Positions 1-64,000 of a stretch of DNA of 64,000 nt are shown piece by piece (positions within the stretch are counted from its first letter, which is position 1; each line of letters starts with the position of its first letter). The stretch spans positions 1-64,000 of the forward strand of contig NZ_JAJAVG010000004.1 in assembly GCF_020531915.1 (NCBI RefSeq), given 5' to 3'. The position numbers and the translations under genes were made by a program. Under the pieces are notes generated by a model, which saw only the letters and a list, made by a program, of their open reading frames with translations, searched no databases and was not told the DNA's origin. The DNA is from Methylovorus mays (GTDB lineage: Bacteria; Pseudomonadota; Gammaproteobacteria; Burkholderiales; Methylophilaceae).

Positions 1-122
1 TGGTCAATGATCTGGAAGCCTTCAAGCAACAGGCGGATGTGATCGTCTCCAACCGCATGGACAAGGCATTGGCCGATGTGGCTGATAAGGTGTTTACCCG
101 CGATTTGTTTGGTAGTGACTGA
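1..122 (+). CDS. ugd: UDP-glucose 6-dehydrogenase, C-terminal end only
   Basis: Only the last 39 codons are in the window, read in the frame ending at the TGA at 120-122. The peptide contains ADVIVSNRM and ends [11 protein letters not shown]. This matches the tail of the Ugd family of NAD-dependent enzymes that oxidise UDP-glucose to UDP-glucuronate for capsule, exopolysaccharide or LPS. The location next to a CapD/WbpM-type dehydratase and a glycosyltransferase fits a surface-glycan locus. Another UDP-sugar dehydrogenase of the same family cannot be excluded from so short a piece. Confidence 0.75.
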
Positions 123-312
123 GTTTTTGTGATGTCGCTGCTATTGGCTGGCAACATAGCCTCTGTTTCTCTATTGGGCGGCATGGAGATGAGGCTATTC
201 GTATTTATGCAGGTGCTAGGTGAAGCTCATCAGGATGTAAATAGCTTAAAATTTTCTCTATTAATGCACTGAGGTTAAGTAGAATTGCAATACCTTTTTA
301 GTGCGGTACGGT
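123..312. other. intergenic region between ugd and the dehydratase gene
   Basis: About 190 bases, AT-richer than the flanking genes. I see no ORF, RNA gene or clear terminator hairpin. It presumably carries the promoter of the next gene, but no convincing -35/-10 pair could be assigned. Confidence 0.4.
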
Positions 313-2247
313 ATGTCAGGATTTAACAATAAATTACGCGACTTTTGGTCGCAATATCGGCGCATGGCGAATCCTCGTACGGCAGCCGCTGTGCTGCATG
401 ATATGGTAGTCACGATTGCGGCTTGGTATTTTGCTTTTGCCTTACGCTTCAATTTTCAGATTCCACCTACATTCCATGAAACCATGCTGGAATCAATGTG
501 GTGGATAGTGCCCCTGCAATTCCTGTTTTTTATCAATTTTGGGTTATATCGAGGAGTTTGGCGTTTTGCCAGCCTGCCCGATCTCAAGCGTATTCTTTTT
601 GCGGTAGCCGCCGCGGCTGCTACGGTGGTTGCCGTCATTTTTATGACCAAGCCGCATGGGGTGATTCCGCGATCAGTACTCATACTTGACCCTATGCTGC
701 TTGTGCTGGGTATGGGCGGTAGTCGCTTTCTTTATCGGTACTGGAAAGAGCATCGCTTGTACGGTGCTTTCCATTCCCAGGGGCAGCCGGTGATTGTGCT
801 CGGGGCTGGGACTTCCGCTATCAATCTGCTGAAAGATCTCACGCGTAGCCAGGAATGGCGTGTTGTTGGCATGCTGGATGACAATCCTGCCATGCATGGC
901 CGTCATTTGCTTGGCGTGCGGGTGCTGGGAAGCATTGATGAGATTGGCTATTTTTCTCGGCGGTTTGATGTAGAGCATGTGATTGTGGCTATGCCTTCTG
1001 CGTCACATCAACGAAGAAGAGCTGCTGTGGAAAAAGCCAATGCCCATGCCCTGACGATTCTGACGGTACCTTCGGTTGAGGATCTGATGAGTGGCAAGGT
1101 CAGCATTTCTCAAATTCGTCGGGTTGAGGTGGAGGATTTGCTGGGCCGTGAGCCTGTCCAATTGGACACGGACGGCATGCATGCTCTGTTGAAAGGCCAA
1201 GTGGTCCTGGTGAGTGGAGCAGGTGGATCCATCGGTTCCGAGTTGTGCCGGCAGATACTTGCCTACAAACCAGCCAGGCTGATCTGTCTTGATATATCCG
1301 AGTACGCTTTATATAAGCTTGAGCAGGAGTTTTCGGCAATGAGTAACAGGTCTGCCGAGATTGAGTATGCGGTGGGCGATGTGAAGAACGCGGAACGTCT
1401 TCGCCACTTACTAAAGCAGGCCAAGCCTGCTGTGATTTTTCATGCAGCCGCTTACAAGCATGTGCCCATGATGGAAACGGGGAATGTGTCGGAAGCCTTG
1501 CATAACAATGTGCTTGGCACCTATGCCCTCGCCAGTCTTGCGAAAGAGACAGGGGTTGCCAAATTCGTGTTGATCTCAACCGATAAAGCCGTGAACCCGA
1601 CAAACGTAATGGGCGCGAGCAAGCGGTTGGCCGAAATGATCTGCCAAGGCCTGCAGGAAAATCACGGTACACGTTTTGTCATTGTCCGCTTTGGCAATGT
1701 GCTGGGCAGCAGCGGCAGTGTCATTCCAAAATTCCGTGAACAGATTGCCAAGGGTGGCCCTGTCACCGTGACACATCCCGATATCACCCGCTATTTCATG
1801 TCCATTCCCGAAGCTACGCAGCTTGTCATGCAGGCTGGCTTGATGGGGCAGGGCAGTGAGATTTTTGTGCTGGACATGGGCGAGTCCGTGAAGATTGCCG
1901 ATCTGGCGCGGGACATGATCAAATTGTCCGGCCTGCAGGACGATGAAATAGAAATCGTATTCACTGGTTTGCGTCCCGGTGAAAAATTATATGAAGAACT
2001 GCTCGCCGATGATGAACGCACATTGCCGACACCTCACGAAAAGCTGCGCATTGCGATTGCCCGCTCGGCTGACATGACATGGGTTCATGCCTTGCTCAAA
2101 TGGATTGCCAGTACCTTGAATGCGGATGAATCTACCATCAAGCAGGAGCTGAAGCTGTGGGTGCAGGAGTATCAGCATCAAGACAGCAGTAAAGTTGGTA
2201 CTGAAACCAAACGCGCGCTCGGACCGCAGTCGTCCACCCTTCATTAA
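313..2247 (+). CDS. CapD/WbpM-type nucleotide-sugar 4,6-dehydratase, membrane-anchored
   Basis: A 644-residue protein of the long SDR group (WbpM, PglF, CapD) that typically converts UDP-GlcNAc to the 4-keto-6-deoxy sugar used for O-antigen, capsule or glycan initiation. About four hydrophobic helices occupy residues 20-130. A regulatory Rossmann segment follows (VIVLGAGTSAINLL), then the catalytic Rossmann fold with VSGAGGSIGSELC. The active-site segment is STDKAVNPTNVMGASKR: Met stands where short SDR enzymes have Tyr, as is normal for this long family. Start: a GTG at 301 and an ATG at 313 are both possible; neither has a strong ribosome binding site, and I prefer the ATG. The final 30 residues are low in complexity. 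The exact sugar product is not decidable from sequence alone. Confidence 0.88.
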   Translation: MSGFNNKLRDFWSQYRRMANPRTAAAVLHDMVVTIAAWYFAFALRFNFQIPPTFHETMLESMWWIVPLQFLFFINFGLYRGVWRFASLPDLKRILFAVAAAAATVVAVIFMTKPHGVIPRSVLILDPMLLVLGMGGSRFLYRYWKEHRLYGAFHSQGQPVIVLGAGTSAINLLKDLTRSQEWRVVGMLDDNPAMHGRHLLGVRVLGSIDEIGYFSRRFDVEHVIVAMPSASHQRRRAAVEKANAHALTILTVPSVEDLMSGKVSISQIRRVEVEDLLGREPVQLDTDGMHALLKGQVVLVSGAGGSIGSELCRQILAYKPARLICLDISEYALYKLEQEFSAMSNRSAEIEYAVGDVKNAERLRHLLKQAKPAVIFHAAAYKHVPMMETGNVSEALHNNVLGTYALASLAKETGVAKFVLISTDKAVNPTNVMGASKRLAEMICQGLQENHGTRFVIVRFGNVLGSSGSVIPKFREQIAKGGPVTVTHPDITRYFMSIPEATQLVMQAGLMGQGSEIFVLDMGESVKIADLARDMIKLSGLQDDEIEIVFTGLRPGEKLYEELLADDERTLPTPHEKLRIAIARSADMTWVHALLKWIASTLNADESTIKQELKLWVQEYQHQDSSKVGTETKRALGPQSSTLH

Positions 2248-2315
2248 GGTGCATGGCTAAGCATTTATGCGGATATGTGGTATTTTGTCGAAAAGTAATC
2301 AACAAAGGGGCATGT

Positions 2316-2867
2316 GTGGCAAATCGATCCGTTAATCCAGAGCAAATTCTTCAACAGTCAGAGATTATCTATACTGAAGAAGATGTCAGGAATGCGATTG
2401 CTGTGCTTGCCAAGAAAATATCGGCACGTATTGCCGGTACTGAGCCTCTGGTGATGTGCGTAATGGGGGGCGCTGTGGTGTTTTCTGGTCAGCTGTTGCC
2501 CCAGCTGGGTTTCCCGCTGGAATTCGATTACGTGCAAGCCAGTCGGTATCATGAAAAAACCGAAGGTGAGCAACTAGTCTGGACTGTTGAGCCCAGAGAT
2601 AATGTACGCGGCAAAACAGTATTGCTGCTGGATGACATTCTTGACGAGGGGCACACCTTGGCAGCCATCCGTGAAAAATGTCTTGCTCATGGCGCTGCCG
2701 AAGTTGTCATTGCTGTACTGGTCGAAAAAGATCTCGAACGTGTCAAACCCATTCAGGCTGATTATGTAGGCTTGTCAGTACCAAATCGCTATGTCTTTGG
2801 CTGTGGTATGGATGTTTACGGCTGGTGGCGTAATCTTCCTGCAATCTATGCGCTTAATGTGAATTAA
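2316..2867 (+). CDS. hpt: hypoxanthine-guanine phosphoribosyltransferase family
   Basis: A type I phosphoribosyltransferase of about 183 residues. The PRPP-binding loop VLLLDDILDEGHTL is clear, and the N-terminal VMGGAVVFSGQL and central FDYVQASRYHE segments fit HPRT-type enzymes that salvage hypoxanthine or guanine with PRPP. The reading frame stays open back to an ATG at 2253, but the GTG at 2316 follows an AAAGGGG ribosome binding site at about 2304-2310 and gives a family-like length, so I choose it. The gene sits inside a surface-polysaccharide locus, about 70 bases after the dehydratase gene, an unusual place for purine salvage. Xanthine-type specificity is possible. Confidence 0.82.
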   Translation: MANRSVNPEQILQQSEIIYTEEDVRNAIAVLAKKISARIAGTEPLVMCVMGGAVVFSGQLLPQLGFPLEFDYVQASRYHEKTEGEQLVWTVEPRDNVRGKTVLLLDDILDEGHTLAAIREKCLAHGAAEVVIAVLVEKDLERVKPIQADYVGLSVPNRYVFGCGMDVYGWWRNLPAIYALNVN

Positions 2868-2944
2868 TCGGACATCAGGTTCGTAAGGATTTTATTGATT
2901 TTGGTCGTGAATTGTTTTGAATTAATCGTCTTGGGATATTCTGC

Positions 2945-4153
2945 ATGAGATTTTCACCAAGCCGGTTAGATGGTTCATGGAATTGGCAATATGCGTTACA
3001 TGGTCTTTTAGGCGCGACGTTCCTCCTGTTCCTGCTGGGCGCATCCGAGGCATATCGTGCGCTGGGCTACTGTCTTGTCATTGTGCTTTTTTATTCTTGG
3101 TTTAAATCGCCCCATAAGCTCCTGATCTCTGGACTAAGTGCAGAGATGGTGTTTGTCGCCATTTTCCCTGTTTTTCTCGTTGTGATGCATATGGTGGCTG
3201 TCGGATCCGTAGAGTTTGTCAAGCCCATGCGCCATCTAATTGTTGCTGTCGCTTTTACATACGCCATGTATATCAGCCTCAAGACACCGCGGCTGGAGCT
3301 GAATAGTTATCTGAACTACATACTGGGTGGAGTTTTCTTGTACGCTGCCCTGCAGCTAGTCTGGGTATATGGTTTACACCATAAATTCGGGACTACCAAA
3401 AATCCCCATTATCTAGCGCAAGGATGCATGCTTTTATTGCTACTGCTGGGTTATTGCTGGGGCAGTATGAAAACGTCCCAGAAATGGTTGGCTGGCGGGC
3501 TGTCCCTCTGCCTCTTCTGGCTATTGATCAATACACTATCTAGGCCGGCCTGGATAGGCTTCGTGGTGGGGCTCGCTGTATTGGCATTTTTTTTGTCACT
3601 CCGGCAAAAGCTCATTCTTGCCGGTAGCTTTATGTTAGTTTCCGGTTTTTTGTTATATACCAATCTAGGCCATTTTGCCGACCGGGTAATGGACTTATGC
3701 CGAAACGTGTCTACTGAGGAGCGTGTCCTCATTTGGCATAATATGGGGCAGATGCTGAATGCAAATACGCCTAGTGAATGGCTTATAGGGCACGGCATGA
3801 CCCACTTCCGTGAGCATTTTAAGTCATACTCTGAGTATCATTTGCGAGGAATAGACTTCAATAGTCCGCACAATTTCATTCTTGAACTTCTATATCTGCA
3901 TGGAGGAATAGGTCTTCTGGCGGCCCTGGGGGTGTTAACTCTTATCTATATCGGGCTGGTCAGATTGTATCGTCGACGCATCTCACCGCGGCTGGTGTTG
4001 CTAATGCTGGTAATGCTCAGTGCAAACATCGCATTCACATCAATTACCTTGCCGTTTTATACAGCGTATAACCTTAATATTATTGCGATTGTTGTTGGGG
4101 TGATGTTTGCCTTAAATGATCGTGCAGAAAGATTGCAATCTCATCATGACTGA
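2945..4153 (+). CDS. Wzy/WaaL-type O-antigen polymerase or ligase
   Basis: A 402-residue polytopic membrane protein with about ten hydrophobic helices. A larger hydrophilic loop lies between residues 240 and 305. That loop ends in the SPHNFILELLYLHGGIG segment typical of the Wzy_C/O-antigen ligase family (PF04932), which acts on undecaprenyl-linked glycan at the periplasmic face of the inner membrane. Such proteins are too divergent to separate polymerase from ligase by eye. Its last bases overlap the start of the next glycosyltransferase gene, so the two are probably translated together. Confidence 0.75.
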   Translation: MRFSPSRLDGSWNWQYALHGLLGATFLLFLLGASEAYRALGYCLVIVLFYSWFKSPHKLLISGLSAEMVFVAIFPVFLVVMHMVAVGSVEFVKPMRHLIVAVAFTYAMYISLKTPRLELNSYLNYILGGVFLYAALQLVWVYGLHHKFGTTKNPHYLAQGCMLLLLLLGYCWGSMKTSQKWLAGGLSLCLFWLLINTLSRPAWIGFVVGLAVLAFFLSLRQKLILAGSFMLVSGFLLYTNLGHFADRVMDLCRNVSTEERVLIWHNMGQMLNANTPSEWLIGHGMTHFREHFKSYSEYHLRGIDFNSPHNFILELLYLHGGIGLLAALGVLTLIYIGLVRLYRRRISPRLVLLMLVMLSANIAFTSITLPFYTAYNLNIIAIVVGVMFALNDRAERLQSHHD

Positions 4154-5123
4154 TTTGACTATCGTTATGCCCAATTACAATGGCGCCCATCTTCTAAGGC
4201 GTAACTTGCCTTCCGTTTTACAGGCGGCCGCAGCTTATGCGGCGGGAACCGAAGTGATAGTCGTCGATGATGGTTCCAAAGATGACAGCGTTGATGTTTT
4301 GGAAAAAGAGTTTCCACAGGTACGATGTGTCCGACACTTGGAAAATCAGGGCTTTTCCGAAGCAGTGCTAACCGGGGTAAAAGCCGCTAAAACGCGATTG
4401 CTTTTTTTGCTTAACTCGGATGTGGAGATGGAGGTTGGTTGCTTGCGCCCTCTGGCTGGCTACTTTACGGAGGAGTCCACTTTTTCGGTGAATCCTTTGA
4501 TGCTGGATGAAGATGGTGCCGTGAATCGACATTCCTGGAATCTTCGTAGCATGCAGAGAGGGTATCTCAAGCTTGATGACTGGACAATCGAGCAAGCGAG
4601 AGTGTTACGCCAGTCAAGGAAGCTATCATCCTTGTACGCATGTGGCGGATGCATGATGGTGGAGAAAGAAAAATTCATGGCTCTGGGGGGATTTCATCCG
4701 ATATTCAAGCCGTTTTATGGTGAGGATTACGATCTCGGAATCCGAGGCTGGTATCGAGGCTGGAAAACCTATTTTGAGCCAAATTCCACGGTGATTCATC
4801 AATCCCAAGGGTCCATCAAGGATAACGTCAAGCGCGCACGCGTTAAGCAGGTTCGGCGCAGAAATCGTTATTTTCTAGAATGGCTGCACATGTCTCGCAG
4901 TCAGCTGCTGCTTAGTACCTTGCCGCAATCACTGTTTCAGCTCCTGGGGGAAATTGTGATACTGGATAAAACAAATGTTAAAGGATTTTTTACAGCGCTT
5001 GGTTCTTTGCCACAAGTCCTCGCAGCACGAAGATCTATTCTGGAGGGGCAGGTTATGACCCTGGATGAAATAATCCATGAAATTCACGCTTTTGATCCCT
5101 TGGTCAAAAAAGGGAAACCTTAG
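4146..5123 (+). CDS. family 2 glycosyltransferase
   Basis: A GT-A fold glycosyltransferase of 325 residues. It begins TIVMPNYNGAHLL, has VVDDGSKDDS for nucleotide binding, and a metal-binding DxD-like segment LLNSDVE. The acceptor-side segment YGEDYDLGIRGWYRGWKT resembles rhamnosyltransferase-like GT2 enzymes. It lacks a strong C-terminal membrane domain and is probably peripheral at the cytoplasmic side of the inner membrane, adding one sugar to the surface glycan. I chose the ATG at 4146 over the upstream ATG at 4116, because family alignment begins there and it overlaps the stop of the preceding gene by eight bases. Confidence 0.85.
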   Translation: MTDLTIVMPNYNGAHLLRRNLPSVLQAAAAYAAGTEVIVVDDGSKDDSVDVLEKEFPQVRCVRHLENQGFSEAVLTGVKAAKTRLLFLLNSDVEMEVGCLRPLAGYFTEESTFSVNPLMLDEDGAVNRHSWNLRSMQRGYLKLDDWTIEQARVLRQSRKLSSLYACGGCMMVEKEKFMALGGFHPIFKPFYGEDYDLGIRGWYRGWKTYFEPNSTVIHQSQGSIKDNVKRARVKQVRRRNRYFLEWLHMSRSQLLLSTLPQSLFQLLGEIVILDKTNVKGFFTALGSLPQVLAARRSILEGQVMTLDEIIHEIHAFDPLVKKGKP

Positions 5124-5270
5124 TCGTTGAGTATTCATCTAATTGAAATGAATTGTTGTACGGCGCTCGAACTGACCTGCCTTTTAAATTCATGGGCTTG
5201 AATGTGTCGTACAATATCAGGATGTGCTCTTGTGAAGACTTATTGCAAGAGTTGATGTTCTGGAAGCCAA

Positions 5271-5315
5271 AAACAAAAACGCACCGACATCTAAAATGTA
5301 CAGTGCGTTTTGTTT
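5271..5315 (-). terminator. intrinsic terminator of tRNA-Leu
   Basis: Read on the minus strand, directly after the tRNA, an inverted repeat pairs AAACAAAACGCAC with GTGCGTTTTTGTTT around an 18-base loop and runs into T-rich sequence. It lies 5 bases beyond the CCA end of the tRNA, as expected for a transcription terminator. Confidence 0.7.
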
Positions 5316-5320
5316 GTATC

Positions 5321-5405
5321 TGGTGCCCAGAAGAGGACTCGAACCTCCACACCCGAAGGCACATGGACCTGAACCATGCGCGTCTACCAATTCCGCCATC
5401 TGGGC
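5321..5405 (-). tRNA. tRNA-Leu (anticodon CAG)
   Basis: The minus strand reads GCCCAGATGGCGGAATTGG at the 5' end and closes with a matching acceptor arm and encoded CCA. The T-arm GGTTCGAGTCC is canonical. The anticodon loop TTCAGGT gives CAG, decoding CTG leucine codons. The 85-base length, with an extra variable-arm helix (TGCCTTCGGGTGT region), is right for a class II leucine tRNA. Confidence 0.96.
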
Positions 5406-5482
5406 TTTCTTAGATGCTTGTGCATCGAAAGAGCCGAGATTTTATATCAACAAAAAAGTTTGTCAAATGGAATATTTAAAGA

Positions 5483-7927
5483 ATGAAAAAGAAATCGCGT
5501 AACGCCAGTATAAGCCATGTGCGTAAAGCCGACCCTTATGCCAAGCGCGAAGCCGAGAATTATGCTAACCCCTTGCCTAGTCGTGAGCTCATCCTTGATG
5601 TGATGACTGAGCAGGGTGTGCCCGTGAGTGTTGAGCAGTTATATGAGCTGGTCGGCATTTCGGAAGAAGAGCGGGAGATTTTTAATCGCCGCCTGAATGC
5701 GATGGAGCGCGATGGTCAAATCATGCGTAACCGCAAGGGCGCATTGTGTATTGCCGAGAAGCTGAATCTGATTGCTGGCCGTGTGGTCGGGCATGCTGAT
5801 GGGTTTGGCTTTCTGGTGCCTGACCATGGCGGGGATGATCTGTTTTTGAGTCCGCGTGAAATGTCGCAAGTCATGCACGGTGATCGTGTCATGGTGCGTC
5901 CCGCAGGCTTTGACCGCCGTGGACGTCCCGAGGGCAAGATTGTGGAAGTGCTGGAGCGCTCCACGAAAAAGCTGGTAGGGCGTTTAATCCGCGAGCAGGG
6001 CGTGACCTTTGTTGCTGCCGAGGACAAGCGGGTGAATCAGGATATTCTAGTGCCGCCCGGGCAGGACATGAATGCCGGTGCAGGCCAGGTAGTGATGGTG
6101 GAGCTGATTGAGCAGCCGTCCGCCTATGCCAAGCCTATCGGCAAGGTGGTGGAAGTGCTGGGCAACTATGCGGACTCCGGTATGGAGATCGAAATTGCCT
6201 TGCGCAAGCATCAGTTGCCGTATGAGTTTTCTGCGGAAGCGGAAAAGCAGGCGGCCAAGTATCCCAAACAGGTACGCCCAGCGGATTACAAAGGTCGTAT
6301 TGATCTGCGTGACATGCCATTGATCACCATCGACGGCGAAACCGCGCGAGATTTTGACGATGCCGTCTACTGCGAGCCGCAAGGCAAAGGCTGGCGCCTG
6401 GTAGTGGCGATTGCCGATGTCAGTTTTTACGTCAAACCTGGCGATGCGCTGGACAAGGATGCTTATGACCGAGGCAATTCGGTTTACTTCCCTCGCCGCG
6501 TGATCCCGATGTTGCCGGAAGCGCTTTCCAATGGCCTGTGTTCGCTCAATCCGGATGTAGAGCGCTTGTGCATGGTCTGTGATATGCAGATTGATGCCCT
6601 GGGCAAGATCAAGCGTTATGAGTTCTATCCTTCCGTGATGCGCTCCAAGGCGCGCATGACCTACACCAAGGTGTTTGACATCATCAGCCACCCGGATGGC
6701 GAGCTGGCAAAAGAGTATGCATGGTTGGTGCCGCATATCGACCATTTGTACAGCCTTTACAAGATATTGCTCAAGGCCCGAGAAAAACGCGGTGCGATTG
6801 AGTTTGAAAGCACCGAAACCCTCATGATTTTTAACGATAACGGCAAGATAGACCGCATTGAGGCCGTTACGCGTAATGAAGCTCATAGGCTGATTGAAGA
6901 ATGCATGCTGGCCGCCAACGTCTGCTCCGCCGACTTTTTGATTCAGCACGAACAGTCCGGTCTGTATCGTATTCACGAAGGGCCTACTCCGGAAAAACTG
7001 GAGGCCCTACGCACATTCCTGGGTGAGTTCGGCTTTGGCGTAGGCGGTGGCGATACCCCACATGCCAAGGATTACGGCAAGGTGATTTCCCGTATCAAGG
7101 GGCGCCCGGATGAGCAGCTTTTGCAAACCGTTCTCCTGCGATCCATGCAACAGGCGGTTTACAGCCCGGATAATGTCGGCCACTTTGGCCTGGCATACGA
7201 GGCTTACACGCACTTTACCTCGCCCATTCGTCGCTACCCTGACTTGCTGGTGCATCGCGCCATCAAGGCCGTGCTGAATGGCGAACGCTACAAGGCGGGT
7301 GACTGGCAGGCTCTGGGGCAACATTGCTCCATGACCGAGCGGCGTGCGGATGATGCCACCCGTGATGTGCAGGCCTGGCTCAAGTGCTATTACATGCAGG
7401 ATAAAATCGGCGAGGAGTTTGCCGGTACTGTGGCTGGCGTGACCAGTTTTGGATTGTTTGTCGCGCTGGACGGTATCTTTGTCGAAGGCTTGTTGCATGT
7501 GACCGAGCTCGGCAATGACTACTTCATCTACGATAAGACCCGCCACGAAATGGCAGGGGAGCGGACGGGCGTGAAATACCGCCTCGGTGATCGCCTGCGC
7601 GTCAAGATAAGCCGAGTGGACCTGGAAGTCAGTCGCATCGACTTTGTGCTGGCCTCGTCTGACAAGGCAAAAAATACCGTGCCGGATGAAGCCTTTGCGC
7701 AAGAGGGTGGGGCAGATGGTGATACAATTCGGCTCGCCAAGCCGCGCCGCTCTGCCGATAGAAAGCCTGCAGCCAGCGCTGGTGCCCGGCCTCGCACGGC
7801 AGCCAAGCCGTCGCGCAGCAAGTCAGCAGCCAAACCTGCTGCTAAGCCAAGAAAGAGCAGCGCATCCAAGCCTGGCGCAAAATCAGGCGCCAAGGTGTCC
7901 TCCCGTAAAACCAGTAAAAGGTCATAA
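5483..7927 (+). CDS. rnr: ribonuclease R
   Basis: An 814-residue processive 3'-to-5' exoribonuclease, close in length to the E. coli enzyme. Order of domains: N-terminal helix-turn-helix-like segment (about 25-85), cold-shock OB domains (about 90-240), RNB catalytic domain (about 255-590) with the metal-binding Asp cluster TIDGETARDFDDAVY, S1 domain (about 645-730), and a basic tail (about 750-814) made of Lys, Ala, Ser and Pro. It degrades structured RNA and takes part in rRNA quality control. It is followed six bases later by rlmB, the usual partner. The ATG at 5483 is the first in frame. Confidence 0.96.
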   Translation: MKKKSRNASISHVRKADPYAKREAENYANPLPSRELILDVMTEQGVPVSVEQLYELVGISEEEREIFNRRLNAMERDGQIMRNRKGALCIAEKLNLIAGRVVGHADGFGFLVPDHGGDDLFLSPREMSQVMHGDRVMVRPAGFDRRGRPEGKIVEVLERSTKKLVGRLIREQGVTFVAAEDKRVNQDILVPPGQDMNAGAGQVVMVELIEQPSAYAKPIGKVVEVLGNYADSGMEIEIALRKHQLPYEFSAEAEKQAAKYPKQVRPADYKGRIDLRDMPLITIDGETARDFDDAVYCEPQGKGWRLVVAIADVSFYVKPGDALDKDAYDRGNSVYFPRRVIPMLPEALSNGLCSLNPDVERLCMVCDMQIDALGKIKRYEFYPSVMRSKARMTYTKVFDIISHPDGELAKEYAWLVPHIDHLYSLYKILLKAREKRGAIEFESTETLMIFNDNGKIDRIEAVTRNEAHRLIEECMLAANVCSADFLIQHEQSGLYRIHEGPTPEKLEALRTFLGEFGFGVGGGDTPHAKDYGKVISRIKGRPDEQLLQTVLLRSMQQAVYSPDNVGHFGLAYEAYTHFTSPIRRYPDLLVHRAIKAVLNGERYKAGDWQALGQHCSMTERRADDATRDVQAWLKCYYMQDKIGEEFAGTVAGVTSFGLFVALDGIFVEGLLHVTELGNDYFIYDKTRHEMAGERTGVKYRLGDRLRVKISRVDLEVSRIDFVLASSDKAKNTVPDEAFAQEGGADGDTIRLAKPRRSADRKPAASAGARPRTAAKPSRSKSAAKPAAKPRKSSASKPGAKSGAKVSSRKTSKRS

Positions 7928-7933
7928 GTTGTA

Positions 7934-8683
7934 ATGAGTGATAGCCGTATATTGTTTGGATTTCATGCCGTCTTGAGCCGCCTGCGTCAGCATGCGGCCA
8001 GCGTGCAGGAAATCCTGATAGACAAAGATCGTGTGGACGCCCGCATGAAGGACCTGATCAACCTGGCGGAAGGTGCCTCAGTGCGTCTGATGCAGGTGGA
8101 GCGTTCCCGCCTGGATGGCATGGCGGGCGCTAACGGACGCCATCAGGGCGTGATTGCGCGGGTGGTGGATACGCCGATTCCTTACAAGGATATTCACGAT
8201 ATTCTGGAGTCGGATCTGACTGAGCCCCCATTTTTCCTGGTGCTGGATGGGGTGGAAGATCCCCATAACCTGGGTGCCTGCCTGCGCGTGGCGGATGCCA
8301 TGGGTGTGCATGCGGTGATTGCCCCCAAGGATAGAGCCGCAGGTCTGAATGCGACCGTGCGCAAAGTCGCGTGCGGTGCAGCCGAAACCATTCCTTTCAT
8401 CGCCGTGACCAATTTGGCGCGTACCCTGCGCGAGTTGCAGGAGGCTGGTGTGTTTGTTGTTGGTGCTGCGGCTGATGCACCGGGCAATCTGTTCACCACC
8501 AAGCTGGACGGACCGTTGGCGCTGGTGCTGGGGGCTGAAGGCGCCGGTTTACGCCGTCTTACCGCTGAAACCTGCGATACGCTGGTAAGCATTCCCATGT
8601 TCGGCTCGGTAGAGAGCTTGAACGTATCGGTGGCGAGTGGCATTTGCCTGTACGAGGCAAGGCGCCAGCGTAACGCGATTTAA
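7934..8683 (+). CDS. rlmB: 23S rRNA (guanosine-2251-2'-O)-methyltransferase
   Basis: A SpoU/TrmH-family (SPOUT) methyltransferase of 249 residues. It has an N-terminal substrate-binding domain (about 1-75), [19 protein letters not shown] (motif 1), [15 protein letters not shown] (motif 2) and [18 protein letters not shown] (motif 3, the knotted SAM site). It methylates the ribose of G2251 in the peptidyl-transferase loop of 23S rRNA. The gene follows rnr by six bases and shares its operon. Length and motifs leave little doubt. Confidence 0.95.
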
Positions 8684-8710
8684 GCTTGCTTATCCTGTAA
8701 ACAAGAGTCT

Positions 8711-8750
8711 CCCGCCCGGCAAGGCTGGATTTTGCCGCGTGGGTTTATTT
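8711..8750 (+). terminator. probable intrinsic terminator after rlmB
   Basis: An imperfect hairpin pairs CCCGCCCGGCAA with TTGCCGCGTGGG and is followed by TTTATTTT. It lies 28 bases after rlmB and before ndk, so it probably ends the rnr-rlmB transcript. The stem has internal mismatches, hence moderate confidence. Confidence 0.55.
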
Positions 8751-8757
8751 TAAACTG

Positions 8758-8774
8758 CTAAAATGCTATTTTAG
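8758..8774. repeat. perfect inverted repeat upstream of ndk
   Basis: CTAAAAT-GCT-ATTTTAG is a perfect 7-3-7 palindrome about 35 bases before the ndk start. It lies where the ndk promoter should be, so it may be part of a -10 region or an operator. No matching regulator was recognised. Confidence 0.4.
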
Positions 8775-8809
8775 TCGGTTTTTCGTAGTGTTAATTTTTT
8801 GGAGCTATC

Positions 8810-9235
8810 ATGGCTGTTGAACGTACCCTTTCCATTATCAAACCCGATGCTGTTGCCAAGAATGTCATCGGCAAGATCTACACCCGCTTTGAAGATGCTG
8901 GCCTGAAGATTGTTGCTTCGCGCCTGGCACAACTGTCACAAGCTGAAGCTGAAGGCTTCTATGCTGTGCACAAAGAGCGTCCTTTCTTTGCTGACCTGGT
9001 CAAGTTCATGATCTCCGGTCCTGTGGTTATTCAAGTGCTGGAAGGCGAAAACGCTGTTCTGGCACATCGTGACCTGATGGGCGCAACTGATCCGAAAAAG
9101 GCAGCACCTGGCACCATCCGCGCTGACTTCGCTGAAAGCATCGACGCCAATGCCGTGCACGGTAGTGATTCCGTTGAGAATGCCGCGATTGAAATCGCTT
9201 ACTTCTTCCCGGCTTCGCAAGTTCACAGCCGCTAA
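8810..9235 (+). CDS. ndk: nucleoside diphosphate kinase
   Basis: A 141-residue NDK that moves the gamma phosphate from ATP to nucleoside diphosphates through a phospho-histidine. The N-terminal [16 protein letters not shown] and the active-site segment [12 protein letters not shown], with the catalytic His near residue 117, are both complete. Length is normal for the bacterial tetramer type. A GGAGC ribosome binding site precedes the ATG. The rlmN gene follows six bases after the stop, so both are probably co-transcribed. Confidence 0.97.
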
Positions 9236-9241
9236 GTTGCA

Positions 9242-10345
9242 ATGACCGTTAATCTGCTCAATTACAGCCAGCCTCAACTCGCCGAGTATTTTCATGGCCT
9301 GGGCGAAAAACCTTTTCGCGCCAAACAGTTGATGCGCTGGATGCATCACTTCGGGGTGCATGATTTTGATCAGATGACGGATATTGCCAAATCGCTGCGC
9401 GACAAGCTGAAAGACCAGGCGGAAATCACCCCGCCTGGAATCAAGCTTGAGCAGATTTCTGAAGATGGTACACGTAAATGGCTGATTGATGCCGGTACCG
9501 GGAATGGGGTGGAAACCGTATTTATTCCCGAAGCTGAGCGCGGTACGCTGTGTGTGTCTTCACAAGTCGGTTGTGCGCTGGAGTGTACGTTTTGCTCTAC
9601 GGGGCGCCAAGGTTTTAATCGCAATTTGACCGTATCTGAAATCATCGGTCAGCTGTGGGTCGCCAACAAAGCGCTGGGGCGTGACCCCAAAGGCGATCGC
9701 ATTATCAGCAATGTGGTGATGATGGGCATGGGTGAGCCTTTGGCCAATTTTGATAATGTGGTCACGGCACTCAATATCATGCTGGATGACTCCGCCTATG
9801 GCCTGAGTCGTCGACGCGTCACCGTCTCCACGTCGGGTATGGTGCCTGCCATGGACCGTCTGCGTGAGACATGCCCGGTGGCGCTCGCTGTGTCACTGCA
9901 TGCACCAAACGATGCCTTGCGGGATGTGATTGTGCCTATCAACAAAAAATACCCGATCAAGGAACTGATGGCTGCTTGCCAGCGCTATCTTGAAAAAGCC
10001 CCACGTGATTTTGTGACGTTTGAATATGTGATGCTGGATGGGGTGAACGACAGTGTGGAGCATGCCCGTCAATTGCTGGATATCGTGCGCGATGTCCCAT
10101 GCAAATTCAACCTCATTCCATTTAACCCATTCCCGAACAGTGGCTACGATACTTCCAAGCCCGAGGCCATTCGTCGTTTCCGTGATGTGCTGATGCAGGC
10201 AGATTATGTGGTGACAACGCGCAAGACGCGGGGGGATGATATCGATGCTGCCTGCGGTCAACTTGCTGGCAAGGTCCAGGATAAAACGCGGCGCACTGAA
10301 CGCAATAAAGTCATGCAGGTTATATCGGTGGAGAAAACAGTTTGA
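9242..10345 (+). CDS. rlmN: dual-specificity 23S rRNA/tRNA adenine C2-methyltransferase
   Basis: A 367-residue radical-SAM enzyme that methylates C2 of A2503 in 23S rRNA and A37 of some tRNAs. The CxxxCxxC iron-sulfur motif is in [28 protein letters not shown] segment and the C-terminal cysteine in DIDAACGQL, which forms the methyl-Cys intermediate, are present. The stop codon overlaps the TTG start of pilF, giving tight coupling in an ndk-rlmN-pilF-rodZ-ispG-hisS series, the order known from many beta- and gammaproteobacteria. Confidence 0.96.
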
Positions 10346-11097
10346 AACGTTGGCTGATGGTGGTGTTGATCGGCCTGGCTGGATGCGCTGAGCAGCAAGC
10401 CCAGCCTTACAGTGCTGGCGAAACGAGTGCACGTGAGCGTGCCCGCGTTCATACGGAATTGGGCGCAGGGTATTTTGCCCAGAACCAGATGGCCATTGCG
10501 CTTGAAGAGTTTACCGAGGCCATTCGCATTGATGGCAGCTATGCCATGGCTTATAACGGCCTGGGGCTGGTGTATGGCGCATTGCGGGAAGATGCCAAGG
10601 CCGACAGCAACTTCAAGCGTGCCTTGCAGATTGAGCCCAACAATTCGGAGTCGCGTAATAATTACGGCTCCTTCCTGTGCTCGCGTAATCGTATTGATGA
10701 GTCCATCGTACAATTTACCGAGGCGGTTAAAAACCCGCTCTATGCCACGCCTGGAGTGGCATATATGAATGCCGGGATTTGCGCCTTGAAGAAAAAAGAT
10801 GAAAAGGCTGCAGAGAGGTATCTTGAGAAAGCCTTGCAGGCGCAGCCTCTGTTACAAACCGCCGCCTATCAGTTGGCGACCATCCAGTTTAATCGTGGCC
10901 AGGTAGGTATTGCCCGCAATACTCTGAAAAATGCCCTGGTTAACAACCCCAGCCCAGAGACTTTATGGCTGGGCATCCGCATCGAGCGCATCCTGGGTGA
11001 TCGCGATGCAGAAGCAAGCTATGCCTTGTTGCTGCGTAAAAAATATCCGAATTCCGAACAAACCAAGGCACTTCTTTCAGGGCAACAATCGCAATGA
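10342..11097 (+). CDS. pilF: type IV pilus biogenesis/stability lipoprotein PilF (PilW)
   Basis: A 251-residue outer-membrane lipoprotein with about six TPR repeats. The signal peptide ends in the lipobox LAGC near residue 16. TPR units run from about residue 35 to 230, for example [19 protein letters not shown] and [18 protein letters not shown]. PilF/PilW pilots the secretin PilQ to the outer membrane. The start is a TTG inside the rlmN stop, preceded by GGTGGAG, which serves as ribosome binding site. No other pilus genes are in the window, but this isolated position between rlmN and rodZ is the normal one. Confidence 0.9.
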
Positions 11098-12089
11098 CGG
11101 AAACCACACCAGTAACACCTGATACGCAGGAAACCGCAGGTTCTGCGTCTTTTCATGCATCCTCTATCGGCGCTACCTTGCGTGCCGCTCGTGAACAAAA
11201 AGGCCTGTCTGTCATCGACATTCATGCGCGCCTGCGCATCAGTGAGCGTCAGATACATGCGCTGGAGACCGATGACTTTTCCTTGTTGCCTGAGCCTACC
11301 ATTACGCGTGGCTTCATACGCAATTACGCCAAGTTTCTTGAGATTGATGCTGAGCCTCTGCTGGCAACTTATCGGGCGCAAATGCCTTCGGAAGAGCATA
11401 AGAACATCAGTATTCCATCGGCCAACATTCCGATTACCCAATCGCGCACCACGGATTGGAAAAAGTACATCTATGCTAGCGCGTTGGTGTTACTGGGGGC
11501 GGGTATCTGGCTGTTGTATGACGAGAATTTGATCCCGAAAATTCCTGATCTGCATCTGAATAGTTCCAGCAGCGAAGTGAGTCCGGGCAATGAAGAAAGC
11601 CTGCCGCAAGCCGCGTTGCCCGCGGCCGAGCGTGAGTCCGCCGCTACGCAGATGCCTGCGCAAGGAGAGGCCTTTGCACTCCCTCCCGAGCAAACAAAAG
11701 ATCAGGCGAGCGCCGCATCCCTTGCAGAGCCACAGGCTCCTGCCACTGCCATTCCAGCTACACCACCTGCTGCACAGCCAGTGCCAGCGGTGCCCGGTGC
11801 AACAACGGCTCCCGCGAGTACTAATGCTGATAGCACAAGTTCTTCCGTAGCCTTGCACAAGGTCCGCCTGGTGTTTACCGAAGATAGCTGGGTCAGCATT
11901 GTTGATCGCCATGGCAAAGAGATTTTCAATAAAACCAAGCGCGCTGGCAGTGAAGACGCCGTGGAGGGGGAACCTCCCTTGAAGGTGACCATCGGTAACG
12001 CTGCCGGTAGCCAATTGATTTATGACGATAAACCGGTGGATACCGCGCCATATAACCGGCTTAACGTCGTCCGCATTACACTGGAGTAA
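11094..12089 (+). CDS. rodZ: RodZ-like cytoskeletal membrane protein
   Basis: A 331-residue bitopic protein. An N-terminal Xre-type helix-turn-helix lies at about 20-90 ([15 protein letters not shown], then [12 protein letters not shown]). One membrane helix follows at about 122-145, then a long Ala/Pro/Ser-rich periplasmic linker and a C-terminal DUF4115 beta domain at about 255-331 ([18 protein letters not shown]). RodZ links MreB to the cell-wall elongation complex. Its start overlaps the pilF stop by four bases, and ispG begins two bases after it. The low-complexity linker is usual for the family. Confidence 0.9.
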
Positions 12090-12091
12090 TC

Positions 12092-13378
12092 GTGAGTCAG
12101 CAACAAGCCTTGAAACGCCGCCCCTGCAATCTGGTGATGGTGGGCCATGTTCCCTTGGGCGGCGGCGCCCCGGTGGTTGTGCAATCCATGACCAACACCG
12201 ATACCGCCGATGCTGCTGCCACCGTCCAGCAGGTGTTCGAGCTGTGGCAGGCAGGTTCCGAGCTGGTGCGTATTACCGTCAATTCCCCGGAAGCCGCCGC
12301 ACAGGTCAGCATCATTCGCCGCGAACTGGATGCCATGGGCTGTAATGTCCCGCTCGTAGGCGACTTTCACTACAACGGACACAAACTGCTGGCGCAATAT
12401 CCTGATTGCGCTGAAGCGTTGGCCAAATACCGTATCAATCCAGGCAATGTCGGCAAGGGCAGCAAGCGCGATGAGCAGTTTGCTGCCATGATAGAAGCTG
12501 CCATCCATTACCAGAAGCCCGTGCGCATCGGGGTGAACTGGGGCAGTCTGGATCAGGAAAAAATGGCGCGCATGATGGACGAAAACGCGCAGCGAGCAGA
12601 GCCCTTGTCAGCCGATGCTCTGATGCGTGAGGCCCTTATTCAGTCAGCCCTGGAAAGTGCTGCCCAGGCCGAGGCGCTGGGGCTGCCATCCAATTTCATT
12701 ACCATTTCCTGCAAGGTAAGTGATGTACAGGATCTGGTGACCGTCTATCGTGATCTTGCCTCCCGTTGTACTTATCCCTTGCACCTGGGGTTGACCGAAG
12801 CCGGCATGGGCTCCAAAGGCATTGTTGCTTCTACAGCTGCACTGGCATTATTGCTGCAAGAGGGCATAGGCGACACCATCCGTGTATCGCTCACGCCTGA
12901 GCCCGGTGAAGCCCGCACCAAGGAAGTGGTCGTGGCGCAAGAAATCCTGCAGGTCATGGGAATCCGTTCTTTCACCCCATTGGTAACGGCTTGTCCTGGC
13001 TGCGGTCGCACCACTTCCACATTTTTCCAGGAGCTCGCCCAAAAAATCCAGCGCTATCTGCGTGAACAAATGCCGATATGGCGCAGTCAGTATCCGGGTG
13101 TAGAAACCATGAGCGTGGCCGTCATGGGGTGTGTCGTTAACGGCCCTGGGGAATCCAAGCTGGCGAATATCGGTATCAGTCTGCCTGGTACGGGTGAGGT
13201 ACCTGTTGCGCCCGTATTTGTTGATGGCCAGAAAACCGTCACGCTTAAGGGCGACGCGATTGCGGAAGAGTTTCAGACGATAGTGGAAGACTACGTTCAA
13301 AAGAATTACGCCGAAGGCGGCAAGCTGCGTCAGTCGCTGCCATTGCAGCAAAAGACCATTCCGCTCAAGGCAATATAA
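12092..13378 (+). CDS. ispG: (E)-4-hydroxy-3-methylbut-2-enyl-diphosphate synthase
   Basis: A 428-residue iron-sulfur enzyme of the MEP isoprenoid pathway, also called GcpE, converting the cyclic diphosphate MEcPP to HMBPP. The proteobacterial form has an N-terminal TIM barrel ([19 protein letters not shown]), an insert, and a C-terminal [4Fe-4S] domain whose ligands are in CPGCGRT and [10 protein letters not shown]. The start is a GTG two bases after the rodZ stop. It is followed closely by hisS. Confidence 0.96.
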
Positions 13379-13393
13379 AAAGCAATTAATAAC

Positions 13394-14650
13394 ATGGCTG
13401 ATAAATTTCAAAGCATTAAAGGTTTTTACGACATCCTGCCCGAGCAAACGGCGCTCTGGCAAAAGCTGGAAGACACGGCCAGGCAAGTGCTTGGCCAATA
13501 TGGTTATCGCAATATCCGCATGCCGATTGTTGAGCCCACTGATCTGTTCATTCGCAGCGTGGGTGAGCATACCGATATCGTGGAAAAAGAGATGTATTCC
13601 TGGGTGGACGCACTGAATGGCGACAAGCTGACCCTGCGGCCAGAAGGTACGGCGGGCTGCGTTCGAGCCGTGGTTGAGCACAGCCTGACCTACAATGGTC
13701 CGCAGCGCTTGTGGTATATGGGCCCGATGTTCCGTCATGAAAATGTGCAGAAGGGCCGTCAGCGCCAGTTTCATCAGATAGGCGTGGAAGCTTTCGGTTA
13801 TGCCCAGCCCGAAGTTGATGCCGAGCAGATCATGCTGCTTGCCCGCTTGTGGCGCGCACTGGGATTGACCGACGTGAAATTGCAACTGAATACCATAGGC
13901 GATGCTGCCGAGCGGGCGGAATACCGTCAGGTACTCATTGCCTATTTTGAGCAGCATGCCGACTTGCTGGATGAGGATGCCAAGCGTCGCCTGCATACCA
14001 ATCCCTTGCGTATTCTGGATAGTAAAAATCCCCGCATGCAAGCCATGATAGAGGGCGCCCCCCGCTTGCTGGATACCCTGGGTGGGGAAAGTCGTGCCCA
14101 CTTTGATGCGGTATGTGCATTGTTGACGGCAGCGAATATTCCTTTTGTGCTCAATACGCGTCTGGTGCGCGGTCTGGATTATTACAACCGTACCGTGTTT
14201 GAGTGGGTGACCACCCGTCTCGGCAGCCAAGGCACGATTGCCGGTGGTGGGCGTTACGATACCCTGGTCGAGCGCCTGGGTGGCGATGCCACGCCGGCTT
14301 GCGGCTTTGGCATCGGTCTTGAGCGCGTGTTCTTGCTGATGCAGGAATATGGCATCGAGGCTACTCAGGGCCTGGATGGGTATCTGGTTAATCTGGGGGA
14401 GCAGGCCGAGCGGCTGGCACCTCAGGTAGCTGAACAATTGCGCGATGCCGGGATTTCCGTGGCCTTGCACACTGGTGGCGGCAGTTTCAAGTCGCAAATG
14501 AAAAAAGCGGACCGCAGCGGTGCGCGTTTCGCCTTGATCCTCGGCGATGATGAAGCCAAGGCCGGCGAGATTACCCTCAAGCCCATGCTGAGTGGGGGCG
14601 AGCAACAACGACTCGATTTGCTACAGGCGATACAACACTTGAAGGAGTGA
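13394..14650 (+). CDS. hisS: histidyl-tRNA synthetase
   Basis: A 418-residue class II aminoacyl-tRNA synthetase. Motif 2 is in MFRHENVQKGRQRQFHQIG, the His-specific LVRGLDYYNRTVFEW segment is present, and motif 3 is in ACGFGIGLERV. An anticodon-binding domain covers about residues 325-418. The length is typical. It belongs to the ispG-hisS pair, but here it is followed by two ABC ATPase genes instead of directly by yfgM. Confidence 0.97.
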   Translation: MADKFQSIKGFYDILPEQTALWQKLEDTARQVLGQYGYRNIRMPIVEPTDLFIRSVGEHTDIVEKEMYSWVDALNGDKLTLRPEGTAGCVRAVVEHSLTYNGPQRLWYMGPMFRHENVQKGRQRQFHQIGVEAFGYAQPEVDAEQIMLLARLWRALGLTDVKLQLNTIGDAAERAEYRQVLIAYFEQHADLLDEDAKRRLHTNPLRILDSKNPRMQAMIEGAPRLLDTLGGESRAHFDAVCALLTAANIPFVLNTRLVRGLDYYNRTVFEWVTTRLGSQGTIAGGGRYDTLVERLGGDATPACGFGIGLERVFLLMQEYGIEATQGLDGYLVNLGEQAERLAPQVAEQLRDAGISVALHTGGGSFKSQMKKADRSGARFALILGDDEAKAGEITLKPMLSGGEQQRLDLLQAIQHLKE

Positions 14651-14654
14651 GCCC

Positions 14655-15491
14655 ATGACTGCCTTGCTGCGCATGGAAGAACTGACGGTTGTCCCGGTTA
14701 AATCGCCCCAGCGCAAGCTGGTCAATCAGGTATCTTTTGTGCTGGAGTCAGGCAAAACCACCTGTGTGGTAGGCGAGTCGGGCAGCGGCAAAAGCCTGAC
14801 AGCGCTGTCGGTGATGGGTCTTCTGTCCGAGCAACTTCAGCGCATCCATGGCCGTGTCATTTTTCAGGGGCGGGATCTGGCTTCCCTGAGTTCAGAGGAA
14901 ATGCGCGGCATTCGCGGCAAACAAATAGGCATGATTTTCCAGGAGCCGATGACCTCGCTGAATCCTGTGCTGAAGGTGGGGTATCAGATAGGCGAGAGCC
15001 TGACGGAGCATCTTGGCCTGCGTGGAAAAGCCCTGCGGGCAAAGGTAGGCAGCCTGCTTGAGCAGGTGGGCATACCGGCAGAGCGCGCAGACAGTTATCC
15101 CGATGAGCTTTCTGGCGGACAGCGACAGCGTGTGATGATCGCCATGAGTATCGCTTGCGAGCCTGCCATGCTGATTGCCGATGAACCGACGACCGCGCTG
15201 GATGTGACAGTGCAGGCACAGATTCTCAAATTGCTGGATGAACTCAAAACCCGCATGAACATGGGCATGCTGTTCATCACCCATGATTTTGGTGTGGTGG
15301 CGGATATCGCCGACGATGTCGTGGTCATGTTCCGCGGCGAGATTGTCGAGTCTGGTCCGGTGGCAAATGTGCTGGGCAATCCCCAGCATCCTTATACCCA
15401 GGCCTTGCTGGATTGTGTGCCCGATGCCGATGGTAAAAAGCCGTTGAAGCCGATTGATTATGCCTGGCTAACAAAGGGAGCCAACCCATGA
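14655..15491 (+). CDS. peptide-type ABC transporter ATPase (DppD/OppD-like)
   Basis: A 278-residue ABC ATPase with Walker [12 protein letters not shown], signature [15 protein letters not shown] and Walker [14 protein letters not shown], plus the H-loop [10 protein letters not shown]-terminal [13 protein letters not shown] segment is the oligopeptide/dipeptide ATPase extension. It normally works with a second ATPase, two permeases and a binding protein. Only the second ATPase is found here, immediately downstream with a four-base overlap; no permease or binding protein is adjacent. The pair interrupts the common hisS-yfgM-bamB-der order. Substrate unknown; a peptide or microcin-type role as for YejF is possible. 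Confidence 0.85.
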
Positions 15492-16306
15492 GCGAAGCGA
15501 TTCTTGTTGCCCGGCATCTGGTCAAGACATATCCGCAACGCGGCGGATTGTTTGGTCTCGGTCAGCAAAAGGTTAAGGCGCTGGACGATGTCAGCATACA
15601 GCTGAATGCTGGTGAAACGCTGGCTGTCGTTGGTGAGTCGGGTAGTGGCAAGTCCACCCTGGCCCGTTGTCTGTTACAATTGCTGCCCCTGGATAGTGGC
15701 GAAGTGCAATTTCAGGGCCATGACCTGGCCAAATTGACTGGCAAGGAATTGCGCGCGATACGCCGCGATTTGCAAATGGTGTTTCAGGATCCGTTTGCCT
15801 CATTGAATCCGCGCATGCGCGTCGGCGAAATTATTGCCGAAGGCCTGCTGATTCATGATCTTGGCACAGCATCCGAACAGCAACGCAAGGTCGTGCAGAT
15901 GGTGAAGCGGGTTGGCCTGAGCGAGGCCGATTTGCAGAAATATCCACATGAATTTTCCGGTGGCCAGCGTCAGCGTATAGGTATCGCCCGTGCTTTGGTG
16001 CTTGAGCCCAAGGTGGTGGTCTGCGATGAGCCGGTTTCAGCGCTGGATGTTTCCATTCAAGCGCAGATATTGCTGCTCTTGCGCGAATTGCAGCAGGAAA
16101 TGCAGCTGAGCTACCTTTTCATTACACATGATTTGCGTGTGGTGCGTCATATTGCGGATCAGGTGGCGGTCATGTACAAGGGGAGAGTGGTGGAGCAGGG
16201 TGATGTGGACTCCCTGTATCAGTCACCCCAGCAGGAATATACCCGGAATCTGCTAAATGCAATTCCAGGGCGTCGGCCGTTGGCTGGTTTGGCCGCGGCA
16301 GGCTAA
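15488..16306 (+). CDS. peptide-type ABC transporter ATPase (DppF/OppF-like)
   Basis: A 272-residue ABC ATPase with Walker [16 protein letters not shown], signature FSGGQRQRIGIARAL and Walker B VVVCDEPVSALDV. Its C-terminus has the EYTRNLLNAIPGRRPL oligopeptide-family tail. The N-terminal RGGLFGLGQQKVKALDDVS is typical of the F-type partner. Its ATG overlaps the last codons of the D-type ATPase gene, so the two are made together. No membrane subunits are encoded nearby, so this is an orphan ATPase pair that must act with permeases encoded elsewhere. Confidence 0.85.
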   Translation: MSEAILVARHLVKTYPQRGGLFGLGQQKVKALDDVSIQLNAGETLAVVGESGSGKSTLARCLLQLLPLDSGEVQFQGHDLAKLTGKELRAIRRDLQMVFQDPFASLNPRMRVGEIIAEGLLIHDLGTASEQQRKVVQMVKRVGLSEADLQKYPHEFSGGQRQRIGIARALVLEPKVVVCDEPVSALDVSIQAQILLLLRELQQEMQLSYLFITHDLRVVRHIADQVAVMYKGRVVEQGDVDSLYQSPQQEYTRNLLNAIPGRRPLAGLAAAG

Positions 16307-16350
16307 TCAGGTGCAAGTTGATAATTAACCTTGAATTTTAGGATGGCGTA

Positions 16351-16977
16351 ATGGCATACGATTTGGAAGAACAAGAACAGTTGGACGCGCTGAAAAGCTG
16401 GTGGAAAACCAACGGTAAATATGTTCAGGTGCTGCTGATCGCAGTCGTGATTGGTCTGGCAGGCTACAAGGGCTGGAATTATTACCTGAATCAGCAGGCC
16501 ATCAAGGCTTCTGCCAAGTATCAGGCCATGACGCAACTGGACATCAAGGATACCCAAGCGATTCAGGCCGCGGCCGGTGAACTGATGGATAAGTTTTCGT
16601 CCACTCCTTACGCCGCCCGTGCTGCGATCGCTGCTGCCAAGGTGAGCTATACCAGCAAGGATCTGGCAAGTGCCAAGCGTCAGCTGGCATGGGCAGCCGA
16701 GCATGCCAAGGAAGACCAGGTGGCGGCCGTGGCCATGCTGCAACTGGCAGGTATACAGTTTGAAGAAAAAGACCATGAAGCCGCGTTGAAAACGCTGGCG
16801 CAAAAACATGATGCTGCCTTTGATGGCTTGTTTGCCGACCTGAAGGGCGACATTCTGCTGGCACAAGGCAAAAAAGCCGAAGCCAAGCAGGCCTATCAAG
16901 AAGCATTGCTGAAGCTGGACGAGCAAGGCCGCTATCGACGCTTTACTGAACATAAACTGGAATCCTTGGGGAGCTAA
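16351..16977 (+). CDS. YfgM-like membrane TPR protein
   Basis: A 208-residue protein with one N-terminal membrane helix (about 28-46, VLLIAVVIGLAGYKGW) and a periplasmic TPR-like domain, matching the YfgM/TPR_21 family. In E. coli, YfgM is part of the periplasmic chaperone network at the Sec translocon with PpiD. Its position directly before bamB and der is the conserved one. A short A/T-rich leader with GGATGGCGTA precedes the ATG. Confidence 0.88.
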   Translation: MAYDLEEQEQLDALKSWWKTNGKYVQVLLIAVVIGLAGYKGWNYYLNQQAIKASAKYQAMTQLDIKDTQAIQAAAGELMDKFSSTPYAARAAIAAAKVSYTSKDLASAKRQLAWAAEHAKEDQVAAVAMLQLAGIQFEEKDHEAALKTLAQKHDAAFDGLFADLKGDILLAQGKKAEAKQAYQEALLKLDEQGRYRRFTEHKLESLGS

Positions 16978-16980
16978 ACC

Positions 16981-18147
16981 TTGCGTCAGATTTCATTAGC
17001 CGTGCTGATTGCACTGGCGATCAGCGGTTGCTCCACCATCAGTGACATGAAGACCGATATTTCGGAGCGCATGTTTGGCCGTGAGTTGAGTGATCCACCG
17101 GCTGAGCTGGTGGATTTCAAGGCCAGCATGACGCCGAAAATCATATGGCGTGCCAGTCTTGGTGCTGCCGATGATTACGACTTCACCCCGGCTGCGATCA
17201 ATGGTCAGGTATTTGCCGCCAATGCCGCTGGCGATATCTTCAAGTTTGATGCCATCAAGGGTACCCAGGTGTGGAAGGTAAATGCCGGACAGCGTTTATC
17301 TGGTGGTGTCGGGGTAGGCACTGATCTGGTACTGGTTGGTACGGCCACAGGTTATGTTGTCGCCTATGATCAGGCAGGCAAGATGCTATGGAAATCCAAG
17401 GTGAGCAGCGAAGTGTTAAGCGCTCCGCAAGTGAATAATGGTGTGGTCGTCGTCCGTTGTGGCGATAGCCGTATTTTTGGTCTTAATGCGGTAGATGGTG
17501 CTCGCAAGTGGGTATATGAGCGCGCCACCCCGGCACTGAGCCTGCGTAGCAGCGCGGGCGTTGCCGTCGATGGCGGCGCGGCTTATGCCGGGTTTGCCGG
17601 CGGCAAGCTGATTGCCCTGCGCGTGGAAGATGGCAAGGTCATCTGGGAAGCTTCCGTTGCCCAACCCAAGGGTACAACAGAAATCGAACGTATCGCAGAC
17701 ATTACCAGCCTGCCTGTGGTGGATGGTCCTTTGGTCTATGCCGTGGCATATCAGGGCAAGATCGCCGCGGTTGACCGCGCGACTGGCCGTGTGAGCTGGG
17801 GCCGCGATATTTCCAGCTATACCGGTCTTAATTCGGAAGATGCGCGCGTGTATGTTTCCCATGCGACCGGCTCGGTCTACGCGCTGGAGTACTCCAGCGG
17901 CAAGACGTTCTGGCGTCAGGGCGATCTCAAAAATCGTCAGCTCAGCGCCCCGTTGCCCATGGGCGGCGTGGTGGCGGTGGGCGATATTCAAGGCTATGTG
18001 CATTTCCTCGGGCGCGAAGATGGCGCTTTTGAAGGCCGTATCCGCACCGAAGATAGTCCCGTCATGCCACAAATGCTGGCACTGGGCACCAACGGTATTC
18101 TGGTCCAAACCCGCAAGGGCGGGCTTTACGCAATCTCACTGAAATAA
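16981..18147 (+). CDS. bamB: outer-membrane assembly lipoprotein BamB
   Basis: A 388-residue lipoprotein with the lipobox ISGC near residue 17 and an eight-bladed PQQ-like beta-propeller made of repeated units such as GDIFKFDAIKGTQVWKV and GKIAAVDRATGRVSWGR. BamB binds BamA and helps beta-barrel proteins into the outer membrane. I accept the TTG at 16981 as start because it begins a complete signal peptide and follows GGGGAG ten bases upstream. The gene lies between yfgM and der as in most proteobacteria. Confidence 0.93.
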   Translation: MRQISLAVLIALAISGCSTISDMKTDISERMFGRELSDPPAELVDFKASMTPKIIWRASLGAADDYDFTPAAINGQVFAANAAGDIFKFDAIKGTQVWKVNAGQRLSGGVGVGTDLVLVGTATGYVVAYDQAGKMLWKSKVSSEVLSAPQVNNGVVVVRCGDSRIFGLNAVDGARKWVYERATPALSLRSSAGVAVDGGAAYAGFAGGKLIALRVEDGKVIWEASVAQPKGTTEIERIADITSLPVVDGPLVYAVAYQGKIAAVDRATGRVSWGRDISSYTGLNSEDARVYVSHATGSVYALEYSSGKTFWRQGDLKNRQLSAPLPMGGVVAVGDIQGYVHFLGREDGAFEGRIRTEDSPVMPQMLALGTNGILVQTRKGGLYAISLK

Positions 18148-18150
18148 TCC

Positions 18151-19722
18151 ATGCTACCCACCATCGTACTGGTCGGCCGTCCCAATGTCGGCAAATCCAC
18201 GCTTTTTAACCGGCTGACCAAGAGCCGGGATGCGCTGGTGGCCGATCTGCCCGGCCTGACCCGCGATCGCCACTACGGACGTGGCATCGGTGGCGACAAG
18301 CCATTTCTGGTGGTGGATACTGGCGGCTTTGAACCGCTGGTGGATAGCGGTATTCTGAAAGAAATGGCCAAGCAAACCTTGCTGGCCATTGATGAAGCCG
18401 ATGTCGTGATCTTCATGGTGGATGGCCGTAATGGCCTGGCACCGCAGGATAAGGTCATCGCGGACCGTCTGCGCAAAAGCCAGCGCCCGGTGCTGCTTGC
18501 CGTTAACAAGACAGAAGGCATGCAACGCGCCATTGTCAGTGCGGAATTCCATGAGCTAGGCCTGGGTGATCCCCTGTCCATCTCTTCTGCCCATGGCGAA
18601 GGGGTGCGCGATCTGGTGGAACTGGCGCTGGCAGATTTCCCCGAGCCCGAACCTGAAGAAGAAAACGATGGCAGCCGCACGCCCAAGGTGGCGATTGTCG
18701 GTCGGCCGAATGTGGGTAAATCCACGCTGGTCAATGCCTTGCTGGGGCAGGAGCGCGTGATCGCGTTTGACCAGCCGGGTACTACGCGCGATTCCATCCA
18801 TATTGATCTTGAGCGCAACGGCAAGCATTACACGATTATCGATACCGCTGGCGTGCGCAAGCGCGGCAAGGTGTTTGAGGCAATCGAAAAATTCTCGGTC
18901 ATCAAAACCATACAGGCGATTGAAGAAGCCAATGTGGCCATTCTGGTGGTGGATGCCCAGGAGGGCATTACCGAGCAGGATGCTCATGTGGCGGCGTATA
19001 TTCTTGAAGCAGGTCGGGCTCTGGTGGTTGCCATTAACAAATGGGACGGCTTGAAAGAAGATGAGCGCGACTGGATCAAGCGCGAAATCGACCGCAAGCT
19101 GCAGTTTCTTGATTTTGCCAAGTTCCACTACATTTCTGCTTTGCGCAAGAAGGGCCTGCCAGAGCTGTTTACCTCAGTCGATGGTGCCTATAAAGCGGCC
19201 ATGGCCAAGCTTTCGACACCTCAGCTCACCCGCGTGCTGGAAGATGCCATCATTCAGCATCAGCCGCCTATCAGCAAAGGTATACGCCCCAAACTGCGTT
19301 ACGCCCACCAAGGGGGGAGCAATCCGCCGATTGTGGTGATTCACGGCAACCACGTGGACGGCGTGAAGGACAGTTACAAGCGCTATCTTGAAGGTGTTTT
19401 CCGCAAGGCATTCCAACTGACGGGTACGCCATTGCGTGTGCAATTCAATCAGGGTGCCAATCCATTTGCCGAGCCAGAAGACAAGCGCAAGGCGGGCGAG
19501 GGCATTGTCAGCATGCGTCGTCGTAAAACTGCGCAGCGCGCTGAGCTGAATGCCAAAAGCCGCGCCGAAAAAGAAGCGTTGGCGCAGCCTGCAGGTACCA
19601 AGCTCAATGTGGGTGTAAAACCTAAAGCTCCGATCAAGCCCAAGGCGCCGGCTAAGCCCAGAAATGCAACAGGCGCCAAAAAGGCGCCTGCAGCGAGTAA
19701 AGGACGCGCCAGCAAGAAATAA
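18151..19722 (+). CDS. der: ribosome biogenesis GTPase Der (EngA)
   Basis: A 523-residue double GTPase needed for 50S subunit maturation. The first G domain starts [14 protein letters not shown], and the second repeats [15 protein letters not shown] at about residue 185. Both have DTGG/DTAG and NKxD-type motifs. A KH-like domain covers about 365-450. The protein then carries an extra basic tail of about 50 residues rich in Lys, Ala and Pro, which makes it longer than the E. coli protein. The rnr product in the same window has a similar tail. The stop lies inside a terminator hairpin. Confidence 0.95.
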
Positions 19723-19736
19723 GGCTGGCGCTTTCT
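19706..19736 (+). terminator. intrinsic terminator overlapping the der stop
   Basis: GCGCCAGC pairs perfectly with GCTGGCGC around a 10-base loop that includes the der stop codon, followed by TTTCT. It separates der from the convergent bamD gene. A second perfect palindrome (AGGCGCC with GGCGCCT) occurs just upstream in the coding sequence. Confidence 0.6.
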
Positions 19737-19745
19737 AGGCTCGTA

Positions 19746-20552
19746 TCAAGAAGCGTAGAGCCCTTCCCAGAATTTCCACCATACACGTTCTTCTGGAACA
19801 CCCTTTTTCAGCATTTTGCTGTCCGGGTAGTTAGTTTGCAGCACGCGCAGGGTGTCCTGCTTCAAATCATCCATGCCCATGAGATCGTAGGCGCTGATCA
19901 TGATGACCAGTGCTTCTTCAACCGAGGGTGAGTCAGGATAGGTTTCCAGTACAAACTTGCAGCGATTGACCGAGGCCAGATAGGCTTGGCGTTTCATGTA
20001 GTAGCGCGCTACGTGCAGTTCATGGTTAGCCAGCATGTCGACCAGATAGGTCATGCGCAGGGTGGCATCCTTGACGTAGCGGCTGTTGGGGTAGCGGGTG
20101 ACCAGTTCCTTGAGTGCAAGGAAGGATTCTCGCAATGACTTGGGGTCACGGTCACTGATTTGTTGTTTGGTCAGTTTTTCAACAACACCGCGTTCGTTGA
20201 ATGTCGCCAGGCCTTTCATGTAGTAGGCATAGTCGATGTTGGGATGATCTGGATGCAGCTTGATGAAGCGGTCGGCGGAGGCAATGGTGGAAATCGGGTC
20301 ATTGCGCTTGTAGTAGGCGTAGATCTTGTCCATTTGTGCCTGAGTGGCGAAGCGGCCATGCGGATAGCGAGATTCCAGCGTTTCAAAATATTTGATGGCT
20401 TTTTCGTAATCGCGTGAGCGCATTTTTTCGTCGGCTTCGGTGTAAATGCGTTGCGCCGACCAGCCTTTGGTCTCGTCTAACTCTGTTGGGGCGCCGAAGA
20501 TCGCGCAACCAGACAGCCAGAGTACCGCAATAAACGCTAAACTATGCTTCAT
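19746..20552 (-). CDS. bamD: outer-membrane assembly lipoprotein BamD (ComL)
   Basis: A 268-residue TPR lipoprotein, the essential partner of BamA in outer-membrane beta-barrel insertion. The signal peptide ends in LSGC near residue 16. TPR units follow (YEKAIKYFETLESRYPHGR, and the HPNIDYAYYMKGL region). A C-terminal GLYAS tail closes the protein. It is divergent from rluD, with 40 bases between the starts; the bamD-rluD-pgeF arrangement is conserved in proteobacteria. Confidence 0.94.
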   Translation of the reverse strand: MKHSLAFIAVLWLSGCAIFGAPTELDETKGWSAQRIYTEADEKMRSRDYEKAIKYFETLESRYPHGRFATQAQMDKIYAYYKRNDPISTIASADRFIKLHPDHPNIDYAYYMKGLATFNERGVVEKLTKQQISDRDPKSLRESFLALKELVTRYPNSRYVKDATLRMTYLVDMLANHELHVARYYMKRQAYLASVNRCKFVLETYPDSPSVEEALVIMISAYDLMGMDDLKQDTLRVLQTNYPDSKMLKKGVPEERVWWKFWEGLYAS

Positions 20553-20592
20553 TTAAAAATATCCAGATTAAAAGTCTTGTAGATTATAACCG

Positions 20593-21657
20593 ATGACCCA
20601 AACCACTCCTATCACTCTCATTATTCCACAAGACCTTGGCGGCTTGCGACTGGATCAGGCACTGCAAAAGCTATTGCCCGAGCATTCACGCTCGCGTTTG
20701 CAGCAATGGATCAAGGATGGCCTGGTAACGCTGGAACCCGCGCAGGCCGTGACGGCCAAGACCAAAGTATGGGGAGGGGAGCGCTTGCTGGTGCAAGTGC
20801 AGCCAGCCCCTGATCAACATGCTTTTGAGGCTGAGGATATTCCACTGGATGTGCAGTATGAAGATGAGCATATCCTGGTCATCAACAAACCTGCGGGTCT
20901 GGTAGTACATCCGGCAGCGGGCAACTGGACTGGCACGTTGCTGAATGCCTTGCTGCATCATGCGCCGGTGGTAAAGGACCTGCCACGGGCCGGGATTGTG
21001 CACCGGCTCGATAAAGACACCAGCGGCTTGCTGGTTGTCGCCAAGACGCTCACCGCGCAGACCAGCCTGGTGCGCCAGTTGCAGGCACGTACTGTCAAAC
21101 GCGAATACCGCGCCATTGTGTGGGGGCAGGTATGGCAAAACGGACGTGTCGATCAGCCCATAGGCCGCCATCCTCATGCCCGAACCAAAATGGCGATTAA
21201 TCGCAATGGCAAACCAGCGGTAACCCGATATGAAGTGCTGGAGCGTTTTGCGGTACACACTTATTTGCGGTGCAACCTGGAGACCGGCCGTACACACCAG
21301 ATCCGCGTCCACATGCAACATTTGAAAGCGCCGCTGGTGGGCGATCCTGTCTATGGCCTCCGGGGAATCGTGCCTTTGCGCATGATGCCGCAGCATTTGC
21401 GTGATGCTGTTCTCAATTTTGGTCGACAGGCCTTGCATGCGGTCAAGTTGGGGTTGATTCATCCTGCCACTGGGGAATTCATGGAGTGGCAGGTGGAGTT
21501 GCCTGCCGATATGAAGTCACTGCTGGAAGCCATGCGTCTGGTACCGGCGGATGAAGTCGATCTTCCTTTCGCGTTTGAAGAGGATATGGAAGACGATGGT
21601 CTGGATGACGCATATCCCGATGATGAATGGCTGGATGATGAAGATGAAATTGACTGA
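20593..21657 (+). CDS. rluD: 23S rRNA pseudouridine synthase RluD
   Basis: A 354-residue RluA-family enzyme making pseudouridines 1911, 1915 and 1917 in helix 69 of 23S rRNA. It has an N-terminal S4 RNA-binding domain (about 15-75) and the catalytic Asp in IVHRLDKDTSGLLVVAK. The last 30 residues form a very acidic tail rich in Asp and Glu, encoded partly by the sequence overlapping the pgeF start. The ATG at 20593 starts the family alignment. Confidence 0.93.
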   Translation: MTQTTPITLIIPQDLGGLRLDQALQKLLPEHSRSRLQQWIKDGLVTLEPAQAVTAKTKVWGGERLLVQVQPAPDQHAFEAEDIPLDVQYEDEHILVINKPAGLVVHPAAGNWTGTLLNALLHHAPVVKDLPRAGIVHRLDKDTSGLLVVAKTLTAQTSLVRQLQARTVKREYRAIVWGQVWQNGRVDQPIGRHPHARTKMAINRNGKPAVTRYEVLERFAVHTYLRCNLETGRTHQIRVHMQHLKAPLVGDPVYGLRGIVPLRMMPQHLRDAVLNFGRQALHAVKLGLIHPATGEFMEWQVELPADMKSLLEAMRLVPADEVDLPFAFEEDMEDDGLDDAYPDDEWLDDEDEID

Positions 21658-22384
21658 TGCCTCCCTGATTGTGCCGGAGTGGCCAGCTCCTCCCCATGTG
21701 CATGTGGTGCAAACCACACGCTCTGGGGGCGTCAGTCAGGCGCCGTATGACAGTCTGAATCTGGGAACGCATGTCGGTGATAATCCCTTGCATGTGGCGG
21801 CAAACCGGCAGCGACTGAGTGGTATGCTGCCATCCGAACCCATATGGATGGAGCAGGTGCATGGCACCATCGTGCAGGACGCGGCCTTGGCTTCTTGCGT
21901 GCCACAGGCCGATGCGGCGGTGGCGCGGCATGTGGATACCGTGTGCACGGTCATGACAGCGGATTGCCTGCCTGTGTTGTTATGTGATGCATCCGGTACG
22001 GTCGTCGCTGCCGCCCATGCAGGCTGGCGTGGCCTCAGTCAGGGTGTGATTGAGCGCACGGTCGAAGCCATGCATGCACCGGCGGATACCCTGCTGGCGT
22101 GGCTGGGGCCTGCGATTGGCCCAGACGCATTTGAAGTGGGAGATGATGTCTATCAGATATTTGTAAATCACGATGCCCAGGCAGCGAAAGCGTTTGCAGC
22201 AACGGAGCATGGCAAATGGCTGGCGGATATTTACCTGCTTGCCCGCCAACGCCTGGCTGCACTGGGTGTAACGCGAGTCTATGGCGGCGAATATTGCACG
22301 TTCCATGATGCCAGCCGCTTTTTCTCCTATCGCCGCGATGGTGCATGTGGCCGCATGGCCAGCATGATCTGGCTAAGTCGATAA
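21644..22384 (+). CDS. pgeF: peptidoglycan editing factor PgeF (YfiH, DUF152)
   Basis: A 246-residue multicopper-oxidase-like laccase-domain protein. PgeF removes wrongly added amino acids from peptidoglycan precursors. The metal site residues are in VMTADCLPVLL, AAAHAGWRGL and LGPAIGPDAFEVGDDV, with the GEYCTF cysteine near the end. The frame is open further upstream, but I choose the ATG at 21644: it gives the family length and overlaps the rluD stop by 14 bases, consistent with coupled translation. Confidence 0.9.
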   Translation: MKLTDASLIVPEWPAPPHVHVVQTTRSGGVSQAPYDSLNLGTHVGDNPLHVAANRQRLSGMLPSEPIWMEQVHGTIVQDAALASCVPQADAAVARHVDTVCTVMTADCLPVLLCDASGTVVAAAHAGWRGLSQGVIERTVEAMHAPADTLLAWLGPAIGPDAFEVGDDVYQIFVNHDAQAAKAFAATEHGKWLADIYLLARQRLAALGVTRVYGGEYCTFHDASRFFSYRRDGACGRMASMIWLSR

Positions 22385-22401
22385 TCCCATCTACATAAAA
22401 C

Positions 22402-24657
22402 CTAGTAGGTAAACTCGGCCACTATGCGGACATTTCGTCCGGGAGCAATATTGCCGATTGTCCCACCAAATGCCCCATCCAGCCGATACTCCTTGTTGTT
22501 CAGGTTTTCACCAATCAAGCGGAATCCCACATTTTTGGTCGCAGCCCAATGTATGCCTGCGTTAAACACCTCATAGCGATCCTGTGTCCCGAACTCCAGG
22601 GGGATGAAGCCACCACCTGCTGTGACCACGGTACGCTCGGAAACCCGTCGGTAACTGACATTCACGTCTACGTTTGCATTCAGGCTGCCACCAAGGGTGA
22701 TGTTGAAGGCGTTGCCAGGCACGGTATACAGGGGAATATATTCTTCACCATCAAACAGTTTGCCGGTTATGCGCGAATAGGACATACGGCCATATAACCG
22801 ACGTGTCGACATCGTGCTTTCGAATTCGACGCCATTTCGACGCTCCCATCCATCCTGAACAATCTCCCCCGCATCGTTCTGGCGCAGAGACGTCAGCAGG
22901 TGGCTGGTGCGTATATGGAAAAAATTCAACTTTGATGTGAACTGGATATCGCTACCGAACAATCGTGGAGTCTGGTAACTGATGCCTGCTTCAGTGGATT
23001 CCGAAGTTTGGGGGCGATAAAGATCACCACAAATCTGCGAGTCCGGGCCATTGGACATGAAGAAGCTCAGACAACGGCTGAATACCCCTTGCGTGAAATA
23101 TTCATCCACTAATGGCGGGCGAAATCCCTGCCCATAATTGCTGTAAAGCGTGAGTTGCTGGTTTGCGGCTTGCGGCAATAAGGCATAGGCCAAGCCCAGG
23201 CTGTAACTTTCCTGACGAAATTTGATGGTAGATGCCTGATCATACTGCTCAAGCAGATCCAAGGTGCCGCCTGCGGCATCGACCTGATAAAAGTCTTTGC
23301 GGAATCCGGGCATGATGCTGAATCGTCCCACGCTCAGCTTGGGTTGCAGATAATAGGCAACGTAAGATTTGGTGCCCGGGGGCGCCGAGGCATTAAAGCC
23401 ATCCGGATAGAACGTCTGGCTATAGGCAGTATTGTCGAAATAGCGGCTCACTTCACGCTGGTTTTTGTTGTATTGCAGGCCAAGCAAAAGCTCCAGGCTC
23501 AAGTCTTTATGCTGGATCACGCGGGAGCGGTTGCTGATGTCGAGATTGGTCGTTTCGTAGCGGTAGTAATCATTCAGGTTGCCACGACAAAGAACGGGAG
23601 TGCAAGCCGGGTTGATGCTCGACATGCCGGGATAGATCAAATCATGCAGGTCTGTGTAGCCTTTGCCAAATATGGCTTTGAAATCCACCCAGCGGTTGTC
23701 AGGACGGTAATGCAGGGTTTCTGACCAGGTCAGGTCTTCAATGCTGCGGATAACATTGCCGAATGTACCTGGTTGTCCGCCAGTGGCGTCATAAGGCTGC
23801 AGGCCGCTGTCTTCAAAACTGACGATGGAGGTTGTCAGCTGCACGCTTTCGCTTGGGAAAACGCTGACTTTAAGCAGCTTGGAAATGGAATTGATCGCCG
23901 AGTTTTCCAGCCTGACACCTCCTGGCTGCATGATGTCGTTGGACTGACGATTGGAATAGTTGAAGAGAATATCAATCCGGTCATCCGGCCGTCCATACAC
24001 CATGTATGAGCGCGAATATTCGTCGTTGTTATTGGCATAGCCGAATTTGGCGCGTGCACCATAGCGTTGGCCAGGCTGCAGCAGGTCAGCGGCATCTTTG
24101 GTGGTGGCAATAATGGTGCCGCCCAGTGAACCCGAGCCACTGGTAATTTGTGGCCCGCGCTGTACTTCCACACTTTTCAGCAGTTCAGGCTCAAGGAAGG
24201 TGCCGCCCATGCGGTATTTCTCAAACCCCTTGGGGATACCGTCCACTTTTACGGCGACATCCTCATTGTCGGCATATCCGCGTATGTTGAATGACATGCC
24301 GCTGGGACGCGGTCCGCCGTTGATCGCCACACTGGGCACATCCTTAATGGCATCAAACAACGTGGCGGGTTGCAGGCGCTCCAGATCTTCGCTGGTGATG
24401 GTGGTGATGGCACGTGTGGTGTCAATGCGCTCATCTTCAACGTGGCGTGCACTTACGCTTACTTCCGGCAATGTTTGCTCATTGGGTTCGCTGGTGGCAG
24501 CCTTTGTGCTGCTATTCAACGTAGTGTCTGTTGTCGTGTTTTCGTTACCCACAAGTTCAGCGTGAGCAGGAGCCGATAGCGTGTTAAATGCGACAACGAA
24601 AATAATCATTAGCCGTCGCGCGTCATGCGGACGGATTCCGACAGGCGGAATTAACAT
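22402..24657 (-). CDS. TonB-dependent heme/hemoglobin-type receptor
   Basis: A 751-residue outer-membrane receptor. A signal peptide (about residues 17-34, ending APAHA) precedes a plug domain with SFNIRGYADNEDVAVKVDG and VEVQRGPQITSGSGSLGG, then a 22-strand barrel ending in a C-terminal aromatic (AEFTY). The plug resembles the hemoglobin/transferrin/lactoferrin receptor group (TIGR01785/01786 type), and the barrel has a QGFRPPLVDEYF segment like the FRAP box of heme receptors. It lies downstream of a PEP-CTERM gene and a Fur-controlled small gene on the same strand. Heme or a heme protein is the best guess for substrate; another iron source is possible. An internal ATG at 24609 would shorten the signal peptide. 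Confidence 0.85.
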   Translation of the reverse strand: MLIPPVGIRPHDARRLMIIFVVAFNTLSAPAHAELVGNENTTTDTTLNSSTKAATSEPNEQTLPEVSVSARHVEDERIDTTRAITTITSEDLERLQPATLFDAIKDVPSVAINGGPRPSGMSFNIRGYADNEDVAVKVDGIPKGFEKYRMGGTFLEPELLKSVEVQRGPQITSGSGSLGGTIIATTKDAADLLQPGQRYGARAKFGYANNNDEYSRSYMVYGRPDDRIDILFNYSNRQSNDIMQPGGVRLENSAINSISKLLKVSVFPSESVQLTTSIVSFEDSGLQPYDATGGQPGTFGNVIRSIEDLTWSETLHYRPDNRWVDFKAIFGKGYTDLHDLIYPGMSSINPACTPVLCRGNLNDYYRYETTNLDISNRSRVIQHKDLSLELLLGLQYNKNQREVSRYFDNTAYSQTFYPDGFNASAPPGTKSYVAYYLQPKLSVGRFSIMPGFRKDFYQVDAAGGTLDLLEQYDQASTIKFRQESYSLGLAYALLPQAANQQLTLYSNYGQGFRPPLVDEYFTQGVFSRCLSFFMSNGPDSQICGDLYRPQTSESTEAGISYQTPRLFGSDIQFTSKLNFFHIRTSHLLTSLRQNDAGEIVQDGWERRNGVEFESTMSTRRLYGRMSYSRITGKLFDGEEYIPLYTVPGNAFNITLGGSLNANVDVNVSYRRVSERTVVTAGGGFIPLEFGTQDRYEVFNAGIHWAATKNVGFRLIGENLNNKEYRLDGAFGGTIGNIAPGRNVRIVAEFTY

Positions 24658-24680
24658 GAGAGGGGCCCAGATCAGGACAG

Positions 24681-24706
24681 AAAAAGCCCCGACCAGGGGT
24701 CGGGGC
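24681..24706 (-). terminator. intrinsic terminator after the PEP-CTERM gene
   Basis: On the minus strand GCCCCGACC pairs with GGTCGGGGC around a short loop, followed by TTTTT. It stands between the PEP-CTERM gene and the receptor gene. It should reduce expression of the receptor relative to the upstream genes unless the receptor has its own promoter. Confidence 0.85.
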
Positions 24707-24712
24707 GAAGGC

Positions 24713-25393
24713 TTATGCCAGGTTGTAGCGGTTTTTGCTGCGGCGTCGACCCATGAATCCGATCAAGCCTAAGCCCGCAGCCATCATGCCGTAGGTTTCA
24801 GGCTCTGGGACTGGAGAGGTCGCAATCGGTGTCGATGGCAATGCAACGGTAGCCAGTGCAAGCTGATCCAGGCTCATGCTGGAGCTGGTTGAGCTGAACG
24901 CAAATGTATAGAGCGAGGAGGCCGCCACATTGCTCCATACCCAGTACAACTCTTGTTCTGCCGAGGTGCCACCCATTACCGTGCCTTGGCCTTCATTGAA
25001 TGCCAGGGTGGATGTGGCTGCAACACCATTTAGTGTCGCCGTGGTGTTAGCTACCGTACCCAAGGTGCTAATCCGCAGATACACATCAAAGAAGCCCGAT
25101 GTTGCGCTGCTGACCAGAGTGGAAACGAAGCTGGTAGCCGTGGCAAAGCTGTAGATATTGCCGCCGCTGGTGACGAAGGATGTGCCGCTGGTTTCTTTGA
25201 CCGTGCCGCCAGAACCATAGTCAGCCGAGTTGTCGGTAGTGCCGCCAAAATTGTCCCATGCGGCAAAATCGGTCAGGCTTGCGCTGCCCCAGGGTGCGGC
25301 AGAATCCCAGACATTGGTGGTAGCGAAAGCGGAGCCGCTGAATGCAGCGCCCAGCATCAGGGTAAGTGCGGATAGTTTTGTAGATAACGTCAT
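24713..25393 (-). CDS. PEP-CTERM-sorted exported protein
   Basis: A 226-residue exported protein. A signal peptide covers about 1-24 (cleavage after SAFA). A Ser/Thr/Gly/Ala-rich, cysteine-free region of probable beta structure follows. The C-terminus is a full PEP-CTERM sorting signal: VPEPETYGMM, a hydrophobic helix, and RRRSKNR. Such proteins are processed by exosortase (EpsH/XrtA) and usually end up at the outer surface or in the exopolysaccharide layer. No exosortase gene is in the window. The gene lies between a Fur-box-controlled small gene and a heme-type TonB receptor, which suggests a role at the cell surface in iron or heme capture; this is inference. It is not recognisably a HasA hemophore. 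Confidence 0.85.
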   Translation of the reverse strand: MTLSTKLSALTLMLGAAFSGSAFATTNVWDSAAPWGSASLTDFAAWDNFGGTTDNSADYGSGGTVKETSGTSFVTSGGNIYSFATATSFVSTLVSSATSGFFDVYLRISTLGTVANTTATLNGVAATSTLAFNEGQGTVMGGTSAEQELYWVWSNVAASSLYTFAFSSTSSSMSLDQLALATVALPSTPIATSPVPEPETYGMMAAGLGLIGFMGRRRSKNRYNLA

Positions 25394-25519
25394 GATAGTC
25401 CTCGTGAATATGCCGTTGACCCTTCCTCTCGAAGGCGCTGTTAGGCGATTGGCTCAACATTACAAATCCACGGTCCCACACCGTCGGATGAATACAACAA
25501 CCGGCCAGGCCGGGGTAAA

Positions 25520-25747
25520 TCAGGATTCCAGAAGTGTTGCCATTTCGGTTGCAGGGCTGGTTTCAATGCCCTTGGGCTGAAAGTCGACCACAAAACGATA
25601 TTGTTTGCCGCAGTCGATGATGACTTCCTTCTGGCCCCGACGCAGGATGCGCATTTCGACTTTAAGATTGCCAAAGCCGTCATGCCCGATCAGATCGTCA
25701 AATAGCGACAGCAGGCATTTTTTTGCGGAGGATGGAGTAGTGGACAT
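25520..25747 (-). CDS. small Fur-controlled protein, distantly HemP/HmuP-like
   Basis: A 75-residue soluble protein. The centre reads RRGQKEVIIDCGKQYRFVV, which resembles the HemP/HmuP core (a G-x-x-E-V-x-I segment, then G-x-x-Y-R). HmuP is a small activator of heme-receptor genes in some Betaproteobacteria and rhizobia. The frame opens at an ATG at 25783, but that codon lies inside the -10 element; the ATG at 25747 has GGGAAG upstream and fits the predicted transcript. The assignment to HemP is weak, because the typical KLILTK ending is missing. What is clear is the position directly under a Fur-box promoter, with a PEP-CTERM gene and a TonB receptor downstream. Confidence 0.6.
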   Translation of the reverse strand: MSTTPSSAKKCLLSLFDDLIGHDGFGNLKVEMRILRRGQKEVIIDCGKQYRFVVDFQPKGIETSPATEMATLLES

Positions 25748-25781
25748 CGTACAGGGCTTCCCGGTTATCTTAATTTTCAAC

Positions 25782-25811
25782 AATGATAATGATTATCATT
25801 TGATAAATCAA
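25782..25811 (-). promoter_or_regulatory. Fur box within a sigma-70-type promoter
   Basis: AATGATAATGATTATCATT at 25782-25800 is a perfect 9-1-9 palindrome and contains the ideal Fur 7-1-7 pattern. On the minus strand it lies inside a promoter with -35 TTGATT (25811-25806), a 17-base spacer and -10 TATCAT (25788-25783). Iron-loaded Fur should block this promoter. The first gene downstream is the small HemP-like gene. Rightward genes could also be affected. Confidence 0.9.
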
Positions 25812-26095
25812 GCGCCATATTGTAACGAGGTGAGATAGCTTGGCCGGGTTACCAGTGATAAGGGGAATGAAATGGATTGCGATGAGGATCTTGGCAGCTC
25901 GCTTTTACATATGGCTTATTACACTTCAACTCGCTATCTGTTCTTTTGTATTACTTTAAGTATGCGTCTACTCTCTTGCCGAACACGCAGGCATCGTCGG
26001 CGCTGATGGATGCTTTTAAGAGTATTTGGGCAATGCTATCCTCACATAAACTGAATAAAGAGTCGTTCAGTAATAATTAAAATAAGGGATAAACA
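25812..26095. other. AT-rich intergenic region without an assigned gene
   Basis: Three frames here each have a short open stretch. One begins at 25872 behind AGGGGA (44 codons, ending in an Arg-rich run). A second is open from about 25888 to the TAA at 26078-26080 with no ATG at its head. None has clear support; a decayed small gene upstream of the 39-residue peptide gene is possible. Confidence 0.3.
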
Positions 26096-26215
26096 ATGTC
26101 AAAAAATATAAAAATTGCTGTTGGAATTCTAATGCTCGTGGCTTTGATGGCTCATATCTTTTTCACTTCACCAATGTCAATTTTAGAATATTGGAGCTTT
26201 AGTGCGGTTGAGTAG
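26096..26215 (+). CDS. 39-residue single-helix membrane peptide
   Basis: A short ORF reading MSKNIKIAVGILMLVALM and then HIFFTSPMSILEYW, ending SAVE. A strong AAGGGAT ribosome binding site lies six bases before the ATG. One hydrophobic helix at about residues 6-23 follows two Lys residues, giving an N-in small membrane protein. It lies between the Fur-box region and the ZIP transporter gene, on the same strand as the latter. It matches no family I know. It is too short for ordinary gene callers; the initiation signal and the peptide character are the only support. Confidence 0.5.
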   Translation: MSKNIKIAVGILMLVALMAHIFFTSPMSILEYWSFSAVE

Positions 26216-26335
26216 ATCTACCGGACGTGCAAATACACGTGTCATGTTCGACAGCCCGCCACATTGCCGATATCAATAATCTGTGTCCTATTTCCACATC
26301 ATGAGGATCGGCGTTATCCCGTATAATGCGCAGTT

Positions 26336-27124
26336 ATGTCGATATTATCAGCCATCATTTTTACCAACCTGGCCGGTGGCGTACTCAGTATTCTGTGTGC
26401 AGCACTATTTGTGTTAAAGGCTCGTCCAGCATGGATTCCCATGCTGGTAAGCTATGCCATTGGTGCCTTGCTCGGTGCCGCATTCCTGGAAATATTGCCG
26501 CATGCGTTGCATGAAGCCTCCAGCGTGGAGGCAATGGCGATGACGGTGTTGTTTGGCATCTTGCTGTTTTTTATTTTGGAAAAGCTCGTGTTGTGGCGGC
26601 ATTGCCATGGCAATGAGTGCGAGGCTCACAGCGGCCATGAACCAGCAGCATCCTCACACGATCACGGGCATGATCATGGTCGTAGCGGCATGATGATCAT
26701 GGTGGGCGATACCTTTCATAATTTTGTGGATGGCATATTGATTGCCGCGGCGTTTATGGTCGACATGAAGCTGGGGATGGTAACGGCCCTGGCGATTATC
26801 GCGCATGAAATTCCACAGGAAGTCGGGGATTTCCTGATTCTGTTGCATTCGGGCTATACCAAGCGTCAGGCCATTCTGCTGAATCTGCTTTCCAGCCTGG
26901 CGACATTGGGTGGCGGTTTGCTTGCCTACTTTGCCTTGCAGACGGTACAAGGCTGGATTCCCTATATTCTGGGCCTGGCTGCTGCCAGCATGATTTATGT
27001 CGCGGTCGCAGATTTGATTCCCGGTTTGCACAAGCGGACCGAACTCAAGGCGACCGTTCAGCAGGTGCTATTGATCATGCTTGGCATTGCTTCTATCTGG
27101 CTCACCAAGTTTTTCCTGGAGTAG
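26336..27124 (+). CDS. ZIP-family metal transporter
   Basis: A 262-residue membrane protein with about eight helices. Between helices 3 and 4 is a His-rich cytoplasmic loop (HSGHEP, then HDHGHDHG). Helix 4 has FHNFVDGILIAAAF and helix 5 has IIAHEIPQEVGDF, the metal-site signatures of ZIP proteins, which import zinc, iron or manganese. It is close to the ZupT/GufA-like bacterial branch. The nearby Fur-controlled module may be chance. The 3' end overlaps a convergent gene by 57 bases. Confidence 0.9.
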   Translation: MSILSAIIFTNLAGGVLSILCAALFVLKARPAWIPMLVSYAIGALLGAAFLEILPHALHEASSVEAMAMTVLFGILLFFILEKLVLWRHCHGNECEAHSGHEPAASSHDHGHDHGRSGMMIMVGDTFHNFVDGILIAAAFMVDMKLGMVTALAIIAHEIPQEVGDFLILLHSGYTKRQAILLNLLSSLATLGGGLLAYFALQTVQGWIPYILGLAAASMIYVAVADLIPGLHKRTELKATVQQVLLIMLGIASIWLTKFFLE

Positions 27125-27304
27125 GGCTGCTTTTTCCTGTGCCAGTTTGTGGCGTCGACGTTGCGGCGTACCAAATAACCAGAGCAGCAATGCACATGGC
27201 AGCAAGCCATAAAAAACAAAGGTCAGGATGCCAGCCACCAGGCTGGGCTCGGTGGCTGCCATCAGTACAGTAACGTACAGCCAGGCGATGGCAACAATAT
27301 ACAT
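27068..27304 (-). CDS. small conserved inner-membrane protein
   Basis: A 78-residue protein with two hydrophobic helices (about 1-17 and 23-45), a basic PQRRRHK segment and a charged tail. I recall similar short proteins in other Betaproteobacteria (WLFGTPQRRR motif), all without known function. Its 3' end overlaps that of the ZIP transporter gene on the other strand by 57 bases, so the two transcripts are antisense there. The start ATG at 27304 lacks a strong ribosome binding site. Confidence 0.65.
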   Translation of the reverse strand: MYIVAIAWLYVTVLMAATEPSLVAGILTFVFYGLLPCALLLWLFGTPQRRRHKLAQEKAALLQEKLGEPDRSNAKHDQ

Positions 27305-27363
27305 AAGGGCTTTTCAGAAACTCAGGTGATATGAGTGCCCAGATTTTAATTGAGAATATACGT

Positions 27364-28689
27364 ATGAACCAATCCATTCCAAAAGTTGGCTTTGTTTCCC
27401 TAGGCTGCCCCAAGGCGTCTTCGGATTCTGAGCGCATACTCACGCAGCTGCGCGCCGAGGGCTACAGCATTTCTGGCTCCTATCAGGATTCAGACCTGGT
27501 GGTCGTCAATACCTGCGGCTTTATTGATAGTGCAGTGCAAGAGTCACTCGATGCGATTGGCGAAGCTCTGGCCGAAAATGGTAAAGTTATTGTTACCGGC
27601 TGTCTTGGTGCCAAGGCCGATGTGGTGCAAACAGCGCATCCCAGTGTCCTTGCCGTGACAGGCCCGCATGCGCTGGAAGAAGTGATGACGGCCGTGCATG
27701 CCAATTTGCCCAAGCCGCATGATCCCTACACTGACCTGGTGCCGCCACAAGGCGTGCGCTTGACGCCCAAGCATTATGCTTACCTGAAAATATCGGAAGG
27801 CTGTAACCATCGTTGCAGCTTCTGCATTATCCCTTCCATGCGCGGCGACCTAGTCAGCCGCCCGATCGGGGAAGTGATGCAGGAAGCGGAAAATCTGGTC
27901 AATGCCGGTGTTTCCGAACTGCTGGTAATTTCGCAAGACACCAGCGCATATGGTGTGGATGTCAAATACCGTACAGGTTTCTGGAATGGTCGCCCGATCA
28001 AGACGCGCATGACGGAGTTGGCGCGTGGGCTAGGTGATCTTGGCGTGTGGGTGCGCATGCATTATGTCTACCCTTATCCGCATGTCGATGAGATCATCCC
28101 GCTGATGGCCGATGGCTTGATCCTGCCGTATCTGGATGTGCCGTTTCAGCATGCCAGCCCGCGCATTCTCAAGGCAATGAAACGGCCGGCAAGCAGCGAA
28201 AACAACCTCGCCCGTATCAAGGCATGGCGTGACATTTGTCCTGATATTACGATTCGCAGCACCTTTATTACCGGCTTCCCTGGCGAGACTGAAGAAGACT
28301 TCCAGATGTTGCTGGATTTCCTGCAGGAAGCTGAGCTGGACCGTGTTGGCTGTTTTGCCTATTCCGCTGTAGATGGTGCTGCTGCGAATGCTTTGCCGGA
28401 TGCGGTGCCAGAAGAGCTGAAGCAGGAACGTCTGGCGCGTTTCATGGAAGTGCAGGAGGCGATCAGCGCAGAGAAGTTACAACGTCGGGTAGGGCGCTTG
28501 GAAACTGTGCTGGTGGATGAAGTCAATGGCGATGAGGCGATTGCCCGTACCATGTCTGACGCGCCCGAAATCGATGGTGTGGTGTATCTGGCAGATGCGG
28601 AAGGCTTGAACCCTGGCGATCTCGTAGAGGTGCAAATCACGGATGCTGATGGACACGATCTATGGGGTGGCCCACCTGAATCGATTTGA
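27364..28689 (+). CDS. rimO: ribosomal protein S12 methylthiotransferase RimO
   Basis: A radical-SAM methylthiotransferase of 441 residues. The N-terminal UPF0004 domain holds three cluster cysteines ([21 protein letters not shown]). The radical-SAM motif is [15 protein letters not shown], which marks RimO, and a TRAM domain closes the protein. It modifies Asp89 of ribosomal protein S12. The frame is open to an ATG at 27331, which has AGGTGAT too close to it; I prefer the ATG at 27364 because family proteins begin near [12 protein letters not shown]. Confidence 0.94.
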
Positions 28690-28723
28690 GGATCAGGTAA
28701 TCCCTTGCTAGTCGAGAGTCAGG

Positions 28724-29065
28724 TCAGGGATTGCCGAACAAATCCGGCATGATGGGGTGCGGGCGCTCTGAGTCTGCCCGCTCCTCCAGAAAGTCCAGTG
28801 TATAAGGGCAGCGCACCGGTTGCTTGATGGCCTTGCGTTTTTTCCCGGTTTTTTCCGTATTGACGTAGGGCGTTTGACTCACGCGAATGTAGCCTGCGGC
28901 GAGAAGTTTTTGCGTGGTGGTTTCGAACAGGCTTAGAGGATTGTCGATGTTTTGCAAGGTGATGTTGTTTTTGCTCACCTTGAGCACGTTATACATCACG
29001 AATTTGCTGGATGTCTGCTTGCCGTAGATTTCACCCTTGCAAATCTGGCCAGTCTGAAAATCCAT
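28724..29065 (-). CDS. hypothetical protein, unknown function
   Basis: A 113-residue soluble, basic protein, starting MDFQTGQICKGEIYGK and ending PDLFGNP. I do not recognise a family. The N-terminal part looks like a small beta-rich domain with many Lys and Asn residues, followed by a KKRKAIKQPVR basic stretch that could bind nucleic acid. It stands between convergent rimO and the upstream GGDEF/EAL gene on its own strand, 49 bases from the latter. It is not a shadow of either. Confidence 0.6.
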   Translation of the reverse strand: MDFQTGQICKGEIYGKQTSSKFVMYNVLKVSKNNITLQNIDNPLSLFETTTQKLLAAGYIRVSQTPYVNTEKTGKKRKAIKQPVRCPYTLDFLEERADSERPHPIMPDLFGNP

Positions 29066-29113
29066 AATCGTTCCTGAAGTGCTATTGAACGCATGATAAC
29101 GGCATTGCAGGGC

Positions 29114-31270
29114 CTACACAAGCTTGTCTTGCGCCAGTAGCAGCTTCCCCGTCTGGTCAAATGGTAATGGCTGGCTGAACAGAAAGCCCTGCATTTCATC
29201 GCAACCGATACTTAGCAGGAAGTCGCGTTGTCGCTCCGTTTCCACGCCTTCTGCTACCAGGTTAATGCCCAGGTTATGCCCCAATGCCACAATCGCTTTC
29301 AGAATGGCCTGGTTTGCCGTATCACTTTCCAGCCCCATGACAAAGCTGCGATCTATCTTGAGATTATCAATCGGGAAATGCTTGAGGTAACCCAGACTGG
29401 AATACCCCGTCCCAAAGTCATCAATGGCAAGCTTTACGCCCAACGCTTTCAAGTCATTCAGCACCTTGATGAACTGAGGTGACGTATCCGCCAGCGTACC
29501 CTCGGTGATTTCAAGTTCGAGCAGTGAAGGGTTAAGCCCCGTTTCTTGCAGCACACGCGAAATATTCCTGACAAGGTCGCTCTGCTGAAACTGTCGCGGA
29601 GAGACATTCACCGAGACTGGTACGTCATATCCAGAAAGCCGTGACAAGGCGATGCTTTCCGTACAGGCTTTTTCTAATACCCAAGAGCCGATCTGCTCGA
29701 TCAGGCTGCTTTCTTCCGCAATCGGAATAAAGCGATTAGGCGAGATCAATCCTTGCCTAGGGTTGTGCCAGCGTATCAGCGCTTCAACGCCGGTAATGCG
29801 TTGCGTCCGTAAATTGAGCTTGGGTTGGTAATGCAGATGAAATTCATTGTGCCCCAGCGCATTGCGCATCTGGTATTCCATCTCCAGTCGTTCGATCAGG
29901 ATGGAATTCAGCTCGCGGGTATAAAACTGGAAATTATTCTTGCCTTCCTGCTTGGCCTTGTACATAGCCGTATCTGCATTTTTAAGCAGGGTTTCGCTGG
30001 TCTTGCCGTCGTCCGGGTACAGGCTGATGCCGATGCTGCTGGTGACGGTGAAATCCTTGCCCTCAATGCTGCAAGGCTCGGAGGTCAGCGCCAGCACGCG
30101 TTGCAGTGTCTGGCTGAGGGCATCCATGCCGTGAATGTTGGAGAGCAGCAGCACAAACTCATCACCACCTGGCCGGGCAACCGTATCACTGTCCCGAATG
30201 CAGCTTTCCAGCCGACGCGCCATGGCGATCAACAGCTGATCCCCGATAAAGTGCCCCATGCTGTCATTGATGTCTTTGAATTTGTCCAGATCCACAAAGA
30301 CCACGGCAAGCTTGGACGCAGTGCGATCCGCATAGCTGATCGCCTGCAAAAGCCTGTCCTGCATCAGCGTGCGATTGGGCAGGCCGGTCAGGTCATCATG
30401 CGTGGCCTGATATTCGATCAAGGCGTTATAGCTTTTGCGCTCGGTAATGTCTTCTACCGTGCCTTCAAAATAGAGCAGCTTGCCTTCCTCATTACGGACA
30501 GCGCGGGCATTTTCCGAAATCCAGATGGTGCTGCCGTCACGGCGATAGATTTGCGACTCGAAATTGACTACCCGGTCCTCAAGTTGCATCAGTGTAAGGA
30601 AAGTCTGGCGGCTTTCAGGTTGGACATACAGTTGCTGGGCAATGTTGTTCAGGTTTTGAATCAGCTCTTCCGGACTCTCATAACCATAAATCCTGGCGAG
30701 GGCTGGATTGGCATTGATGTACTGTCCATCATGACTGGTCTGAAAAATACCTTCGATTGAGTTCTCGAAGATGTTGCGATAACGTCGTTCCGCTTCCTGC
30801 AGCGCTTGTTCGTTCAGTTTGCGTTGCGTGATGTCCTGGATAAATCCTTCAAGCGCCTCGACTTGACCTTGCGGATTGAAAATCCCGGTTCCACGCTCGT
30901 TAACCCAGCGGATATCACCATTGATTGTCATGATCCGGTATTCGATTTCGAAACGCTCGCGTCGGGATAAGGCGTCTTCCACGATGCCGCGTATCCGCGC
31001 ACGGTCCTCAACCAAGGTCAACTCTTCAAAGCTGGTACGACCATTGTGCAGCAGTTCGTCAGGGCGATAGCCTGTCAGGTCAAAGCATCCATCACTGATG
31101 AACAGCATGGTCCAATGCGCATCCACCAGACAACAATAAGCCATACCCTCCATGTTTTTTAACAGGGAGTCCAGGATGTGCTCACGATGCTGGAGCCAGT
31201 TGCGTATGAATGCACTCACGCTGGTAGTATAGTCTTCGACTTTACTATGATGAGCTAAGCTGAGTCGCAT
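29114..31270 (-). CDS. PAS-PAS-GGDEF-EAL cyclic-di-GMP signalling enzyme
   Basis: A 718-residue soluble protein without membrane helices. Two PAS domains with PAC motifs cover about 35-155 and 160-280. The GGDEF domain (about 290-450) has an intact ARPGGDEFVLLL site and an RDSD I-site five residues before it, so diguanylate cyclase activity with product inhibition is likely. The EAL domain (about 465-710) has GVEALIRWHNP and DDFGTGYSSL, which suggests active phosphodiesterase as well. PAS domains probably sense redox, oxygen or a ligand; nothing shows which. Confidence 0.93.
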   Translation of the reverse strand: MRLSLAHHSKVEDYTTSVSAFIRNWLQHREHILDSLLKNMEGMAYCCLVDAHWTMLFISDGCFDLTGYRPDELLHNGRTSFEELTLVEDRARIRGIVEDALSRRERFEIEYRIMTINGDIRWVNERGTGIFNPQGQVEALEGFIQDITQRKLNEQALQEAERRYRNIFENSIEGIFQTSHDGQYINANPALARIYGYESPEELIQNLNNIAQQLYVQPESRQTFLTLMQLEDRVVNFESQIYRRDGSTIWISENARAVRNEEGKLLYFEGTVEDITERKSYNALIEYQATHDDLTGLPNRTLMQDRLLQAISYADRTASKLAVVFVDLDKFKDINDSMGHFIGDQLLIAMARRLESCIRDSDTVARPGGDEFVLLLSNIHGMDALSQTLQRVLALTSEPCSIEGKDFTVTSSIGISLYPDDGKTSETLLKNADTAMYKAKQEGKNNFQFYTRELNSILIERLEMEYQMRNALGHNEFHLHYQPKLNLRTQRITGVEALIRWHNPRQGLISPNRFIPIAEESSLIEQIGSWVLEKACTESIALSRLSGYDVPVSVNVSPRQFQQSDLVRNISRVLQETGLNPSLLELEITEGTLADTSPQFIKVLNDLKALGVKLAIDDFGTGYSSLGYLKHFPIDNLKIDRSFVMGLESDTANQAILKAIVALGHNLGINLVAEGVETERQRDFLLSIGCDEMQGFLFSQPLPFDQTGKLLLAQDKLV

Positions 31271-31466
31271 GGTCTTGATTCGTCATGATCTTGATATTCT
31301 GCAGAATGCCAATAAGTCTTAATAACAGCATAGCTTTTAGCAAGGATCAGGCCAGAAGGTGTGGCACTGATATGAGGCGTTCTTGTCGAGGCTATATCTA
31401 TTAGCGCACATGGATTGCCATATTTTGGTGCGTAAAAAAGAATGTTTGCACCCGAAGGGGGCTGAT

Positions 31467-32102
31467 TTAAGCCGTTTTCGTTTTCCGGCGTAGCCTTACG
31501 TGGGCGCGGATGAAGTTGTTTGTTTGTTGCCTGCGCTCGCTACCTTCAGGATCTTTTATCCACATATGGAGAAGACCGCTGAAAAAGAGGTAAGTATCCA
31601 TTGCGTACTCTTCTGGTGTGCAACTTGTATCAAGCAGGTCCAGCTCCTGGGCGCGTTGATAAGCGCGCTTGATGTTCAAGGAAATATTGGAGCAATTATT
31701 GGCTATTTGTTGTAGAACTTCGGCAAATTCATCAACATACTCACACTTGATCATCATGATTTCGTAGGTCTGTCTTGTCTCGCTACTGTCATTTAGTACT
31801 TGTATGGTTTCGGTCAGAAAGCGCTCTATGTTAAGCAAGGGGTCTTCTGCACCCTCAGCGGCTTTCAGCAGGGTGTCATCCATGCGGTCAATCAGGGGAA
31901 GAAACACGCGCTCACGCAATGCCAGCAAAATTTCCGTTTTACTGTCAAAGTGCCAGTAAATCGCCCCGCGCGTCAGGCCAGCTTGGGCAGCAATCTGTTC
32001 CATGCTGGTTCTGCTAACACCTCGAACAAGAAACACTTCGCGCGCGGCATCTATGATGCGTTGACGAGTGATAGCAGCATCTTCTTTGGTTTTGCGTACC
32101 AT
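31467..32102 (-). CDS. acrR: TetR-family repressor of the efflux operon (AcrR/TtgR-like)
   Basis: A 211-residue TetR-family regulator. The helix-turn-helix is in TSMEQIAAQAGLTRGAIYWHF, and the C-terminal ligand domain resembles AcrR and TtgR (KCEYVDEFAEVLQQI). It is divergent from acrA, and two operators of AcrR-box type lie between the start codons. It should repress both itself and the pump until a drug or metabolite binds. The start is the ATG at 32102. Confidence 0.9.
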   Translation of the reverse strand: MVRKTKEDAAITRQRIIDAAREVFLVRGVSRTSMEQIAAQAGLTRGAIYWHFDSKTEILLALRERVFLPLIDRMDDTLLKAAEGAEDPLLNIERFLTETIQVLNDSSETRQTYEIMMIKCEYVDEFAEVLQQIANNCSNISLNIKRAYQRAQELDLLDTSCTPEEYAMDTYLFFSGLLHMWIKDPEGSERRQQTNNFIRAHVRLRRKTKTA

Positions 32103-32136
32103 ATGACTTAGGCGATAACCTTATAAAAATGGGGTT

Positions 32137-32160
32137 TACATACAAGCATGTTTGTATGTA
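32137..32160. promoter_or_regulatory. AcrR-box operator 1
   Basis: An inverted repeat with arms TACATACA and TGTATGTA and an eight-base centre AGCATGTT. The arms are identical to those of the known E. coli AcrR operator, with the same 24-base size. It lies 35 bases upstream of the acrR start and is its likely autoregulation site. Confidence 0.85.
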
Positions 32161-32163
32161 ATA

Positions 32164-32183
32164 TACATACATTCACGTATGTA
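32164..32183. promoter_or_regulatory. AcrR-box operator 2
   Basis: TACATACATTCACGTATGTA is a second inverted repeat of the same kind, four bases shorter in the centre than operator 1 and three bases away from it. It lies nearer acrA (start 38 bases downstream) and probably controls the pump promoter. Two adjacent sites allow cooperative or separate repression of the two divergent promoters. Confidence 0.75.
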
Positions 32184-32220
32184 AGTCAAGAATCTTTGTA
32201 TATTAGACATGGAGTTACAG

Positions 32221-33435
32221 ATGGCAGCCTTCAATTTTGATCGGGGCAGTAAACGTATTGGCAGTAAGTTCCAAGCACCTTTACTGCTTGCACTTATCGC
32301 TGGAATAGCAGTAAGTGCATGTGGCAAGAACGACCAAAGTGCCGCACAACATCAAGGTGGCGCCATGCCAGTGACGGTAATGGAGATGCAGCCCACTAAC
32401 GTCCCCATTACTGCAGAAGCTGTAGCTCAGACCGAGGGGGCCAAAGAAGTTGAAGTGCGTCCTCGCGTGGGCGGTATTTTGCTCAAGCGTTTGTACCAGG
32501 AAGGTGAGTCAGTAAAAGCGGGTCAGCCCATGTTTTTGATTGACCCTGTGCCTTATCAGATTGCCTTGCAGCAAGCGCGTGCGGAGCTGGCGCAACAGAA
32601 AGCCAGAATTGAACAAACGCGTCGCGAAGAAGCGCGTTTGCAGAATCTGCTCTCCACGCAATCCGTCAGTCAGCGCGAATATGATAATGCCGTCTCTGAC
32701 AACGCCGTTGCCAATGCCAATCTGCTGGCAGCTGAGGCTGCCGTACGGCAGGCAGAGCTGAATCTTTCCTATACGACAGTGACTGCTCCGGTCAGCGGTG
32801 TTTCCGGTCGTTTTCAATTCTCTGAAGGTGCGCTGGTCGAAGCAAACTCCAGCTTGCTGACTACTCTGGTGCAACTGTCTCCTATCTGGGTACGGTTCAG
32901 TTTCTCTGATAACGAACTGACACAATTGGGCGGTCGCTTGACGGAAAAAAATGTAAAGCAGGTCACGGTGGTATTGCCAGACGGCAGTGAGTATCAACAA
33001 AAAGGCAAGCTCAACTTTGCTGCCAGCCAGATTGATCCTACCTTGGGTACCCAGCAATTGCGTGCCACCTTTGATAATGAAGATCAGCGCCTGCTGCCTG
33101 GTCAGTTTGTTCGTGCGCGTGTCACTACCGGTCAGCGTGATGGCGTCTTCATCGTGCCTCAGGTTGCGGTAGTGAATATGCAGCAGGGCAAGTTTGTTTA
33201 CGTGATCAACGAAAAGAACGAAGCGACTGTGCGTCCCATCGTGACAGGCGGTTGGCAAGGGCAGGGCTGGGTTGTGCTTAAAGGCCTGAGTGCCGGTGAC
33301 AAGGTGGCTGTCGACAACATCATCAAGCTGCGCCCAGGCGCTCCGGTAAGTCCTCATCCACAAGAAGCGGCACCTGCAGGTGCGCCAGGCGACACTCCTG
33401 CGCCTGAGGCTCAACAAAAACCCAAGCAATCCTAA
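32221..33435 (+). CDS. acrA: RND efflux periplasmic adaptor (AcrA/MexA family)
   Basis: A 404-residue membrane-fusion lipoprotein. The signal peptide ends in a lipobox (AVSAC), then the barrel-sandwich hybrid and coiled-coil hairpin (about 95-200; ARAELAQQKARIEQTRREE) and beta-barrel follow. It joins the AcrB pump to the outer-membrane channel. The frame starts at an ATG at 32209, but the ATG at 32221 has GGAG at the right distance, so I use it. The C-terminus is Pro/Ala-rich. The gene leads a three-gene pump operon controlled by the divergent acrR. Confidence 0.92.
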   Translation: MAAFNFDRGSKRIGSKFQAPLLLALIAGIAVSACGKNDQSAAQHQGGAMPVTVMEMQPTNVPITAEAVAQTEGAKEVEVRPRVGGILLKRLYQEGESVKAGQPMFLIDPVPYQIALQQARAELAQQKARIEQTRREEARLQNLLSTQSVSQREYDNAVSDNAVANANLLAAEAAVRQAELNLSYTTVTAPVSGVSGRFQFSEGALVEANSSLLTTLVQLSPIWVRFSFSDNELTQLGGRLTEKNVKQVTVVLPDGSEYQQKGKLNFAASQIDPTLGTQQLRATFDNEDQRLLPGQFVRARVTTGQRDGVFIVPQVAVVNMQQGKFVYVINEKNEATVRPIVTGGWQGQGWVVLKGLSAGDKVAVDNIIKLRPGAPVSPHPQEAAPAGAPGDTPAPEAQQKPKQS

Positions 33436-33447
33436 GCGGGAGACGTC

Positions 33448-36400
33448 ATGACCAGATTTTTCATCACGCGCCCGATCTTTGCGTCGGTGCTCTCCATCAT
33501 TATTGTACTGGCTGGTTTTGCGGCAGCGATGAAGCTGCCGATTGCCCAGTATCCGCAAATTGCGCCACCTACCGTTATCGTGACGGCGACGTATCCAGGT
33601 GCCAGTGCCGAGACCTTATCCAAGACCGTTGCTGCGCCTATCGAAGAACAATTGAGCGGCGTGGAGGGCCTGCTGTACTTTCAGTCCAGCGCGGACTCCA
33701 GTGGCACGCTGACCATTACTGCGACGTTTGAAACCGGTACGGAAGTGGATCAGGCGACTTTCAACGTCAGTAACCGTGTGAATATCGCCTTGCCGCGTTT
33801 GCCAGAAGACGTCCGTAGAACCGGCGTTGTGGTGCAGAAGCGCTCCAATGATATTTTGATGGCGTTGATGCTGATTTCCCCCAGCAAAAAATACGATCCA
33901 TTGTTCCTCAGCAACTATGCCACCCTCAATGTGGTGGATGAGCTGAAGCGCATCAAGGGGGTGGGTGACGTTACCATTTTCGGTTCCCAGGATTACTCCA
34001 TGCGCATCTGGCTCAAGCCTGACCGCATGGCTCAGCTCGGCGTGACTACGACCGATATTTCAACCGCGATACAGGCCCAAAATGCCCAGTACGCCGCTGG
34101 CAAGATCGGTCAGGAGCCGGTCGTTGGCCAGCAACAGCTTGTGTATACCGTGACTGCCAAAGGTCGTCTCGTCGAGCCGGAGCAGTTTGCTGACATTATT
34201 GTGCGATCCAATGGCCCGCGCGGCACATTGCGCCTGAAAGATGTGGCGACCATTGAATTGGGCGCCCAGATGTACAACGTACGGACGTCGCTGGATGGTC
34301 AGCCGGGGGTGGGTATTCCGGTATTTCTGCAGACCGGCGCCAATGCGCTGGATACTGCAAATGCCATCAAGGCGAAAATGGAAGAGCTCAAGCAGCGATT
34401 CCCGGAGGGTATGGATTACGCCATTCCTTATGACACCAGTGACTTTGTGAAGGCGTCTATTGAAGAGGTGGTCAAGACGCTGGGTGAAGCCATGGTGCTG
34501 GTGGTGCTGGTGGTATTCCTGTTCCTGCAAAACTGGCGCGCGACACTCATACCGATCATTGCCGTACCGATTTCGTTGGTAGGTACCTTTGCCGGCCTGT
34601 GGATATTCGGGTTCTCTATCAATACCTTGACACTGTTTGCCATGGTGCTCTCGATTGGTATTGTGGTGGATGATGCGATTGTGGTGCTGGAGAATATTGA
34701 GCGTTTGATGAGCGAGGAAAAACTCTCGCCGGTCAATGCTGCCATCAAATCCATGCAACAGGTTTCCGGCGCGGTTGTCGCAATCGTGCTGGTGCTGTGT
34801 GCGGTATTCGTTCCGGTCGCATTCATGGGTGGGATTGCGGGTGAGCTTTACCGTCAGTTTGCTGTGACGGTTGCGGTCGCGGTGGTGATCTCTGGGATTG
34901 TGGCGTTGACGCTGACCCCAGCCTTGTGCTCACTGATATTGAAGTCTGTGCATGAAGAGTCACGTTTCTTCCGCCCGTTTAATCGCGGTTTTGAAAAGCT
35001 GACCCACTTCTATACGGGTACAGTAAGTCTTACTCTGCGCCATACCATCATCGGTGCCATTGTGTTTGCGGGTATCGTGGCTGGCGCTGCTTTCTTGCTG
35101 TATAAAGTGCCTGGCAGCTTTGTGCCACCGGAGGATCAGGGCTATGTGATTGCGGCGACTATCTTGCCGGACGGCGCGACCCTGACGCGCACCAGCAACA
35201 CCACGGAAGCGGTGCGTGCTGCGATTGCCAAGGATCCTGCCGTACGCAGCGAGTTTGCGATTAATGGTTTTGACCTGATCGGTGGCGGTAACAAGACCAG
35301 CTCAGGCACCATGTTTGTCCGCCTCAAGGATTGGGATGCCCGTACCACGACCGCTGATGAAATCGTAGGAAAATTGATCGGCATAGGCATGATGCAGCCT
35401 GATGGCTTGGCGATTGCATTCAACCCACCGGCTATTCGCGGCTTGGGCAACTCTGGCAGTATGGAACTTTACATTCAGAGTCGGGGCGATTCAGATCCCT
35501 TGCATTTGTCTGCCGTCGTCAATAACCTGATTGATGAGCTGAAAAAAGAACCGCGCCTTGCAGGTATCAATACCTTCTTCCGTCCAACCGTGCCACAGCT
35601 GTTTGTTGAGGTGGATGAAGCCAAGGCGATCAGCCAGGGTGTGCCGATTGCGGATGTTTATGCGACGTTGCAAAGCACCATGGGCTCGCTTTATGTGAAT
35701 GACTTTAACCGTAGTGGACGTACCTATCGTGTCCAGTTGCAGGCTGAAGCGGCTTACCGCATGAAGCCCGAAGATCTTGGTCGGGTGTATGTACGCTCCA
35801 ATGACGGCAAGATGATTCCACTTTCGGCATTAAGTACGACCCGGGAAATTGTCGGTGCAGAGCAGCTGGAGCGCTATAACGGCCTTCTGGCAGCCAAGGT
35901 GCTGGCAGGTGGTGCGCCTGGCGTAAGCTCGGGGGATGCCATCAAACTCGTCGAAAAAATTTCCAAGGAAAACTTGCCCGATGGTTATCAAATGACATGG
36001 ACCGGCCAGGCATATCAGGAAAAACGGACTGGCTCTGCCGCTATCTATGCTTTCAGTTTCGCCATCATCATGGTGTTCCTGATTCTGGCCGCGCAGTTTG
36101 AAACCTGGGCCTTGCCTCTGGCGGTAATCATGGCCGTGCCATTTGCCCTGGCTGGTGCCTTGCTCGCCGTGCTGGTACGCGGCATGCCAAATGATATTTA
36201 CTTCCAGATCGGCCTGGTGACGCTGGTGGGTCTGGCTGCGAAAAACGCCATTCTGATCGTGGAATTCGCCAGCCAGAAACTGGAGGAGGGCTTGCCTGTG
36301 GCGCAGGCTGCTGTTGAAGCCGCCCGCTTGCGGTTCCGTCCTATCGTGATGACATCCATGGCCTTTGTACTGGGGATCGTACCTCTGGTGTTTGCTAGCG

Positions 36401-36561
36401 GTGCCGGTGCCGCTGCGCGGCGTTCCATGGGGACGGGCGTATTTGGCGGCATGCTGCTGGCCACTTTTGTTGCTACCGTATTTATCCCCTTGTTTTTCAC
36501 TTGGTTGACTGGAACGCAGAAGAGAAATGTTTCTGCACAAGAACAGAAGGAAATTGCATGA
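33448..36561 (+). CDS. acrB: RND multidrug efflux pump (AcrB/MexB family, HAE1)
   Basis: A 1037-residue inner-membrane proton antiporter with 12 helices and two large periplasmic loops. It starts FFITRPIFASVLSIIIVLAG, and the proton-relay Asp pair is in helix 4 (GIVVDDAIVVLENIERL). The second half has the matching GLAAKNAILIVEFA in helix 10. It exports hydrophobic drugs, dyes and detergents through AcrA and the outer channel. Its stop overlaps the start of the channel gene. Homology to the E. coli and Pseudomonas pumps is clear; the true substrates are not. Confidence 0.95.
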   Translation: MTRFFITRPIFASVLSIIIVLAGFAAAMKLPIAQYPQIAPPTVIVTATYPGASAETLSKTVAAPIEEQLSGVEGLLYFQSSADSSGTLTITATFETGTEVDQATFNVSNRVNIALPRLPEDVRRTGVVVQKRSNDILMALMLISPSKKYDPLFLSNYATLNVVDELKRIKGVGDVTIFGSQDYSMRIWLKPDRMAQLGVTTTDISTAIQAQNAQYAAGKIGQEPVVGQQQLVYTVTAKGRLVEPEQFADIIVRSNGPRGTLRLKDVATIELGAQMYNVRTSLDGQPGVGIPVFLQTGANALDTANAIKAKMEELKQRFPEGMDYAIPYDTSDFVKASIEEVVKTLGEAMVLVVLVVFLFLQNWRATLIPIIAVPISLVGTFAGLWIFGFSINTLTLFAMVLSIGIVVDDAIVVLENIERLMSEEKLSPVNAAIKSMQQVSGAVVAIVLVLCAVFVPVAFMGGIAGELYRQFAVTVAVAVVISGIVALTLTPALCSLILKSVHEESRFFRPFNRGFEKLTHFYTGTVSLTLRHTIIGAIVFAGIVAGAAFLLYKVPGSFVPPEDQGYVIAATILPDGATLTRTSNTTEAVRAAIAKDPAVRSEFAINGFDLIGGGNKTSSGTMFVRLKDWDARTTTADEIVGKLIGIGMMQPDGLAIAFNPPAIRGLGNSGSMELYIQSRGDSDPLHLSAVVNNLIDELKKEPRLAGINTFFRPTVPQLFVEVDEAKAISQGVPIADVYATLQSTMGSLYVNDFNRSGRTYRVQLQAEAAYRMKPEDLGRVYVRSNDGKMIPLSALSTTREIVGAEQLERYNGLLAAKVLAGGAPGVSSGDAIKLVEKISKENLPDGYQMTWTGQAYQEKRTGSAAIYAFSFAIIMVFLILAAQFETWALPLAVIMAVPFALAGALLAVLVRGMPNDIYFQIGLVTLVGLAAKNAILIVEFASQKLEEGLPVAQAAVEAARLRFRPIVMTSMAFVLGIVPLVFASGAGAAARRSMGTGVFGGMLLATFVATVFIPLFFTWLTGTQKRNVSAQEQKEIA

Positions 36562-37973
36562 TGCCTCGCTTGAAACTGACTTATATCGCTGTATTGGCCG
36601 CCATACTGCTGCCTGGGTGCGCCATGATGGGCCCTGACTATCAGCGGCCCGAGATGCCCGTGCCGGCCAAGTTTGCCGAGCAGGCCGATGCGACCAATCA
36701 AGCTGAAATCTCCCGCACCTGGTGGCAGCTGTATAACGATCCGGTATTGAATGACTTGGTGGCGAAAGCCTTGGCCAACAATACCGATATCAAGCTGGCA
36801 GTGGCCCGGGTGGAAGAGGCGGATGCTTATCTGCGTGAAGTGGGTGCGGCGCTTTTCCCGCAGATTGACCTGAACTCTAGCGCCGCCCGGTCGCGCATCA
36901 CCCAGCTGGGTGCGACCCCGTTGCCTTCAGGTGTCGATCCCATTCGCGAAAACTACAATATTCGTCTTGGCACATCATTTGAACTGGATTTCTGGGGCAA
37001 GCTGCGTCGTGCTAAGGAATCTGCACGTGCGCAAGCGATGGCAACCCACTACGCTCGCGATACGGTAGATCTGTCCTTGCAGGGCCTGGTTGCCAGCAAT
37101 TATTTATTGTTGCGCAGCCTGGAGTCGCAGATTGCCTTGTCACAAGACAGTTTGCACAGTCGCGAAGAAAGTCTGGCATTGACGAAACGGCGTCTGGAGG
37201 GGGGGGTGTCCTCCGCCCTTGATGTGCATCAGGCGCAAGTATCGACCTCCAACCTGAGTGCGCAGCTGGCTGATCTGGTAAGACAACGTGCCATCGTGGA
37301 GCATCAACTGGCCGTGCTGACTGGCGATCTGGCTTTGAATATTCCTGCAGCAGATTTCAATCAATTGCCTACACCGCCTGTTCCACCGGTTGGACTGCCC
37401 TCCAGCCTCTTGGAATCACGGCCAGATGTCCGTCAGGCCGAGCAGAACATGATCGCGGCAAATGCCAACATTGGCGTAGCCAAGGCAGCCCTGTTTCCCA
37501 CTATTTCGTTAACGGCGAATTATGGTGGTGAAAGTGCCGAGCTGGGCGATATCCTGAAATCTGCCGCCCGCATCTGGACCGGTGGTCTCAGTCTGAATTT
37601 GCCTATCTTTGATGCAGGTCGGTTGAATTCGCGTGTCGATCAGGCTACGGCTCAGCAAAAGCAAACCCTGGCATCTTACGAGAGTGCCATTCAAACGGCG
37701 TTCAAGGAAGTAAACGATGCGTTGGTCAACCTGCGTCAGCAGTCTGAACGCGAAGCCGCGCTGGAAGCGAGCAAGGAGTCGTCTAAGAAGGCATTGGATA
37801 TCGCAGAAAACCGCTACAAGGCAGGGTACTCTGGCTATCTCGATGTGCTGGATTCGCAACGGGTTTATAACGATGCAGCCTTGGCCTATGTGCAGAGCCG
37901 TCAGGCGAGACTGACCGCCAGTGTGGATTTGTTCAAGGCGCTGGGTGGCGGCTGGAAGGCCGCCGAGAAGTAG
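36558..37973 (+). CDS. outer-membrane efflux channel (OprM/NodT family)
   Basis: A 471-residue lipoprotein of the TolC-like NodT group. The lipobox LLPGC is at residues 16-20, followed by GPDYQRPEMPVP, typical of OprM. Two OEP repeats follow, with coiled coils (about 60-260 and 280-465). It is the exit duct of the AcrAB pump. Start: the ATG pair at 36558 and 36561 follows AAGGAAAT; either may be used, and the first overlaps the acrB stop. Confidence 0.93.
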   Translation: MMPRLKLTYIAVLAAILLPGCAMMGPDYQRPEMPVPAKFAEQADATNQAEISRTWWQLYNDPVLNDLVAKALANNTDIKLAVARVEEADAYLREVGAALFPQIDLNSSAARSRITQLGATPLPSGVDPIRENYNIRLGTSFELDFWGKLRRAKESARAQAMATHYARDTVDLSLQGLVASNYLLLRSLESQIALSQDSLHSREESLALTKRRLEGGVSSALDVHQAQVSTSNLSAQLADLVRQRAIVEHQLAVLTGDLALNIPAADFNQLPTPPVPPVGLPSSLLESRPDVRQAEQNMIAANANIGVAKAALFPTISLTANYGGESAELGDILKSAARIWTGGLSLNLPIFDAGRLNSRVDQATAQQKQTLASYESAIQTAFKEVNDALVNLRQQSEREAALEASKESSKKALDIAENRYKAGYSGYLDVLDSQRVYNDAALAYVQSRQARLTASVDLFKALGGGWKAAEK

Positions 37974-37993
37974 ACTGATTTTTTAATCAGCGC

Positions 37994-39646
37994 TTAAATC
38001 AGGCTGGTGCAGCCTATACGCAACCAGTCGTGACGTCCTTCCAGTACGGTAACCAGCCGCTGGAAGGATTTTTCATTGAGGCTGCGGATGCGGTAGTTGA
38101 TATCAGGCAGGAAACGGCTACGTGGCACCAGCAGCGTTGGCTCGTCGGCCAAGCCTTCTTCGGGCGGCAGGTATAGGCTGGAAAACTCGGGCATGTTCTC
38201 GGAAACATGACCGCCAGTGACTGTCGGTGTGCTTTCCTGCATGGAACTGAGTGAAACCCAGCGCGCTTTCCTGGAAAGAATTTCAACGCCGATATGTTTT
38301 TTGCCTGACGCCTGTGCGCTGACGTTTTTAATAATGCCAACGATTGCAGCATCCTTCTGATCTTCCATGAGCAGAATCACGATCATGCCGGGTGAAAGGG
38401 TCGTCTCTATGTCTTTTTCCAGTGTTGCCCCGTAACCTTTGCTACTCATGTCGGTTACCGTCCAGCGCAGGTTTTTGACAGTAGGCTCAGGTGCCGCAAA
38501 TGTGGTGCTACGTCTTACATTATGCTTTGCCAGGCGTTCATCCAGCGGTTTCGCATTTTCGGTCAGATGTGCGTTTTGCAGTGCTAGCTTGTCGGCTTTT
38601 ATTCGCAAATGTGTGCAGATGGCATCAAGCCCCAGTATTACCTTTGTACCCAGAAGTGTTGACTGACGATCTTCCTTGCGACGTTGGCGTCGGTAGTTGC
38701 TTTTGGACCAGTCAAATTGCAGCTGCTGGAGCAAGGAACTCAAATGTGCATTATTGGAAAACTCCGCAAGCCCAAGCTTGACCATGGCTTGCGGGAGGTT
38801 TTGTGTATTGCTGAGTAATTCGATCCTCATCGACAGATCATCTGTCGACCAATAACGATACTCAGGAGAGGGTTCCAGCGTACGCATGCGGCGAGCGCCT
38901 CGGTCTTTGCGCAGATCGATAAAGTAAAAGTGGTGCTGCTCTTCGTAATGGTCCACCACCTGCACGTTGCGCAAAAGCTTTGTCAGCAATTGCCAGGTGA
39001 GTTCAATTTGTACCCGGTTCATGCTGGATTGATTGACGGAGTCGAGCATGCATATCTGGGCAAACATGGTGGCCAGCGATTTTTCCGGGCAATCTGCATA
39101 AATCGACAATGGAGTCGAGGTTAATCCCAGACGCTCAGCCAGCCTGTAGACCTGAAACATTTGATGCCAGGCCGCTGCGGGCACGGCTTGTTGCTGAAAG
39201 TAACGCAATTTGATCATGCATAGCCCGGCATGCAATGCGCGGCCACACATCAGGCTTATCTGGTAGGGAGATGATTCGGGTGGAGGTGTGTTGCTGGCTG
39301 GTAATTCAAGTCGCTGGAGTTCGATCTGCTGAACATAGCTCAGAAAAATCTGGCGTTGATAGTAATAGCTGCCTTCGGCGATTCGGTTTTCAAGCTCGGG
39401 GCGGAGCTTGTCAAACCTTGCGTATTGCTCAAGCAGTTTCTCCAGACGGGGGTGATTGGCTTCGTCAATATGCAGCAACGCCAGCTGTGCCGCGCGATCC
39501 GTTTCTCCGTATCCCGAAAGAAAACGGGTGCTTGCTTCCAGTGCGGCAATGTCATCCAAGGCATGCAGTTCACTTAGAAACTGACGATGTCCTGCGATTG
39601 ATGTGGCTTCTTTCTTTGTGATCAGTCTTCTAATGATGGACTTCAT
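37994..39646 (-). CDS. large protein with a C-terminal PilZ-like domain
   Basis: A 550-residue soluble, helix-rich protein of a type I know only as hypothetical in Betaproteobacteria. Residues about 390-480 look like a PilZ fold, with the DxSxxG-type motif in TVTDMSSKGYGATLE. The expected RxxxR c-di-GMP loop before it is not clear, so c-di-GMP binding is uncertain. The first 380 residues resemble no family I can name; they are rich in Leu and Gln and may be helical repeats. It is convergent with the oprM gene. No gene partner is obvious. Confidence 0.7.
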   Translation of the reverse strand: MKSIIRRLITKKEATSIAGHRQFLSELHALDDIAALEASTRFLSGYGETDRAAQLALLHIDEANHPRLEKLLEQYARFDKLRPELENRIAEGSYYYQRQIFLSYVQQIELQRLELPASNTPPPESSPYQISLMCGRALHAGLCMIKLRYFQQQAVPAAAWHQMFQVYRLAERLGLTSTPLSIYADCPEKSLATMFAQICMLDSVNQSSMNRVQIELTWQLLTKLLRNVQVVDHYEEQHHFYFIDLRKDRGARRMRTLEPSPEYRYWSTDDLSMRIELLSNTQNLPQAMVKLGLAEFSNNAHLSSLLQQLQFDWSKSNYRRQRRKEDRQSTLLGTKVILGLDAICTHLRIKADKLALQNAHLTENAKPLDERLAKHNVRRSTTFAAPEPTVKNLRWTVTDMSSKGYGATLEKDIETTLSPGMIVILLMEDQKDAAIVGIIKNVSAQASGKKHIGVEILSRKARWVSLSSMQESTPTVTGGHVSENMPEFSSLYLPPEEGLADEPTLLVPRSRFLPDINYRIRSLNEKSFQRLVTVLEGRHDWLRIGCTSLI

Positions 39647-39919
39647 TCACTGTGCCTACCCTGAGTTATAGCCGCCCAATATGGATTTACATGCCATTCG
39701 GGTTTTATTGTAGCCACAATTGCTGCTAATTAATACCAAGCCCGGATTTATTTGCAGCGGGGATGCGAGAAGGACGAAGATTCTACTTGTGGATGGTTTA
39801 AGTCCTTGCATTATCTTGCTTATCAAGAGGGGATATTACCCTCAGCCAAGTGCATATAAGGGGAATTGAAAAGGGCAGGCATGATAAAATCACTCTTTTT
39901 ATTTGATTGATCGTTTTCC
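39647..39919. other. intergenic region upstream of gltX
   Basis: About 270 bases between two divergent genes. It contains a small hairpin, GAGGG-GATATTA-CCCTC, at about 39827-39843, and AT-rich sequence that should hold both promoters. No ORF or RNA gene was seen. Confidence 0.4.
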
Positions 39920-41329
39920 ATGACAGTACGTACCCGTTTCGCTCCCAGTCCTACCGGTTTTCTGCATATCGGCGGTGCCCGTACCGCCTTGTTTTCGTGG
40001 GCATATGCGCGCAAGCATGGCGGCAGTTTTATTCTCCGGATTGAAGACACCGATGTGGCTCGTTCAACGCCAGAAGCGGTTCAAGCCATTCTTGATGGCA
40101 TGACTTGGTTGGGCCTGAGTTGGGACGAAGGTCCGTTTTACCAGATGCAGCGCATGGACCGTTACAAGGAAGTGATTCAGCAGTTGCTGGACAGTGGTGA
40201 CGCGTATTACTGCTATTGCAGCAAGGAAGAGCTGGATGCATTGCGTGAGCAGCAGATGCAGCAGGGCATCAAGCCGCGCTACGATGGCCGCTGGCGCCCT
40301 GAAGCGGGCAAGGTTTTGCCTGAGCCTCCTGCAGGCGTGCCGCCTGTCGTGCGTTTCAAAAATCCGCAAACAGGCGCTGTGGTCTGGAATGATCTGGTCA
40401 AGGGCGAGATCCGCATTTCCAATGAAGAGCTGGATGATTTGATCATTGCCCGCGCCGACGGTACACCCACCTATAACTTCTGTGTGGTGGTGGACGACTG
40501 GGAGATGGGCATTACCCAGGTGATTCGTGGCGATGACCATGTCAACAATACGCCCCGGCAGATCAATATGCTGCAGGCACTGGGTGCGCAGATTCCCCAA
40601 TACGCCCACTTGTCGATGATTCTGGGCGACGATGGACAAAAATTGTCCAAACGCCATGGGGCGGTCAGTGTCATGCAGTACCATGAAGATGGGTATTTGC
40701 CCGAGGCTGTATTGAACTATCTGGCACGTCTGGGCTGGTCGCACGGCGATGATGAAGTATTCAGCATGGCACAGTTTTGTGCATGGTTTGACCTTGACCA
40801 CATCACGCCATCTGCCGCCCAGTTCAATACGGAAAAGCTTAACTGGCTGAATGCGCATTACATCAAGCAGGCGGATATCAGCTTGCTCGCGGCCGATATT
40901 CAACAGCGCCTGACAGCGCTGGGCGTTGATACGGCAAACGGACCTGACCTGGCAGGGGTTATCGCCTTGTACCGTGAGCGCAGCAATACGCTGAATGATC
41001 TCGCAAGCAGCATTGCCTATTTTTACCGCAAGCCTGAGACGGATGCGGCAGCGGCTGAAAAGCATTTGACAGTTGATGTGTTGCCTGTGCTCGCCGGCAT
41101 GGCAGCAAAGCTTGAAAATATTGCGTGGACCACGGAAAGTATTCATGACGTGATTCAGGCGACGGTATCGGACAACGGCCTCAAGTTTCCCAAGATTGCC
41201 ATGCCTTTGCGGGTGATGGTAACCGGTGGGGCACAGTCGCCAAGTATCGATGCTGTCATGGCGCTGCTGGGTAAGGATGAAACACTATCCCGTATCCGGG
41301 AAAGTCTCATGGCAAGCGGCAAATTTTAA
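39920..41329 (+). CDS. gltX: glutamyl-tRNA synthetase
   Basis: A 469-residue class I synthetase. The HIGH signature is in [19 protein letters not shown] and the KMSKS loop is in [14 protein letters not shown] zinc-binding [14 protein letters not shown] segment lies near residue 100. Anticodon-binding helices occupy the last third. The ATG at 39920 begins the family alignment ([12 protein letters not shown]). It lies alone between two intergenic regions. Confidence 0.96.
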
Positions 41330-41567
41330 ATTTCTGAGAACAATTTGACTGCCTCGCAGTCGTAAGGCCATGGTCGGCAAAGTAGATAAAGTTTAGCGAA
41401 ATTTCTACAGCCTACTTGTAGGTGTGAAAAACATCCCCAACTAGACATACTGGAGCCTGGATTTCAAACCCAGGTTTCACTAGATTAGCTAATTTTTTTC
41501 ACGTAGAGTTTGCTTGAATAATTAAACTCCCGCCGACTACAAAATTAAAAGGAAAAGGAGCAAAAAA
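41330..41567. other. intergenic region between gltX and hfq
   Basis: About 240 bases, AT-rich. It holds a short hairpin (GACTGC/GCAGTC, 41348-41362) and a T7 run near 41490 that may end the gltX transcript. The hfq promoter should lie in its second half. No small RNA could be recognised by eye. Confidence 0.35.
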
Positions 41568-41810
41568 ATGAACGCTAAAGGGCAAATGCTACAAGATCCA
41601 TTCTTGAATACCTTGCGCAAGGAACATGTGCCTGTCTCGATTTATCTGGTTAACGGCATCAAGCTGCAAGGCCAGGTCGACTCGTTTGATCAGTATGTCA
41701 TCCTGCTCAAAAACACAGTGACCCAGATGGTCTACAAACACGCCATCTCGACCATTGTTCCCGCCCGCGCAGTCAGCATTCCATCAGCCCACGCTACTCC
41801 CGCCGAGTAA
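41568..41810 (+). CDS. hfq: RNA chaperone Hfq
   Basis: An 80-residue Sm-like protein that forms hexamers and helps small RNAs pair with mRNAs. It starts with [20 protein letters not shown] and contains the Sm2 motif [12 protein letters not shown]. The C-terminal tail is short, as usual in Betaproteobacteria. AAGGAAAAGGAG just before the ATG is a strong ribosome binding site. It heads the hfq-hflX-hflK-hflC-DUF2065-hisZ-purA order, which is conserved across Betaproteobacteria. Confidence 0.98.
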
Positions 41811-41834
41811 CAGGAAGCGCAGTGACCTTTAGCA

Positions 41835-42974
41835 ATGTTTGATCGCCCCAGCGGCGGAGATGCCGCAGTTCTCGTCAGTGTTGATTTTGGCGATTCAGGA
41901 TACGAAGAAAGTTTGCAGGAACTAAGGCAGCTTGCCCTCAGTGCTGGCATGGACATCCGAGCCACCATCGAAGGCAAGCGCCCCAAACCGGATGCCAAGT
42001 TTTTTGTGGGTTCTGGTAAGGCAGACGAGCTGGCTGAATCCCTCAAATCCAATGAGGCCCAAGTGGCCGTTTTCAACCACGATCTGAGTCCTTCCCAGCA
42101 ACGCAATCTCGAACGTTTGCTCGAAAGCCGTGTGGTGGATCGTACAGGCTTGATTCTGGATATTTTTGCTCAGCGCGCCCAAAGCCACGAAGGTAAGCTG
42201 CAAGTGGAGCTTGCGCAGCTGGAGCATTTGTCTACTAGGCTGGTGCGTGGCTGGACCCACTTGGAGCGCCAGAAAGGCGGTATCGGTGTGCGCGGCGGTC
42301 CGGGCGAAACCCAGCTTGAGCTGGACAGGCGCATGTTACGCATACGCGTGAAGCAGTTACGCGAAAAGCTTGCCAAGCTGAAACAGCAGCGCGGTATGCA
42401 ACGCCGTTCCCGCAAGCGCTCGCTGGTCATGTCAGTTTCCCTGGTTGGGTATACCAATGCTGGGAAATCCACTTTGTTCAATCGGCTCACGCAATCTGGT
42501 GTGTATGCAGCGGATCAATTGTTTGCCACGCTGGATACGACTTCACGCAAGCTATATATTCCCGATGGCGGTCCAGTGGTACTCTCCGATACAGTGGGGT
42601 TTATCAAGCATTTGCCTCATGCCCTGGTCGAGGCATTTGGCGCCACGCTGGAGGAGGCCGTGCAGGCTGACTTGCTCTTGCATGTCGTGGATGCGGCAAG
42701 TCCGGTGCGGGATGATCAGATTGCGCAAGTGAACAAGGTGCTGGAAGAAATAGGTGCCGAGCATGTGCACCAGGTGCTGGTGCTGAACCAGATTGATCGG
42801 GCAGGGCTGGAGCCGGGATTGGAGCGGGATGAGTATGGTAGAATTTGCCGCATTCGTATTTCTGCCAAGACCGGTGAAGGGCTGGAGCTGGTACGCCAGT
42901 GTTTACGCGAACATCAGCAAATGCTGTTTGCGCATCAGCTGGAAGCCAGCTCGCCGGATGTAGTCCCCACATAA
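41835..42974 (+). CDS. hflX: ribosome-splitting GTPase HflX
   Basis: A 379-residue GTPase that splits stalled or idle ribosomes under stress. An N-terminal HflX domain (about 1-185, with GPGETQLELDRRMLR) is followed by a G domain: [25 protein letters not shown] and NQID. Each motif is intact. It starts 24 bases after hfq, as in the standard operon, and the length is usual for Betaproteobacteria. Confidence 0.95.
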   Translation: MFDRPSGGDAAVLVSVDFGDSGYEESLQELRQLALSAGMDIRATIEGKRPKPDAKFFVGSGKADELAESLKSNEAQVAVFNHDLSPSQQRNLERLLESRVVDRTGLILDIFAQRAQSHEGKLQVELAQLEHLSTRLVRGWTHLERQKGGIGVRGGPGETQLELDRRMLRIRVKQLREKLAKLKQQRGMQRRSRKRSLVMSVSLVGYTNAGKSTLFNRLTQSGVYAADQLFATLDTTSRKLYIPDGGPVVLSDTVGFIKHLPHALVEAFGATLEEAVQADLLLHVVDAASPVRDDQIAQVNKVLEEIGAEHVHQVLVLNQIDRAGLEPGLERDEYGRICRIRISAKTGEGLELVRQCLREHQQMLFAHQLEASSPDVVPT

Positions 42975-43001
42975 ACGATTTTTTGATTTTCGGAGTAACT
43001 C

Positions 43002-44186
43002 ATGGCTAACGATCCCGGTTGGGGCAACCGCAATAATGACGGCCCGCCCGATTTGGACGAGGTGTTGCGCCAGTTCAGCCGCAAGCTGAACGGCCTGTTT
43101 GGCAGATCCCCCAAGGGTGGGCAATCGCCACAAACCGAAGGCAGCGGTATACCTGTGCTACCTATCGTGGGCTTGATTGTCGTGATCTGGTTTGCCACCG
43201 GCTTTTATATCGTCGACCAAGGCTCGCGCGGCGTGGTCTTGCGTTTTGGCAAGCATGTGGAAACCACCTTGCCTGGTCCGCGTTGGCACATGCCTTACCC
43301 GGTTGAAAGTGTCGACGTCATCAATATGGAGCAGGTGCGTACCATTGAGGTAGGTTATCGCTCGGCAGAGGGTGGCTCGGCGCGAAGCAAGGAGCTCAGA
43401 GAGTCCCTGATGCTTACTGACGATGAAAACATCATTGATCTCCAGTTTGCTGTCCAGTACAACCTGAAGAATGTGGAAGAGGCGCTGTTCAACAACCGCT
43501 CTGCCGAAGAGTCCGTACGCGGCATTGCCGAGACAGCGATTCGTGAAATCGTCGGCAAGAGCAAGATGGACTTTGCCTTGTACGAAGGTCGTGAGGAAGT
43601 GGCGGTTGAAGCCAAGAAGCTGATGCAGGAAATCCTGGATCGCTACAACACCGGCATCAATGTCGTGAATGTCACCATGCAGAATGCGCAACCTCCCGAG
43701 CAGGTGCAGGCTGCGTTTGATGATGCGGTGAAAGCTGGCCAGGATCTGGAACGTCAGAAAAATGAAGGTCAGGCGTATGCCAACGACATCATTCCAAAGG
43801 CACGTGGTACCGCATCACGTCTCCTGGAAGAAGCGGCTGGTTACAAGTTGCGCGTTGAGAACGAAGCCCAAGGTAATGCCAGCCGGTTTGAGCAGGTGTT
43901 AACCCAGTATCAGCGCGCCCCTGAAGTGACACGCCAGCGTCTTTACCTGGATGCCCAGGAGCAAATTCTCTCCAATGTGAGCAAGGTGGTTGTTGATCAA
44001 AAGGGCGGTAACAGCCTGTTGTACCTGCCATTGGACAAGCTTCTTGCCAACACAGGTGGCACGGCCACGGCGGCGCCATCCTTGAATGCGCCAACGACAA
44101 CACCGGCCAGCACCTTGCCTGAAATTGACCTGAATAATCTGCGTTCACGCGACAGCTTCCGTAGTCGTGATCGTGAAAGCCGATAA
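43002..44186 (+). CDS. hflK: FtsH-regulating membrane protein HflK
   Basis: A 394-residue SPFH (prohibitin-like) protein. A Gly/Asn/Pro-rich start (DPGWGNRNNDGPPDLDEVL), one membrane helix (about 52-70) and a periplasmic SPFH domain with coiled coil (about 70-330) are seen. With HflC it forms a cage around the FtsH protease. It directly precedes hflC with 15 bases between them. Confidence 0.95.
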   Translation: MANDPGWGNRNNDGPPDLDEVLRQFSRKLNGLFGRSPKGGQSPQTEGSGIPVLPIVGLIVVIWFATGFYIVDQGSRGVVLRFGKHVETTLPGPRWHMPYPVESVDVINMEQVRTIEVGYRSAEGGSARSKELRESLMLTDDENIIDLQFAVQYNLKNVEEALFNNRSAEESVRGIAETAIREIVGKSKMDFALYEGREEVAVEAKKLMQEILDRYNTGINVVNVTMQNAQPPEQVQAAFDDAVKAGQDLERQKNEGQAYANDIIPKARGTASRLLEEAAGYKLRVENEAQGNASRFEQVLTQYQRAPEVTRQRLYLDAQEQILSNVSKVVVDQKGGNSLLYLPLDKLLANTGGTATAAPSLNAPTTTPASTLPEIDLNNLRSRDSFRSRDRESR

Positions 44187-44201
44187 GGGGCGTCGAACAA
44201 C

Positions 44202-45074
44202 ATGAAAAACTTAAGCACAGTGTTAATCGGTCTTATCGCAGCCTTGCTGTTGATCAGCCTCTCCGCGTTTACGGTGGATCAGCGTGAGTACGCGCTGGTA
44301 TTCCGCCTGGGTGAAATCGTGTCGGTCAAAAAAGAACCTGGCCTCTATTTCAAGATGCCCTTTGTTGAAAATGTGCGGTACTTTGACAAGCGTATCCTGA
44401 CCCTTAACTGGGTGGAGCCGGACCGCTTTCTGACCAGCGAAAAGAAGAACGTGCTCGTAGACTCTTTCGTCAAATGGCGCATTGTGGACCCTGCCAAATA
44501 CTACGTATCGGTGAAAGGGGATGAGCTGCAGGCCGAGCGTCGTCTCTCGCAAACAGTGAACGATGGTTTGCGCGCCGAATTTGGTAAGCGCACGATACAC
44601 GATGTTGTTTCCGGTGAGCGTGGGCAGATCATGGAAATCCTGCGTCAGCGCGCTGATCGGGATGCCAAGGAATACGGCATTCAGGTGCTGGATGTGCGTC
44701 TGCGCCGTGTTGACTTGCCTCAGGAAGTCAGCGAATCTGTTTATCAGCGTATGGAAGCAGAGCGTAAGCGCGTAGCTAACGAATTGCGCTCACAAGGTGC
44801 CGGGGCGGCCGAGAAAATTCGCGCAGATGCTGACCGCCAGCGTGAGGTCATCATTGCGGAAGCTTTCCGTGAGGCACAGCGCATCAAGGGTGAAGGCGAT
44901 GCCAAAGCTTCCGAAATCTACTCGCAGGCCTATGGAAAGAACCCGGAGTTCTATGCGTTTTATCGCAGCCTGGATGCATACCGCAATAGCTTCAAGAGTA
45001 AGAATGACGTGATGGTGCTGGAGCCAGATTCGGACTTCTTCAAATATCTGCGCAGTCCGTCTGTCCGGAAATAA
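44202..45074 (+). CDS. hflC: FtsH-regulating membrane protein HflC
   Basis: A 290-residue SPFH protein and HflK partner. One N-terminal membrane helix (about 5-24) precedes the SPFH domain with FTVDQREYALVFRLGE, and a coiled coil rich in Arg, Ala and Glu lies at about 185-250. The KNPEFYAFYRSLDAYRNSF segment near the end is typical. Close spacing to hflK and to the small downstream gene shows one operon. Confidence 0.95.
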   Translation: MKNLSTVLIGLIAALLLISLSAFTVDQREYALVFRLGEIVSVKKEPGLYFKMPFVENVRYFDKRILTLNWVEPDRFLTSEKKNVLVDSFVKWRIVDPAKYYVSVKGDELQAERRLSQTVNDGLRAEFGKRTIHDVVSGERGQIMEILRQRADRDAKEYGIQVLDVRLRRVDLPQEVSESVYQRMEAERKRVANELRSQGAGAAEKIRADADRQREVIIAEAFREAQRIKGEGDAKASEIYSQAYGKNPEFYAFYRSLDAYRNSFKSKNDVMVLEPDSDFFKYLRSPSVRK

Positions 45075-45077
45075 GCC

Positions 45078-45266
45078 TTGGGCTCCACCTTGTTGACTGC
45101 GTTGGGTCTCATGCTGGTGCTGGAAGGGGTGCTGCCCCTGCTAGCTCCACAGGCCTGGCGCGAAACATTCAAGCGCATGGTGGATTTAAAAGACGGCCAG
45201 TTACGCTTTGTGGGCCTTGTTTCGATGAGTGTTGGCCTGTTGCTTTTGTTGTTTTTCAAGAATTAA
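45078..45266 (+). CDS. DUF2065 small membrane protein
   Basis: A 62-residue protein with two helices (about 5-25 and 43-60) and the family segments GLMLVLEGVLPLLAP and RFVGLVSMSVGLLLL. DUF2065 proteins regularly follow hflC in Proteobacteria; their function is unknown. I accept the TTG at 45078 as start, three bases after the hflC stop, because the first helix would otherwise be cut. A terminator follows. Confidence 0.85.
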   Translation: MGSTLLTALGLMLVLEGVLPLLAPQAWRETFKRMVDLKDGQLRFVGLVSMSVGLLLLLFFKN

Positions 45267-45268
45267 AG

Positions 45269-45300
45269 CCACGGCTTGTACAGGCCGTGGCCTGATTTTC
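45269..45300 (+). terminator. intrinsic terminator after the hfl operon
   Basis: GCCACGGC pairs with GCCGTGGC around an eight-base loop, followed after CTGA by TTTTCCC. It lies directly after the DUF2065 stop codon and ends the hfq-hflXKC unit ahead of hisZ. Confidence 0.75.
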
Positions 45301-45452
45301 CCTTCATTCGAACCTCAAGCGGCGAGCTTCAGTTTCGCAAGCTGCCGCGAGTGGTTTACAATATAGGCCTTCCTGTTGCGGGTATGGTCGTCCCACCACT
45401 CCAGTCACAGCATGTAATGTCCGTTAACACGCCTCAATACTAAAGAACCATT

Positions 45453-46613
45453 ATGCGTAACTGGCTTTTACCAGAATACATAGAAGATGTGCTGCCCGCA
45501 GAGGCGGCACGCATGGAGCATTTGCGTCGACAATTGCTGGATCTGTTTGCCGTGCACGGTTACCAGTTCGTGATTCCTCCTTTGCTGGAATATCTGGAGT
45601 CGCTGATTACCGGGGTGGGGCATGATCTGGATCTTGCGACCTTCAAGGTCGTGGATCAGCTGACCGGGCGCCTGATGGGTGTGCGTGCCGATACCACGCC
45701 GCAAGCAGCGCGTATTGATGCACACATGCTGAATAATCAGGGTGTGTCGAGGTTGTGTTATGCCGGCAGTGTGCTGCGCACGACGCCAAGCGGACTGGCG
45801 CAAACCCGTGAGCCATTGCAGTTGGGCGCCGAATTGTTCGGTCACGCCGGGGTGGAAAGCGATATTGAAGTGCAACGCCTGATGGTGAAAGCCTTGAAGC
45901 TGGCTGGCGTGACACAATTGCATCTGGACTTCAGTCATGTCGGTATTTTTCGCCATCTGGTGCGACAGGCTGGCGTAACTTCCGAGCTTGAGCAGGCCTT
46001 GTATGCTGCCTTGCAGAGCAAGGATCAGGCAGAGGTGCGCACTCTGACCGCGGGCCTCGACGCTACATCTTCTGCTGCCCTGTGTGTGCTGACAGAGCTG
46101 AACGGTGGCGCAGACGTTCTGGAGCGTGCTGCTCAGGTTTTGCCAGCGACATCCGCTATTGCAGCGGCGCTGGCAGATTTGCGCCAGGTGGCTCAGCAAT
46201 TGCAGGATCTGGACGTTAATGTCTGTTTTGATCTTGCCGAATTACGCGGCTACCACTATCACAGTGGCATGGTCTTCGCGGCCTATGCCCAAGGCTATGC
46301 TGGCCCATTGGCGCTGGGTGGTCGTTACGATGAAGTGGGGTCTGCGTTTGGCCGCGCTCGTCCTGCCACTGGTTTCAGCCTGGACTTGCGTGGTCTGGTC
46401 ACGGCATTGCCGCCCGCTGAAATCGCACAGGCCATTTTTGCGCCGTACGATCACGATCCTGCGCTCGCCGCGAAAGTCGATGCATTGCGTGCAGAAGGGC
46501 AGATCGTCATCCAGGAGTTGCCTGGACACGAGTCTCATCGAAATGAATTGCAATGTGACCGCCAGCTGGTAAAGCAAGGCGATCACTGGGAAGTGCAGGC
46601 CATGCCGTCTTGA
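45453..46613 (+). CDS. hisZ: ATP phosphoribosyltransferase regulatory subunit HisZ
   Basis: A 386-residue HisRS-like protein without synthetase activity, which pairs with short-form HisG to catalyse the first step of histidine biosynthesis. It begins NWLLPEYIEDVLPAEA, has RADTTPQAARIDAH and GRYDEVGSAFGRARPATGF. It lacks the anticodon-binding domain of hisS. The site between the hfl genes and purA is the usual one in Betaproteobacteria, so a short HisG is expected elsewhere. Confidence 0.94.
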   Translation: MRNWLLPEYIEDVLPAEAARMEHLRRQLLDLFAVHGYQFVIPPLLEYLESLITGVGHDLDLATFKVVDQLTGRLMGVRADTTPQAARIDAHMLNNQGVSRLCYAGSVLRTTPSGLAQTREPLQLGAELFGHAGVESDIEVQRLMVKALKLAGVTQLHLDFSHVGIFRHLVRQAGVTSELEQALYAALQSKDQAEVRTLTAGLDATSSAALCVLTELNGGADVLERAAQVLPATSAIAAALADLRQVAQQLQDLDVNVCFDLAELRGYHYHSGMVFAAYAQGYAGPLALGGRYDEVGSAFGRARPATGFSLDLRGLVTALPPAEIAQAIFAPYDHDPALAAKVDALRAEGQIVIQELPGHESHRNELQCDRQLVKQGDHWEVQAMPS

Positions 46614-46664
46614 TCTCCTGGGCCAGTTGGCTATGGATGGCATGGAATGAATCTTAAAATTTAA

Positions 46665-48002
<1,338 letters not shown>

Positions 48003-48004
48003 GC

Positions 48005-48553
48005 TTGAAACCCATTCACGAGCAGCGCCTGGCGTGGGCCATTACGGGCTCCGGGCATTATCTGCGCGAGTGCATTGATATCCTGAATACGCTGGATCAG
48101 GTCGATTTGTTCCTGAGCAAGGCGGCAGCGGAGATATTGAAGCAATACGGTTACGAGCATCACGTCGGGCGCGTCTATCAGGACAAAACCGCGAGTTCTG
48201 TTCCCGTAGAGCTGTTTTATCATGGGGCTTACCACACTGTGGTGGTAGCACCTGCTACCTCCAATACCGTTGCCAAGATGGTATATGGCATCTCGGATAA
48301 TCTGGTGACCAATATTTTTGCTCAGGCCGGCAAATGCCGTGTCCCCAGCATTGTGTTTGCCTGCGATACGGAGCCGGAGCTTGAGTCCGAGGCGCCTCGC
48401 GAGCATATGGTCAAAGTCTATCCGCGTCGCATAGACCTTGAAAACATGGAAAAGCTGAAGACCTTTGACGACACCACAGTGGCTGGCGATATTGCCCAGT
48501 TACAAGCAGCAATCCAGACGCGGTTGGCATGGCTGAGAGACTTCTCTTCCTGA
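48005..48553 (+). CDS. dmrB: dihydromethanopterin reductase-like flavoprotein
   Basis: A 182-residue flavoprotein (Flavoprotein/DmrB family). It begins with ITGSGHYLRECIDIL, has VAPATSNTVAKMVYGISDNL for FMN binding, and a CDTEPELESEAPREH segment. DmrB of Burkholderia reduces dihydromethanopterin to tetrahydromethanopterin, the last step of cofactor synthesis. The frame is open to 47921, within purA; I choose the TTG at 48005 because it follows GGAGG and begins the family alignment. It opens a four-gene cluster for the H4MPT-linked C1 pathway. Confidence 0.85.
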   Translation: MKPIHEQRLAWAITGSGHYLRECIDILNTLDQVDLFLSKAAAEILKQYGYEHHVGRVYQDKTASSVPVELFYHGAYHTVVVAPATSNTVAKMVYGISDNLVTNIFAQAGKCRVPSIVFACDTEPELESEAPREHMVKVYPRRIDLENMEKLKTFDDTTVAGDIAQLQAAIQTRLAWLRDFSS

Positions 48554-49929
48554 CCGGCAAGCTGGCTGAAAAAAGCCTGCACAAGGTGCTGGAAGCCATG
48601 CAACCAACCGATTTCAAATACCGTATCGCCCAGATCGGCGTTTCTGTCGCGGCATTGATGACGCCTGAGCTGATCGTTCGTCGCCTGCCTGATACGGGTG
48701 ATGCTGACCGGATGTTGATCCCAGGCTTGTGTCGCGGTGATTTGCGCATTCTGGAAGAAAAGTACGGGATTCCTGTGGAACGTGGACCCGAAGACCTGAA
48801 AGATTTGCCCCAGTTTTTTGGCCACGGCGGAAAAGCGCCTGATCTCTCACAACATGCCGTGCGTATTTTCGCCGAGATTGTGGAAGCGCCTCAGCTGACG
48901 GTTGAGGGCATTGTGGCGCGTGCTGCTTATTTTCGTGATCAGGGCGCTGATGTCATTGATCTTGGCTGCTTGCCCAATACGCCTTTCCCGCATCTGGCGG
49001 ATGCTATACAGGCACTGAAGTCCCAGGGTTTTGCTGTCAGTGTTGACTCATTAAATCATGATGATTTGCTGTTGGCAGGCAAGGCCGGTGCCGATTATCT
49101 ATTAAGCCTGACCGAACACAGCTTGTGGATTGCCGATGAAGTGGGCTCTACCCCAGTGCTGATCCCCGCGAAGTCTGGCAGTTTGCCGTCGCTTTATCGG
49201 GCGGTAGAGGGCATGCTCAAAAAAGGCCGACCATTCATTGCCGATGCCATTCTCGATCCCATTCCGTTCGGCCTCACGGATTCCATCGTGCGCTATCAGC
49301 GCTTGCGCAAAAAATACCCCACCATCGACATCATGATGGGAGTGGGAAATCTGACGGAACTCACGGATGCGGATACCACAGGCATCAATGCCATCCTGTT
49401 TGGCATTATTACCGAGCTGAATATCAATGCCGTACTGGCCACCTCGGTCAGTCCCCACGCCACAAACGCCGTGGCTGAAGCCGATATCGCACGCCGTGTC
49501 ATGTACGCTGCTCGCGAGGACAGGCGCTTGCCCCGTGATTACAGCAATGGCTTGCTTGGCTTGCATGATCGCCGTCCGTTTGGTTACACGGCTGATGAAA
49601 TCGCCGAGTTGGCCGCGCAAATCAAGGATCCGAGCTTTCGCATTCAGGTGAGCGAAGCGGGCATGCACATATACAACCGCGATGGCTTGTTCACCGCCAC
49701 CGATCCTTTTGCGTTATATCCCGATCTCAAGGTCGATGACGACGCTTCCCATGCGTTTTATCTTGGCGTTGAGCTTGCCCGGGCGCAAATCGCCTGGCAG
49801 CTCAAAAAACGTTACAGTCAGGACGAAGAGCTGGAGTGGGGCGTCAATACGGTTCGAAAAGCCCCGGAAGCCAGAGTGGCGCACCGCGATGCCTCTCTGA
49901 AGGAAAAGCGTAGCAAGGACAAATCCTGA
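48529..49929 (+). CDS. dihydropteroate synthase-like protein of H4MPT biosynthesis (DUF6513)
   Basis: A 466-residue protein. An N-terminal DUF6513 domain (about 1-150) is joined to a pterin-binding TIM barrel like dihydropteroate synthase (about 150-400; RDQGADVIDLGCLPNTPFP, VSVDSLNH). This is the TIGR00284 type found in methanogens and in methylotrophs that use tetrahydromethanopterin. It should act in forming the pterin part of the cofactor; the precise reaction is not settled for bacteria. The gene overlaps dmrB by 25 bases. Confidence 0.85.
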   Translation: MAERLLFLTGKLAEKSLHKVLEAMQPTDFKYRIAQIGVSVAALMTPELIVRRLPDTGDADRMLIPGLCRGDLRILEEKYGIPVERGPEDLKDLPQFFGHGGKAPDLSQHAVRIFAEIVEAPQLTVEGIVARAAYFRDQGADVIDLGCLPNTPFPHLADAIQALKSQGFAVSVDSLNHDDLLLAGKAGADYLLSLTEHSLWIADEVGSTPVLIPAKSGSLPSLYRAVEGMLKKGRPFIADAILDPIPFGLTDSIVRYQRLRKKYPTIDIMMGVGNLTELTDADTTGINAILFGIITELNINAVLATSVSPHATNAVAEADIARRVMYAAREDRRLPRDYSNGLLGLHDRRPFGYTADEIAELAAQIKDPSFRIQVSEAGMHIYNRDGLFTATDPFALYPDLKVDDDASHAFYLGVELARAQIAWQLKKRYSQDEELEWGVNTVRKAPEARVAHRDASLKEKRSKDKS

Positions 49930-49934
49930 GCATC

Positions 49935-50549
49935 ATGAATATCCAAGACTATCAACAAGTGAAACCGGGAGAGATGATCTATGAAACCATCGTCATCAGT
50001 ACCGATGCGCAAGGCCGCCCGCATATTGCACCGTTTGGAGTAAGGGAGCGGGATGGCCTGATCCTGATCGCCCCATTTCGTCCATCTTCCAGTCTGGATA
50101 ATCTCCTGGCTCGCCGCTCAGCGGTATTGAACCTGACCGATGATGTGCGCATATTTGCCGGTGCCCTCAGTGGGCGTCGTGACTGGCCGTTGCAGAAGGC
50201 CAGTCACGTGGAAGGTTATGTGCTTGAGGCCGCATTGGCGCATAAGGAACTGGTGCTGGAAGAGGTGGTGGAGGATGCTGAGCGCCCATTGCTGTATTTT
50301 CGCGTCGTGCATGAAGAGGTGCATGGGGCGTTTCGAGGATTTAATCGAGCCCAGGCAGCGGTTGTTGAGCTTGCGGTGCTGGTAAGTCGCCTGCATATAT
50401 TGCCCGTTGAGAAAATCGAAACCGAAATGAAGTATTTGAAAATTGCTATCGAAAAAACAGCTGGACCGCGGGAGCATGAAGCCTGGCAGTGGTTGGTTGA
50501 ACGAGTTGCCCAACATCTGGCCATGGCTGAACAGAGAGGGCTGGAATGA
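49935..50549 (+). CDS. DUF447 protein of H4MPT/methanofuran biosynthesis
   Basis: A 204-residue protein of the DUF447 family (PF04289), predicted to have a flavin-reductase-like split barrel. Recognisable segments are MIYETIVISTDAQGRPHIAPFGV near the N-terminus (given here in part as MIYETIVIST), RRSAVLNLTDDVRIFAGAL, and AHKELVLEEVVEDAERP. It occurs in archaea and in methylotrophs next to H4MPT genes; its reaction is unknown to me. The start is the ATG at 49935, five bases after the preceding stop. The next gene begins within its stop. Confidence 0.82.
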   Translation: MNIQDYQQVKPGEMIYETIVISTDAQGRPHIAPFGVRERDGLILIAPFRPSSSLDNLLARRSAVLNLTDDVRIFAGALSGRRDWPLQKASHVEGYVLEAALAHKELVLEEVVEDAERPLLYFRVVHEEVHGAFRGFNRAQAAVVELAVLVSRLHILPVEKIETEMKYLKIAIEKTAGPREHEAWQWLVERVAQHLAMAEQRGLE

Positions 50550-51250
50550 GCGGGTTTTTGGCTAGTGTCAGCAGTTTGCAAGAGGCCACGTTGGTTTTGC
50601 CACACGCCGACATTATTGACCTCAAGAATCCTGCGATGGGGGCCTTGGGGGCGTTGCCCATTGAAGTGATTGAACAAATTGTCCGCTATGTGGATGGTTG
50701 CAAGCCCATCAGTGCCACAATTGGCGATCTGGCTATGGAACCAAAACAGGTGGTTGCTGCCATACAGGCGGTCGCCGCTACTGGCGTGGATATTGTCAAG
50801 GTTGGCATGTTCGAAGGTGAGCAGTTGGCGTGTGTTGAAGCAATCAAGCCAATTGCCAGATCGGGAACCAAAGTGGTAGCCGTGTTAATTGCGGATAGCC
50901 TGCAAAAATCCCTGCCACTGAAGGTATTCGCTCAGGCAGGGTTTTATGGTGTGATGCAGGATACTGCCATCAAGAACGGTTCCAGCCTTCTGGATCATCA
51001 AGACTTGCTTCAATTGCGAGCGTTTGTGCAAGAGGCCAGAGAGCATGATCTCATTTGCGGGTTGGCAGGTTCTTTAAAGGAGATTCATATTGAGTCTTTG
51101 GCAGCATTGGAACCTGATTACCTTGGATTCAGAAGTGCGTTATGTCAGAACGGCAACCGCAAGACGACAATATCTGCGACGAGCGTTGCTGCCGTTCGAG
51201 AGATGTTGTTTAAATGCAACACGGCCTTGAAAGGCGCGCTGGCTGTGTAG
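50546..51250 (+). CDS. mfnB: (5-formylfuran-3-yl)methyl phosphate synthase
   Basis: A 234-residue TIM-barrel enzyme (DUF556) that condenses two glyceraldehyde-3-phosphate molecules into the furan precursor of methanofuran/methylofuran. The catalytic Schiff-base Lys lies in IIDLKNPAMGALGALP, and a second active Lys in MQDTAIKNGSSLLDHQ. It is the last gene of the four-gene H4MPT cluster and overlaps the DUF447 gene by four bases. Methylofuran is the formyl carrier of the same formaldehyde oxidation pathway. Confidence 0.9.
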   Translation: MSGFLASVSSLQEATLVLPHADIIDLKNPAMGALGALPIEVIEQIVRYVDGCKPISATIGDLAMEPKQVVAAIQAVAATGVDIVKVGMFEGEQLACVEAIKPIARSGTKVVAVLIADSLQKSLPLKVFAQAGFYGVMQDTAIKNGSSLLDHQDLLQLRAFVQEAREHDLICGLAGSLKEIHIESLAALEPDYLGFRSALCQNGNRKTTISATSVAAVREMLFKCNTALKGALAV

Positions 51251-51267
51251 TTTATGCAGTTAAGCAT

Positions 51268-51297
51268 TTGCAAGCACAGTTGGCTTTAAAGTATAGT
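51268..51297 (+). promoter_or_regulatory. probable sigma-70 promoter of ompA
   Basis: TTGCAA (51268-51273) and TATAGT (51292-51297) are 18 bases apart, 37 bases before the ompA start, within the gap after mfnB. Position and fit are good; no experimental support can be seen. Confidence 0.55.
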
Positions 51298-51333
51298 AAG
51301 TATTAAATCTACAGTCACCGGGAGTTAAACCAT

Positions 51334-52404
51334 ATGAAGAAAAATCTGATCAGCATTGCAGTTGCTGGCGTTTTGGGTCTTGCTGCATTGCATGCGAGCG
51401 CAGAAGAAGCTTATCAAGGTTCTTGGTACGCTCTGCCAGGTATCAACGTGATGAACGCTGACAACGACCTCAAGGCTGAAGACACCAGCGTGGGTGGTTT
51501 CCTGAAGTTCGGTAAAGAGCTGAGCGAGCACTGGGATGTGCAAGTTGGCCTGAGCCATAACCGTGCTGATGAAGACTCCAGCCAATTCAGTGGTGGCAAG
51601 TACAAGCAAACCCTGCTGGGTGTTGATGCACTGTACCTGTTCAGCCGCGAAAAATTCCGTCCATTCCTGCTTGCTGGTCTGGGCGCTGCGCGTAACAACG
51701 TTGATTACAAGCCAAGTGCTGCTGGTTACGATGACAGCAACACCTCCTGGATGGCAAATGCTGGTCTGGGTTTCCAATACCTGTTTACGGAACGTCTGGG
51801 CTTCCAGGCTGACCTGCGTCATGTATGGAGTCGTGCTGAAGTTCAAGGCGACAAGGAAACTATTGGCAACAACTACCTGAACCTGGGTCTGATCTGGAAA
51901 TTCGGTGCACCTGAGAAGGTAGCTGCCGTTGAGCCAACACCAGTAGCTGCTCCTGAGCCAGCTCCAGCTCCGGCACCTGTTGCTGCTGAGCCAGAGCCAG
52001 TCGGTCCAGCTCCAGCTGCTTTCGAAAAGGTTACCCTGCAATCTGAAGTGCTGTTTGGCTTCGACAAGGACAACCTGAAAGAAGAAGGCAAGAAGGTTCT
52101 GACTGCTGACGTGGTTGAAAAGATGAAGGCTCATCCTGAAGTTGAGCTGGTCCTGATTACTGGTCACACCGACCGTATCGGCGATGAAGCATACAACCAG
52201 AAGCTGTCTGAGCGTCGTGCCAATGCAGTTAAGAAATACCTGGTAAGCCAAGGCATTGAAGCTAGCCGTCTGCATGCAGTAGGCAAGGGCGAAGCTGAGC
52301 CAGTGGTTGATTGCCAAGGCGTACGTGGTAAGAAGGCAATTGCTTGCTTGCAACCTAACCGCCGTGTTGTGGTAGAAATCGAAGTACAACGCGCAGGTAA
52401 CTAA
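51334..52404 (+). CDS. ompA: OmpA-family outer-membrane porin
   Basis: A 356-residue protein. A signal peptide (about 1-22, HASA-EEAYQGSWY) precedes an eight-strand barrel (about 25-190). A Pro/Ala linker of repeated AP units follows, then the OmpA C-terminal peptidoglycan-binding domain (about 230-350) with SEVLFGFDKDNLKEEGKK and GHTDRIGDEAYNQKLSERRA. Two cysteines in the C-terminal domain (DCQGVRGKKAIAC) probably form a disulfide. Its own promoter and terminator surround it, as for an abundant protein. Confidence 0.95.
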   Translation: MKKNLISIAVAGVLGLAALHASAEEAYQGSWYALPGINVMNADNDLKAEDTSVGGFLKFGKELSEHWDVQVGLSHNRADEDSSQFSGGKYKQTLLGVDALYLFSREKFRPFLLAGLGAARNNVDYKPSAAGYDDSNTSWMANAGLGFQYLFTERLGFQADLRHVWSRAEVQGDKETIGNNYLNLGLIWKFGAPEKVAAVEPTPVAAPEPAPAPAPVAAEPEPVGPAPAAFEKVTLQSEVLFGFDKDNLKEEGKKVLTADVVEKMKAHPEVELVLITGHTDRIGDEAYNQKLSERRANAVKKYLVSQGIEASRLHAVGKGEAEPVVDCQGVRGKKAIACLQPNRRVVVEIEVQRAGN

Positions 52405-52420
52405 GGTTATCTTCGTAGTG

Positions 52421-52447
52421 AAAAGCCCCGCTTTGCGGGGCTTTTTT
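52421..52447 (+). terminator. intrinsic terminator of ompA
   Basis: A strong hairpin pairs AAAAGCCCCGC with GCGGGGCTTTT around a TTT loop and continues into T residues. It lies 17 bases after ompA and before mtaD. This is the clearest terminator in the window. Confidence 0.93.
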
Positions 52448-52459
52448 ATGGGCTGAACA

Positions 52460-53791
52460 ATGAATACAACTGAAATAGCGCTGGCAATAGAGGCAAGGTG
52501 GGTTATTCCAGTCATTCCACAAGGCGTGGTGCTCGAGCACACCACGGTCCTGATTAATGATGACGGTAGTATCCATGCCATCTTGCCAATTGCAGAAGCC
52601 AGGGCGACCTTGAAAGCGACACGTGTGGTCCGGCTGGACCACCATGCGCTGATGCCTGGTTTGATCAATCTGCATACACACGCCGCCATGGCCCTGATGC
52701 GTGGCATGGCGGATGATTTGCCCCTGATGGATTGGTTGCAACATCACATTTGGCCTGCAGAGCGCGCGGCTGTTACCCCTCGCTTTGTCAGAGACGGGAC
52801 CTTGCTGGCGAGTGCAGAAATGCTGGCAGGTGGCGTTACCTGTTTCAATGATATGTATTTTTATCCGGATGCTGCGGCAGAGGCGGTTATTCAGGCTGGC
52901 ATACGTGCACATCTCGGACTGGTGGTGATGGATTTTCCATCTGCTTACGCTACGGATGCAGATGATTATCTGCTGAAAGGCCTGGAAGCGCGGGATGGCT
53001 GGCGTGGTACTTCACGCATTACCAGCAGCCTTGCTCCCCATGCGCCTTACACCATGAGTGACCGCAGCTTTGAGAAAGTGATGACCTATGCCGAGCAATT
53101 GGGGCTGGGAATTCATACCCATCTGCATGAAACGCGTACCGAGATTGAGCAGAGCCTTGCGCAATACGGCATCAGGCCCATACAGCGCATGGCAGATCTG
53201 GGTATACTGGGCCCCGGCCTGGTGGCTGCGCATGCCGTACATCTGGATGAGGCGGAGCGCACCCTGCTGAAGGAGTTCGGTTGCCATATTGCACATTGCC
53301 CTGCATCCAATCTGAAACTGGGTAGTGGGGTCGCCAATGTTCCTGCCATGCTTGAGACTGGCATAAATGTTGGCCTGGGGACGGACGGTGCCGCCAGCAA
53401 TAACCGCTTGGACATGTTTGCAGAAATGCGTCTGGCTGCATTACTGGCGAAAGGGGCGAGTGAGGATGCGGCTGTTGTTCCTGCCACCACCGCTCTGGAA
53501 ATGGCCACGATAAATGGCGCGCGCGCATTGGGGCTTGACGATAAAATCGGCTCTATCGAGCCGGGTAAACTGGCAGATCTGGTGGCGATTGATATGGATC
53601 ATGCCATTTGCAATCCATGTTTTGATCCCGTTTCCCATCTGGTTTACGTAGCCGGGCGCGAGCACGTGACGCATACCTGGGTGGCTGGCGAACTCTGCTA
53701 TCAGGAAGGTATCTATGCTCATGTTGAACCTGCCGAATTAAAGGAAATTACGACACAATGGTATCCAAAACTCAGTCCATTCCGGGCGTGA
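52460..53791 (+). CDS. mtaD: methylthioadenosine/S-adenosylhomocysteine deaminase family (TRZ/ATZ hydrolase)
   Basis: A 443-residue zinc amidohydrolase. Metal ligands are in [18 protein letters not shown] (HxH), THLHETRTE and [15 protein letters not shown]. Such enzymes deaminate MTA, SAH or adenosine; the TRZ/ATZ subgroup cannot be fixed further by eye. It leads mtaD-ubiG-gph, an order common in Betaproteobacteria, where it may recycle SAH produced by methyltransferases such as UbiG. Its last codons overlap the start of ubiG. Confidence 0.85.
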
Positions 53792-54477
53792 ATGTAGACC
53801 CTGCAGAACTGCAGAAATTTGCCACGCTGGCTCATCGATGGTGGGATCCCAATAGCGAATTCAAGCCCTTGCATGATATCAACCCCTTGCGCTTGCAATT
53901 GATAGACGAGCTTGCCGGTTTGCAGGGTAAACGCGTGGTGGATGTTGGTTGCGGAGGTGGCATCCTCTCCGAGTCCATGAGCGCTCGTGGTGCAGATGTC
54001 ACCGGTATTGATCTTGGCGAAAAGGCGTTAAAAGTCGCTGAATTACATCGTCTTGAAAGCGGTGCAAGCGTCAATTATCGCTTGATCGAAGTCGAAGCGC
54101 TTGCCCAGGAGCAGCCTGGGTCATTCGACGTTGTCACCTGCATGGAAATGCTGGAGCATGTGCCTGACCCCGCTGCTGTGGTTCGTGCATGCGCTACCCT
54201 GGTAAAGCCAGGCGGACATGTCTTTTTTTCCACGCTGAATCGCAATCCTAAATCGTATCTGTTCGCCGTCATCGGTGCCGAATACGTGCTGAACATGTTA
54301 CCCAAGGGCACTCATGAGTACGCCAAGTTCATCAAGCCATCCGAACTGGCAGAGTGGGCGAGGGAGGCTGGCTTAACGGTTAGCGGCATGCGCGGTATGA
54401 GCTATAACCCGCTGCGCAAGCATTACTCGCTGGGAACGGATGTCTCAGTCAATTACATCATGCATACGGTGAAGTAA
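53758..54477 (+). CDS. ubiG: ubiquinone biosynthesis O-methyltransferase UbiG
   Basis: A 239-residue SAM methyltransferase performing both O-methylations in ubiquinone synthesis. The SAM motif is [16 protein letters not shown], followed by [17 protein letters not shown] and [14 protein letters not shown]. It begins with [19 protein letters not shown], typical of UbiG. Its start overlaps mtaD by 34 bases; the ATG at 53758 is the first one giving a full-length protein. Confidence 0.95.
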
Positions 54478-54479
54478 GC

Positions 54480-55130
54480 GTGGCTGACGTTATTCTGTTT
54501 GATCTCGACGGTACCCTGGTTGATACCGCACCAGACCTTGCTTATGCGCTTAACCTGCAACGCGAGCGGCACGGCCTGCCAGCTTTGCCGCTGGATGACA
54601 TCCGTCCGTTTGCCTCGCACGGCAGTCGGGGCCTCTTGCACAAAGGATTTGGCATCACCATGGAAGATCCTGAATTCGACGCCATGCGTGCTGAATATCT
54701 GGCGCTTTATGATGAAGTTTTTGCCCGGTCCCCTGTACTTTTTTCTGGCATGGCGGAAGTGCTGGCCCATATAGAAAATCAGGGCTTGCAATGGGGTGTG
54801 GTCACCAACAAGCCCAGACGGTTTACCGAGCCCATGATGCAGGTCATGGGCTTGAGCAGCCGGGCCGCCTGTGTCGTTAGCGGAGATGATGCCGCCCGAG
54901 CCAAGCCATATCCCGATACCTTGTTGCTGGCTTGTGAGCAGATGACAGTCAAGCCGCAGCAGTGTCTTTATATCGGTGACGCCGAGCGGGATATTGCAGC
55001 CGGACGCACAGCGGGCATGAAAACCGTACTGGCAATGTATGGCTATCTCGACGAACAGGATCAACCCGAGCAGTGGGGCGCAGATGCGACCATTGATAAA
55101 CCGCTGGATTTGATTGCATTAATCCACTGA
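54480..55130 (+). CDS. gph: phosphoglycolate phosphatase
   Basis: A 216-residue HAD-family phosphatase. The nucleophile motif is LFDLDGTLVDTAPDL, motif II is in VVTNKPRRFTEP, and the C-terminal YIGDAERDIAAGR has the metal-binding Asp. Gph removes 2-phosphoglycolate from DNA repair or oxygenase activity. The GTG at 54480 follows ubiG by two bases. Such HAD enzymes may have other substrates, such as UbiG-linked or pyrophosphate compounds, but this neighbourhood is standard for gph. Confidence 0.88.
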   Translation: MADVILFDLDGTLVDTAPDLAYALNLQRERHGLPALPLDDIRPFASHGSRGLLHKGFGITMEDPEFDAMRAEYLALYDEVFARSPVLFSGMAEVLAHIENQGLQWGVVTNKPRRFTEPMMQVMGLSSRAACVVSGDDAARAKPYPDTLLLACEQMTVKPQQCLYIGDAERDIAAGRTAGMKTVLAMYGYLDEQDQPEQWGADATIDKPLDLIALIH

Positions 55131-55200
55131 GGTATTGATGATGCCGCCATGCGTGGTGGCAGGTATGGATAGACTGTTGGCGTCGGTTGCCGGCATTGAG

Positions 55201-55224
55201 AGGCGGCGGCTAGCTTGCCGCCTT
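55201..55224. terminator. possible bidirectional terminator between gph and recR
   Basis: AGGCGGC pairs with GCCGCCT around a nine-base loop in the 109-base gap between two convergent genes. No long T-run follows, so a terminator role is only suggested by position. Confidence 0.4.
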
Positions 55225-55239
55225 GATGGGCAGATTCGA

Positions 55240-55839
55240 TTAGCGAACGCTGCGGCGCTCCATCAGGGCCTGTGCCAATGTGCCGCTATCCACATGCTCA
55301 ATTTCGCCGCCCATGGGCAAGCCTCGGGCGATGCGGCTCACCTTGAGGCCGCGTGAGCGTAGCAGTTCGCTGATGTAGTGCGCTGTCGCTTCGCCTTCGA
55401 CGGTGTAATTGGTGGCGAGCACCACTTCTTCTACCACGCCATCCTGCGCACGTTTCAGCAGTTTTTCCAGATGAATTTCTTTGGGGCCTATGCCATCCAG
55501 TGGGGACAGCTTGCCCATTAGCACAAAGTAGCGGCCCTGAAACACGCGCGTCTGCTCCAGCATCATCAGATCCGTGGGCATTTCAACCACGCAGAGCAAA
55601 GTGGGGTCGCGGTTGTCCGCGGCACATAGAGGGCAGACGATATCTTCGCTGAACGTGTTGCACAAGCTGCAATGGGTGACGACTTGCAATGCATTGTGCA
55701 GTGCCTGGGCGAGGCCGTTGGCGCCGCTACGGTCACGCTGCAAAAGATGATAGGCCATGCGCAATGCGGACTTGGGGCCTACACCTGGAAGGCAGCGCAG
55801 GGACTCAACAAGCTGCTCCAGGGCGGGTGGATTGCGCAT
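55240..55839 (-). CDS. recR: recombination mediator protein RecR
   Basis: A 199-residue protein of the RecFOR repair pathway. It has a helix-hairpin-helix ([19 protein letters not shown]), a C4 zinc motif ([16 protein letters not shown]) and a Toprim domain ([16 protein letters not shown]). Length is right. It lies downstream of ybaB and dnaX on the same strand, the conserved order. Confidence 0.96.
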
Positions 55840-55866
55840 GGCGTTGGGGGACTTTTTTCGGTAAGA

Positions 55867-56178
55867 CTAAAAAGGCAGTTTCATGCCGGCAGGCATCAAA
55901 CCGCTCATACGCTGCTGCGAGGTGGCTTCAGCCTTGCGCACGGCATCGTTGAGCGCCGTCACGATCAAGTCTTCCAGCATCTCCTTGTCATCGCTCATCA
56001 AGCTAGGGTCGATGTGCAATCGTTTCACCTCATTACGACAGGTGATGGTGACCTTGACCATGCCGGAACCAGCTTGGCCTTCCACTTCCACCTGCGCCAG
56101 CTCTTCCTGCGCGCGCTTCATGTTTTCCTGCATTTGCTGGGCCTGTTTCATCAGGTTGCCCAAGCCGCCTTTCATCAT
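55867..56178 (-). CDS. ybaB: YbaB/EbfC nucleoid-associated protein
   Basis: A 103-residue DNA-binding protein of the YbaB/EbfC family. It begins [20 protein letters not shown] and continues with the helical segment typical for the family, then [19 protein letters not shown]. The gene lies between dnaX and recR, 21 and 27 bases from its neighbours. It may act in nucleoid structure and repair. Confidence 0.95.
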
Positions 56179-56199
56179 GGGATGCTCCTTCGTCTGCGG

Positions 56200-58035
56200 T
56201 TATTGTAGGGGTTTGATACTGGAGGGTATGATCTGCGCGCCAAAGTCACGCATTAACGCCTGCACAAAGCCATCTTGCTGGATGGAGGATTCTGCCTGTG
56301 ATTGCAACTCGGCTTTTTCCTGGCTGATCTGGTGCGCAGGGGTGTTGTTGCCGCCACCTATGCTGAATTGCAAGTGCATCTTGCGGCCAAAGTGGGCCTC
56401 AATCGCGGCTTTCAATTTTTCCTGATAATTCGGGTCCAGCAAATGCTTATGTGCTTCTGGCACTTGTAGCTCAAGGCGGTCTTCCGCATGCCCAATCAAC
56501 TCACAATGCTGCGCCAGTGCCCTTGCCAGACCGAGTTTCAGCTTGTCTACCAACAGGCGCCAATTGCCATCGAATTCTTCCTGCAGGCTATTTTCTATGG
56601 CGGATGGTACCAGCGCAGATTCCGATACGGCTGTGTAGGTAGGCTCCGGGGACGATACCTGGGAGGACTGTTCTTTGAAAGCGCTAGCCGGCGTTTCAGG
56701 TGCGATTGCTATGGGGGTATCCGCTGGGATGGGTGCCGGTTCGGCATCTGCATCACTGCTTGATGCCATCGCGCTGGCTTCTGCCACAGGCGTTGCTGGG
56801 GCTATTTGGGGCGATGCATTAGCAGGGGATGGCGTTGCCGATCTCGCCATGGTCGCGGCAGCAAGCGCACTGGCGGCACTGCCTGCATGTTGAGCTAAGG
56901 GGCGATCGCTGCCAGAGGGGGCAGGCGCAGTCGGTGCAGGCTTGCTGGTGCTTTCATTGCTGAATGCCAGCATGCGCAACAGGCACATCGTGAATCCCGC
57001 AAACTCATCCGGGGCCAAACCAAGATCACGGCGGCCCAGCAGGGCAATCTGATAATAAAGCTGCACTTTATCGGCTGGGAGCTTGGCGGCCAGATCCAGC
57101 AGGGCCGTGCGCTCGGGCAGGTCCTGTGGAATGCTTTCCGGTACCGTCTGTGCTACGGCCAGCTGATGAAGTAACTGTGCCAGATCCGCCAGGGCCGTAT
57201 CAAATGACAGGCTGCGTTCTTCCATGCTTTTGGCTTGTGCCATCAGGCTCGGGCCGTCCTGGGCGATCAGGGCGTCCAGCAGGCCGTAGAGATAGCTTTG
57301 GTCGATGGCGCCCAGCATGGCCCTGACTTCGCTTTCATTAACCCGGTTACCACCGTAGGCAATGGCTTGGTCCAGCAGGGAAAGGGCATCGCGCATGCTG
57401 CCATTGGCAGCGCGGCTGATCAGTTGCAGCGCCACGCTGTCTGAGGGGATATTTTCCTTGGCGAGGACTTCCTGCAAATGGCTGGTAATCGCCGGTGTCG
57501 ACATTTGGCGCAAATTGAATTGCAGACAGCGCGAAAGCACGGTCACTGGCATCTTTTGCGGGTCCGTCGTCGCCAGGATGAACTTGACGTGAGCCGGGGG
57601 CTCTTCCAGCGTTTTCAACATGGCATTGAAGGCAGAGCGCGACAGCATGTGCACTTCATCGATGATGTAGACCTTGAAGCGCCCTACGGTCGGGGCGTAT
57701 TGGGCGTTATCCAGCAGCTCGCGCATGCTGTCCACCTGGGTGTTGGATGCCGCATCCACTTCCAGCATGTCGACAAAGCGGCCGCGGTCGATGTCGACGC
57801 AGGCCGAGCAGACGCCGCACGGATGAGCGGTAATGCCGGTTTCGCAATTCAGGGATTTGGCCAGGATACGGGCCAGCGTGGTCTTGCCTACACCGCGGGT
57901 ACCGGTAAAAAGATACGCATGGTGCAGCCGTTGTTGCTCAAGGGCATTGGTCAGTGCGCGCACCACATGTTCCTGTCCGACCAGCGCTTCGAACAGCTTT
58001 GGGCGCCATTTCCGGGCAAGAACTTGATAACTCAT
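56200..58035 (-). CDS. dnaX: DNA polymerase III tau/gamma subunit
   Basis: A 611-residue clamp-loader AAA+ ATPase. Walker A is in GTRGVGKTTLARILA, zinc ligands are in CGVCSAC and the upstream Cys, Walker B is in IIDEVHMLS, and the sensor SRC motif is in VTVLSRCLQFNLR. A Pro/Ala/Ser-rich linker (about 365-480) and a C-terminal domain (about 490-600), which contacts the polymerase, follow. I saw no A-rich slip site of the E. coli type, so a separate gamma form is not evident. The 4.5S RNA gene lies upstream. Confidence 0.95.
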   Translation of the reverse strand: MSYQVLARKWRPKLFEALVGQEHVVRALTNALEQQRLHHAYLFTGTRGVGKTTLARILAKSLNCETGITAHPCGVCSACVDIDRGRFVDMLEVDAASNTQVDSMRELLDNAQYAPTVGRFKVYIIDEVHMLSRSAFNAMLKTLEEPPAHVKFILATTDPQKMPVTVLSRCLQFNLRQMSTPAITSHLQEVLAKENIPSDSVALQLISRAANGSMRDALSLLDQAIAYGGNRVNESEVRAMLGAIDQSYLYGLLDALIAQDGPSLMAQAKSMEERSLSFDTALADLAQLLHQLAVAQTVPESIPQDLPERTALLDLAAKLPADKVQLYYQIALLGRRDLGLAPDEFAGFTMCLLRMLAFSNESTSKPAPTAPAPSGSDRPLAQHAGSAASALAAATMARSATPSPANASPQIAPATPVAEASAMASSSDADAEPAPIPADTPIAIAPETPASAFKEQSSQVSSPEPTYTAVSESALVPSAIENSLQEEFDGNWRLLVDKLKLGLARALAQHCELIGHAEDRLELQVPEAHKHLLDPNYQEKLKAAIEAHFGRKMHLQFSIGGGNNTPAHQISQEKAELQSQAESSIQQDGFVQALMRDFGAQIIPSSIKPLQ

Positions 58036-58151
58036 AAGGCAGGCGTTTACTTAGATTAGCGAGACTACAACTTTAGTCCAAAAAGCGCATTCGCGTAAGA
58101 GCGGAAATTTGATCATGAGGATGTCACTTGCATGATCAAACCCTGGGAGTT

Positions 58152-58252
58152 CGGTGGCGAGCCCAGCCCCCGGCACTTGCTTCAATAACTGTGGCTGCTT
58201 CCTTCCGGACCTGACCAGGTTCGCTACTTTGCAATGCGGGGAGGCCCGCCGG
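58152..58252 (-). ncRNA. ffs: 4.5S RNA (signal recognition particle RNA, small bacterial type)
   Basis: The minus strand contains the universal SRP tetraloop-and-bulge block (GGTCAGGTCCGGAAGGAAGC) and flanking arms that pair, 5' GGCGGGCC with 3' GGGCTCGCC. This forms the single long hairpin that binds Ffh. About 100 bases in length. Exact ends are uncertain by a few bases. It lies upstream of dnaX, a common place for ffs in Betaproteobacteria. Confidence 0.93.
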
Positions 58253-58392
58253 AGATAATTCTAGCGCAAAACGCCTGGATTCCCTAATCGAAATAGATGC
58301 TCTCAGCGAGGCAAGCCAGCTAGATAATGCCTGGTCCATGCGCTATAGTGCGGAGATAAATCAATGAAGTAAATAAGAATCTCAAGGGTTAA

Positions 58393-59664
58393 GTGCGCGA
58401 AAAATCTGGCATGTTTAGCATTCAGCAACCATGGCAAGGGCGTATCAAGGGAATGTGGTCCACGCTGCAAAGCCCGACAGCCAGCCTGCTAGGCCAGGCT
58501 ATTCTGTTTTTTCTGGTGCTGGCAGAAAGCCTGATTTGCGTATTCTGGATTTACACCCTCTCCGGCCTGGGCGATGGCTACGCTCTCATGGCGGCGGTGC
58601 CTTATGTCTACCTTGTGTTTTCCTACGCCAGTCTGCTCTTGTTCTATCGTATGCAGCGCTTCGATTATTTTGTTTTTACGCAGCTGGTCATGCTGCTGGT
58701 CATGCCTTTTTTCATGCAATGGATTATTGGCGGGTTTGAAGCATCCAGTGGCATGGCGATCTGGGCGCTACTATCGCCCGTCGGTGCCATGATGATTCTG
58801 GGCGCGACACAGTCTACGCAATGGTTTGCCCTGTTTCTCATTCTGGCCGGGGTTTCCTGGCAACTGAACAGCCTGTTCGCGGGCTATGCGCTACCTATTC
58901 CTGCCACGACCAAAAGCATATTTTTCCTGATCAATCTGGCAGGTGTCGCCAGCATTCTGTATACCGTTCTGCGCTATTTTCAGTCGCAGAAAGCCAGGCT
59001 CATGGAGGCTTTGTCATACGAACAGGCGCGTTCGGAGAAGCTGTTACTCAGCCTGCTGCCAGTGTCTATTGCAGAACGCTTGAAAGCTGGCGAGGTGAAA
59101 ATAGCTGACCGCTATGAACATGTGACCATTCTCTTTGCGGATTTGGTGGATTTCACGCGACTGTCCCTGCATCTGTCGCCAGAAGCGCTGCTGGACTTAC
59201 TGAATGAGGTGTTTTCCGGGTTTGACCGCTTGGCGGCCAAGTATGGCCTGGAGAAGATCAAGACCATAGGGGATGCCTACATGCTGGTCTGCGGTGCCCC
59301 GATCGAGCGAACTGATCATGCCGAAGCGGTGGCGGATATGGCATTGGAGGTGCAGGCCTTGTTGCAGGCCATCTCCACCCAGCTGGGTACGCCGTTATCC
59401 ATGCGTATCGGCATCAATAGCGGCCCCGTGGTGGCAGGCGTGATCGGCCACTCAAAATTCAGCTACGACCTGTGGGGTGACGCCGTCAATCTTGCCCGGC
59501 GCATGGAGCAATATGGGATAGCCGGTGACATACAAGTGTCAGAGGCAACTTACCAACTATTACGTGAGCACTACGTGCTGGAGCGTCGAGGGACCATTCT
59601 GATAAAAGGACACGACGAGCAGGTGGCCGCCTATCTACTGAAATCCAGGCGAACAGCATTTTAG
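58393..59664 (+). CDS. membrane-bound class III adenylate cyclase
   Basis: A 423-residue protein. Six hydrophobic helices (about 32-205) are followed by a short coiled coil (about 205-225) and a class III cyclase domain (about 235-420). Metal Asp residues are in VTILFADLVDFTRLS. The adenine-selecting Lys lies in LEKIKTIGDAYM, and the Asp/Arg pair is in YDLWGDAVNLARRME, so cAMP is the likely product. The start is GTG 58393, preceded by AAGGG at 58384; an ATG at 58411 is an alternative. The membrane part may be a sensor of unknown input. Confidence 0.88.
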   Translation: MREKSGMFSIQQPWQGRIKGMWSTLQSPTASLLGQAILFFLVLAESLICVFWIYTLSGLGDGYALMAAVPYVYLVFSYASLLLFYRMQRFDYFVFTQLVMLLVMPFFMQWIIGGFEASSGMAIWALLSPVGAMMILGATQSTQWFALFLILAGVSWQLNSLFAGYALPIPATTKSIFFLINLAGVASILYTVLRYFQSQKARLMEALSYEQARSEKLLLSLLPVSIAERLKAGEVKIADRYEHVTILFADLVDFTRLSLHLSPEALLDLLNEVFSGFDRLAAKYGLEKIKTIGDAYMLVCGAPIERTDHAEAVADMALEVQALLQAISTQLGTPLSMRIGINSGPVVAGVIGHSKFSYDLWGDAVNLARRMEQYGIAGDIQVSEATYQLLREHYVLERRGTILIKGHDEQVAAYLLKSRRTAF

Positions 59665-59710
59665 GTTTGGATAGCCGCAAGACTTGATATATAATCCGGC
59701 TCCACGTTAC

Positions 59711-59801
59711 GGAAGGGTGGATGAGTGGTTTAAGTCGCACGCCTGGAAAGCGTGTTTAGGCTAATAGCCTAACGCGGGTTCGAATCCCGCCCCTTCCGCC
59801 A
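59711..59801 (+). tRNA. tRNA-Ser (anticodon GGA)
   Basis: The acceptor arm GGAAGGG pairs with CCCTTCC, followed by the discriminator G and an encoded CCA. A long variable arm (TAGGCTAATAGCCTA) and a T-arm (GGGTTCGAATCCC) mark a class II serine tRNA. The anticodon loop CTGGAAA gives GGA, decoding TCC and TCT. Its 3' end is the probable integration site of the neighbouring element. Confidence 0.96.
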
Positions 59802-59810
59802 TTTGCTATG

Positions 59811-59840
59811 CTACGCTAATCTACGTTAATCCACGCTAAA
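59811..59840. repeat. three tandem 10-base repeats next to the attachment site
   Basis: CTACGCTAAT, CTACGTTAAT and CCACGCTAAA follow each other without gaps, ten bases after the tRNA. Two related copies (TTACGTTGAT and TAACGTTGCC) lie in the end of the integrase gene at about 59892-59911. Short direct repeats in this place are typical arm-type binding sites of the integrase or excisionase. Confidence 0.65.
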
Positions 59841-59862
59841 CTCATTATTATTACTGGGTTTA

Positions 59863-61146
59863 TCAGGCGCCGGAAATCTTCCTTGCCTTAGATTTACGTT
59901 GATTAACGTTGCCTTCATTGCCCCAAGTTTGCCCCAAATCCGATTTTTTGTTTTTCTCAGTACCAAATCCTGAGTAGTCGCCACGCGGCATGCGGCTCAC
60001 GGATTTAATCCAGCGGGCGTAATTTCTACGGACCATCTCAGTTGTCGTATGGCCAAGCAGCTCGGCTACAAGCATTTCTGATTCGCCGCCCATCAGCAGG
60101 GTCGTCGCAAAGGTGTGGCGCGTTTGATATGGGTTCCTGTACCTTACCCCTGCATTTCGTATGATCCGGCGCCAGCTGCTCTCGCGCACGTGTGCGTCAT
60201 CGCGCCATGACCGGCGCGTAACCGGGTGTGTGAAAATGTGATCCTGCGCCATGTAGCTGATAGGTTTCATCGCGTTGATGGCATCAAGAGCACCTGGCAA
60301 CAAAGGCAACATCCGCTTACTGGATTTTGTCTTTGTCTCTTTTTTCTCCACCGGCCCGTCAAAACCATCGACTGTGACTTTGTTGATGGATATTTCATGA
60401 CGCAGCCAGTCGATATCCTGCCATCTTAGCGATATCATTTCCGAGGTGCGTAGGCCGCTGGTAAAGGCGAACTGCCACATTGATTTTTCTTCAACCGTGG
60501 TACAGGCGCCAAGGATCGCTCGAATTTCCTCAGCGTCAAAAGGATCTACCTCGTAGTCGCTCTTATTAATCTTGGGCAATACCTTTACCAAGATGATCTT
60601 GTCTAGAGGATTGGAGTCAATTAGCTCATCTGTGACGGCCTGCTTAAGCACGTTCGATAGAGGGCAAAGAATATTTTTCACTCGCTTGTGAGTGACGTTC
60701 AATGTCTTGAGCCATGCGCGAAGCATGGCGGCCGTTAGGTCTTTTGCCAGTACCTTACCGAAACGTGGGCGAAGGTGGGCCGCTGTAACCTCTTTGTAGC
60801 CTCTTACGGTAGAGGGGGATAGGGTGGCCTCGGCAATAGATAAATATTCGTCCAGAAGCTCGCCCAGCGTTATGTCTGGGGTCATCGCAAAGCCGAACAT
60901 CAATGCTCGCTTTGATTTTGGGAAGTAGTTGCGATACTCAAACTTCTTGTGCGCTATGGCATTGTTGATTTCGCCAAGCAGATTCTTTGCGTATTTGATA
61001 TTTTCACGGCTGGCCATAACGTCCAGCTTTTCGCGGCAACGCACGCCGCGGAATTGAAACACGATGCGCAGCGTGTCGCCGCGCTTCCCAGGGCGTACTT
61101 CTACGCCGCTTGGGATAACTCCGTATGAGGTTGCTGGTTTAGCCAT
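59863..61146 (-). CDS. int: tyrosine recombinase/integrase (DUF3596 arm domain)
   Basis: A 427-residue site-specific recombinase. An N-terminal arm-binding domain of DUF3596 type (YGVIPSGVEVRPGKRG) comes first, then a SAM-like core-binding domain (about 100-185). The catalytic domain has Arg in TSGLRTSEMISLRW, Lys in KTKSSKRMLPL, YQTRHTFATTLL as the H-x-x-R box variant usual in this group, HTTTEMVRRNYARWI with the final His and the nucleophile Tyr. The frame opens at 61173; I prefer the ATG at 61146 with a GGGAA upstream. It is the element's integrase, acting on the tRNA-Ser end. Confidence 0.93.
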   Translation of the reverse strand: MAKPATSYGVIPSGVEVRPGKRGDTLRIVFQFRGVRCREKLDVMASRENIKYAKNLLGEINNAIAHKKFEYRNYFPKSKRALMFGFAMTPDITLGELLDEYLSIAEATLSPSTVRGYKEVTAAHLRPRFGKVLAKDLTAAMLRAWLKTLNVTHKRVKNILCPLSNVLKQAVTDELIDSNPLDKIILVKVLPKINKSDYEVDPFDAEEIRAILGACTTVEEKSMWQFAFTSGLRTSEMISLRWQDIDWLRHEISINKVTVDGFDGPVEKKETKTKSSKRMLPLLPGALDAINAMKPISYMAQDHIFTHPVTRRSWRDDAHVRESSWRRIIRNAGVRYRNPYQTRHTFATTLLMGGESEMLVAELLGHTTTEMVRRNYARWIKSVSRMPRGDYSGFGTEKNKKSDLGQTWGNEGNVNQRKSKARKISGA

Positions 61147-61328
61147 TCGTTTGTATTTTCCCAATGAATCCATAATGTCCGGGGGCCGGTTCTCTTGTAA
61201 TGCTTACCGGATGCCCAGATGCCGTCTCGAATGCGCTCCTTTATTGTGAACATGGGCTCCCCCTTTAACTCACAGTATCGTTCGGCGCGGATCCACTCAA
61301 GGGCCAGAATAGGGTGCACATTACTCAT
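61101..61328 (-). CDS. probable excisionase
   Basis: A 75-residue basic protein with a winged-helix-like pattern: LEWIRAERYCELKGEP, then IRDGIWASGKHYKRTG and TLWIHWENTNEWL. This resembles phage excisionase-like families such as DUF1233, which bend DNA and steer the integrase to excision. It overlaps the int gene by 46 bases beyond the chosen int start and lies upstream of it, the usual xis-int order. The start overlaps the stop of the gene before it. Confidence 0.7.
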   Translation of the reverse strand: MSNVHPILALEWIRAERYCELKGEPMFTIKERIRDGIWASGKHYKRTGPRTLWIHWENTNEWLNQQPHTELSQAA

Positions 61329-61579
61329 AGGGTAGGCTCATCCTCGACTCGATTTACATAGACGGCCTGAGTTCCCAATATGCCAGCAGCAAGGGCGGCC
61401 ATTAAAGTTGCTTTGCCTATTCCTGAATGGCCGATTGTTCCGATGCTCACGCGCGTGATGCGCTTGGACTCCTGGCTCTTCCGTTCCTCTTGCTGCTCAG
61501 CCTCGTGCTGTTTCTTTGCCGCCACAGCTTTAGCCTTGCGCTGTTCATATGTGCCGCGTTGTTTAGCTTGTCCCATCAT
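61325..61579 (-). CDS. small phage protein with a degenerate EF-Tu-like P-loop segment
   Basis: An 84-residue protein. The first half is a Lys/Gln/Glu-rich helix (MGQAKQRGTYEQRK). The second half reads VSIGTIGHSGIGKATLMAAL, which closely follows the first G motif of elongation factor Tu ([20 protein letters not shown]). The key Thr of the P-loop is Ala here and the Asp-His is lost, so GTP binding is doubtful. Only this one G motif is present; no G2-G5. Start: ATG pair at 61579/61576, overlapping the preceding stop. The frame opens further at 61615. Function unknown. Confidence 0.6.
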   Translation of the reverse strand: MMGQAKQRGTYEQRKAKAVAAKKQHEAEQQEERKSQESKRITRVSIGTIGHSGIGKATLMAALAAGILGTQAVYVNRVEDEPTL

Positions 61580-61917
61580 GCCCCCTTGCGCAGCGCGAGA
61601 ATCTTGCCGACGCATTCGGATATGCCAGATTGCGCGTCGGTACGCATTTCAGGCCATTTACTGTATTCGCGCTCCTGATAGTCATCAGATATGTTCTCAA
61701 GCAACTCTGCCGCTGCCTCAATAGCCGCGTTCCATTGGTCGGGCTGTGCGGGCTGGGATGTGTGGTAAGTAGATGGTTTAATAAGAGCACGGACTTTATC
61801 GGCTAGCTCTTTGGCTCTAGCTTGCTGCTCACTCGCCAATCCATCGTGGTCAAAATACGCATCGTTATCTTCAATCAATTTAGCTGCTGCTTCCAATGCC
61901 ACAGCATCACCCTGCAC
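61576..61917 (-). CDS. hypothetical phage protein
   Basis: A helical 113-residue acidic protein, rich in Ala and Glu (ALEAAAKLIEDNDAYFDHDG, and NAAIEAAAELLENISDDY). Two similar Ala-rich helical stretches suggest an internal duplication. I cannot name a family. The start is a GTG at 61917 without a strong ribosome binding site; the open frame runs on upstream (QYQSGRAAVQGD), so the N-terminus may be missing. The stop overlaps the start of the next gene in an ATGA, so the leftward genes form one operon with int. Confidence 0.55.
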   Translation of the reverse strand: MQGDAVALEAAAKLIEDNDAYFDHDGLASEQQARAKELADKVRALIKPSTYHTSQPAQPDQWNAAIEAAAELLENISDDYQEREYSKWPEMRTDAQSGISECVGKILALRKGA

Positions 61918-61932
61918 CGCAGCACGGCCCGA

Positions 61933-62058
61933 TTGGTATTGCCGCGCGCCGAGGCTGTGCGCATGTTTGACGAGGGCCGGGCACGGACTTTTGCGCTGTA
62001 TGAAAAGAACGGCTGGCTGGAAGAACTTGGGTACCAGCTTGAAAAGGTGGCGGCATGA
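61933..62058 (+). pseudogene. 3' remnant of a rightward phage gene
   Basis: The frame ending at the TGA at 62056-62058 reads LPRAEAVRMFDEGRARTFAL, then YEKNGWLEELGYQLEKVAA. It looks like the end of a real phage protein, but no N-terminal part or strong start is present; an ATG at 61963 would give only 31 residues. Its stop forms an ATGA overlap with the next gene, as in an intact operon. The missing 5' part, facing the missing 5' part of the opposite gene, suggests a deletion at about 61920-61940. Confidence 0.5.
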
Positions 62059-62423
62059 AGTGCGCCTATTGCGATCAGAAAGCTGAGGTTTTCTGCGATT
62101 ACATCTATGGAACCCCGGAAGAGTTCGTTAAGAACGGGATTATTCAGAAGATCGTGCCGTTTGTGACCTGCGACTTGCCTATGTGCAAGGATCACCGCGT
62201 TTACAAAGGGAATATCCATTACAGCGGATCCCGGGATGTTTCAGGCTTCGAGACCATTGACTGGTGCATGTGCCACACGGATGACGAAAAGCTGCACCGC
62301 CCAATGAATGATGATCTGGCCAAGAAGTTTAGGAAAGCGCAGATATTCCAGGCCCAAGGCGGTATCAGGCTTGTGCATTCAGGAGCCGTTCAAACGGACT
62401 TGTTTACCGGGGGTGCTGCATGA
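62055..62423 (+). CDS. Cys-rich phage protein, probable zinc binding
   Basis: A 122-residue protein with a likely zinc ribbon: CAYCDQKAEVFC, then CDLPMCKDH and CMCHTDDEK. It begins MKCAYCDQKAEVF. I know such proteins only as hypothetical phage gene products, possibly nucleic-acid binding. It starts four bases inside the preceding remnant and overlaps the next gene by four bases. Confidence 0.7.
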   Translation: MKCAYCDQKAEVFCDYIYGTPEEFVKNGIIQKIVPFVTCDLPMCKDHRVYKGNIHYSGSRDVSGFETIDWCMCHTDDEKLHRPMNDDLAKKFRKAQIFQAQGGIRLVHSGAVQTDLFTGGAA

Positions 62424-62629
62424 GCAAATCCATCAAAGGTGCAAAAGGGCCAGGCCATGAGTATTGGTCAAGACGGCCCCAGGGTGGCGGTAATGGTACG
62501 CCCGGAGCCTATAACAAATCGCTCACGCACAAAGCCGAGCGCCACCAATCACAGACTGAAATTCAAACCGGGCTGGATGAGATCGGCTATCCCGACGAAG
62601 AGCCGGCGCGCCTGGGGTGGGACGAATGA
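62420..62629 (+). CDS. small hypothetical phage protein
   Basis: A 69-residue hydrophilic protein, basic and Gly-rich at the start (KGAKGPGHEYWSRRPQGGG) and acidic at the end (YPDEEPARLGWDE). No family recognised. The start overlaps the gene before and the stop overlaps the next one, so it belongs to a compact phage operon. Confidence 0.6.
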   Translation: MSKSIKGAKGPGHEYWSRRPQGGGNGTPGAYNKSLTHKAERHQSQTEIQTGLDEIGYPDEEPARLGWDE

Positions 62630-62943
62630 GCAGCGTGATCCTGAAAAAACCAAAAAAGCGGACCCCAGCTCAAGCGGCATGGTCCAGCCATAAGAGCAAG
62701 GCAACGGCTTCAATTCTTGAAGCGAAGTTTATGCAGTTTCTGCGCGCCTATAAATTGGAATGCGGCTGGGTTACCGAGCACGTTTTTCACCCAACACGAG
62801 AATGGCGCTTCGACTTTGCCAGGCCCGATATCAAGCTGGCCATTGAGGTTGAAGGCGGCACACTCAGCGGCGGCCGCCATACTCGTGGCGCCGGCTACGA
62901 GGCTGATTGCTACAAGTACAACGAAGCTGCCCGGCTCGGCTGA
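62626..62943 (+). CDS. truncated Vsr-like phage endonuclease
   Basis: A 105-residue protein. The region WRFDFARPDIKLAIEVEGGT is the core of a PD-(D/E)xK/Vsr-like nuclease family common in phages, followed by RHTRGAGYEADCYKYNEAARLG. Proteins of this family usually continue with a W-R-V-L-R-F type strand and about 15-20 more residues. Here a TGA comes exactly at the Trp position, and the sequence behind it is unrelated. The catalytic core is present, but the fold is probably incomplete. The ATG at 62626 overlaps the preceding stop. Confidence 0.65.
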   Translation: MSSVILKKPKKRTPAQAAWSSHKSKATASILEAKFMQFLRAYKLECGWVTEHVFHPTREWRFDFARPDIKLAIEVEGGTLSGGRHTRGAGYEADCYKYNEAARLG

Positions 62944-62977
62944 GGTGCCAGGGCAAGAAAGAGACGACAGCAATCAG

Positions 62978-63388
62978 ATGTTGGCCGCGCTGATGTTTCA
63001 AATGTTAGACCAGATTGACCCGGACACCGACAACTTGGTTGATGCCATGAAAAAGCACATGCAAGAGGCCATCCTTGGCGCCACCAAGGATATAGCGGGC
63101 ATCACCAACAAAATTTCCAAGTATGAGCGGACTATCAAACGCCTTTCGCGCAAGGGCGGTGAAAACGTCATGCAATCTTTCCTGACGGTCAAGGTGGACA
63201 CCCTGCGCAAGAAAATTGACCAGATCAGCCACGTCATCACCGACATGACCAAGCTGATTGAGGTGGTAGACACCTACGTGTACGAGGTGGATGAGCCACC
63301 AATCCCCCAAGCTACTGATTGGCCTGGACTACCCAAAATGTTTGGCCGATATCCATATCGTTATCCAGGTGAAGGGGGTGTTTTATGA
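62978..63388 (+). CDS. hypothetical phage protein, coiled-coil, possibly N-terminally truncated
   Basis: A 136-residue protein with a long helical centre (ITNKISKYERTIKRLSRKGG, then KVDTLRKKIDQISHVI) and a Pro-rich end (EVDEPPIPQATDWPGLPK). The frame is open upstream to 62942, directly at the truncated endonuclease stop (EVPGQERDDSNQ), so the true N-terminus may be lost. The function is unknown; chaperone or tail-accessory types in phages can look like this. The ATGA at its end overlaps a potential new start at 63385. Confidence 0.55.
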   Translation: MLAALMFQMLDQIDPDTDNLVDAMKKHMQEAILGATKDIAGITNKISKYERTIKRLSRKGGENVMQSFLTVKVDTLRKKIDQISHVITDMTKLIEVVDTYVYEVDEPPIPQATDWPGLPKMFGRYPYRYPGEGGVL

Positions 63389-64000
63389 GGCAGGTACGCT
63401 AACAGGTGGCACTGGGTATGAGGTAGGTGACGTCATATATCCGGTAGGATTTACAGGCCCGCGGATTCCAAAAATTACTGTCATGGCGATAAATGGTAGT
63501 GGCATGCCAACGTCATGGTTTGTGAGCGATGTCGGTCAGATCGAAACAGTTCCATCTGACGTGTCGGCTGTTTCCACTACTTCAAGCGGATCTGGGACTG
63601 GCGTTGTTGTCAACTTCATCAGTTTGCCAGGAAACGTGAATGTTACAACGACAAGCCAGGCATTCCCCAATAAAGGATTGGAGCACGCAAAACATTACCC
63701 TGCCGTAAATGCAGATAGTGGTTGGTCGGGCAATTACAATGGCGCAGCGCCGATGGGAGGGTTTTTGACAATTGACCCTCAACAAGACCTTGCGGCCGAC
63801 TGGACAACACGTAGAACATCGTCACCAACAAGCGATTTTTCTACTTATGAAAGGCTGGCTCTTTTTGCAGCAGTTCAGAAGTATGGTGCATTTATATGTG
63901 ATACATCTAACAATACACATAATATGTTTGTCGCCTCGACCGACTGCCCAAGCGCCAGACTTGATAAAATGACTGTCAATAATGCCACGTTGCCTTATCT
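63378..64000 (+). CDS. phage structural-protein fragment, start disrupted, runs off the window
   Basis: An open frame without stop from at least 63378 to the window end. It begins YEAGTLTGGTGYEVGDVIYP and continues TVMAINGSGMPTSW, a repeat type known from phage tail fibres and other surface proteins. Further on, YERLALFAAVQKYGAFICD resembles a segment of secreted beta proteins. The best start signal, AAGGGGG and an ATG at 63385, is in another frame and stops after five codons, so a frameshift near 63400 is possible. In-frame starts are GTG 63378 and ATG 63291. It is partial at the 3' end. Confidence 0.55.
   Translation, partial: MFYEAGTLTGGTGYEVGDVIYPVGFTGPRIPKITVMAINGSGMPTSWFVSDVGQIETVPSDVSAVSTTSSGSGTGVVVNFISLPGNVNVTTTSQAFPNKGLEHAKHYPAVNADSGWSGNYNGAAPMGGFLTIDPQQDLAADWTTRRTSSPTSDFSTYERLALFAAVQKYGAFICDTSNNTHNMFVASTDCPSARLDKMTVNNATLPY

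Follow-up and report, generated by a model that had tools for sequence, protein, structure and literature searches.

A predicted Fur-controlled heme-uptake module of Methylovorus mays with a PEP-CTERM partner protein and a remote relative of HemP

The stretch of DNA from the methanol-using bacterium Methylovorus mays analyzed here (64,000 nucleotides, positions 1 to 64,000 of contig NZ_JAJAVG010000004.1; hereafter the window) carries on its minus strand, in this order, a Fur-box-like palindrome, a short open reading frame whose product and its relatives we call HEM, a gene for a PEP-CTERM protein and a gene for a TonB-dependent receptor of the heme type (Table 1).

Table 1. Genes and sequence elements of the locus, with positions in the window
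Feature	Position	Strand	Basis or remark
HEM, 75-aa ORF	25520..25747	-	Remote HemP relative; predicted alpha-beta-beta-beta
PEP-CTERM protein gene, 226 aa	24713..25393	-	PF07589; predicted beta-sandwich (residues 40-184) and C-terminal helix (198-225)
PEP-CTERM sorting signal, residues 194-218	24740..24814	-	PF07589
Intercistronic hairpin GCCCCGACC-CCT-GGTCGGGGC followed by T run, 5' of receptor gene	24686..24706	-	Recurrence and folding z
TonB-dependent receptor, heme/hemoglobin type, 751 aa	22402..24657	-	Plug, TIGR01785, nearest solved receptors
Receptor plug domain, residues 78-181	24115..24426	-	PF07715
Fur-box-like perfect palindrome AATGATAATGATTATCATT	25782..25800	.	Motif scan of window
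Sigma-70-like promoter, TTGATT-17 nt-TATCAT	25783..25811	-	Consensus match; overlaps Fur box

A preliminary description of this DNA had reported a perfect Fur palindrome within a well-formed promoter. The palindrome AATGATAATGATTATCATT is indeed exact, and nothing else in the window matches when as many as three mismatches are allowed (chance expectation 0.02). The promoter stood in part: a consensus match does overlap the Fur box, but promoter-like matches in the region occur at chance level (6 found vs 5.0 expected). The box is retained in this position among relatives. Counting as a Fur box any match of at least 14/18 within 150 nt of HEM, we found it at 24 of the 39 loci in which HEM has a partner of the PEP/VPLPA type (vs 5/780 shuffles) and absent from the remaining 15; the numbers for two other context classes of HEM loci are 8/28 (vs 4/560 shuffles) and 4/12 (vs 4/240 shuffles). 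For the extra PEP-receptor copies in genus g14, the 200 nt scanned contain no clear Fur box (best 9-13 of 18).

HEM, the PEP-CTERM protein and the receptor are common to the same 21 of the 187 genomes searched in the family. No strong match to any of the three genes was detected in the other genomes, among which the best PEP match was 1e-11 and no receptor match reached 1e-60. The order HEM, PEP gene or genes, receptor, all on one strand, is preserved in the window and in 20 other intact loci, and exosortase is encoded in all 21 genomes that carry the intact module; this combination of gene order and exosortase was what the preliminary description had proposed to seek in other genomes. All three genes have decayed jointly in genome G059. 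Where a genome contains two receptor modules (four cases), the receptors and the PEP proteins encoded directly upstream of them form parallel clades, the exceptions to this matched duplication being loci L059 and L060, in which, by tree topology, the PEP protein directly upstream groups unlike its receptor. The pairing proposed earlier is therefore conserved in relatives by shared occurrence, order, joint decay and mostly matched duplication, and a chance adjacency of three unrelated genes is ruled out because of the co-occurrence, synteny, joint decay and parallel clades. That relatives keep or lose the trio together suggests an undescribed way of extracellular heme capture.

The PEP-CTERM protein of the preliminary description was confirmed by profile searches, which place its C-terminal signal above the cut-offs of both PF07589 (35.9 vs 20.7 bits) and TIGR02595 (22.7 vs 16 bits). 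By eye, its N-terminus is a putative signal peptide, with a hydrophobic stretch ending in SAFAT, and an exosortase is encoded in the same genome (G000:C7:19724-20491; PF09721, E 2.4e-64). The structural model predicts a lectin-like beta-sandwich, which resembles carbohydrate-binding modules (CBM61, CBM35, CBM16) and Eph ligand-binding domains, with weak scores: the best Foldseek E is 6.3e-3, and the VIA Z of 8.5 barely exceeds the 7-8 usually seen for models that lack a clear match. Among the top matches listed, the best belong to families other than NEAT or HasA. An alignment of 49 PEP sequences revealed three invariant aromatic residues (Trp46, Trp153 and Tyr81), and the window's protein contains neither His nor Cys, so that heme binding is no more than a candidate property of this protein. 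Its suggested role as the partner of the receptor gains from the conserved pairing, but the part of the suggestion that concerns heme binding is weakened by the missing His and Cys and by a predicted fold that resembles carbohydrate-binding modules.

These same features give an appreciable chance to a reading in which the PEP-CTERM protein is part of the module but has surface polysaccharide or matrix as its ligand, and either anchors the receptor or keeps hemoproteins close to the cell without contacting heme itself. Trp and Tyr are aromatic residues of the sort that bind sugars, and the likeness to CBM61, CBM35 and CBM16 and the composition of the protein point in the same direction. However, the fold matches are weak, as noted above, and the parallel branching of receptors and PEP proteins in four genomes fits a protein-protein contact better than a generic matrix role, with L059 and L060 as misfits.

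Between the PEP-CTERM and receptor genes we found a hairpin followed by a T run, an addition to the preliminary description. The 70 nt 3' of the PEP stop codon in the window have a folding z of -3.7, which is also the median over 25 PEP-to-receptor gaps. It is this recurrence across gaps that makes the case for the hairpin and not the count of terminator-like elements in the region, which is not above chance (3 found vs 4.5 expected).

The small protein had been described as having a HemP-like core. What remains of this is a remote profile similarity: hhalign aligned HEM with PF10636 (79-83 %, score 28.1) over 27 columns that include the GQ-E-I-G-Q-YR core, while the highest score in 200 column shuffles was 17.3 and the reversed control gave 11.0. 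Like HemP, HmuP and ChuP, HEM is small and is the product of the first gene of a Fur-type heme locus. Unlike them, it has no match to Pfam hemP at E values up to 10 (the window's HEM and six other HEM proteins were searched) and lacks the C-terminal GKLILTK, of which LILT is invariant in 27 HemP sequences and missing from 19 HEM sequences; the HEM model also has an N-terminal helix. A true HemP is present elsewhere in the window's genome, next to genes that we read by eye as, presumably, tonB-exbB-exbD, so both families coexist there; in G214 a single contig carries HEM and HemP at a distance of about 4 kb, whereas G053 and G054 have HEM but yielded no HemP. The lack of a Pfam hemP match and the true HemP elsewhere in the genome rule out that HEM is a plain HemP, and by profile comparison it is a remote relative of that family. 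None of the seven HEM proteins tried matches a Pfam or NCBIfam family above cut-off, and we take the sub-threshold hits to eIF2A (0.15), Prim-Pol (0.032) and Imm64 (0.22) as chance. Sequence comparison with solved structures returned nothing meaningful (best E 0.26). The predicted alpha-beta-beta-beta structure has no Foldseek match below 0.001; the structures that it weakly resembles, namely double-stranded-RNA-binding domains, SRP14 (Z 2.4 to 3.4 for these) and one chain of an EsaD-EsaG entry (Z 4.5), may serve as leads only.

The core of HEM is strongly conserved across records from several phyla. An exported-type protein is encoded within about 1.6 kb downstream of HEM in 67 of 80 loci, 39 of the PEP/VPLPA type and 28 of the pseudopilin type; HEM extends into other phyla, where a pseudopilin gene follows it and a Fur box lies upstream in some cases. 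This trait shared by two otherwise different contexts could mean that HEM, instead of regulating receptor expression, acts in the cytoplasm as a chaperone or assembly factor of the adjacent exported protein, be it PEP-CTERM or pseudopilin. We consider such a function somewhat unlikely, since HEM runs into HmuS, without a PEP protein, in three Aquabacterium-type loci (L122 alone was checked by Pfam), another locus leads from HEM into a NifH-like protein, a binding protein and a likely permease, HEM is similar to HemP, a reported regulator, and the model, with Z values of at most 3.4, weakly matches dsRNA-binding domains and SRP14. A 441-aa protein encoded in L154 was initially a candidate imelysin, a reading that was dropped because Pfam shows TgpA.

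The receptor matches the Plug domain (PF07715) well above the cut-off (65.3 vs 23.9 bits), and its best NCBIfam model is TIGR01785 (E 5e-80), with a score of 269.7 that is below the curated cut-off of 316.85 bits. The heme type assigned to it earlier therefore holds by best model, and its closest studied homologues do use heme: among receptors of solved structure, those closest to it in sequence are ShuA, an outer membrane heme/hemoglobin receptor (two entries), PhuR and HasR, with similarity in both plug and barrel. The His heme-ligand positions of ShuA are not conserved: in the alignment its plug His falls on R149, and no His is present between FRPP and GDLY of the window's receptor. Tyr148 is invariant in 25 copies of the receptor, and C543, another difference from the known heme receptors, is conserved in 25/25; a further difference is the dedicated PEP-CTERM partner gene. 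HmuS is encoded in 18 of the 21 module genomes (it is missing from G060, G061 and G073) vs 1 of the 166 others, and in six genomes of genera g12 and g14 (G050, G053-G057) it lies, by match ends, at most 150 nt 3' of the receptor. Elsewhere, the operons around HEM encode HmuS, the binding protein SBP and the permease FecCD. Heme as the ligand is supported by this co-occurrence of HmuS and by these operons, and we predict from homologues and genomic context that the receptor, of the heme/hemoglobin type, transports heme. A non-heme ligand, such as a siderophore, a tetrapyrrole other than heme or a different metal complex, would agree with the sub-threshold family score, the missing His ligands and the three genomes without HmuS, but is improbable in view of the heme receptors as nearest solved relatives, the strong co-occurrence of HmuS and its position directly 3' of the receptor, and the heme operons around HEM.

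Taken as a whole, we read the locus as a new variant of the heme-uptake locus, in which the trio forms a Fur-repressed module for uptake of heme (or of a hemoprotein), with a surface partner and a HemP-related regulator; we assign to this reading a probability of roughly two in three. When iron is scarce, Fur would leave the operator represented by the palindrome, and the three genes would be transcribed from the promoter 5' of HEM. HEM would most likely increase receptor production from the common transcript, an effect reported for HmuP and ChuP in other bacteria. PMC9131926 describes ChuP, a relative of HemP, as a heme-binding protein for which a post-transcriptional effect on a heme receptor gene is proposed, and describes an HmuP-responsive element. 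The PEP-CTERM protein would be exported, sorted by the exosortase and retained on the outside of the cell, a location suggested by its signal and by the presence of the enzyme. Its beta-sandwich could capture heme or a heme-bearing protein and present it to the neighbouring receptor, as the co-occurrence, gene order and largely matched duplication suggest, with the hairpin perhaps keeping the partner in excess over the receptor. The receptor would import heme with TonB-ExbB-ExbD, and HmuS, encoded elsewhere in the genome, would handle it in the cytoplasm. This reading is weakened by the composition and predicted fold of the PEP protein, the substituted ShuA ligands, the TIGR01785 score, loci L059 and L060, the HEM-HmuS loci that have no PEP protein, the genomes without HmuS and the missing Fur boxes.

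Two known systems offer a comparison. HasA and HasR are a hemophore pair, and here, too, the gene of an extracellular partner adjoins that of a TonB receptor, but this partner carries a PEP-CTERM anchor and, by prediction, a lectin-like beta-sandwich. The Isd system of Gram-positive bacteria passes heme inward via sortase-anchored NEAT beta-sandwich proteins; a sorted surface beta-sandwich protein (heme binding being a candidate property here) next to a heme importer resembles it in outline, but the sorting enzyme and the envelope are different. A still wider reading, speculative and rather doubtful, would see a Gram-negative counterpart of Isd, in which beta-sandwich proteins sorted by exosortase, each for the most part paired with a TonB receptor of its own, bind heme at the surface via the invariant Tyr81 and relay it inward, while HEM is an ancient HemP-related RNA-binding regulator that in other phyla also serves a separate iron-controlled pseudopilin/secretin system. 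If so, HEM would mark two surface routes, as yet undescribed, by which iron or heme is taken up.

The literature searched yielded no function of PEP-CTERM proteins or exosortase in heme uptake and no paper that pairs PEP-CTERM with a Fur box, and the passages of PMC2907700 consulted draw no link between the two subjects of PEP-CTERM sorting and heme uptake. Among the matches listed for Methylophilus in connection with heme and iron, none contains the word Methylophilus. PEP-CTERM proteins share with the present one a C-terminal signal above cut-off and the company of an exosortase, in all 21 genomes. The group is large, and a role is known for few of its members. The module described here genetically ties one PEP-CTERM group to a defined process, heme uptake, and the link is tight, so its function is open to direct testing. 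A relay of this kind, if real, would add a sorted surface partner to heme uptake by Gram-negative bacteria. Because HEM is conserved over its core and gave no above-threshold Pfam or NCBIfam match in seven proteins, it also provides a handle on iron-controlled surface systems of environmental bacteria, including those of the pseudopilin type.

Our analysis confirmed the observation of the preliminary description that a Fur-type palindrome is followed on the minus strand by the gene for HEM (our label for a small protein remotely related to HemP), a PEP-CTERM gene and a gene for a TonB-dependent receptor, in that order. The palindrome has no second match in the 64 kb when up to 3 mismatches are allowed, where 0.02 matches would be expected by chance. 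The divergent gene next to the module (26336-27124, plus strand) encodes a protein with a His-rich loop and reads, by eye, as a ZIP-type metal transporter; it stays beside the module in eight of the 20 other intact loci.

Features of the HEM-PEP-CTERM-receptor module in the window
Feature	Position	Strand	Remark
Fur-type perfect palindrome, 19 bases	25782-25800		belongs to the minus-strand module
HEM, 75-aa ORF	25747-25520	minus	
PEP-CTERM protein	25393-24713	minus	PEP-CTERM domain above Pfam cut-off
Hairpin with T run	24706-24686	minus	between PEP-CTERM gene and receptor gene
TonB-dependent receptor	24657-22402	minus	Plug domain above Pfam cut-off

Searches of 187 genomes of the family revealed 21 strong matches to HEM (E-value at most 5.3e-22), a broken match in G059 (4e-6) and a weak one with stops in G184 (0.009), which looks like a chance hit. 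The PEP-CTERM protein was matched in the same 21 genomes (1.7e-47 or better; best match elsewhere 1e-11), and the receptor, among the best five candidates at most per genome, reached an E-value of 1e-60 or lower in these 21 of the 187 genomes and in no other. In the window and in 20 other intact loci HEM is followed on one strand by one to three full-length PEP genes and then by the receptor; in one locus (L066) HEM and the full-length PEP gene are about 1.5 kb apart, and this interval contains a PEP-CTERM-type gene that is more distantly related. Fragments of all three genes persist in G059, their order unchanged. The partnership of the PEP-CTERM protein with the receptor, put forward in the preliminary description, is strongly supported. 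All 21 genomes with an intact module encode an exosortase (PF09721), as do G059 and 44 further genomes, which gives 66 of the 187 (65 above the cut-off).

In four genomes of the genus g14 (loci L061-L064) the PEP-receptor pair is present a second time. Trees of 25 receptors and 33 PEP proteins, midpoint-rooted and read without support values, place the four receptors of module 1 in these loci in one clade, and the four PEP proteins upstream of them in one clade of their own; the four receptors of module 2 form another clade together with the receptor of L059, and their immediately preceding PEP proteins, again four, likewise group in another. L059 and L060 are exceptions, as their directly upstream PEP protein groups with other PEP types than the receptor predicts; L060's other PEP protein falls with Methylophilus, like the L060 receptor. 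Each of the loci L059, L060 and L061-L064 (genera g12 and g14) carries two to four PEP paralogues, mostly from separate clades.

The 70 nt after the stop codon of the PEP gene preceding the receptor fold more stably than shuffled sequences (median z -3.7), with z of -3 or lower in 17 of the 25 gaps; the corresponding 70 nt after HEM have a median z of -1.7 (-3 or lower in 5 of 21), and those after the upstream member of tandem PEP genes reach this level in 5 of 8 gaps. The sequence of the stem varies from genus to genus. We infer that the hairpin causes partial termination or protects the mRNA, and would in this way hold the partner in excess.

The AlphaFold2 model of the partner (mean pLDDT 86) comprises a beta-sandwich (residues 40-184) and a C-terminal helix (198-225). 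Foldseek found no match to it below 0.001 (best 6.3e-3). VIA gave its highest score to a carbohydrate-binding domain (Z 8.5 over 116 residues, 3.0 A); next come a salivary protein of a mosquito (8.4), CBM61 (8.1) and Eph ligand-binding domains (7.8 at most), and all these scores are close to the level of models without a clear match. Tyr81, Trp46 and Trp153 are invariant in 49 partner sequences, and the protein from the window contains neither His nor Cys. It is possible that the partner carries a Tyr-based heme site, and equally possible that it carries a sugar site; the available text of the literature searched contains no report linking PEP-CTERM proteins to heme uptake. In the genome that contains the window, TIGR02595 is matched five times, and there are two more distant paralogues of the PEP family; on a reading of the ORFs by eye, neither paralogue is beside a receptor. 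Distant relatives situated, by eye, away from any receptor were also seen in L080 (8547-9978), L081 (7928-8698) and L082 (7585-8979); in L082 two copies read as a single ORF of 464 aa with a second PEP-like signal inside.

HEM is not confined to the family: it was detected at E-values up to 0.01 in 10 of 399 genomes drawn from the order, five of them outside the family. A scan of a species-genome collection with two patterns of the HEM core (RGQKE[VI]II and DCGKQYR[FY]) yielded 92 relatives, of which 80 were kept; relatives without either stretch would be missed, so these counts lean towards close forms. A PEP-protein homologue lies within about 1.6 kb downstream of HEM in 39 of the 80 loci, 37 of which have a same-strand receptor match (E-value up to 1e-10), while none of the 41 loci without a PEP homologue has such a match. 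Another 28 loci have a pseudopilin-like ORF downstream of HEM; counted from its pilin motif, the nearest such ORF is 262 to 349 residues long. The remaining 13 have neither; in six of these the downstream sequence is shorter than 1.2 kb, three lead into HmuS (HemS/HmuS, PF05171) and four differ. The pseudopilin-class locus of Neptunomonas (L154, 5145-15403) includes a protein with an N-methylation motif, a secretin, a T2SSE ATPase and a divergent di-haem oxidoreductase, and the HEM-pseudopilin locus appears to be a type II secretion or pilus system under iron control. Loci of this class in other phyla include L127 (7926-9495), L143, L149, L153, L155, L156 and L158. In an Omnitrophota MAG (L129, 4848-9355) the upstream region encodes a different kind of TonB receptor, and the row on one strand reads TonB receptor, flavodoxin-like ORF (by eye), HEM and pseudopilin. 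In a Dethiobacter MAG, outside Proteobacteria (L157, 7965-11294), the genes after HEM encode a NifH/frxC-family protein, a periplasmic binding protein and, by eye, a likely FecCD-type permease. MAGs make up many of these records, and one record (L152) carries the flag UNVERIFIED_CONTAM, so caution is called for with isolated placements in distant phyla.

We counted as a Fur box any match to the palindrome in at least 14 of 18 positions within 150 nt upstream of HEM, with dinucleotide shuffles as the control. Of the 39 loci with a PEP or VPLPA partner, 24 have such a box (shuffles 5/780), as do 8 of 28 pseudopilin loci (4/560) and 4 of 12 other loci (4/240; one of the 13 has too short an upstream sequence). 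In Methylomonas HEM lies behind the receptor, hence no box is expected before HEM there; upstream of the one such receptor examined (L094, 300 nt) the best match is 10/18. The extra PEP-receptor copies of g14 show matches of 9 to 13 of 18 at best within 200 nt.

No fitting Pfam or NCBIfam family was found for the HEM proteins tried. In our alignment A3 (57 members) H22, G24, Q39, K40, E41, G47 and R51 are invariant, and C46 is conserved in at least 90 %. Comparison with an alignment of 27 HemP sequences by hhalign gave 79 %, or 83 % at other settings; the score of the latter run was 28.1, against a maximum of 17.3 in 200 column shuffles and 11.0 for the reversed alignment. The C-terminal GKLILTK of HemP is missing from HEM, whose AlphaFold2 model (mean pLDDT 79) consists of one helix and three strands, with weak fold matches. 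The window's own genome encodes a true HemP (G000:C1:59660-59767, 72 bits) adjoining ORFs that read, by eye, as tonB-exbB-exbD (L079, 7412-9915, contig C1). A protein that looks exported and ends in a PEP-CTERM-like VPEAQTYG is encoded in the same locus (11155-12777). HEM and HemP lie about 4 kb apart on one contig of G214, and no HemP was found at E-values up to 1e-6 in G053 and G054, which possess HEM. According to the available text of a report on ChuP, a HemP relative from Chromobacterium violaceum, this protein binds heme, and post-transcriptional activation of receptor genes is proposed as its role (PMC9131926). By analogy, HEM may regulate expression of the receptor.

The best NCBIfam model for the receptor is TIGR01785 (heme/hemoglobin receptor, 5e-80), yet the match is under its cut-off; among receptors of solved structure, those closest to it in sequence are ShuA, an outer membrane heme/hemoglobin receptor (9dir, 9dhe), PhuR and HasR. 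In the alignment to ShuA, whose compared positions we take to be heme ligands, the plug stretch TDTGHLNGTFLDP stands opposite FEKYRMGGTFLEP. The position of the ShuA plug His is occupied by Arg149 in the window receptor, and the adjacent Tyr148 is invariant in 25 copies. No His is present between FRPP and GDLY in the window receptor; one other copy (L061_4567) has one there, by eye. The Cys at C543 is kept in all 25 copies. HmuS is found in 18 of the 21 module genomes (absent from G060, G061 and G073) and in one of 166 others (G058), counts that are inflated by shared descent. In six genomes (G050, G053-G057) the HmuS match is on the same strand as the receptor match and starts 136 to 148 nt past it; the genome of the window has its HmuS on a different contig. 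An operon of a marine gammaproteobacterial MAG (L089) comprises receptor, HEM, PEP-CTERM homologue and HmuS, and that of Methylomonas (L094) receptor, HEM, a PEP-protein homologue whose C-terminus reads VPLPA, not VPEP, HmuS, a PNPOx-type protein, a binding protein and a FecCD permease. In an Aquabacterium-type locus (L122) HEM is followed by HmuS and a binding protein; further genes were named by eye, as was HmuS in L110 and L128. Heme as the substrate of the receptor is well supported by this genomic context.
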